From a virus, in IMG/VR virus record IMGVR_UViG_3300028388_002041, positions 1 through 33,239 of that record: a DNA stretch of 33,239 bases; one strand, given 5' to 3'. How positions within the stretch are numbered: the stretch's first letter is position 1; each line of letters starts with the position of its first letter. Positions 1-33,239 of this stretch are shown here, in pieces. The notes below the pieces were generated by a model. That model made no database searches. It worked only from the letters and a program-made list of their open reading frames with translations, and was not told the origin of the DNA. Both the position numbers and the translations under genes were made by a program.

Positions 1-1525
1 TATTATTAGTTGCGTCTGTTATTGGAAAATATTCGTTGTTATTACTACAATCTTCATTACTTTCAGGTTGAATTTCTTTAATACCTATAAAAGACTCATT
101 TCTATTTCTTGCAAAAAACCCAAAAGCACTTTCTAAAACACCTTTATTATAATATTGATTAATAAACCCCGATACTGTATATACCCTATTATACCTAAAA
201 CCATAAAAATAATCATTAGGATATTGGTTAGGATTTGCCACACCTATAATATCATCTATCGCACCATCAGGGTAATCATCAATGTTAGTAGAAAATGAAT
301 AAGATTTAGGATCAACACTATCGGGATTTCCGTTATCATCTAACTGGTGCTCTTTAATCTGTGGGACTAAAAATTTCGCTCTATATGTTCTACGCCCACC
401 ACTAGCATCATTTAACGAAAATCTAAATCGATATTTACCCTCAGTGGGTATACCAATATTTGGGTCTTTTGTTTCTATCAAATAACCAAACTCATCTGTA
501 GTCACATATTTTAAATTCATTGGAACCCTAACGAAAAAATTACCGTTTTCATCTATAGATGCGTCCAAACTAACACTCTCTAATAATGGTCTTCTATCGT
601 TTATAGTACCATCTTGATTTGTCTCGTATTGACCCGTAAAACGTATTGCCTCAATATCACCTTCCGTTGTGGTTAACGAACATTTTTCCCCCATTTCATT
701 ATCCACATTACAACGAACTTTCACCCCATTTCTTCCATCGTCTGTGTAAGTTCCACCCATAAATAAGGCGTAGGGTTCAACCCTAAATCCTTGCGTCTCC
801 AGATCAAAATCTGAACGGGTGATTCCCAATTCACATAAATCTTCATCACCCCATAATGGTTCCACGTTTACCGTTTTTTGTGTTGATATAATTTGTGGTA
901 ATGATTCTAAATTATCCGACGCTTTAAACGTAAACGGATTTTCAAATTTTTCTTCTGACACACCCTCATATCTTAAATCAAACGGTACCAAAGATTGACA
1001 ACCAATGTCCGATATATCAACATCATAATGAATTATGTATGTTCCAACAGGAACACCTGTAATCATAAAATCACCAGCATTATTTGTTTTAGCCGTGTAT
1101 TTATAATATTTTTCAAAAACCTCTAATACATTTTCATTTGTCAATACTTCTTGTTTTGACGGAAATGTACCCGTTGGTGTATGCCCTGAGTGTTGCTGCT
1201 TTTTAGGTAATAAATTATATCGATATCCGTTTTCGTCTTTTGACGATATTGATTTATACGGATATAAGTTACTTATCACCGCATCATTTTCATCAATATC
1301 TTCAATAGGAACAAATAACGAAACCCTAGCATTAGGTATTCCATAACCACCATTAGTAAAAACACGCCCTACGACCACACCATAATCCGCGCAATTTGTC
1401 CCATACAAATCAGTTTGTCTAATCTTTAATGATAAAATATCTAACGTTTCATATTTTTGATTTAGATTGATTCGTATGTTTTGGTCTAACCCTGGTGTTG
1501 TTCTTATTCTATATGATTTTGACAT
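1..1525 (-). CDS. Baseplate wedge-region structural protein, gp7 position (partial, C-terminus off window)
   Basis: The frame is open from an ATG at 1525 to the left edge, giving at least 508 residues with no stop. It begins one base after the stop of the gp6-like gene (TAATATG junction), so the start is well supported. The N-terminal part (about residues 45 to 170) reads like a carboxypeptidase-regulatory/transthyretin-like beta-sandwich: VVVGRVFTNGGYGIPNARV is followed later by NNAGDFMITGVPVGTYIIHY, the usual 'ornament then grow' pattern of such domains. The rest is beta-rich with many Asp, Asn and Gly turns and no enzymatic motif I recognise. In T4, gene 7 follows gene 6 and encodes a large baseplate wedge subunit, so position suggests a gp7 counterpart. 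I cannot show sequence homology to gp7. Virion structural protein: fairly sure. Exact role: inferred from position only. Confidence 0.75.
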   Translation of the reverse strand, partial: MSKSYRIRTTPGLDQNIRINLNQKYETLDILSLKIRQTDLYGTNCADYGVVVGRVFTNGGYGIPNARVSLFVPIEDIDENDAVISNLYPYKSISSKDENGYRYNLLPKKQQHSGHTPTGTFPSKQEVLTNENVLEVFEKYYKYTAKTNNAGDFMITGVPVGTYIIHYDVDISDIGCQSLVPFDLRYEGVSEEKFENPFTFKASDNLESLPQIISTQKTVNVEPLWGDEDLCELGITRSDFDLETQGFRVEPYALFMGGTYTDDGRNGVKVRCNVDNEMGEKCSLTTTEGDIEAIRFTGQYETNQDGTINDRRPLLESVSLDASIDENGNFFVRVPMNLKYVTTDEFGYLIETKDPNIGIPTEGKYRFRFSLNDASGGRRTYRAKFLVPQIKEHQLDDNGNPDSVDPKSYSFSTNIDDYPDGAIDDIIGVANPNQYPNDYFYGFRYNRVYTVSGFINQYYNKGVLESAFGFFARNRNESFIGIKEIQPESNEDCSNNNEYFPITDATNN

Positions 1526-1526
1526 A

Positions 1527-3362
1527 TTATCTGATATTTGGTTCTATCAATCTTTTTGTTCTTATTTTTATATCTTTTTCTGGAAACCTTATTTGATAAA
1601 TTTGATTAGATCTCATAAATAATGTTTCATCTGTTGTAACAACCTGTAATGTTTCCATATCAACATACCCTTGCGCCACACGACCATCCGAATAGTTACC
1701 TTCAAGTTTGTTATATAATCTTAACTCAACCAAGTTTGACACACCAGCAATATTAGATATTTCTTTCTTTAAAACACCCAAATATAGATGATCACCCAAC
1801 TCTCTACCATTAGTGTTAAAATAACTTTCAACAACATCTATTATGTCTGAAACAACTTCATTTTGATTAATATTAGAATCAACAATCACATCAGCATCTA
1901 CAGCTAAATCGACAATTTCCGCCGTTTCAACTTCGATAAAATCATTTATCATTCTATATTCTGATAAATAATTAACCACATTTTCTCTTAAAATATTGGA
2001 TACGTTTGTTGTTAAATTACCATTCGCATCATAAGCCAATAAATTAATTTTAATCTTATTTTCTTCTTCTACTATCGTAACTTTTGATGGTGCACCAAAT
2101 TTTGATGGCATTGTTTCAATTAAAATTCTATAATCGTTTAATGTAACCGCTCTTTCTTGTGCCGCAAAATTATACGCTACCATATGTTTTACCTCTTCTA
2201 TTGAAGGTTTGTCCGCCCCACCTATGGCGGCCGTTACGTTTGTCACTCTTAAAGAGTTTGACACACTTCTATTTCTACGAGAGTCAGGACCATTCACAGC
2301 TAAATCATACTCACCTAAACCATTTATAACACCAACACCCACATTAGAAGTTAACCCACCACCAACACGGTATCTAATAAATAACGTGGTGTTTGGCTGA
2401 ATCGCCCTACCTAACGATATGTTGTTAGTAACATCTAACACACTTTCATCCATATCAACATCAATAAACCCTCTTAATTGATCTTGAGCGGTTAAATTAC
2501 CACCACCGAATGTAACATATGCAAACCCTTCAGGTGTATACTCAACCAAAAATCTTCTATCAACATCTATATATTTACCTTTTACTATCCCATTTTCTGT
2601 TTGTACCGAAGTGTCTGTAACGAATAATCTTTTATTTATTAAAGATTTAACTTCATACCATTTATTTTGAGATGTTACAAATTCATTACTTCTTGGTGAT
2701 GTTGCATACGTAGTCCCGTTTTTATGTATGATGTCCGTAACACTTAATACATCACGATCAGGTAAATATAATTTATAAAATGGTTTAGCATCACTTTCCC
2801 TAATCACTTTTTTATAAATTTTAGTAATACCATTAATAACCATCACTCTCTTAGTGATATTATAGGATATTAAATTATTAGAAGCGTCAAAAACAGGTAT
2901 TTTTGTTCTATTAGCACGCCCTGATTCATCAAAAGGTGATGAAAAATCAACATCTTCTAAAGTTTCAAAAACATTACCAGCACCCGTAACTTGCGCACCT
3001 CTTCTTAAAATACCCAAATAACGAGCATCTTCTTTATCACCCAAGACCGGAACCGTAATAGTAAAATCTGCGATACATACAGAAGGTCTTTTACCAGGAA
3101 CTTTTAATCCATATGTTTTTGCAATTGCATAAACAGATTGTTTCTTTTGTGCTTCAAAGAGAAATGTTTCTTGTAGAACTCTATCAATATGAAAATGAAG
3201 ATTATCCGCAATCGCTGCGTTTAATTCTAACAATACCGTATATAACGAAGCATCATTAAAGTTTTGAATTAAATCAGGATAATTAGATCTTGTATAATTT
3301 ATCAACTCTTGTTTTAATCCAATAAAGTCTCTTCTTTCGTTACCAATTCCGTCTGTAATCAT
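1527..3362 (-). CDS. Baseplate wedge protein, gp6/baseplate J-like
   Basis: The 611-residue product resembles the baseplate J/T4 gp6 family, which forms the dimeric wedge ring around the hub of contractile tails. The N-terminus has the family's typical helical opening (FIGLKQELINYTRSNYPDLI, then LELNAAIADNLHFHIDRV). The middle is beta-rich. The C-terminal third has the J-like block with AAIGGADKPSIEEVKHMVAY, then RAVTLNDYRILIETMPSKFG, which matches the conserved 'GG..ae..ee.k...p...ra..RavT..DY' segment of the family. Its start lies one base after the stop of the gp25-like gene. gp25 and gp6 interact in the T4 wedge, so adjacency supports the call. Length is close to T4 gp6 (660 aa). Confidence 0.88.
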   Translation of the reverse strand: MITDGIGNERRDFIGLKQELINYTRSNYPDLIQNFNDASLYTVLLELNAAIADNLHFHIDRVLQETFLFEAQKKQSVYAIAKTYGLKVPGKRPSVCIADFTITVPVLGDKEDARYLGILRRGAQVTGAGNVFETLEDVDFSSPFDESGRANRTKIPVFDASNNLISYNITKRVMVINGITKIYKKVIRESDAKPFYKLYLPDRDVLSVTDIIHKNGTTYATSPRSNEFVTSQNKWYEVKSLINKRLFVTDTSVQTENGIVKGKYIDVDRRFLVEYTPEGFAYVTFGGGNLTAQDQLRGFIDVDMDESVLDVTNNISLGRAIQPNTTLFIRYRVGGGLTSNVGVGVINGLGEYDLAVNGPDSRRNRSVSNSLRVTNVTAAIGGADKPSIEEVKHMVAYNFAAQERAVTLNDYRILIETMPSKFGAPSKVTIVEEENKIKINLLAYDANGNLTTNVSNILRENVVNYLSEYRMINDFIEVETAEIVDLAVDADVIVDSNINQNEVVSDIIDVVESYFNTNGRELGDHLYLGVLKKEISNIAGVSNLVELRLYNKLEGNYSDGRVAQGYVDMETLQVVTTDETLFMRSNQIYQIRFPEKDIKIRTKRLIEPNIR

Positions 3363-3363
3363 A

Positions 3364-3771
3364 TTATAATACTATTGTTATAGTGTCAGATTCGTTAAAC
3401 GAACCTGAAGTTATTGAGTAGTCAATTCTAACTTTAACGGTGTATTCATCAATATTATCTATTACTTCTGCCTCTTCTGAAGTTAATAAAGCAATTTCAT
3501 TAATTTTTACCTGTGGTAAATACCTCTTAACACTTTCATCAATTTCTTGTCTTATTTGTGTTTTAGTAATATTATCTTTCTGTTCAAAAATAAATTCGTG
3601 AAGTCTTGTACCAAAATCAGGTAAATAATATCTAGTTCCCTTTCTAGTCATCAGTAAATGAATTAAGTTAGATTTAACTTCATCACGAGGATCTTCAGTG
3701 AGTTTTAGAAACTTACCTTTTTGTGAATCCTGAAAAGGAAATGATATACCGTATGTTATATAATCAGCCAT
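3364..3771 (-). CDS. Baseplate wedge protein, GPW/gp25 family
   Basis: This 135-residue protein fits the gp25/GPW family in length and pattern. Members are small wedge proteins at the inner baseplate that help start sheath assembly. Visible family features are an N-terminal segment on 'F.......G....+', a helix (DEVKSNLIHLLMTRKGTRYY) and the conserved LPDFGTRLHEFIFEQ block, followed by a helix and a C-terminal beta hairpin. It is the first gene of a new unit: a strong terminator (3803-3832) lies upstream and a TATTTATA motif (3789-3796) lies 17 bases before its ATG. No Shine-Dalgarno is present. The gp6-like gene follows at one base. Confidence 0.9.
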   Translation of the reverse strand: MADYITYGISFPFQDSQKGKFLKLTEDPRDEVKSNLIHLLMTRKGTRYYLPDFGTRLHEFIFEQKDNITKTQIRQEIDESVKRYLPQVKINEIALLTSEEAEVIDNIDEYTVKVRIDYSITSGSFNESDTITIVL

Positions 3772-3788
3772 ATTTTATCTATATAAAA

Positions 3789-3796
3789 TATAAATA
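3789..3796 (-). promoter_or_regulatory. TATTTATA motif before the gp25-like gene
   Basis: A perfect TATTTATA on the minus strand sits between the terminator of the thioredoxin unit and the gp25-like start codon. The same motif recurs in most other gaps between units. It is a candidate phage promoter element by recurrence and position; function is inferred. Confidence 0.4.
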
Positions 3797-3802
3797 TTAA
3801 AT

Positions 3803-3832
3803 AAAAAAAAAGTGAGGGGTCTCCCTCACTTT
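3803..3832 (-). terminator. Intrinsic terminator after the thioredoxin-like gene
   Basis: A perfect 10-bp stem (AAAGTGAGGG, 3809-3818, with CCCTCACTTT, 3823-3832; loop GTCT) is followed on the minus strand by a run of nine T. It ends the minus-strand transcript about 30 bases after the thioredoxin-like stop codon. Confidence 0.9.
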
Positions 3833-3863
3833 ATATAATTCATATTATTAACTAAAAAGTAAA

Positions 3864-4121
3864 TTATGCATACATATCAATAATATTTTTGACTTCCTTT
3901 GATGATTTAACACCTTTCCATCTCATAACTTCAACACCATTACTTTCGACTATAACCGTTGGTACTGATACTACACCAGACGATTCAGCTAAATCAGGTT
4001 GTTGATTAACTTCGATGTTTTGAACATTAAATTCAACTTTTTTCTGTGCTCTTTCTAATATTCTCCCCATAGAAATACAAGGTGCGCATGTTTCTTTATA
4101 AAATTTCTTGATTGTAACCAT
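3864..4121 (-). CDS. Thioredoxin-like protein (CAPC active site)
   Basis: This 85-residue protein has a minimal thioredoxin/glutaredoxin fold. It carries the redox motif C12-A-P-C15 after the first beta strand and the cis-proline loop SVP (P54), then a strand, GV and a C-terminal helix. Small phage redoxins of this type reduce the C-terminal cysteine pair of class I ribonucleotide reductase, and the nrdB-nrdA genes lie just upstream with only a homing endonuclease gene between, so NrdA is the likely partner. At 85 aa it matches T4 NrdC/mini-thioredoxins better than full thioredoxin. The cysteine spacing is directly visible; the partner is inferred. Confidence 0.88.
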   Translation of the reverse strand: MVTIKKFYKETCAPCISMGRILERAQKKVEFNVQNIEVNQQPDLAESSGVVSVPTVIVESNGVEVMRWKGVKSSKEVKNIIDMYA

Positions 4122-4157
4122 AATTTTAATTTTTTAATTTAAATATATTTATATGTA

Positions 4158-4226
4158 ACTAAGGTTAGATATTCAGTGGCCGCTGAATATCAATTTACCA
4201 CTCAGGTAAGTAAACTGTCCCTTAGT
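4158..4226. other. Structured intergenic element (three nested inverted repeats)
   Basis: Three stems fit together as a three-way junction: outer ACTAAGG (4158-4164) with CCTTAGT (4220-4226), inner GATATTCAG (4168-4176) with CTGAATATC (4183-4191), and TTACC (4195-4199) with GGTAA (4205-4209). It lies between the thioredoxin-like gene and the divergent GIY-YIG gene. On the minus strand it would be in the 5' leader of the redoxin transcript, downstream of a TATTTAT motif at 4231-4237. On the plus strand it is just ahead of the endonuclease. It has no run of T, so it is not a plain terminator. Role unknown. Confidence 0.45.
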
Positions 4227-4230
4227 CATA

Positions 4231-4237
4231 ATAAATA
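4231..4237 (-). promoter_or_regulatory. TATTTAT motif between the GIY-YIG and thioredoxin-like genes
   Basis: A minus-strand TATTTAT occurs about 110 bases before the thioredoxin-like start, with the structured element in between. It shares the recurring intergenic motif. The strand assignment is uncertain because the plus-strand gene starts nearby at 4253. Confidence 0.25.
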
Positions 4238-4252
4238 CAACTCAGGACTATA

Positions 4253-4945
4253 ATGAAAGATAAAAAATATCATTATGTTTATCAAATTACTGACACCCGA
4301 AATGGTAATATTTACATAGGAAAAAGAACATCTTATTTACCACCAGAACAAGATAATGAATATTACGGAAGTGGTAAGATTATCCGTAGAATTATTTTAA
4401 AGCATGGTACTTCTATTCTATCAAAGAAAATAATAAAAAAATTCAATTCAGAAAAAGAATGCTCCGATTATGAAGCTTCAATATTAACGGAAAGCTTTAT
4501 CAGTCGTAAGGATGTTTATAATATCGCGCCCGGCTACTTTGGTGGTGATGTTTTTACCTGGAAAAGTGATATAGATAAAAAGATAACCTCAAAAAGAATA
4601 TCAGAATCGGGTATAATGAGATTTATGGATGAGGGTGAAAGAAAAAAATGTAATGTCTTTAAAAACATAACCGGTGATGAATTAAAAAAGAGGAAAAAAG
4701 TATGGAGTAACGCATCAAAAGGACCTAAAAATGGTAGATTTAAGTACCATCAAAAAGTGTATTGTGTAGATAAGAAGACGGATAAATTAATTAAGATATA
4801 TGATTATGCCGCACAATCTGAAGAGGATGGGTTTAATGATAAATATGTTTTAAATTGTTGTAAGAAGGTACCATATTACCACACACATAAAGGATTTAAA
4901 TGGTTTTTTGAAGAAGATTATTTGAAAAATAAAAAGGGAACGTAA
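4253..4945 (+). CDS. GIY-YIG homing endonuclease, free-standing
   Basis: This is the only plus-strand gene. The 230-residue product has an N-terminal GIY-YIG nuclease domain: YVY (8-10), YIG (21-23) with R25 close behind, the catalytic glutamate in DYEASIL (E74), and the family's YNIAPGYFGG segment (about 89-98). The C-terminal part looks like NUMOD-type DNA-binding modules: WSNASKGPKNGRF, then KVYCVDKKTDKLIKIYDYAA and GFKWFFEED, close to the NUMOD1 pattern. Such genes cut related phage genomes and spread by repair copying, like T4 Seg/Mob enzymes. No intron core is evident and both neighbours are intact, so it appears to be an intergenic insertion between nrdA and the redoxin gene. Its stop codon lies in the loop of the downstream terminator. 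Confidence 0.92.
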   Translation: MKDKKYHYVYQITDTRNGNIYIGKRTSYLPPEQDNEYYGSGKIIRRIILKHGTSILSKKIIKKFNSEKECSDYEASILTESFISRKDVYNIAPGYFGGDVFTWKSDIDKKITSKRISESGIMRFMDEGERKKCNVFKNITGDELKKRKKVWSNASKGPKNGRFKYHQKVYCVDKKTDKLIKIYDYAAQSEEDGFNDKYVLNCCKKVPYYHTHKGFKWFFEEDYLKNKKGT

Positions 4946-4956
4946 GTTCCCTTTTT
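4931..4956. terminator. Bidirectional terminator shared by the GIY-YIG gene and nrdA
   Basis: A perfect 11-bp stem, AAAAAGGGAAC (4931-4941) with GTTCCCTTTTT (4946-4956), has the 4-base loop GTAA, which contains the TAA stop codon of the endonuclease gene. T-rich sequence follows on both strands, so it can end the rightward endonuclease transcript and the leftward nrdA transcript (nrdA stops at 4965). Confidence 0.88.
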
Positions 4957-4964
4957 TAATTACA

Positions 4965-6671
4965 CTAAGCTTCACATGATGAGCAATATAGATCATTAAT
5001 TTGTAACTTCTTACGTGCCTTTTCCTGAGCTTGATTTAACGAATGTTGATAATAAAATGTTTTAACACCACTTTCCCATCCTGTAATAAGAAGTTTATTT
5101 ACTTCTTTCACCGGCATAGATGGTGGTATCATCAAGTTTAAGGATTGTGCTTGGTCAATATATTGTTGACGAACCGCAGCTTGATTTACAACTGACATTT
5201 GTGAAATCTCAGCAAATGTTTTAAACACTTCCTTTTCATGTTCAGTTAAAAACTCTAAGTGTTGAACAGACCCGTCATATTTCTTAATAGAGCTCCAAAC
5301 TTCTTTTTTATCTTCACCCTTTTCTTGTAGTAATTTAACCAACATTGGGTTTTTAATTGTTACTTTAAGTTTTGCCAAATCTTTCACATAACAATTAGAC
5401 CAAATAGGTTCAATAGATTGTGAAACCTGACCTAATATAAACGCAGATGACACCGTAGGTGCAATTGCATTTAATGTTACATTTCTACGACCATAACCTT
5501 TAAGTAAAGATGGTTCGCCAAACTTATCCGCCATATCCTTAGATGCGTTATGTGATTTTTCATGAATCAACTTAAAAACATCACGATTAAGATTTGCGGC
5601 TTCAACCGATTCAAATGGTATCATTTTTGATTGTAACAGTGAGTGCCAACCTAATACTCCTAATCCTAATGCTCGTTGGTTTTTTGCAAAGTTATACGCC
5701 TTTTCCATATACATAAAGGTTCTTTTCCCTTCAATGGTACCATCATCACGTCTTTCTTCTAACTTAGTTAAAAATTCAGTTACAACAGTATCTAAGAATT
5801 TAACCATCGTTTCAACAGCATCCGTATCTTTCCACTCATCATAACGCAATAAGTTCATAGAACTTAACACACAAACGAAAGATTCTTCTTCGTTAGAACT
5901 AAGTGCTATTTCGCTACATAGATTTGATGCAACAATTTTTTTACCTTTGTCTTGATAAACATCGGGTGATTCATTATTCATATTATCACTAAACATAACA
6001 TATGGATAACCAATTTCCCCTCTTCTTTGAAGAACTTTCGCCCATATTTTTTGCTTATCTTTATCACCATCGATCATATCTTCCATAAACTCATCAGTGA
6101 CTGTGACTGCATGAGTTAAATCTTGGATAGGAAACCCTTCTGTTCCAATTTTCAAGAACTCTTCAATATCAGGATGTTCAATAGGTAGATATGGTGAAAA
6201 ACGACCCCTACGAGTGTTTCCTTGTGAAATATTATCAACAACAGACTCGAATAGATTCATAAAATGAACCGCACCTGGCGCTTTTCCGTTATCAGTTACA
6301 TCCGCACCTCGTTCTCTAAGATTGCCAAAATAACCTGACGTTCCACCACCCATTTTACTCATTTCACCAACTTCTGCTTGTGTGAATAATATAGATTCTA
6401 TGTTGTCTTCAACACTTGAACCAAAACAAGACACTGGAAGTCCTCGTTTTTTACCATAATTTGCCCACACTGGTGATGATAAAGAATACCACCCATGAGA
6501 CATATACTCATAAAACTTATCAGCAAAACCTTCTTCACCCAAAAGTTCTTCCGCGTGATCCGCAATCGTTCTAATTCGTTCTTTTGCGGTTTCACCTTCA
6601 CTTAAATAACCTCTTTCCAAAAAAGTTACAGTATCGGGCGTTATCCACCCAAAATCATCTAATACGTTCAT
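4965..6671 (-). CDS. nrdA: Ribonucleotide reductase class I large (catalytic) subunit, lacking the ATP-cone
   Basis: This catalytic alpha subunit reduces ribonucleoside diphosphates to deoxyribonucleotides for phage DNA synthesis. Key residues are visible: C82 and C267 (the redox pair matching E. coli C225/C462), the N250-L-C252-S-E254 active-site motif holding the thiyl cysteine, the phosphate-binding APTVSSAF segment, the Y540-Y541 pair of the radical path, and the C-terminal shuttle pair C563-S-S-C566. At 568 residues it is much shorter than E. coli NrdA (761). The missing part includes the N-terminal ATP-cone: the protein opens almost directly with the ten-stranded barrel region. That domain is instead on the neighbouring NrdB. 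It starts 28 bases after the nrdB stop, so the two are co-transcribed. Confidence 0.96.
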   Translation of the reverse strand: MNVLDDFGWITPDTVTFLERGYLSEGETAKERIRTIADHAEELLGEEGFADKFYEYMSHGWYSLSSPVWANYGKKRGLPVSCFGSSVEDNIESILFTQAEVGEMSKMGGGTSGYFGNLRERGADVTDNGKAPGAVHFMNLFESVVDNISQGNTRRGRFSPYLPIEHPDIEEFLKIGTEGFPIQDLTHAVTVTDEFMEDMIDGDKDKQKIWAKVLQRRGEIGYPYVMFSDNMNNESPDVYQDKGKKIVASNLCSEIALSSNEEESFVCVLSSMNLLRYDEWKDTDAVETMVKFLDTVVTEFLTKLEERRDDGTIEGKRTFMYMEKAYNFAKNQRALGLGVLGWHSLLQSKMIPFESVEAANLNRDVFKLIHEKSHNASKDMADKFGEPSLLKGYGRRNVTLNAIAPTVSSAFILGQVSQSIEPIWSNCYVKDLAKLKVTIKNPMLVKLLQEKGEDKKEVWSSIKKYDGSVQHLEFLTEHEKEVFKTFAEISQMSVVNQAAVRQQYIDQAQSLNLMIPPSMPVKEVNKLLITGWESGVKTFYYQHSLNQAQEKARKKLQINDLYCSSCEA

Positions 6672-6699
6672 ATTTTATTTTTTTGTTAGTTAAATATTA

Positions 6700-7953
6700 T
6701 TAAAATAAATCTTCAGCTTCAACTGATTTTTGTCTTTTAGTATAGTTAATACTTCTTTTATAAAAGAAATCTGTATGTTTAGTGGTCATAACTTCATCAT
6801 CAAACCATTCGGTTTTTTCTAATAAAGAACTATCAGTTTCAAATACTGAATCAATACCAATTTCATTTAATGACCGATTAAATCTATCTTTAATAAACTC
6901 AATGGTTTCTTGTTTAGTTAGAAAGTCCAAATCACCTTCTTCAAACATCCAATCGACAATACCCTTTTCGGCTTCGTATGCTTCAATAGTTGCTTGTTTA
7001 ACGTCTTCCACAACTTGTTCTGTCCACCACTCAGGATTTTCTCTTTTAATGGTATTAACCAAATCAAAACCAAAATCCGCATGTATCTGCTCTTCTTTTG
7101 AAGTCGCTTCAACTGCGTTGGACATACCTTTTAACTGATTCTTATGTTTGTTGAATGACATGATAACCAAGAATTGACTAAATAAAGATACGTTTTCAAC
7201 AAACATAGAAAATAAAATGACCGACTCAAAATAATCTTTATTATCTAAAGCAGATGAATTAGCGATAGATTTTTCTAAATATTTTATTCTTCTACGTATT
7301 GCTGGAACTTCCATTAATGTTTCAAATTCATCACTTAAACCTAATATTTTAAGTAAATTAGAATAGGCATCATGATGTCTAACCTCAGACTCCGCAAATG
7401 TTGCACCAACAGAACCAATTTCAGGTTTTGGCATCTTATCATAAATTTTACCCCAAAATGTTTTTACCGCAACTTCAATTTGTGAAATGGCCAACATTGC
7501 CCGTTTAACCGCAGTTTTTTCAGCTTTAGTCATACCAACATTAAAATCTTGAATATCAGAAGTATAATTAAATTCATCATGAATCCAATATGAATGTCGA
7601 ATAGAGTTAACATATTCTTCCAACTCAGGATACTCGTATGGTTTTAAGTTTGTTCTTTTTACGAAAATATTTGGTCTTCTTTTATCCCTGTATAGTATGT
7701 ATGATTTAGCAACATCATTTAAATTATGGTTCATTAACTCATTTTCAACCATATCATGTATTTCATCCACTTTTGGTATAACACCATTGTCTGAATGATA
7801 TAAATCTAACTCAATTTTGGTGGCGATTTTTTGTGCTATAGTTTCGTCAGTACTGTCTACTGATTTCATCGCTTTTAAAACTGCCACTTTAATTTTATCA
7901 GAATTAAATAAAGCTTCTTCTCCGTTTTTCTTAATAACCTTATGTTCGTTCAT
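6700..7953 (-). CDS. nrdB: Ribonucleotide reductase class I radical-generating subunit with N-terminal ATP-cone
   Basis: The protein (417 aa) has two parts. Residues 1 to about 93 are an ATP-cone: VIKKNGEEALFNSDKIKVAV at the start and a later NDVAKSYILYRDKRR, as in NrdR and NrdA N-termini. Residues from about 120 on form the ferritin-like beta-subunit with metal ligands E160, E190-x-x-H193, E253 and E288-x-x-H291. Y197 sits seven residues after E190, as E. coli Y122 does after E115, so a radical tyrosine may be present. An ATP-cone on NrdB rather than NrdA is known from L. blandensis, where dATP induces inactive tetramers of NrdB. The same arrangement, with the matching absence in NrdA, is directly visible here. 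It lies 14 bases after the helicase gene. Confidence 0.96.
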   Translation of the reverse strand: MNEHKVIKKNGEEALFNSDKIKVAVLKAMKSVDSTDETIAQKIATKIELDLYHSDNGVIPKVDEIHDMVENELMNHNLNDVAKSYILYRDKRRPNIFVKRTNLKPYEYPELEEYVNSIRHSYWIHDEFNYTSDIQDFNVGMTKAEKTAVKRAMLAISQIEVAVKTFWGKIYDKMPKPEIGSVGATFAESEVRHHDAYSNLLKILGLSDEFETLMEVPAIRRRIKYLEKSIANSSALDNKDYFESVILFSMFVENVSLFSQFLVIMSFNKHKNQLKGMSNAVEATSKEEQIHADFGFDLVNTIKRENPEWWTEQVVEDVKQATIEAYEAEKGIVDWMFEEGDLDFLTKQETIEFIKDRFNRSLNEIGIDSVFETDSSLLEKTEWFDDEVMTTKHTDFFYKRSINYTKRQKSVEAEDLF

Positions 7954-7967
7954 TTTTATTATGTTTT

Positions 7968-9200
7968 TTAATTATTATTAATAACTTGTTGTCTTCGTTG
8001 TAAAGCCTGTCTAACACGCTCTGCTCGTTTTTTCTCTTTATCTTCTTCAAAACCTAAGAACGTATTGGTTTGTTCGGTGTCAATTTCCAACATTTCATTG
8101 TCAAATTTACAATTTTCAAATATTACACCATCTTTACCTAATCTAGATTTGGTAATTGCAATAGTGGCAAGACCCAATTCTTTTTGTTGTAAGGTTTTTG
8201 CGACTGATATAATTACGTGACCAACTTGTGCCTTCTTAATAGAACCACCCATTTGATCAGTCGTCACAACCTCAGACGCAATACTCGACCTATTTCCTTG
8301 TGTCGCAGTCCAAGCAACAAGATTGAATTCATAACACATAGCTTCAAATTGTCTCATTACTGACCCTTCACTTTTCCATTCATCACCACTACTGGTTCCT
8401 CGTTCGGGCGCAATACAGTCAATATAGTCTAACACTATCATATCTATTTTTGTTCCTTCAGCAATAATCTTACGAACTTGATTCTTTATCTGACTTAAAG
8501 ACATCGTATCTGAAGGTAATTTTTTAAGTATTAACTTATTTTTATTGTTTGATTTGACCTCTTCTAGTTTTTCAAAAACCTTATCTTTATTCTCGGATAA
8601 ATCATCAGGTGATATACCGGTCCATAATGTAAAATGCTTTCTCTGTATAATTTTTGGGTTATCTTCAAAGAAGATTTGTAAAACATTATATCCTTGATTA
8701 TACGCAGTATTCGCAATTTTTGTAAGAATAGTTGACTTGCCAACACCTGTCGGTGCAAGAATAACACCTAACTCCCCTTTAGCCAGACCACCATTTAATA
8801 AATTATCAATACCCGTTACACCCATCGGTATTGGATGTCTATAATCATCTTCAAGTACCATTTGTAAATGGTCAAAAACACTTTGTGTCCCTAAATCTTT
8901 TTCACCAACTTGTAATGCTTCCCTTATAAAATGTTCCGCCTTTTCATAATTTTCAAAATCACCCTCATCCATCAACTTCTTTACTTTTACCATTGCTTTA
9001 CCCAACTCTTGTTGTTTACAAAACTTGGTGGCTTTTTCTTGTGTAAATAATGGATCTTTTACCTCATATTTTTTGATGTCTTTAACCGTATCTATAACAT
9101 TTTTTTGAGGCATCACTTGTTTCACCTCTAATCGTGTCATTTGTTCTAATGCATCATATGACGGAGATGTTTCATAATTTTTATAATACTCCTTAATCAT
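7968..9200 (-). CDS. Replicative DNA helicase, DnaB/gp41-like
   Basis: A RecA-fold hexameric helicase that unwinds DNA ahead of the phage polymerase. The C-terminal motor has Walker A APTGVGKST (149-157), a Walker B strand IDMIVLDYI (252-260), and a late TKSRLGKDG segment typical of the DnaB arginine-finger region. At 410 residues it is shorter than T4 gp41 (475). The first residues (MIKEYYKNYETSPSYDALEQ) look like the middle of the N-terminal domain in relatives, so the N-terminus may be trimmed; an in-frame stop lies just upstream of the ATG, so it cannot simply be extended. The gene is preceded by a TATTTATA motif (9230-9237) and followed by nrdB. The primase of this system is not in the window. 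Confidence 0.92.
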   Translation of the reverse strand: MIKEYYKNYETSPSYDALEQMTRLEVKQVMPQKNVIDTVKDIKKYEVKDPLFTQEKATKFCKQQELGKAMVKVKKLMDEGDFENYEKAEHFIREALQVGEKDLGTQSVFDHLQMVLEDDYRHPIPMGVTGIDNLLNGGLAKGELGVILAPTGVGKSTILTKIANTAYNQGYNVLQIFFEDNPKIIQRKHFTLWTGISPDDLSENKDKVFEKLEEVKSNNKNKLILKKLPSDTMSLSQIKNQVRKIIAEGTKIDMIVLDYIDCIAPERGTSSGDEWKSEGSVMRQFEAMCYEFNLVAWTATQGNRSSIASEVVTTDQMGGSIKKAQVGHVIISVAKTLQQKELGLATIAITKSRLGKDGVIFENCKFDNEMLEIDTEQTNTFLGFEEDKEKKRAERVRQALQRRQQVINNN

Positions 9201-9229
9201 TTGATTAGACTAAATTGGGTTGTTTAGAT

Positions 9230-9237
9230 TATAAATA
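9230..9237 (-). promoter_or_regulatory. TATTTATA motif before the helicase gene
   Basis: A perfect TATTTATA on the minus strand lies in the 40-base gap before the helicase, 29 bases from its ATG. It is the same recurring motif as in other gaps. There is no terminator here, so it would be an internal promoter if functional. Confidence 0.35.
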
Positions 9238-9240
9238 TGG

Positions 9241-9684
9241 TTAAAGTTTGTAGTCTAGATACTGAGTAGTCACTTCATCTAGTGACAATGTGTCAGTGAA
9301 TTTTCGTAAAATTGTCCTTACTTTTTTACGAATATCTACAGTGTAACGAATTTTCGGTGGATAAGACATTGCGTTGATATATCGTTCTAAAACAGGTCTA
9401 TTGTCTTTTTTTAGTATAACCGTAAAGATGTCTTTATCTGTTTTATTCTGATCTTTAAAATTATCACTAAAAAATAATTGGCTATTTTGTAACATAAAAT
9501 CGGCCGTTTTATTTTTTAAATCTAACTCTATCATATCAGAGACACTTTTCATAGTGTCATTTAATTCTAACGACCGTATAGAATCTGCATTAAAATTATT
9601 TACGTTAAAATAACGTTGGATAACGATATTGTCATTCAACATTAAAAGAAATTCCATTTTGGTCGTTTCATTATTTGCCATCAT
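9241..9684 (-). CDS. Unidentified 147-aa protein between exonuclease and helicase
   Basis: I do not recognise a domain with certainty. The protein opens with a beta-rich part (KMEFLLMLNDNIVIQRYFNV) followed by helical segments (DTMKSVSDMIELDLKNKTAD), then a strand block with MSYPPKIRYTVDIRKKV and a helical C-terminus. It has no signal peptide, membrane segment or cysteine. It begins 17 bases after the exonuclease gene and ends 40 bases before the helicase, so it belongs to the replication unit. In T4-like phages this neighbourhood can hold small transcription or replication accessories (gp33 late co-activator, gp59 helicase loader); the size is nearer to gp33. That is a guess from context, not a match. 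Confidence 0.75.
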   Translation of the reverse strand: MMANNETTKMEFLLMLNDNIVIQRYFNVNNFNADSIRSLELNDTMKSVSDMIELDLKNKTADFMLQNSQLFFSDNFKDQNKTDKDIFTVILKKDNRPVLERYINAMSYPPKIRYTVDIRKKVRTILRKFTDTLSLDEVTTQYLDYKL

Positions 9685-9701
9685 ATTATTTTTTATTTTT
9701 G

Positions 9702-10730
9702 TTATGTTGTTTTTTCTTTTCTAGCAAGTTTTAATAATGGTAAGAAAAACTCAGTCCATCCATCGTTATATTTGGGTAAAAATTGAAAAAGACCATCTTC
9801 ATGCATCATTTTCATTACATTTTCCCATCCTCGACCTTCAGGATCTAGTTTTTCATTTATTAGTAAAATAATATCATTTTTAGACTCATCAGTCAATAAA
9901 GGTTCAGATAAATCTACCAATTTTTTGTTTATTTGTATAAACTCATCACCAAAAACACCTCTTTTAGTTTTTCCTGAAAGTATATTTTGTATTGTTTTAT
10001 TATTTTTATCTTCTTCAAATAATTTATTTGTTTTTTCGATAATATTTTCAACGGATAATCGTTGTTCTGTTATTTCAGGAAATAGTTTAAGTAGTGTTTT
10101 TTCACCTAAATAATATATACCATCAATATTATCCGACTTATCACCAATCAGTATTTTTGTCAGGGCAACGTTATAGTGTGGTATATACTCTTTATCTAAC
10201 TTAATTTTATCACCATTTTCATATAAAAATGAGTCTCTGGGTGAAAAAATTTTCACATCTTCACTAATTAACTGAGTTAAATCTTTATCAGCAGAAAAAA
10301 TTACTTTCGTTTCGTTTGGTGAATTTTGACAATAAAACGCCATTGCGTCATCCGCTTCACAATTATCATACTCACCTTGACGAACAAACAATTCTTCTAA
10401 GTAATATTTAACACGTATTTTTTGTTCATTAAACGCTTGTAATTTTTCATCTTCAAGTCTATTTGACTTTCTATTTTCTTTATAATGAAGATATATTTTT
10501 TTTCTGAAATGACTGTTATTTTCACCATCCCAAAACACTACTATTTTATCATAACGATACATTTCCATATGTTTACGTATGGTATTCAAAAAATGATAAA
10601 TAGCACCAACGTGTTTACCTTTATGATAAAAGTTTTTAACACCAAAAAACCCTATCTTGAATAGATTATCTCCATCCACTAATAGGGTTTTTTTCTTGGT
10701 ATTATTTATTTTTACGAGACGCTTAGACAT
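9702..10730 (-). CDS. 5'-3' exonuclease / RNase H, FEN family
   Basis: The protein (342 aa) has the PIN/FEN fold of T4 RNase H and the 5' nuclease of DNA polymerase I, which remove RNA primers and flaps. The acidic metal-binding residues appear in order: LLVDGDN (D19, D21), FWDG (D68), CEADDA (E125, D127, D128), SADKD (D148, D150) and the helix-hairpin region ILIGDKSDNIDG (D197, D200, D203). Length is near T4 RNase H (305 aa) with a longer C-terminus. It starts three bases after the uvsX stop, so it is translationally close to the recombinase. Function: strong. Primer removal as the main role is inferred from the family. Confidence 0.92.
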   Translation of the reverse strand: MSKRLVKINNTKKKTLLVDGDNLFKIGFFGVKNFYHKGKHVGAIYHFLNTIRKHMEMYRYDKIVVFWDGENNSHFRKKIYLHYKENRKSNRLEDEKLQAFNEQKIRVKYYLEELFVRQGEYDNCEADDAMAFYCQNSPNETKVIFSADKDLTQLISEDVKIFSPRDSFLYENGDKIKLDKEYIPHYNVALTKILIGDKSDNIDGIYYLGEKTLLKLFPEITEQRLSVENIIEKTNKLFEEDKNNKTIQNILSGKTKRGVFGDEFIQINKKLVDLSEPLLTDESKNDIILLINEKLDPEGRGWENVMKMMHEDGLFQFLPKYNDGWTEFFLPLLKLARKEKTT

Positions 10731-10733
10731 TTA

Positions 10734-11756
10734 TTATTCTAAATCAACATCAGATAATTCACCTTTTTCAAACGATATATGAAAATCACCATCAGTTCCA
10801 AGTTGTTTTGCCCAAAACTCAGAATTATCTGATTTATATTGTTCTACTGATTTTTTTTCTTCTGTAGAATCTTTTCCTCTTAAAAATCCATGCGGTGTTA
10901 CTAACAATTTACCATCTTCATACCCTAAACCATTAACATGATTTTTAAGGATTGATATTTTGGTTCGTGATGCAAATTTAACTTTACGTTTGTTTTTTAC
11001 AGCAGCAATTTTAGTTGTTCCCGCATTTTTTTGGTTTCCATACAAAAATACAAGTGTCGAATTGAGCCATATCGATTCACCTCCCTTTGCCTTAATCTTA
11101 GGTTGCCCAAATGGATTATCAGGAAGTTCAACCCAAGGTTGGTTAACCACTACCAAAGTATTGGTGTGTGGTTTATCAACTCTTCTTGAACCAGATATTC
11201 TCTGGTTAATTCCCATCCCGATTTTATCCGATAAGACACTGGCATTATGTTGTTTACCACCTTTACCTTCCCAAGTCATTTTACAAGGCACAGAACCCAC
11301 AGAATCCCACATAAATAATAAATCATACTCTATCTCACCTTTTTCTTGTGCGTCCAACAGTTCGTTGATATAGTCTGTTATTTGCTCAATATATTCAAAG
11401 TTGTTGTTAAATAAAAAGAATCCATCGTATTCGACTTCACCCGTTTCTTCGTCAACCACTTCTTCTACCTCAAGTCCCATAAGCTTAGCATGATAGAAAT
11501 CCCACTTCTGTTCTGTAATAATAAAAACAGGTAAAATACCCTTTTTCTGAGCATCAACCGCCGTTTTAATAAGAGCCGTTGTTTTACCTGTATCTGTATG
11601 ACCCAAGAACATATTTAAATGCCCCATTGCCGGACCCGGCAATCCTGCGGCGTCTAAAAACGCATCACCCAAGTCAAAAAACCTATCAGGTTTAAATTTT
11701 GCCTTTTGGGAGAATTTGTTTTTTACATCTTTAAAACTTTTTTTCTTAATTGCCAT
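10734..11756 (-). CDS. uvsX: RecA/UvsX-like recombinase
   Basis: This protein (340 aa) is a RecA-fold strand-exchange ATPase. Walker A is GHTDTGKT (52-59), Walker B lies in DLLFMWDSVG (about 145-154), and the following VVVNQPWVELPDNPFG with AKGGESIWLNSTLVF corresponds to the L2/conserved core region of UvsX. T4 UvsX is 391 aa, so this is a slightly compact member. UvsX works on gp32-coated ssDNA during recombination-dependent replication, and the gp32-like gene is immediately upstream, separated by a terminator (11774-11803). No UvsY loader is recognisable in the window. Confidence 0.93.
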   Translation of the reverse strand: MAIKKKSFKDVKNKFSQKAKFKPDRFFDLGDAFLDAAGLPGPAMGHLNMFLGHTDTGKTTALIKTAVDAQKKGILPVFIITEQKWDFYHAKLMGLEVEEVVDEETGEVEYDGFFLFNNNFEYIEQITDYINELLDAQEKGEIEYDLLFMWDSVGSVPCKMTWEGKGGKQHNASVLSDKIGMGINQRISGSRRVDKPHTNTLVVVNQPWVELPDNPFGQPKIKAKGGESIWLNSTLVFLYGNQKNAGTTKIAAVKNKRKVKFASRTKISILKNHVNGLGYEDGKLLVTPHGFLRGKDSTEEKKSVEQYKSDNSEFWAKQLGTDGDFHISFEKGELSDVDLE

Positions 11757-11773
11757 AATTAGTTTTTATAGTT

Positions 11774-11803
11774 AAAAAATAACACCACCCTACTAAGGTG
11801 GTG
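11774..11803 (-). terminator. Terminator after the gp32-like gene
   Basis: A 7-bp stem, CACCACC (11783-11789) with GGTGGTG (11797-11803), is followed on the minus strand by TTATTTTTT. It sits between gp32 and uvsX. It is weaker than others in the window and may allow read-through, giving more gp32 than recombinase. Confidence 0.75.
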
Positions 11804-11815
11804 CTACTACTTCAG

Positions 11816-12724
11816 TTAAAACGGTAGATCTTCATCTACCTCATCATCTTGGTTATCTTCAACAGAGATTTCTTTTTTATTAACTTTTTCACTCTCGGTT
11901 TTATCTTCATCATCGTCATCGTTATTAGGTGTTAGTGATGTCCCACCCAATTCGATGGTTTCTTCACCATCATCATACACAAATTTACCTAAATCAGAAT
12001 CCCATCTTGGTTCAAACCCATTAGCGATAGCTTCCAAGTAGTCAACAGGTTTAATTGAATACACATCTCTCCAAGTCATTGGGTCTTCCAACCACTCTTT
12101 CGCCTGTTTTTCATCTTCATGTAACGGTTCAGGATCATCATACATAACACTCGAAACGGTAGTATATTCTTTACCATTACCCGCCTTAACCAAAGATAGG
12201 GATAATATTAAATCACGACCATTTTCAGAGTTTGTTATGTCACCCTTGTTTTTCCAAATTGGTATTATTTTATCCAAAATACCATCACCTTTATAGTTAT
12301 GTTTAAATCTCCAAAACTTAACGCCATGATCAGGATTGTCCCTATCAATAACTTTAACGATATAGAATTTTCGTGGTCTATATTGCCTTGCCAGTTCTTT
12401 ATCTTGTGCAGAACCTGACATACGTAAAGCTTCTTCAACTTCGTTTAACGGTGAACGTTCATTATCGTTCTTCCCTGGATCGTAAAGCTTCGTCCAACGT
12501 CCACCAATTTGCATTTCGTGAAACCATACTTCCTTAAAGGGGGATGTCCCATCGCTTGTTGGAAGGATTCTCACCCTTTTTTGACCTTCTCTTTCACCTT
12601 TTTGAAGGATTGTTGTGAAATACTTCCTCAATCTTTCATCTTGTGACATCGTGTTTGAAGATGACGACTGATTATTTTTATTTTCTTCGTATTGTTTTAA
12701 TACTGAATCTAAAATATCGCTCAT
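11816..12724 (-). CDS. Single-stranded DNA-binding protein, gp32-like
   Basis: The 302-residue protein matches T4 gp32 (301 aa) in length and layout: a polar N-terminal arm, a beta-rich core with basic and aromatic residues (KRVRILPTSDG, KEVWFHEMQIGGRWTKLYDP, RKFYIVKVIDRDN, KFWRFKHNYKG), and a strongly acidic tail. Unlike T4 gp32 it contains no cysteine at all, so the His-Cys3 zinc site of T4 is absent. The tail ends in DEDLPF, close to the DDDIPF tip of bacterial SSB that docks partner proteins. The gene is its own unit between two terminators (12788-12819 and 11774-11803), fitting independent high-level expression. Confidence 0.88.
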   Translation of the reverse strand: MSDILDSVLKQYEENKNNQSSSSNTMSQDERLRKYFTTILQKGEREGQKRVRILPTSDGTSPFKEVWFHEMQIGGRWTKLYDPGKNDNERSPLNEVEEALRMSGSAQDKELARQYRPRKFYIVKVIDRDNPDHGVKFWRFKHNYKGDGILDKIIPIWKNKGDITNSENGRDLILSLSLVKAGNGKEYTTVSSVMYDDPEPLHEDEKQAKEWLEDPMTWRDVYSIKPVDYLEAIANGFEPRWDSDLGKFVYDDGEETIELGGTSLTPNNDDDDEDKTESEKVNKKEISVEDNQDDEVDEDLPF

Positions 12725-12770
12725 AAAAATATATAATTTAATTGTTTAATTATTGTTTGGTTTTAACCTC

Positions 12771-12777
12771 ATAAATA
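12771..12777 (-). promoter_or_regulatory. TATTTAT motif before the gp32-like gene
   Basis: A minus-strand TATTTAT directly follows the terminator of the preceding unit and lies 46 bases before the gp32-like ATG. It is a variant of the recurring motif and the most plausible promoter position for a separate gp32 transcript. Confidence 0.35.
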
Positions 12778-12787
12778 ATGATAAGTA

Positions 12788-12819
12788 TAAAAAAAGGACG
12801 AGTCAATAAACTCGTCCTT
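12788..12819 (-). terminator. Terminator after the acidic 229-aa gene
   Basis: A perfect 10-bp stem, AAGGACGAGT (12794-12803) with ACTCGTCCTT (12810-12819), is followed on the minus strand by a T run. It closes the tail-gene unit before gp32. Confidence 0.9.
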
Positions 12820-12856
12820 AAAAAATAACAACAAAATGGCTAACCAACTTTTAAAC

Positions 12857-13546
12857 TTAAACTGGTGGTGTGAACGACTTCGCTACATCACTCGTTTGTC
12901 CTTGCTCAACATCATCAGACGTTAATACATACTCATTTTTACCTGAAACTTCCATTTCAGGTTCTTTATCCCTAAAGTAATCAGTTAATTTTTGATTAAA
13001 AGGATACGAATCTAACGAACGAAGTTCTAATTTTTCTTCTGGTTTTTTAGGTCTTGACGACTCAATTTTTGCTGATAAATTATTCATCGCATCATATAAC
13101 TGATCCAATTCACCTATTTTAGCTTCAAGATCATCTAATTTACTAAACATACCATCAACTTTAGTTGTAGTATCTGACATTTTCTTTTCAGTGTTTTCAA
13201 ACTTACTTTCTAGGTTTTTCTGACCATCTACTAAATCAGTGACTTCAACTTCTTCAGTGTCTTCTACGGGTTCGTCTTCTATAGGTTCATCATCCATATC
13301 ACCCATAGTGTCATCACCACCAAGATCCATATCTTCAGAACCATCACCACCACTTTCATCACCAGTAGGCATATCATCCGCACCCACTTCACCTGTTAAC
13401 GAATCGTCAGCATCATCAGCAATCGGATCCAAATTTAAATCGTCCATATTTTCTTCACCGCCCTGATCTTCTTGCTCAACAAGAAAACCCATATGTTTCA
13501 TATATCGGCGATAATTTTCTATTTCATTTAATAATTTTTTATCCAT
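12857..13546 (-). CDS. Acidic coiled-coil protein, possible prohead core or virion scaffold
   Basis: I do not recognise a named family. The 229-residue protein has three visible parts: a short basic/amphipathic N-terminus (MDKKLLNEIENYRRYMKHMG), a very acidic low-complexity stretch rich in Asp, Glu and Gly (about 25-100), and a helical coiled-coil (about 100-165, repeats of KLDDLEAKIGELDQ type) followed by a compact tail with LRSLDSYPFNQKL. An acidic segment beside a coiled-coil is typical of phage scaffold/core proteins. The N-terminus also holds L-N-E and L-V-E tripeptides that resemble the (L/I)-x-E sites cut by T4-type prohead protease. It starts one base after the 61-aa gene and ends at a terminator. 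Scaffold role is inference. Confidence 0.7.
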   Translation of the reverse strand: MDKKLLNEIENYRRYMKHMGFLVEQEDQGGEENMDDLNLDPIADDADDSLTGEVGADDMPTGDESGGDGSEDMDLGGDDTMGDMDDEPIEDEPVEDTEEVEVTDLVDGQKNLESKFENTEKKMSDTTTKVDGMFSKLDDLEAKIGELDQLYDAMNNLSAKIESSRPKKPEEKLELRSLDSYPFNQKLTDYFRDKEPEMEVSGKNEYVLTSDDVEQGQTSDVAKSFTPPV

Positions 13547-13547
13547 A

Positions 13548-13733
13548 TTAACCTCTCAGTAACGAACGACCATCTTGAACAACAAAATTCTTATCAACCC
13601 TTTCTATTAAACCATCTTTAGTTTTCAAAGTATAACATTGACCCGTTTTAATGTCACATACTTCTTCATAACCATCTTCGGTTTGGGTTTCTTTTTGTAA
13701 AAAATTTTTTAACGCTTTTTCTTTATCAGTCAT
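13548..13733 (-). CDS. Small 61-aa protein of unknown function
   Basis: A short protein with a helical, charged N-terminus and a beta-hairpin-like middle containing two cysteines (CDIKTGQC). No family is recognised. It is supported as real by its place: a TATTTATA motif (13754-13761) lies 20 bases upstream and the next gene starts one base after its stop in the same TAATATG junction used by two other tightly coupled gene pairs here. Co-transcription with the acidic 229-aa gene suggests a shared role. Confidence 0.65.
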   Translation of the reverse strand: MTDKEKALKNFLQKETQTEDGYEEVCDIKTGQCYTLKTKDGLIERVDKNFVVQDGRSLLRG

Positions 13734-13753
13734 AACTATATAGTTTTATATAT

Positions 13754-13761
13754 TATAAATA
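13754..13761 (-). promoter_or_regulatory. TATTTATA motif before the 61-aa gene
   Basis: A perfect minus-strand TATTTATA lies 20 bases before the ATG, in the 47-base gap after the hub/lysozyme gene. Same recurring motif; promoter role inferred. Confidence 0.4.
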
Positions 13762-13780
13762 TATGTTTATTATAAAATAA

Positions 13781-16700
13781 TTAGGCATTATTAATTAGTT
13801 CATAATACTTTTCAAATAATTCATGTCTTTCTTCAAAAGTATTAGTTATACCCCTTACTTTTTTAGTGATTTGTTTTGTCACTTCTATACCACTTCCTTT
13901 ATCAGCCATCTCATTTAATCCGTTTTTTTTCCAAAACCAACCTGCAGATTCTAAAGGGTATTTTTCAGCAATTAAATCAGGGTTTTCAAAAATATTTTCA
14001 TTAGAATATCCATTTAATGTCATAAATTCTGAAAATTCTCTCTGATTATTTTTACCAAACAACTGAATATACCCCCTTTCCCTGTATTTCCACCCATCAC
14101 CAGTGTCAACATCACCATTACCACCCCTATTTGCATAAACAAGATTCGCTAACGCTTCAGGATTTCTAGTGAATCCACTAATAAACGAATCATCTTCGTC
14201 ACCAAACGCACTAGGAAATACTTCTTTAAGTCTATTAACTGTCGTAAAGTTTAGATTCACAACAGTGGATTTAAAACCACCACTTTCTTTGTCTGTCTGA
14301 CCTAAAAAGTGAGCCAATCTTAATGGTGTATTTATTTCATACCTTTCCGATAAAATTTGCACAGCTTCTAATTGTTCATCATCTTCACCGAATTCAAACT
14401 GACCTTCATCATTTAATTTGGGTAACTTAACTATATTAGGTGTTATAGTTATAGGTTCAATATTAGATGTTGTAGATTCAGGAGTATTACTTCCTGCAAC
14501 TGAACGTTTTTTCCTTCTATTGTTAATAGATTTAATCAACCCATCTAATAAATTATATTTACTCTTAGCCAAATATTCTGATGCAGATGATGTTCCATAT
14601 TTTGACACCCTGACCCCTTCAAACTCTGTCATCAAACCATTATCTGATGTAGTGTCGTGATTAACACTCAAAATTAAATATGTCCCTGAAAATATTGGTA
14701 TATACCTTAAATCAAAATACATAAATGGTTGTATCATTGTATTCCCCATCATTCGTATTTTACACGTATAAGTTCTTGATTTTAATATATCCAATAAACC
14801 GGTTCCAAATGATGAGCTTTTAGAACTATTTTTTTGATTTGCGATGTTTTCAAGTATTACTAACTCTTCCTGTGTTCTAACACCATCGTAAGATGATATC
14901 GTAAAATCTTTAAATATACCCTGATTTTGAATACCAAAATCAACATAAAAACCTATAGATCTATTACCGTCTAATTTAACGTTAGCAATGGGGTTATTTG
15001 GTATTGATAATGAAAATCCATCCGTCTTATTTGCAAATTTTTTAACATTCAAATTTAATATTTCAGATTGATGAGAACGTTGATAAATTATAAATTTAGG
15101 TGACCCATTTTTCTTCACTTCATTGTGTAACCCAAATATTCTATTGGCAATAACTCTTGAATCGTCTATCAAATCCTCATCTGACTGGTCATCAAGGGTT
15201 ACGGTGTTTTCAGAATAAAAATTAACATTACCACCTAACGATATTGGTTCTGATAAATTATTTCTATTTAAAAACCCAGTGATAAATTGCCCAATAGATA
15301 GTTCTTCTCTATTTCTTTCATTATAATACCAAGTTAACGATTCTAAATCCACATAAAATTTATCACCTATTGGTCTATTTATTTGGTCGACATATTGAAA
15401 TAAAGATGTCATCGATATTTGTTTAAAATCCCAAGCATTTGTCCATGTGTCATTTATAACTTTTAAAGATCTATAAATTTTCTTTTCTATTTCAACATTT
15501 GATATTTGACTCGGTGTCGTTTCTTCTTCTATTTTAGGTTTAAAACTTAAATCTCGATTAACCGCAATGAATAAACCCGTAACAAACGCATTTGCCCTTT
15601 CAATAATATTATCAGTATAAATAGACAATTGTGATAAATAATTTAAAATTAAATTGTCATCGGTTTCTTCATTATTTTCAAAATAAGAAATCCATCTTCT
15701 TACAATACCTCTATAATATTTAAAGGTGTTAGAATTATATTTAATATCAAAATCACGATAAAAACTTTTCGCCAAACTAAACGCCTTTTCGTCATTTTTA
15801 TGTATACCCCAAATTAATTCGATGTCTCTTTCTAGTTGATTTTCATCTACATCATTCTCATCGAAAAAACCCGAATCTGATCGACCACCCCTATTTAAAA
15901 TATACATCGTCTGTGGATGTACATCATACGGATTATTTTTTACATACCTAACGACTTTTATTAAATTTTTAATATTAGATATGTCATTAACAGATTTATT
16001 TATATATTTTTTATAAAAATTCGTAAATTTATATGTTGTACCGATACCTGGCCCACTAGCAAATTTAATAAATAAACTTTCAAAATAATCTAAAGTCTCC
16101 ACATCGAAAACACCTAATAAATCAGATATGTCACCACCATTAATACTTTTATCGTTACTTTTGATAAAGTAGTCTGTATATTTAACTTGGCTTGATGGTG
16201 ATTGAGTTAATATAGAATAATCTATATCATAATACGAATTTTCATCAATTACAAAACTATTATTGATTACTTGGGTTAGTGTGGTTTCATTTTTTTTCGG
16301 TTTATGGTATGTAGGTAGTCGTACATATCCATCATTAATTTTTAATTTTACATTCCATAAGTTTGTTTTGATTTTATCATTACCATCATCGACATCATTA
16401 AACCCTAAATATTCTAATTCTATAATACCTTCATCGTATAATTGTTGGACGTTATTAATTGATAAATTTTGGTTTGTTAACTTATTATAAACATCAATAA
16501 TAATATGAGGGTAAAACCCAACATCTATTGTTTCTTGTGTTAATTGATTATATTTAAAATCATATGTGTTATCTAAGACATTAATAACAACAGGTGCGGT
16601 TACTCCCGACAAAGTGAATTCGTCACCATTATAAATATCACTTGTTGATGTTAAATTGGAAAAAAACGGCGATAAAATATCAACACCGTCATCAATAAAA

Positions 16701-17881
16701 CGTTTATATCGATACCATATTGACCCCCATCTTAATATTTGTACCGTTTTAGTTTCTTTTATCGTATTTAGATTAAAACCTGTATAGTATTTAGTACCTT
16801 CAATATTATCATTTAGGTTTGTCAAATCTAAAGAATTAAGAAAAACAAACGCTCTTGTTTTATACAAATCTGTCGAATTTTCTGGTATGACACTATCATC
16901 ATTAAATAACCGGTGGTTTAAAACATTAATATCACCAAATACTGTTTTTATTATCGTGTTTGGTGTATCACTAGTAAAATCATAATCACTTTTAGTATAA
17001 ATTTGGCCATCACCCCTTAGTTCAACATTATCAGATACGGGTTTATTTTCGTTAAATGGATATATAACACGATTAAATTTTTTATTTACATAAACATCTC
17101 CAATTTTTTTATTTATTTTACTTAAATCCTCATCGGCAGATAAAATGTTATCTAACATTGTTATACCTCCGCTTTCAATTAAAATCTTCTCAATAGAATT
17201 TGAAATGTTTGTATTTGTAAACGCAAATTCTTTAGCACCTTCAATTCTATTAAAATCTTTTCTTAAAAAATTTTGATTTTCTAATAAAGTATTTAGAGTA
17301 ATATTATTTCTTTTAAGTAATTCTTTATTAGATGTTAGAAACTCCATCATTTCAATAAAATTATCGGCATCTTTTTTTCCTAACGATGAAATCAATTGGT
17401 CAGATTCAGTCGGTAAATCAACAGTAGATGCTATATATAAAGCTCTATTATAAATTTTATATAAAATATCAATATATGTTCTTTCTGAAAAATTATTCTG
17501 TAAATCATTATTATCAATAGGTAATAGTGGTTTTAAGTTTAATGGTAATATTTGTGCTTCATTTGTTCTTTCAGAATTCTCTTTTAAATATGAATTAACA
17601 TAGTCTCGAACTAATTTAACCTCCGGCCATATTGTTGTATTAAGACCTTTTGTTTGTAACCGAATATCCATATCCGCAGGATATGTTTCTTCAACCTGAC
17701 CGTCTTTATTGTTTCTTTTATACACAGCAGGGAACGGATACGCCTGATCGTCCACCTCAATACCTGATTCATCATTAAGGTTTAAAGATTTCAGTCTTAT
17801 TTTTTTTTGTGATTCAGTCCATTTATCTCTTAATTCAACCCGTTGTTTTTGTCCTACAAAAGTGCCAGGGCGCAATCCCAA
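13781..17881 (-). CDS. Baseplate hub / tail lysozyme fusion with C-terminal GH19 domain
   Basis: A 1366-residue virion protein. About 1187 to 1366 form a glycoside hydrolase 19 (chitinase/lysozyme) domain: LAHFLGQTDKESGGF with catalytic-type E1199, a NLNF segment, LVYANRGGNGD, then YRERGYIQLFGKNNQ with the second acid near residue 1268. This would cut peptidoglycan as the tail penetrates. About 1000 to 1130 (RTYTCKIRMMGNTMIQP, IPIFSGTYLILSVNHD) looks like a hub-type beta fold, so it may join T4 gp27 and gp5 roles in one chain; the first 900 residues are unrecognised. The start is a TTG inside the end of the 468-aa gene (28-base overlap, -1 frame). No ATG occurs before residue 71, and an in-frame stop lies 12 codons upstream of the TTG. 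Confidence 0.85.
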   Translation of the reverse strand: MGLRPGTFVGQKQRVELRDKWTESQKKIRLKSLNLNDESGIEVDDQAYPFPAVYKRNNKDGQVEETYPADMDIRLQTKGLNTTIWPEVKLVRDYVNSYLKENSERTNEAQILPLNLKPLLPIDNNDLQNNFSERTYIDILYKIYNRALYIASTVDLPTESDQLISSLGKKDADNFIEMMEFLTSNKELLKRNNITLNTLLENQNFLRKDFNRIEGAKEFAFTNTNISNSIEKILIESGGITMLDNILSADEDLSKINKKIGDVYVNKKFNRVIYPFNENKPVSDNVELRGDGQIYTKSDYDFTSDTPNTIIKTVFGDINVLNHRLFNDDSVIPENSTDLYKTRAFVFLNSLDLTNLNDNIEGTKYYTGFNLNTIKETKTVQILRWGSIWYRYKRFIDDGVDILSPFFSNLTSTSDIYNGDEFTLSGVTAPVVINVLDNTYDFKYNQLTQETIDVGFYPHIIIDVYNKLTNQNLSINNVQQLYDEGIIELEYLGFNDVDDGNDKIKTNLWNVKLKINDGYVRLPTYHKPKKNETTLTQVINNSFVIDENSYYDIDYSILTQSPSSQVKYTDYFIKSNDKSINGGDISDLLGVFDVETLDYFESLFIKFASGPGIGTTYKFTNFYKKYINKSVNDISNIKNLIKVVRYVKNNPYDVHPQTMYILNRGGRSDSGFFDENDVDENQLERDIELIWGIHKNDEKAFSLAKSFYRDFDIKYNSNTFKYYRGIVRRWISYFENNEETDDNLILNYLSQLSIYTDNIIERANAFVTGLFIAVNRDLSFKPKIEEETTPSQISNVEIEKKIYRSLKVINDTWTNAWDFKQISMTSLFQYVDQINRPIGDKFYVDLESLTWYYNERNREELSIGQFITGFLNRNNLSEPISLGGNVNFYSENTVTLDDQSDEDLIDDSRVIANRIFGLHNEVKKNGSPKFIIYQRSHQSEILNLNVKKFANKTDGFSLSIPNNPIANVKLDGNRSIGFYVDFGIQNQGIFKDFTISSYDGVRTQEELVILENIANQKNSSKSSSFGTGLLDILKSRTYTCKIRMMGNTMIQPFMYFDLRYIPIFSGTYLILSVNHDTTSDNGLMTEFEGVRVSKYGTSSASEYLAKSKYNLLDGLIKSINNRRKKRSVAGSNTPESTTSNIEPITITPNIVKLPKLNDEGQFEFGEDDEQLEAVQILSERYEINTPLRLAHFLGQTDKESGGFKSTVVNLNFTTVNRLKEVFPSAFGDEDDSFISGFTRNPEALANLVYANRGGNGDVDTGDGWKYRERGYIQLFGKNNQREFSEFMTLNGYSNENIFENPDLIAEKYPLESAGWFWKKNGLNEMADKGSGIEVTKQITKKVRGITNTFEERHELFEKYYELINNA

Positions 17882-19260
17882 ATCCCGGTAACCACTGTCT
17901 GATATTCATTTATGATAAGGTCAATCTTACGTTCAAATTCTTGTACGGTGATACCTTGGTTGTTACCATAAATTAAATCTTCACCGCTTAAATCTTGTAA
18001 ATTAATAGGGTTAAACTCAATTTTTTCATTTTGGTCATTTATTTTAAGAGTAATACTATTTTGTGACCCTTCACCTAAATATTTGTTTTCCTTTAAGGTT
18101 TCGATATATTGGTCAACAATATACAGGATTGATGTGGTGTCGTTTTTATCAAAGAGGTTAACACCTTGTATGACTTTAACATTAAAGAAAATAACACCAT
18201 TATTATCGGTTAATGGGTTTTCAAATGATGTATATTGATTAACCCAAACATTGACAGCACCCATTAAAGATTCTAAGGCTTGTTGATATGTAGATAAATC
18301 ACTGAAAAAATTAATGTCGGCAGTGGTAAAAATATTATCTTCAATCGTTTCGTTTATTTTTTTAGCACTTAACACTAATTCTTGTATAGAATAGGTTTTA
18401 TCTAATACATCTTGATCTATATAACCACCTTCTACATATCGTTGATAAACACTTCTTAATAATTGCCTAGTACTATGAATTGTTGTAATATCACCAATTT
18501 GGTCGAATAACTCTGTATTACCAACTTCTGTGATTCTATCTACTAACCTTAATGGTATGTCATTCAATATCTTTTGACTAACCGTTAAGAACTCAGCAAC
18601 CAAATAATAATCACCATCAGCATCAAATTCTATTTTTATGTCACTTTTTAAAACCAATTGATATGTTATCGCCTCACCCACATACCCTTTTAGGGTTAAA
18701 TAAAATATTGGATAGGGTAAATTAAAGAAAACCGCATATAACGAATCATTACCTTTTTCCATTAATGCTCGACCGCGTATATCAACCATACGTATTTTAA
18801 CAACAGATGTTGCCAAATTTGTAGGTTTAGTTTCAACTTTTATATCTTTAATCCCCAATAATTGTGTGTCATATTCATTTTCAAAATTATACGAATAATC
18901 CACATATCCAGTTTGGAACTCCCTTTTTATTGGTTCTCCATTTACATCTTCTTTAATTCGTTTATCATTAACACCACCAGTAAAATCGTCTGTCCAAGAA
19001 GTATCTAAAGGTTTACCACCGTTAGGTGCCATAAAGTCAACCCTACCTGTCGCCACCAATTGTCTTAATGAATTATTTTTTCCTTCAGAATATATAACAC
19101 TTCTAGGTTTAACATCCACCTCTAAATTGGCAAACATTTGTAATTCGTCTTGATTGATGTATCTATCCTTAACAGACCCATCTTCGTCAACCTTATTTGG
19201 GTCTATAATTACCAGATTATTAGTTTCATTATCTATATGAATATTTTCATTTTTCACCAT
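17854..19260 (-). CDS. Baseplate structural protein (468 aa)
   Basis: No enzymatic motif. The chain is beta-rich in the first 250 residues, with a conserved-looking block (LPYPIFYLTLKGYVGEAITY, then FDADGDYYLVAEFL) of the type found in large baseplate proteins of T4-like phages, and more helical after that (QLLRSVYQRYVEGGYIDQ). It overlaps the gp53-like gene by 14 bases upstream and the hub/lysozyme gene by 28 bases downstream, so it is translated in a coupled chain of baseplate genes. By position it would sit at the hub or inner wedge. I cannot assign a T4 counterpart. Confidence 0.78.
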   Translation of the reverse strand: MVKNENIHIDNETNNLVIIDPNKVDEDGSVKDRYINQDELQMFANLEVDVKPRSVIYSEGKNNSLRQLVATGRVDFMAPNGGKPLDTSWTDDFTGGVNDKRIKEDVNGEPIKREFQTGYVDYSYNFENEYDTQLLGIKDIKVETKPTNLATSVVKIRMVDIRGRALMEKGNDSLYAVFFNLPYPIFYLTLKGYVGEAITYQLVLKSDIKIEFDADGDYYLVAEFLTVSQKILNDIPLRLVDRITEVGNTELFDQIGDITTIHSTRQLLRSVYQRYVEGGYIDQDVLDKTYSIQELVLSAKKINETIEDNIFTTADINFFSDLSTYQQALESLMGAVNVWVNQYTSFENPLTDNNGVIFFNVKVIQGVNLFDKNDTTSILYIVDQYIETLKENKYLGEGSQNSITLKINDQNEKIEFNPINLQDLSGEDLIYGNNQGITVQEFERKIDLIINEYQTVVTGIWDCALALL

Positions 19261-19573
19261 TATAAAAACGATACTCTTCTATTTTTGTATTATATTCTTG
19301 TAATGACTGCTCTAGTGGATAAGGGATAAAAAGCGTTGCGCCGTCAGGTATTTCCCATTCGACACTACCATATTCAGAATTTCTAACCATTATTAACCAA
19401 CCAAAATATGGACTATTATAAAACTGTTGGGATAATTTATCTAACCTACTTTTATTTTTCATATAGTTAACAACCTTATCACTGGATTTTGGCGTAATGG
19501 TGATATTAGGAATGATTAAATGTTCACCATCTTTAATAAAGTTTTCATATCTATTGTAATATCTTAACGCCAT
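19247..19573 (-). CDS. Baseplate wedge protein, gp53-like (LysM-like)
   Basis: The 108-residue protein fits a gp53/LysM-like wedge subunit. The SRLDKLSQQFYNSPYFGWLI segment matches the 'D.iA..yYg.p..wWlI' pattern and is followed by WEIPDGATLFIPYP, the usual 'ip.G..l.IP' ending. In T4 gp53 connects neighbouring wedges around the hub. It overlaps the end of the 1346-aa gene by 10 bases and the start of the 468-aa gene by 14. Confidence 0.85.
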   Translation of the reverse strand: MALRYYNRYENFIKDGEHLIIPNITITPKSSDKVVNYMKNKSRLDKLSQQFYNSPYFGWLIMVRNSEYGSVEWEIPDGATLFIPYPLEQSLQEYNTKIEEYRFYNGEK

Positions 19574-22500
19574 CTTTCTTCAAATTTTTTAATTAACATC
19601 TTACCATAATCATCATCACTTTTTTCAAAATTGTAAACTATAGGTTCGTTAAAACCAACACCTTCATTAAAATGTGTTTTAAACGCAGACCAAGTATCCC
19701 TAATAGTGGTAATATTAGAGATTTGTCGATTTTTTGGTATTTTATTTCCTTTAAATATATTATGTATAGATTTAAAATTATCTGGTACTTCATAATTTCT
19801 ATTATTTATAACATCACCAACGCCCATTTGAAAGTCTGACAGACTAAAACCATTATTAGATTTTACTTCTTTAAAAATATCAATATAGACTTTTATAAAG
19901 TTAACAAAACTATTTAAATTATTTTTGTCTTTCTCATATAACGTTTTCATATCTAAGGATAGATTAGGTCTTTGTGTTAATTTAATAACTGTAACATCAT
20001 TACCATCTATATACCCATCAAAACCATTGTTAAGTATTATTTCCATTTGGTTAATTTTTTGCCTTATCAATGTTCTTTTTTCAATAATGTTAAATATTAC
20101 CGAATGTAACAATCTAACTTGTTCTGCTTGATAATCAACAACACTATCAATATAGTCGTCAACATTACTAAATAATTCTTCATTATCTTCAAATGACACT
20201 AAAAAAGTAGTAAAACCATTAACATTGTTAAAACTATCTCTAACATATTGTTTTACATTTACCCTATATTTTTCAATTCTTTCATCAATAGTATTCCCAA
20301 TACTAGCATATGTTGTGTTATAGTTTGTGTCACTACTAAACGTAACAGATTCATACCAAAAATAAGGACTCAAATTACTATTTAGTAAAGTTTCAAAATC
20401 TATAAAATAACTATTTAATTCTTCCCTAAAATCCCTATAAAGTGATGTATAAGATATTACATCACCATCAACACCGTCTGTAAATGACGTGTTTTGTATT
20501 ACGGTTCCCCAAAAATCATCTTTAAGATTCGCCTCAGCATTATTTATTTGTCTTGACAGGGTTTCTTGCGTCAACCTATCATTTAAACTATCTTGTAAAT
20601 CTTGTAGTTTTTTTAACTTTCCGTTTGTTACATTTTCCCTAACTAACTTAGGCTCATAAACTTCGGTATTAGCGTAAAAATTAAATGATAGGGCGTTTTG
20701 AATTTGACTAACTGCATTTTCTAAACTTTGCCCACCAATATAGTTAACCCTCATACTGACATTCGCTATCATAGGTTGAACACCAATACCTTCAGGATTT
20801 AAATCTAATGGTGATTCATCATAAGTAACTTGAATAGTTTCAATTACGATTTTTGAATGGAAAAAATCACCAATTCTTAATATACATACCGGAGGTTTAC
20901 CAAAAGAAGTATTAGAAGATACTTTAACTTCATTATCTTCGACATCTCTAAGTATTAAATTAAGTAATGTTTCTTTTGTATTTTCACTATCATAATTTTC
21001 ACTTACTTCTTCAGACACATTAGTAATCGGCGGGTCTTCTGTCGGTAGTGGATTACTAGTGTTATCAATATTAATTTTAATGTTACCACTTCGACAAAAT
21101 GTTGCTTTTCTACTATATATTGCTTCTTCTCTATTACTTATGTCATCAGTACAAGAATAGGTTTCACCATTGATGACGACCGTTTCTGTTTCACCTACGG
21201 GGTTTTCATCTATTTTAATATAATCGCTATAATCATTACCAATTTGCGATAAAATATAATTTTTTACACTATTTAAACGTCTCATACTTAGACGTTTATT
21301 ATATTGTAGTGTTGCTGGTGACGATGCCGATGTACGGATAGATAAATTAAACACAGACTTATGTTTAATTACCGTTTGTTTTATGATTTCAATAATTTCA
21401 TTTAATCGTGTTATTGATGTTGACATCATATTAAAAAAATCGTCTATTGATTCTATAGACCAATCTGATTGCCAACCATTAGGGGTTTGATTTTCAACTT
21501 TGAATTCATTTCTTTTACCCAAAAAATCAACAAAATCATTAAAATAATCATTAGATGTTGTTTCTGAATCTGACGGACCCGGTATATCATTGTTCCACCA
21601 TAATGTGACATTTGTAGAACCTTCAGGGTATTTTAATTCAAATGGTGTTTTTTCATCTGGTCGTTGCGCTTCACCTTCAGTGGTGTTAGGGATACTTGGT
21701 ATCGTGTATTTATACCTTAACCCCTCTTTACCAAAATCATTTATTAAATTATTTAACGTTAATGTTTCGTTTAATGATAAGAAAGTAAATTCTTTACCTA
21801 ATTCATAAATATCATAATCTCTACACCCATTTACAAATTGGTTAATTAAATCGTCTTGTGAAGTATCGTTCGTTATTTGTTCTAACTTCTTATGTCTGAT
21901 TTTATTAAAAATACTTGGATGGTCAACAACCAGTTTGAAACTTAAACTACCCGTTCTTGTTGTGTTTTGATAGGTATATATAGGTTCAGGTCTACCTAAA
22001 ATTTTATGTTCAGTCCAATTAGCACTCGTATCGTCACTAAATTTTAAATCGTAAGGTGGAAACCACATTATACGACCACCATTATTACCTATTTCACATA
22101 ATGGTCTATCATTTAAATCGTCACTATCTTTCCACGCCAAATTCTCAATTGAGAACATATACTTAGTACTATCACCACCAAAGTTTAACGCATTACCTTG
22201 TTCATCTCTTGTCGGACCTATATTTAAGTTTGCTGTCGATGATAATATACTATCTTTAAAACTTCTTTGGGTGGTCGTCATGCCATCAAAACGCATTAAC
22301 CTACCATACCTATCATATGCATGGTCTTTCGTCCACACACGACAAAATTCACCATCTTCACCTTTTGTCGCATTTCCTTTTGATATTATCTTATCACCAT
22401 CATAAAACTTTTTAGACAGGTTAGAAATAACAGAGCCCGGGTGACTTAGTTTATAACGTTCATTTTGTAGTGAATCAAATTCTTCTACTATTTCTTTTGT

Positions 22501-23604
22501 GTATGAAATAATACTTTTATCAGGAAAACGACTAACATCAGTAACGAAAAAGTTATCAAACGTTTCAGACGAACCTTTCCACATAAAATTAGTGTCTATA
22601 TAACCCACTTCAAACTCTTTTGATATAGTAGAATAACCCGAAACGAAACGACCTCTAGAAACGATAGAATCTAATAATGTTAAACCTATATATGTGTTTT
22701 CATCAGGGGCACCAACACCGATAAAGTCTCTAATACTTTCACCCGCCCTTTGGATAATATTCCCTTCACTATTATTTTCGTGGTCAGGCTTATATCTATT
22801 GTAACTTATATTTTTATAATAAACAGATTTTTGACCATTAGACGTATATTGTAGAAGTTTTTGACTATAAGCTTTTCTTTCCCTATTTGCCGAAAAATCT
22901 AAATTTAAAACATTACCAACGACTTCTTTTGCTCTATTAACAAAATTACCAATTCGACCGTCATCCACATTATCATTAAAAAACTCACCCGGAATATATG
23001 AACGAGGTATTTCAACACCTGATATTCTACCAACATACTCAGCAGCCCTTGAAATTGGTGTTCCGGGAACTGTTATTTGAAAATCTCTCGTGAACAACGG
23101 TTCAGTACCTAATAATAAATTTTCAACGTCTAAATTAACTCGATCCAATGTTAAATTACGTAAGTTTTCACCAATATTTGAATATATAGACTTTGTTAGA
23201 TATTCTGTAGATGTGCGAGCCATTGGGGTGTCCGCATTACGTATTGCTTGACCTGTCAATATTGATATAATATTTGTTGGGGTTTCAAATTGGTAATTTC
23301 CTTCTTTATACGATTGACCCTCATTTATATTAAAACCGTAATCAGGTAAACTTACATCTAAATTTTGATACGTTTGTACTAATTCAGGTGAATACAAACT
23401 TAGTCTTTCATTCCAAGTATCGATAGGTATTATGTCGGGTTGGTCTATAACACCATTAACGGTATTATTATGTTGCAAATCATCAGACGGAAATTTATTC
23501 GCAGGTATAGGTACAGATTTATAATAAGCAAAACTTAAATTTTTACTTAGTATTACCTTTCTAAATTCATCTGTATTTAAATAATTTAATTTACTTTCAC
23601 CCAT
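19564..23604 (-). CDS. Large baseplate/tube-initiator-like protein with OmpA-like domain
   Basis: A 1346-residue protein. Two blocks recall the gp48/gp54 tube-initiator fold: ILGRPEPIYTYQNTTRTGSL near residue 540, and YDESPLDLNPEGIGVQPMI near 935 (the 'y....dl.p.gG.P' pattern). Between them, at about 725-850, is an OmpA-C-like peptidoglycan-binding domain: a helix LNEIIEIIKQT, a strand FNLSIRTSAS, then YNKRLSMRRLNSVKNYIL matching 'N..LS..RA..V..yL', and a final YSRKATF. The OmpA aspartate of 'TD' is replaced here (RTSAS), while the motif arginine is kept. The last 350 residues are helical. It lies directly after the tape measure gene, where tube-baseplate junction proteins are encoded. Domain order is visible; the role is inferred. 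Confidence 0.82.
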   Translation of the reverse strand: MGESKLNYLNTDEFRKVILSKNLSFAYYKSVPIPANKFPSDDLQHNNTVNGVIDQPDIIPIDTWNERLSLYSPELVQTYQNLDVSLPDYGFNINEGQSYKEGNYQFETPTNIISILTGQAIRNADTPMARTSTEYLTKSIYSNIGENLRNLTLDRVNLDVENLLLGTEPLFTRDFQITVPGTPISRAAEYVGRISGVEIPRSYIPGEFFNDNVDDGRIGNFVNRAKEVVGNVLNLDFSANRERKAYSQKLLQYTSNGQKSVYYKNISYNRYKPDHENNSEGNIIQRAGESIRDFIGVGAPDENTYIGLTLLDSIVSRGRFVSGYSTISKEFEVGYIDTNFMWKGSSETFDNFFVTDVSRFPDKSIISYTKEIVEEFDSLQNERYKLSHPGSVISNLSKKFYDGDKIISKGNATKGEDGEFCRVWTKDHAYDRYGRLMRFDGMTTTQRSFKDSILSSTANLNIGPTRDEQGNALNFGGDSTKYMFSIENLAWKDSDDLNDRPLCEIGNNGGRIMWFPPYDLKFSDDTSANWTEHKILGRPEPIYTYQNTTRTGSLSFKLVVDHPSIFNKIRHKKLEQITNDTSQDDLINQFVNGCRDYDIYELGKEFTFLSLNETLTLNNLINDFGKEGLRYKYTIPSIPNTTEGEAQRPDEKTPFELKYPEGSTNVTLWWNNDIPGPSDSETTSNDYFNDFVDFLGKRNEFKVENQTPNGWQSDWSIESIDDFFNMMSTSITRLNEIIEIIKQTVIKHKSVFNLSIRTSASSPATLQYNKRLSMRRLNSVKNYILSQIGNDYSDYIKIDENPVGETETVVINGETYSCTDDISNREEAIYSRKATFCRSGNIKINIDNTSNPLPTEDPPITNVSEEVSENYDSENTKETLLNLILRDVEDNEVKVSSNTSFGKPPVCILRIGDFFHSKIVIETIQVTYDESPLDLNPEGIGVQPMIANVSMRVNYIGGQSLENAVSQIQNALSFNFYANTEVYEPKLVRENVTNGKLKKLQDLQDSLNDRLTQETLSRQINNAEANLKDDFWGTVIQNTSFTDGVDGDVISYTSLYRDFREELNSYFIDFETLLNSNLSPYFWYESVTFSSDTNYNTTYASIGNTIDERIEKYRVNVKQYVRDSFNNVNGFTTFLVSFEDNEELFSNVDDYIDSVVDYQAEQVRLLHSVIFNIIEKRTLIRQKINQMEIILNNGFDGYIDGNDVTVIKLTQRPNLSLDMKTLYEKDKNNLNSFVNFIKVYIDIFKEVKSNNGFSLSDFQMGVGDVINNRNYEVPDNFKSIHNIFKGNKIPKNRQISNITTIRDTWSAFKTHFNEGVGFNEPIVYNFEKSDDDYGKMLIKKFEERWR
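21120..21430 (-). other. OmpA-C-like domain segment inside the 1346-aa baseplate protein
   Basis: Approximate extent of the embedded OmpA-like domain. Its N-terminal helix, central strand and LSxxR helix are in the usual order and spacing for a peptidoglycan-associated fold. Confidence 0.6.
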
Positions 23605-23621
23605 TATCTTTTATCTTTTTT

Positions 23622-25532
23622 TTAAGTATAATTATTATTTTCTACACCCAGGTTGTATATATTTCTTTCTTTTAGACTTATTACCGCTTTCTTCACATCT
23701 CTGTCTGCTAGCGGATTATCTTTTTGTCCAATTTCAATTAGTAAACTACCCGTTAGAATTATACCTTGATCTTCTAATTTTTTATCCATTTCTTCTAATT
23801 TATTCATCATATTTGAAGACTCATTTTCTCCTTGTGTAGGTTGAACACTATTGCCCTCAACTAAATCTACCCCATTGTTCATTGCTGATGTAAGTTCTTC
23901 AAATTTTTCTCTTAAACTAATCATTTTATTCCCAATATCCCCATCAAAATCGGAAGCTTTTGCTTGTACCGTCTCCGGTCTACCACCAAAAAGAAAGTTA
24001 GTCATCATATCCAAAGTTAACTTTTCTGACCCAAAAATATCTTTAATCTGTTCAGGTGAATATTTATCGGTAATTTCGTCAAAAATCTCTTTCAAATCAT
24101 TATTAATCAAAGAAAATAAAGAATTATCGTTCACTTCAAAAGTTCCAGCTTGTAATGCCAGCATACGTAAATAATCATTCGCAACCGCAGCGATATTTCG
24201 TTGCTCTCTTAATATGTCTAATTGACTTTTTTCATTTTCTATCTGTTGTTGTTGAAGATTGTTTAATTCTTTTTGTAAATCTTCCGATTTTAATTCACGT
24301 AAAACTTTACCATTTATTTCAATTTCACCGTTTTCGTTGATTGAACCTAAATTTTTAATTAATTCTTTTTGTTCGTTATCTAATTGTGGGAATAAATTTA
24401 ATTTATCACTTAATAAATCAAATCGAGACGCTCTTTTTGCCTCCTCAATAACCGTTTCAACACTTTTACCAACAACCTTAGCAAACTCACGAGCCCTTCT
24501 TAACCCTAACCCATCAGTTTCAAATTCACCCGTTTCTTCATTAAACGTAACAAATTGTTTTTGGGCTTCCATAATTTCTTCAGTTAATCCCGCATAATCG
24601 TTAGTCGCTTTAAACATCAAATCAGTCGCATTTGATAGATTACCAAACTCACCACCCAAAATATTTAACTGAGCAGCAGTTTCAATCGCCTTATCAACAT
24701 CAAATAAACTATCAGCAAATTCAGACGCACTTTTTAAATCAAACTTTATTAATGATGCTTTAGCAGATATTTTTGAAAATCCACGTATACCATCTTCAAA
24801 ACCAAATCTATTTATTAAGGATAAATTTTCAGTCGCTGTATTTATTAATTTGGTTGACGATAACCCCATAGTTGTTGCGATATTTTGCATATCCGTTAAC
24901 GCTTCTTGGCCTGATAATAACGACCTACCAACACCTTCCATTTTAGCCAAAAAAGAGGCAGATTCTTGTGCACTTAAACCAGCGGCTCGACTAACTTTCA
25001 TAAAATCTTCAAGTGGTAGTTGTCCTATTGAAATCGCTCTGTTGGTTTCAGACACCAAAGTTGTTATCGTAGTTACCACATCTTCAACTTCAATACCATA
25101 ATTTAATAACGTAGTCGACGCATTTAAAATTTCATCTCTTAGATATCGAGCCCTTTCTCCCGTAATACCTAACTGTTTATTTACATTTTCTCTTAACGCT
25201 TGGTCTAACTGCATAAAAGGGGTGGTAATAGCCATAAAACTATTTACAATGTCAGCACCCTCCAAATTTTTCATACCTTTTAACACACCAATTATACTAC
25301 CACCCAGATCAACTATATTCGTATTAAAAGACGCTGTTGATGTTGCCGCCTGTTTAATACTATTATTTAACGCATTAATACCCTTACCAACCTCACCTGT
25401 TACAGACTTCTTATTTTTATCACCACCTAAATTCGACACCGCTTTTTCAAACATTTTATTGATATTAGTCACGTCATTTAAGGTAATTTTATCACCAATC
25501 TTACCATTTAAATATTTATGTATATCCGTCAT
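23622..25532 (-). CDS. Tail tape measure protein
   Basis: This 636-residue, almost wholly helical protein sits where tape measures sit: after the assembly chaperone and before the distal tail/baseplate genes. It has long Ala/Ser/Thr-rich helices with phage tape-measure style segments (AITTPFMQLDQALRENVNKQ, GEFGNLSNATDLMFKATNDY), a Gln/Glu coiled-coil (ELNNLQQQQIENEKSQ) and a small C-terminal part after a polar linker. The chain predicts a tail of about 95 nm at 0.15 nm per residue, close to T4 (gp29, 590 aa). A TATTTAT motif at 25553-25559 lies 20 bases before the ATG. Tape measure function is inferred from composition and position. Confidence 0.85.
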   Translation of the reverse strand: MTDIHKYLNGKIGDKITLNDVTNINKMFEKAVSNLGGDKNKKSVTGEVGKGINALNNSIKQAATSTASFNTNIVDLGGSIIGVLKGMKNLEGADIVNSFMAITTPFMQLDQALRENVNKQLGITGERARYLRDEILNASTTLLNYGIEVEDVVTTITTLVSETNRAISIGQLPLEDFMKVSRAAGLSAQESASFLAKMEGVGRSLLSGQEALTDMQNIATTMGLSSTKLINTATENLSLINRFGFEDGIRGFSKISAKASLIKFDLKSASEFADSLFDVDKAIETAAQLNILGGEFGNLSNATDLMFKATNDYAGLTEEIMEAQKQFVTFNEETGEFETDGLGLRRAREFAKVVGKSVETVIEEAKRASRFDLLSDKLNLFPQLDNEQKELIKNLGSINENGEIEINGKVLRELKSEDLQKELNNLQQQQIENEKSQLDILREQRNIAAVANDYLRMLALQAGTFEVNDNSLFSLINNDLKEIFDEITDKYSPEQIKDIFGSEKLTLDMMTNFLFGGRPETVQAKASDFDGDIGNKMISLREKFEELTSAMNNGVDLVEGNSVQPTQGENESSNMMNKLEEMDKKLEDQGIILTGSLLIEIGQKDNPLADRDVKKAVISLKERNIYNLGVENNNYT

Positions 25533-25552
25533 TATAATTATATTTACTTACC

Positions 25553-25559
25553 ATAAATA
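25553..25559 (-). promoter_or_regulatory. TATTTAT motif before the tape measure gene
   Basis: Minus-strand TATTTAT (ACTATTTATGG context) lies 20 bases before the tape measure ATG, just after the stop of the hidden chaperone frame. Same recurring motif. Confidence 0.3.
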
Positions 25560-25576
25560 GTCATAAGACATATTTA

Positions 25577-25795
25577 CTATTTTGATTTTTCAGATAACTC
25601 AATAAGTTTATTTATAAAATACTTACGTTCATAGACAGGCATCTTCATCACATCACTATAGTTGATGTTTAATGATTTAGTTAAATAGAATATTTCTTCT
25701 AATAATAAAGTTTTATACTCCGTAGAAAGGACGAAAAAACTCTGAGTTAAATTCAAACGTATCGTTGATTTTTTTTCCCGAAGGTAGAAAAACTT
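25577..25795 (-). CDS. Second frame of tail assembly chaperone, likely reached by +1 (or -2) frameshift
   Basis: The 180-base gap between the chaperone stop (25713) and the tape measure is not empty. A frame shifted +1 relative to the chaperone is open from 25795 to a TAG at 25577 (72 codons). The part after the chaperone stop has clear protein character: EYKTLLLEEIFYLTKSLNIN followed by MKMPVYERKYFINKLIELSE. This resembles the short second-frame proteins upstream of tape measures ('EI.yL......d...mp..ER..f...l'). It has no ATG before the last 23 codons and no ribosome-binding site. Overlap with the upstream frame includes an A8 run (25769-25776) and a U6-C run (25734-25739 on the plus strand as A6), both able to slip +1. 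The product would add about 50 residues to the chaperone C-terminus, as in lambda G/GT. Confidence 0.65.
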   Translation of the reverse strand, partial: KFFYLREKKSTIRLNLTQSFFVLSTEYKTLLLEEIFYLTKSLNINYSDVMKMPVYERKYFINKLIELSEKSK

Positions 25796-26453
25796 CTATC
25801 TTTGTATTAATACCTGGAGTATTTTCTTTTACATATCGCCTAAACTCTTGAGAATCGTATATTGGTAAGTATTGTATCTCACGATTAACTGTCATCCTAT
25901 CATCAACACCATCAATACTTACTATCATATATTCTAACTGTTTTGTAACATAGGGTTTTACGGCTAAATTTTCATATTCTTCTTCAACACGTTGAACTGA
26001 TTGAATTTCTTCAACGGTCATAAATTTAAATTCTATTTTTTTACCTGATTTAGGCATCGTATATTCAAAATACCCGTTTTTATTTTTTTCAAGATTAAAT
26101 GATTTATATTCTATATTCTCTAAATCATATTCAACTTCCACATCATTACCAGTATCAGGGTCTTTCACAGTTAAAGTAATATTAGAACCGTATGCAGTAT
26201 TTCTCAAAAATAATAAAATAGCCCTTTTATCTTCATCGTGAAGTTGGTTAACTGTAATATCTCTATCTAATATTTTATGTTTTAATAACTCATCAATTAT
26301 ATTACCATTTTTTAATAAATTAGGTGAAGATAATATATTTTCATCTGCAGCGGTTAAATATGCCACCTTTATTTTATCTTTACCAGATTCATAAAATATA
26401 CCTTTGGTTGGTAAAGGTATTACATCAAAAGGTACTAATGTTTCGTTTTCCAT
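25713..26453 (-). CDS. Tail/baseplate assembly chaperone, gp26-like
   Basis: Resembles the T4 gp26-type family found upstream of tape measures in T4-like phages. The opening VPFDVIPLPTKGIFYESGKD is the typical 'lPSkG.fY' start; a helical middle (EILKHKILDRD-type segment, then LHDEDKRAILLFLRNTAYGS) and a beta part precede a second helical segment with VEEIQSVQRVEEEYENLAV. I start it at the ATG at 26453 (246 aa). The frame could begin at 26480, but those nine codons directly abut the T run of a terminator and read as noise. It is followed by an overlapping second frame, which supports a chaperone role. A strictly structural role cannot be excluded. Confidence 0.8.
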   Translation of the reverse strand: MENETLVPFDVIPLPTKGIFYESGKDKIKVAYLTAADENILSSPNLLKNGNIIDELLKHKILDRDITVNQLHDEDKRAILLFLRNTAYGSNITLTVKDPDTGNDVEVEYDLENIEYKSFNLEKNKNGYFEYTMPKSGKKIEFKFMTVEEIQSVQRVEEEYENLAVKPYVTKQLEYMIVSIDGVDDRMTVNREIQYLPIYDSQEFRRYVKENTPGINTKIEVFLPSGKKINDTFEFNSEFFRPFYGV

Positions 26454-26480
26454 AAAATTATTCTTTATAATAAAAAACAT

Positions 26481-26509
26481 AAAAAAAACCCATACAAAAG
26501 TATAGGCTT
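26481..26509 (-). terminator. Terminator after the tail tube gene
   Basis: A 10-bp stem with two wobble pairs (minus strand AAGCCTATAC, loop TTTT, GTATGGGTTT) is followed by a run of eight T. It separates the abundant tube transcript from the chaperone gene, which begins within 30 bases. Confidence 0.8.
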
Positions 26510-26537
26510 TAATAAAAAAAATATAACAATAAAAATA

Positions 26538-27026
26538 TTAATACACTAAAATACAACGATCAGGTCTTAAAGTAACATTAATATCCGCCAATCCGTCATT
26601 ATCATACGATAATTCATTAAAGTTTACGTTTGTTAGAAATGTACCTTGTAAAATCCACTTTTCCACAACAACCCCTGTTGGGTCTAACATATCCAATTCA
26701 ATATCTTTTTTATAACCTGCAGCATAACCCATACGACCTGTTACTGATTCTGCATGCATTCTAAACCACTCCATAAGTGCTTGAGATGCTGATGGTCCGA
26801 TTGGGTCTTTGAAGGTTACATTTATCGTTTCCCACACAAATCGACCAGCAACATAGGTTGATGTATTTAAATATGGTATTTCAGTTGCTGCGATATTTGC
26901 TTGCGGTCTTGATGATGACATCACATACCATTCATTAATACCCATCGTTGAAGGGAATCTTAGGATAAATCTATTTTTACGTTTCGGTTCATAAGGAACC
27001 GGCATTTTCATTAATAAGTCTGCCAT
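26538..27026 (-). CDS. Tail tube protein, gp19-like
   Basis: The 162-residue product is close to T4 gp19 (163 aa), the subunit of the inner tail tube through which DNA passes. Typical features are the N-terminal PKRKNRFILRFPSTMGINEW strand, a WETINVTFKDPIGPSASQAL segment, the helix LMEWFRMHAES, and YKKDIELDMLDPTGVVVEKW with the final strand NVNFNELSYDNDGLADINV. These match the 'v...y.DP......m..W' core of tube proteins. It is a single-gene unit: a long, structured leader lies upstream and a terminator downstream, fitting the high copy number needed. Confidence 0.93.
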   Translation of the reverse strand: MADLLMKMPVPYEPKRKNRFILRFPSTMGINEWYVMSSSRPQANIAATEIPYLNTSTYVAGRFVWETINVTFKDPIGPSASQALMEWFRMHAESVTGRMGYAAGYKKDIELDMLDPTGVVVEKWILQGTFLTNVNFNELSYDNDGLADINVTLRPDRCILVY

Positions 27027-27053
27027 AATATTTTTATGTTATGTTTATTTTTC

Positions 27054-27061
27054 TATAAATA
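27054..27061 (-). promoter_or_regulatory. TATTTATA motif before the tail tube gene
   Basis: Perfect minus-strand TATTTATA (TATATTTATAG context), 27 bases before the tube ATG. A second TATTTAT occurs at 27159-27165 inside the inverted-repeat element upstream. Promoter role inferred. Confidence 0.4.
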
Positions 27062-27127
27062 TAAAAAAATATGTTTTTATTTTAATTTTAGTGTTTACAC
27101 TTATTTTTATTTTATTTACTCTAGTGT

Positions 27128-27212
27128 CTAGGATCCGATCAAATGTTTTCCTATAAAAATAAATATCTAGTTTAATTAAAAACTAGCCTATTTGATCCTA
27201 GTACTGGGTACT
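27128..27212. other. Intergenic cluster of inverted repeats upstream of the tail tube gene
   Basis: Outer arms CTAGGATC (27128-27135) plus AAAT (27141-27144) pair with ATTTGATCCTAG (27190-27201), leaving a 5-base bulge. Inside lies CTAGTTT (27167-27173) with AAACTAG (27180-27186), and beside it AGTAC (27200-27204) with GTACT (27208-27212). Five CTAG and three GATC tetramers occur in about 80 bases. A TATTTAT motif (27159-27165) sits between the arms. There is no long T run on either side. It could be a structured leader or an operator around a promoter. It does not fold as a tRNA. Confidence 0.45.
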
Positions 27213-27213
27213 T

Positions 27214-28032
27214 TTATACTTTTTCTTTTTTATCTTTTGTATAATACACATTTACTTTATCTTCTTGACCTATCTGTTTTAGATGGTCTTTTACGTGCTC
27301 CACATTTTTTAGGTCATCATCAGAAAAACCTATAAGTGGTTCAAATTCACTATCCATATCATTTTCAAGTGACATATCTCTATATAATTTTTTACCCAAA
27401 GCTTCTACGTGTTTTATAAAACCGTCCAATGCTTTCATCTTTTCCGCTTCAGGATTACTAGCCCCTGAATCATCACCATAAGAAACAGGATGAAATTTAC
27501 ACATATTTAAATACCCTGCAACTAATTGTTCGTCAGAATATTTGGTGTCTTCATTTAAATAATATTTTCTAAGCGAAGAAACAACGTTCTCTAAATGAAT
27601 ACCACCTTTTTCACTCATAATTAACCTGTAAACTCCGTTCTTTAGTGTATTAGGATGATGACCTCTTGCAGTAATTATCGCAAATAATGAACCCCCATTA
27701 ATACATTCCACAAAGTCGTCCCAAGACGGACCAAAAGGTGCTACCATTATATCTTTTAAAAACTGCTCGTCACCCTCTACTCTAAACCCTCTAAACGGAT
27801 TATCGGCAAAGCCTACGATTGTGTGTCCTTTATAGTCAAAATTTTCTTTACCGATTTTACTTCTATATTCCGCAAAATCTGAAGTACTCATACCTATTTC
27901 TGTTTCACCAAAAGATTTTACCATAATTTCTGTTGGCATGTACATTATATTATCATCCCAATCGAAAGCATAATATTTAAAATTAGGGTTACCTTCTTCG
28001 TTAAATCCTTCTTTTACTTCTTTGTTTTTCAT
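27214..28032 (-). CDS. HAD-superfamily hydrolase/phosphatase-like protein
   Basis: A 272-residue protein of the haloacid dehalogenase fold. Motif I is FDWDDNIM (nucleophile D24, second Asp D26), motif II AIITARGHH (T121), and a late IGFSDDD provides motif IV-type acidic residues. HAD enzymes are mostly phosphatases; the substrate cannot be read from sequence. T4 PseT 3'-phosphatase is also HAD-like, but nothing else here links it to nucleic acid. The gene lies between sheath and tube genes, which are adjacent in T4. I use the ATG at 28032: the longer GTG-started frame (28071) begins inside the terminator hairpin. It starts 11 bases after that terminator's T run, so its expression may depend on read-through. 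Confidence 0.85.
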   Translation of the reverse strand: MKNKEVKEGFNEEGNPNFKYYAFDWDDNIMYMPTEIMVKSFGETEIGMSTSDFAEYRSKIGKENFDYKGHTIVGFADNPFRGFRVEGDEQFLKDIMVAPFGPSWDDFVECINGGSLFAIITARGHHPNTLKNGVYRLIMSEKGGIHLENVVSSLRKYYLNEDTKYSDEQLVAGYLNMCKFHPVSYGDDSGASNPEAEKMKALDGFIKHVEALGKKLYRDMSLENDMDSEFEPLIGFSDDDLKNVEHVKDHLKQIGQEDKVNVYYTKDKKEKV

Positions 28033-28043
28033 AGTTTTTACAT

Positions 28044-28079
28044 AAAAAAATAAGGTGAGCGCAATTAACACTCACCTTA
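28044..28079 (-). terminator. Terminator after the tail sheath gene
   Basis: A perfect 9-bp stem, TAAGGTGAG (28051-28059) with CTCACCTTA (28071-28079), is followed on the minus strand by seven T. It ends or attenuates the sheath transcript just before the HAD gene. A TATTTAT motif (28080-28086) immediately precedes the hairpin. Confidence 0.88.
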
Positions 28080-28095
28080 ATAAATATAGTGTCTC

Positions 28096-30885
28096 TTATA
28101 AATCATCAAAAGACGCACCCGTTGGTGTTACCAAGAACTCAATATCAATGAATTCAAGTGCTCTTGTTGGTTTAATATATATTTTACCTGATAATTGATT
28201 TCTATCAATATCTTCAGGGTCATCAGAAAGAACCACTCTAAAGTCTGTTAAACCTCTTTCTCTACGAATATTTTCAAGAATTGGATTAACTAAACTCAAG
28301 AATTCATTTCTAACGATTTCATCATTTTGTTCAAATAATAATCTAACCGCTACACTTGATATTAACTTACGTGCTTGTAATAACAACCTACGAACATTAA
28401 TTCTATCTAAGGCCGATTCTCTTACTTGTAAAGTTTTATTACCAAAGATAATCGTCCCAACATCAGAAAATGTTGCGATTGGATTTAATCTATTAGCGTA
28501 TAAATCATCTCTTTCGCCGAGTGTTAATTTTTTACGTGCTTTAATCGCATTTACAATACCACGATTATAACCCGCAGTTGCGAACCAAGGTTGTGCCACA
28601 TTATCAGTGTAGGCGATATTACGTAAAACTTCACCTGTTGGTGGAACATATACCTGAGTGCCTGTTTCATTATCCCTCACTTGTATCCAAGGGAAATAAG
28701 TTGCCGAATAGTTAGAGTCTAAACCTAAACTGTCTAAATCATCTATTACTTCATCAACTGTACTTCTATCAGGACTATCGATAATATATAACGAATCTGC
28801 TCTTTCTTCTTCAACCATATCAATAGATTCGGAAACTAATGATGAATGGTCAAAGAAGTTAATGCCAGGTGTTGCGAATAAATTAATATCAACAGCTTCA
28901 GGATTGGCAAATGTTCTTATACCATCATAAAACGCATAATAATCACTATTACCTCTTGTTCCTTGTTGTTCAAATCCACCGTTCATAAATCCGGCTTTAC
29001 CAACTATATAATTATCTGTATTTGTTCTACGTGTTCTGTGCACATCAAAACCATCAAAACCACCTGAAGGTAAAACCGTGAATTTAGCAGCATTAGCCGA
29101 TTCAAAGTAATCTTCTGATAATTCAAAATTATACATTGATGACACAAAAGTGTCTGTATCTGCTTGTGATGATAAATGGAAACCCTTAGATGTGTAAACT
29201 TGATTATAGTTACCTTTATATTTAAAAATATCTGGATCAACACCAGACCTATCGCTAAAACCAAGATATGATTTTCTTAATTTTTCATTTTGTCCAAACA
29301 CAGGGACACCTTCATAATTGTAACCAACAATATCCAATGGTGTCTCATACATTGTTTTATAACTTACGGGTGTTGGTGAATCGGCATCAAAATTATACCC
29401 TCTAAAACCTGCAGGTACTGCGTCTGTTGGATGATCTTTTTCCATGTGTAATACAATATATCGTGAACGTAATACATATTCACCGTCTAACGTACCGATT
29501 TTTTTCGCTATGTAACCTGGAGCGTCAGGATTCATCGAACATCTTGAATATCTTTCTAAGATTTGTGGATTTTCATCAGTATCAAAGAAATTTCTGACTA
29601 AAACATCAAATTCTTGTGTTTCAATATTAATATTAATAAAAGATATTTTGATATCCTCATTGGCCGAATTACCATCACTGATTGTTTGTATTTTGAACAG
29701 ATTATTCACTGTACCACCACGAACTTCTGATACCACCCAAGGTGTTTCGGCATTTGTCCATGATGTTTTAAAATTAGAACCGTCACTAACAACTTCCATA
29801 TTAATGTTAACCCCTTTTATTTTACCTCTTGAAAAGTTAACATCTAATATGTTTTCATATATTTCGTCAACATAAATTGGAAATTGATCCACATCTTTGT
29901 CTTGCGACGCTCTACCAAAAACCTTAGTGATAAACTTTTTAGAGTTTGGGTTAAAGTTTACGGTAAATGTTTTACCTGAATTTAAAGTAATAACAACATC
30001 AGCGTAAGGATCATCACCAAGTGATGTTGAACTTACACTATCAATTGAATCAGGAAATGATAAAGTTTCACCAGTGTAACGACCTCTTGGTCTTAATTTA
30101 CAAACAACTTTATCATGTATTGTACTATATCTTTCTGCTTCAAATTCTTGAATTACTATCCTAACATCTGTTGAACCACTAACTTGTTCAACCGCATAAG
30201 AATAACCTGTCTGTGTTGTACTACCAGAGGTGTAATTAAACTCTTGGTCTAACCATTGGAAAGTGTTCGGAAAATGGTTTATAGTTTGACCTGTTGATTC
30301 TAAATTAGAATCCGTAAATTCGTCACCAACAAATAACACTTCGCCGTTACCAATATTGGCACCATTACTTTCTATGATTTCAAGTAAGGTACTTGTAGTT
30401 CCATCACCATTATCATAAATCGTGTTGGTTAAAATATTATCTAATGTAGAATTACCATAAGATACCAAATCTAAAGAATTAGAATTTGTTGGTATATTAT
30501 CATAAACAGTAGCCGACCCAACAGTCTCTAAGGTAGATGGGTCAATTTGGCCGATTAATTTAAAATTGTAAGAATCACCCGCATCGTAACCTGAATAACC
30601 CAAAACTCTTGTTACCACTAATTGTGATGATTGATTAAGAAAAGATTTAGCATAATATGCTAATAAATGTTTAGGTACACCATCTAATTTTTCGTTAGAT
30701 GATCCACCAAAATAAGATTGAAATTCGTTATATGAAGTGACGCTCACAGGTTCAAACGCTGGACCTTTCAATGTTTCACCTACCATACCTAATGTAGATA
30801 GACCAACACTTTGTGAAACAAAACTTAAATCTCTTTCTGATGTATAAACACCTGGAGATACAAAAACTCTATTTGATGTTGCCAT
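28096..30885 (-). CDS. Tail sheath protein, gp18-like
   Basis: The N-terminus (FVSPGVYTSERDLSFVSQSV) is the classic sheath opening, with the following GMVGETLKGPAFEPVSVTSY and FGGSS segments. The C-terminal third carries the conserved sheath core: MVEEERADSLYIIDSP, SNYSATYFPWIQVRD, YVPPTGEVLRNIAY, PWFATAGYNRGIVNAIKARK, then INVRRLLLQARKLISSVAVR and the final FIDIEFLVTPTGASF. This contractile outer tail layer drives the tube through the envelope. At 929 residues it is much longer than T4 gp18 (659). The extra length is in the middle (about 130-600), which is beta-rich and probably forms surface domains. Confidence 0.95.
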   Translation of the reverse strand: MATSNRVFVSPGVYTSERDLSFVSQSVGLSTLGMVGETLKGPAFEPVSVTSYNEFQSYFGGSSNEKLDGVPKHLLAYYAKSFLNQSSQLVVTRVLGYSGYDAGDSYNFKLIGQIDPSTLETVGSATVYDNIPTNSNSLDLVSYGNSTLDNILTNTIYDNGDGTTSTLLEIIESNGANIGNGEVLFVGDEFTDSNLESTGQTINHFPNTFQWLDQEFNYTSGSTTQTGYSYAVEQVSGSTDVRIVIQEFEAERYSTIHDKVVCKLRPRGRYTGETLSFPDSIDSVSSTSLGDDPYADVVITLNSGKTFTVNFNPNSKKFITKVFGRASQDKDVDQFPIYVDEIYENILDVNFSRGKIKGVNINMEVVSDGSNFKTSWTNAETPWVVSEVRGGTVNNLFKIQTISDGNSANEDIKISFININIETQEFDVLVRNFFDTDENPQILERYSRCSMNPDAPGYIAKKIGTLDGEYVLRSRYIVLHMEKDHPTDAVPAGFRGYNFDADSPTPVSYKTMYETPLDIVGYNYEGVPVFGQNEKLRKSYLGFSDRSGVDPDIFKYKGNYNQVYTSKGFHLSSQADTDTFVSSMYNFELSEDYFESANAAKFTVLPSGGFDGFDVHRTRRTNTDNYIVGKAGFMNGGFEQQGTRGNSDYYAFYDGIRTFANPEAVDINLFATPGINFFDHSSLVSESIDMVEEERADSLYIIDSPDRSTVDEVIDDLDSLGLDSNYSATYFPWIQVRDNETGTQVYVPPTGEVLRNIAYTDNVAQPWFATAGYNRGIVNAIKARKKLTLGERDDLYANRLNPIATFSDVGTIIFGNKTLQVRESALDRINVRRLLLQARKLISSVAVRLLFEQNDEIVRNEFLSLVNPILENIRRERGLTDFRVVLSDDPEDIDRNQLSGKIYIKPTRALEFIDIEFLVTPTGASFDDL

Positions 30886-30905
30886 TATAATATATTATTT
30901 TTTAA

Positions 30906-30932
30906 ATTTATTTATTCATGTAATAAATAAAT
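30906..30932. repeat. Perfect 11-bp inverted repeat in the sheath leader
   Basis: ATTTATTTATT (30906-30916) pairs with AATAAATAAAT (30922-30932) around loop CATGT, 20 bases before the sheath ATG. It overlaps the recurring TATTTAT motif (30923-30933). All A/T stem without a T run, so a terminator is unlikely; it may be a leader hairpin or paired promoter motifs. Confidence 0.5.
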
Positions 30933-30968
30933 AGTATTTTTTTAACCAAAAAACTTATAAACCTATAT

Positions 30969-32684
30969 TTAGTTGTCTATAAGATATTTTATTGAAATTT
31001 CATCACCATCAACAATTGTAAAGTTAAAAGATATACTATTATTACTGGTGTTAAAGATTATAACTTCATCGTTATTAACGATTAAACCATTTACCGATAT
31101 ATAAACAAAATCACGGATTGGTTTTGATAGGACGTATTCGATTATATTTTGATCATATATGAATGTTTCGGTATAAAAATCGTAGGGTGTTATATTGTTA
31201 CTAATGTCGTTATCAACATAATAAATTATTCTAAGGTCAGACCCTATCAATGGTGCCGATTCTAAAACAACGGTATTATTATTAAAGGTGAAATTGGTTA
31301 CAGGTTGGTTGTTAATATTTACGCTGGCGACTATAATGTAATCACCAGTTAACGTATATTCATTATCATTTGTTGTTGTGGTAATATTAACAATATTTAA
31401 ATCCATATTTGTTAAACTACCAGGTGTGATGTTTGTTAATGGTATATACTTTACTTGAATATTTAAGACACCGTTCGATGGTTCTAAAATGTCAATTTCG
31501 TTGGTATTTGGATTATGGTCATAATACTTCCCTTGATTTTGTAGTTGACCATTTACATCTAATAGTATTATACTATCGGTCGCGTAAGTCAAAAATATTT
31601 TATCTTGATTAGGTTGTAAGATTATTTGTTCGTAAACTAACGACCTTAAATTACCATCAATATCAGTCATGTTAATATTGTTTGAATATTTTACGATAAT
31701 TTCATCCCCTTCTGATGGTGTAAAATTTAAAATGACATTGGATGTGTTGAAATTATGATAAAAATCTACATCTTGTAATAAAACTTGACCGTTTAATGAC
31801 ACATAAAACAGTATGTTAAGCTTATCTTTGGTGGTATATGTAGTTTTTTTACCATCAGAAATAAATTGTTCGGTTATCATATTTAAATTCCTAACCACCA
31901 CTTTTTCCCTATCTGATATTTTGGTTTTAAGTGGTGTTCCCATTAGTTCTGTTACTAATAAATGTCTATTAATCGCAGGTGTAACTTCAAATTCTTCTTC
32001 ATCAATTAAAAACCCTTGCATATTGAATGTATAGACTTGTTTATAAAATCTTCTTTGTTCTGTGCTTGATATTGGGGATTCGTCATTATAATTTTCTAAC
32101 ACGATAGGTACATAATGACCTTTTATAACCGTATAATTTTGTCGAGAAGAAAAATTTCTCATAATAAGTCTATTAAATTCGTTTACTTCTCTTAATCTAT
32201 TTGTAACAATGTAAACATCATAAAACAAATCAACGGGTATTGGTTGTGGTATTTTATATATGTCAGCACCCACCCTATTTCCATCGAAATTCATTATGGT
32301 TCTATAATATATTGGGTACCTATTAGGTATAGTGTATAATAAACTTGGATTCGTACCAAACTGAGTGTCAGGTCTTTTAACTACAGCAATAAAAGGTAAT
32401 TCTAATTTTTCATCCAAATCTAAAAAATCGTTGGATGCTGATATTTCACCCCATCGTTGAATGGTTAAAATCTTATTAACCATATTTAGTTGGTTACCCC
32501 CCAATTCAAATCTAAATTTTTCACGGACAAACTCTAAAAATCCTTTATCTAAGTCTGAATGAAGAATAGGTTCAGGTAGTCGAGAGTCTTGATCCGTAAT
32601 ATCTTCTAATAGTTCTTTTCTCCTGTTAAATAATGTTTCACCAGGATATACATTTATATTATTTTTTCTTTTTGGTAAACCCAT
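30969..32684 (-). CDS. Tail terminator, gp15-like, with four C-terminal beta repeats
   Basis: Residues about 60-245 look like a T4 gp15/tail-terminator domain, the ring that caps the tail and joins it to the head. Telling pieces are FIAVVKRPDTQFG, PIPVDLFYDVYIVTNRLREV, NFSSRQNYTVIKGHYVPIVL and GFLIDEEEFEVTPAINRHLL. T4 gp15 is 272 aa; this protein is 571. The extra C-terminus holds about four divergent beta repeats (271-335, 351-415, 436-492, 506-571), each with 'v.vNGq......y....n.i.l...p..gd.i.vkY', a module common in phage fibre and decoration proteins. The order neck protein, terminator, sheath is as in T4 (14, 15, 18). Confidence 0.8.
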   Translation of the reverse strand: MGLPKRKNNINVYPGETLFNRRKELLEDITDQDSRLPEPILHSDLDKGFLEFVREKFRFELGGNQLNMVNKILTIQRWGEISASNDFLDLDEKLELPFIAVVKRPDTQFGTNPSLLYTIPNRYPIYYRTIMNFDGNRVGADIYKIPQPIPVDLFYDVYIVTNRLREVNEFNRLIMRNFSSRQNYTVIKGHYVPIVLENYNDESPISSTEQRRFYKQVYTFNMQGFLIDEEEFEVTPAINRHLLVTELMGTPLKTKISDREKVVVRNLNMITEQFISDGKKTTYTTKDKLNILFYVSLNGQVLLQDVDFYHNFNTSNVILNFTPSEGDEIIVKYSNNINMTDIDGNLRSLVYEQIILQPNQDKIFLTYATDSIILLDVNGQLQNQGKYYDHNPNTNEIDILEPSNGVLNIQVKYIPLTNITPGSLTNMDLNIVNITTTTNDNEYTLTGDYIIVASVNINNQPVTNFTFNNNTVVLESAPLIGSDLRIIYYVDNDISNNITPYDFYTETFIYDQNIIEYVLSKPIRDFVYISVNGLIVNNDEVIIFNTSNNSISFNFTIVDGDEISIKYLIDN

Positions 32685-32686
32685 AA

Positions 32687-33199
32687 TTATCCATTAAAAA
32701 AGTCATTACTTACAGGTGACGCTTCAATCGTTCTATAAAATCTTTTATACCCACCATAAGTATTTTTATTCGCTGACGTTATTTTTCCATCATTAAATAC
32801 AGAATAATAACGAACCCTATCTTCATTTTCATAGTACCCAATTATGTCACCATAACTAATGTCAATATCTTTTTCTTGTAAATGGTGTGTATATACTGAC
32901 ACTCTTATATTACCCGCTTCTTGGTTTCTTAATAAACCGTCCGCATAAGGTTGTTCTGTTGGTGAATCAATTTGAACATATCCATTAAATTCAACAGGTG
33001 AATGGTAATGAAGGTTATTTTTTTCTGACTCAGCATATACTTCATCGTCACCACTTCGTGATCTATCTACTCTAAATAAAACCATTTTAAAATCCATATC
33101 ACCGTGTAACCATTCTTCACCCATCGATAACTCAACACCAAAGTCATCGGAACCAAAAAATCGATTAAGTCTTTTTATGGGTATTTTACGCTTTAACAT
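32687..33199 (-). CDS. Neck-region protein (170 aa), possibly gp14 position
   Basis: No family is recognised with confidence. The protein is beta-rich with an N-terminal basic segment (MLKRKIPIKRLNRFFG), a compact middle (EEWLHGDMDFKMVLFRVDRS) and a C-terminal half with YGDIIGYYENEDRVRYYSVF. No membrane segment or signal peptide. It starts two bases before the terminator gene's junction (TAATTATG), so the two are coupled, and in T4 the genes before gp15 are the neck proteins gp13 and gp14. A head-tail connector or neck role is therefore likely by position only. T4 gp14 is 256 aa, so this would be short. Confidence 0.7.
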   Translation of the reverse strand: MLKRKIPIKRLNRFFGSDDFGVELSMGEEWLHGDMDFKMVLFRVDRSRSGDDEVYAESEKNNLHYHSPVEFNGYVQIDSPTEQPYADGLLRNQEAGNIRVSVYTHHLQEKDIDISYGDIIGYYENEDRVRYYSVFNDGKITSANKNTYGGYKRFYRTIEASPVSNDFFNG

Positions 33200-33203
33200 A
33201 TAA

Positions 33204-33210
33204 ATAAATA
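33204..33210 (-). promoter_or_regulatory. TATTTAT motif at the start of the neck gene
   Basis: Minus-strand TATTTAT occurs only 4 bases before the ATG at 33199, too close for a promoter of a normal leader. It may be chance in A/T-rich sequence. The remaining bases to the right edge hold no assignable feature. Confidence 0.15.
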
Positions 33211-33239
33211 TAATTTGATTGCAATACCCAGTAGTTTAT

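Follow-up and report, generated by a model that had tools for sequence, protein, structure and literature searches.

The window analysed here is a stretch of 33,239 nucleotides of viral DNA (IMG/VR record IMGVR_UViG_3300028388_002041). Its minus strand carries a gene for a gp26-like, probable chaperone, designated G, which is flanked by a tail tube-like gene on one side and by the gene in tape-measure position on the other and is followed by a second, overlapping frame, designated T (Table 1). The order sheath, tube, G, T and tape measure is that of lambda-type pairs, and a place between tube and tape measure also follows from the annotated gene order in Flavobacterium phage immuto, Microcystis phage Mel-JY01 and Listeria phage LIS04. 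G matches the family PF12322 (T4_baseplate, gp26) at 9.6e-9 with 35.7 bits, which passes the curated cut-off of 24.5, and phrog_150 ('baseplate hub') at 2.1e-9. The structure of G alone is predicted by AlphaFold with a pLDDT of 88.7, and its fold is matched by predicted T4-like baseplate hub proteins. A fold search of the PDB with the predicted G gave no significant match among solved structures; the match to the HK97 chaperone 2ob9 is weak (E 4.1, TM 0.35 by target length).

Table 1. Features at the G/T locus of the window
Feature	Coordinates	Strand	Basis
G, gp26-like chaperone, zero-frame product, 255 aa	25713..26480	minus	PF12322, phrog_150, AlphaFold
Shift site GAG_UUU_UUU_CGU; proposed slip from UUU 25739-25737 to UUU 25738-25736	25731..25742	minus	Conserved in 138 distinct relatives
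T, domain read in the +1 frame, 52 aa from the proposed slip to the stop codon; would form the end of GT (300 aa)	25577..25735	minus	
Gene in tape-measure position, 636 aa	23622..25532	minus	Position only; no family match
Tail tube-like gene, 162 aa	26538..27026	minus	Position and gene order in annotated relatives; gene itself without search

The zero frame of G terminates at a TAA codon (25715-25713, minus strand). The +1 frame of G is open for 72 codons (25795-25580), runs past this stop and closes at a TAG (25579-25577, minus strand), so that the hidden frame of the original prediction is real and its coordinates were correct to within one base. The -1 frame, which had been described as closed, indeed meets a stop 14 nt after the stop of G in the window. 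The second frame had also been taken for a real protein, and this is borne out by the region past the G stop: over 510 sequence pairs, the proposed frame has a dN/dS of 0.066, against values above 1.5 for each of the other two. Judged from these substitutions, T is under strong purifying selection. The T of the window scores 36.3 bits against a profile that was built without it and beats all of 1000 shuffles, and the search of phage sequences with T, which had been recommended, returned a tblastn match to T in Mel-JY01.

The +1 frame at the end of G is also present in immuto, Streptococcus phage GXN1, Listeria phage LIS04, Bacillus phage SP-15, the uncultured huge phage LR756508 and an IMG/VR contig (L001) that is the closest relative of the window among the matches listed, with 44% identity in G. 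Two scans of viral contigs added at least 160 further loci among the matches listed. The loci were picked by similarity to two queries and represent an uneven sample of phages. Among the 171 loci in which the G stop is complete, the T motif is confined to the +1 frame, with an overlap across that stop, in 160 and is found in both alternative frames in two; the +1 arrangement is therefore beyond chance. These counts take in two entries that duplicate others and one locus that matches the motif by chance (L171), and they do not credit GXN1, LIS04, SP-15 and three loci cut by contig ends, which carry T and miss the simple counting motif. The site statistics rest on 138 distinct loci (among the matches listed) grouped into 79 clusters. 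Across all 138, the alignment that the original prediction called for finds both frames and the slip site conserved. A sequencing error as the cause of the overlap is rejected, because the same arrangement is found in 79 clusters. In immuto (L003, 4691-5008), the annotation does not recognize the T frame and has a hypothetical gene of 36 aa over part of the region.

The end of G contains near-invariant DNA, which reads TTT-[T/C]TT-TGG-CCT in frame 0. In the window, the codons of the slip stretch on the minus strand are GAG (25742-25740), UUU (25739-25737), UUU (25736-25734) and CGU (25733-25731). The UUU-UUU-C that had been put forward as a candidate slip site is thus present, but it spans 25739-25733, one base away from the position first given. 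The first codon of the site is TTT in 134 of the 138 loci, CTT in three and TTC in one, and the base 3' of the slip codon is T or C in all 138. Where this codon specifies Phe it is TTT in 76 of 77 clusters and TTC in the remaining one; elsewhere in the same genes, Phe codons are 76% TTT and 24% TTC. The codon 5' of the site, rich in C and G, ends in T in none of the 79 clusters, with 37 expected from usage. The codon tests treat the clusters as independent and their probabilities are consequently overstated. Neither protein explains the constraint on the site, because synonymous codons are equal for the zero frame and the bases in question precede the shift.

The location of the shift is further delimited by stop codons of the +1 frame. 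In 60 of the 138 loci the slip codon is preceded by such a stop at a distance of at most 20 nt, and 31 of these 60 lack any ATG, GTG or TTG as far as 12 codons beyond the slip codon. The distance is 2 nt or less in 16 of the 138 loci. One of these is L001, with the site GTA_GAG_UUU_UUU_CGC and its TAG in the +1 frame. Stops directly 5' of the site place the shift at UUU_UUU_C and therefore exclude the A8 run, the other candidate site. That run is located at 25769-25776, exactly where it had been reported, but it is not conserved; it is missing in L001, where +1-frame stops separate its place from T. Since UUU_Y also occurs in frame elsewhere in 69 of 78 G genes, the tetranucleotide alone is not sufficient and something further is needed, for which the biased preceding codon is a candidate. 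The +1 sites show no strong downstream RNA structure (folding z -0.8), and no general upstream Shine-Dalgarno element was found in the +1 group, where an SD-like stretch is present in only 25 of 79 clusters.

We interpret the gene as encoding the G member of a G/GT pair of tail chaperones, in which GT is produced by a +1 slip at UUU_U, and assign to this reading a probability of about 0.83. The comparison lends strong support to the programmed shift into the +1 frame that had been proposed, by which a T-like domain is joined to a probable tape-measure chaperone. Most ribosomes would reach the TAA and release G, whereas a minority would slip one base forward at UUU_U to give GT, so that the T domain would be made only as a fusion. 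During the slip, tRNA-Phe would move from UUU to UUU, or to UUC in the relatives with UUU_C. The occurrence, the +1 direction and the rate of the slip are inferred, as is the chaperone function, without protein, ribosome, binding or virion data.

The functional assignment is modelled on phage lambda, whose gpG/gpGT pair arises from a -1 slip. The present locus resembles the tail-chaperone frameshifts of lambda and of other dsDNA phages in its place before the tape measure, in its overlapping frames, in a T that lacks a start of its own and in a slip site that is conserved close to where G ends. It differs from lambda in the proposed +1 slip at UUU_Y and in belonging to the PF12322 (gp26) family, and homology of T to lambda T is not shown. 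By analogy, the role of G would be to coat the tape-measure protein and that of T to recruit the tube subunits, and the virion would retain neither of them. A pair of tape-measure chaperones is the best functional reading by virtue of position, paired products and the lambda precedent, although no binding or virion data back it.

The original prediction had left open whether the ribosome moves by +1 or by -2, and both remain workable. A +1 slip re-pairs the first codon without mismatch in 137 of the 138 loci (134 with UUU_Y and three with CUU_U); the exception is GXN1, with UUC_UUU_C, where +1 fits on the second codon. A -1 slip re-pairs the first codon in none of them. The same fusion, with one extra residue, would result if the tRNA on the second codon moved back two bases, as in phage Mu, the known -2 case (PMC5009743). 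This movement re-pairs without mismatch in 133 of the 138 loci and would also explain why T is fixed at the third position of the first codon. It is mismatched, however, in the four loci with CTA as well as in GXN1, which are compatible with +1, and first-position wobble would be needed in 30 more loci. In addition, -2 slips are rare, and UUU_Y is known as a +1 site: in bacteria, UUU_Ynn is described as a sequence on which +1 shifts occur with particular ease (PMC5009743), and the PA-X protein of influenza is made by a +1 slip at UCC_UUU_CGU under the influence of the preceding codon (PMC3498833). The +1 slip thus fits slightly better; a -2 slip is unlikely, without being excluded. With the bacterial UUU_Ynn sites and influenza A PA-X, the present site would have in common a tRNA-Phe slip on UUU_Y and an influence of the preceding codon (PMC5009743, PMC3498833), and PA-X also shares UUU_CGU with the site of the window. 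Those genes are unrelated to the present one, a phage morphogenesis gene in which the site has been conserved.

Two other explanations dispense with ribosomal slippage. Since T overlaps the stop of G, which favors coupled re-initiation, T could be translated from its own start after the G stop, and the annotators of Mel-JY01 did place a start in the overlap. The window itself offers a TTG at 25756-25754; the claim that the early part of the +1 frame lacks a usable start was in this respect incorrect, but the TTG is not conserved. No start position for T is conserved among the 138 loci, the commonest being a TTG at codon -4 (43 loci), and 19 have no start codon at all up to 30 codons past the site. 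An independent start would also leave the conserved TTT_Y site unexplained, which makes re-initiation very improbable. The other explanation is slippage of the RNA polymerase on the T-run, which would put the shift into the transcript. Seven consecutive T are present at 96 of the 138 sites, yet 35 sites have no T-run longer than three, and this origin can hardly be entertained.

Some related phages carry T in the -1 frame instead. In cyanophages, G ends in AGT, TCT or GGT followed by TTT_TTC in 80 of 80 distinct loci; the heptamer is of the canonical -1 type, U_UUU_UUC, and the T domain lies in the -1 frame. A comparison of the cyanophage T with that of the +1 clade by hhalign gave a probability of 82% (E 1.1e-5). 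The annotation of Synechococcus phage Bellamy treats T as a gene of its own ('baseplate hub assembly'), whose ATG lies 14 nt past the start of the G stop. This ATG is present in 76 of the 80 cyanophage loci, and initiation of T on its own is therefore possible there too. KVP40 and the huge phage LR756511 have the cyanophage heptamer with T in the -1 frame. In LR756511 (L006, 4685-4810), which reads GGT_TTT_TTC, the -1 frame is open for about 75 nt up to a T domain with its own ATG. The base before the T-run is T in all 80 cyanophage loci and in none of the 138 of the +1 group. On the tree of G, the shift directions are strongly clustered, with 2 changes versus 8.1 in shuffles; LR756511 may represent a second switch of direction, but its branch is long. 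The RNA 3' of the cyanophage heptamer (L171, L193-L272) folds somewhat better than shuffles (mean z -1.6), and this fold is a possible -1 stimulator.

PF12322 has two copies in T4, gp26 (208 aa, 8.8e-64) and gp51 (249 aa, 3.9e-52), and one copy each in KVP40, Bellamy, GXN1, LIS04, SP-15 and RM378; the model misses Mel-JY01 and immuto. The C-terminus of gp51 matches the cyanophage T profile (hhalign probability 94%, E 1.3e-7); compared directly with T of the +1 clade, it gives no significant match (hhalign probability 0.5%). As gp51 resembles the cyanophage T and the latter resembles T of the +1 clade, a duplication is supported step by step and not proven. From these resemblances, T4 probably makes G as gp26 and GT as gp51, a G with a T-like C-terminus, by gene duplication. 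T4 would thus differ in having two genes and no frameshift, with gp26 as G and gp51 as an in-frame G-T. A published precedent is Bacillus phage 0305phi8-36, in which a G/GT relation arose by duplication without frameshift (PMC2147016); the likeness is that of a two-gene tail chaperone, and no sequence comparison with the present family was made. A review describes gp26 and gp51 as hub assembly chaperones, with gp51 needed for assembly and absent from the particle, and also cites work that places gp26 in the hub (PMC3004832). A 2016 review considers the tail-chaperone frameshift widely conserved 'except T4' and lists +1 and -2 examples in other phages (PMC5009743).

Taken together, we lean, with clear reservations, towards a broader reading in which the whole T4-type G family shifts on one T-rich stretch at its end and the preceding base sets the direction: +1 with a base other than T before UUU_Y, and -1 with U_UUU_UUC in cyanophages, KVP40 and the huge phage. 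Duplication would have replaced the shift in T4, which would then be no exception, and the 'hub' proteins gp26 and gp51 would be tape-measure chaperones. The recurrence across T4-type phages, the -1 site of cyanophages and the resemblance of gp51 to an in-frame G-T fusion were not seen in the original prediction. Neither this frameshift nor the identification of gp26 and gp51 as G and GT was found in the open-access literature, subscription papers and preprints being outside the scope of the search. If true, a G/GT shift extends across T4-type phages, +1 and -1 at the same place, the T4 exception ends, and the G-T fusion in gp51 gives gp26 and gp51 a testable role. The loci also provide a natural collection of +1 sites of the UUU_Y type, whose strong preference in the preceding codon has no explanation so far, and they call for corrections of annotation, as T is missed in immuto and called a separate gene in cyanophages.

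Two further observations concern other parts of the window. On the minus strand, a gene of 1366 aa with a TTG start overlaps the upstream gene of 468 aa by 28 nt in another frame (17854-17881). Inspection of this overlap revealed no obvious slip site; the C-terminus of the 1366-aa product appears lysozyme-like by eye. Also on the minus strand, in the regions 6700-7953 and 4965-6671, an NrdB-like protein has an NrdA-like neighbor of 568 aa. Inspected by eye only, an ATP-cone-like stretch is apparently absent from the NrdA-like protein and apparently present at the N-terminus of the NrdB-like one.
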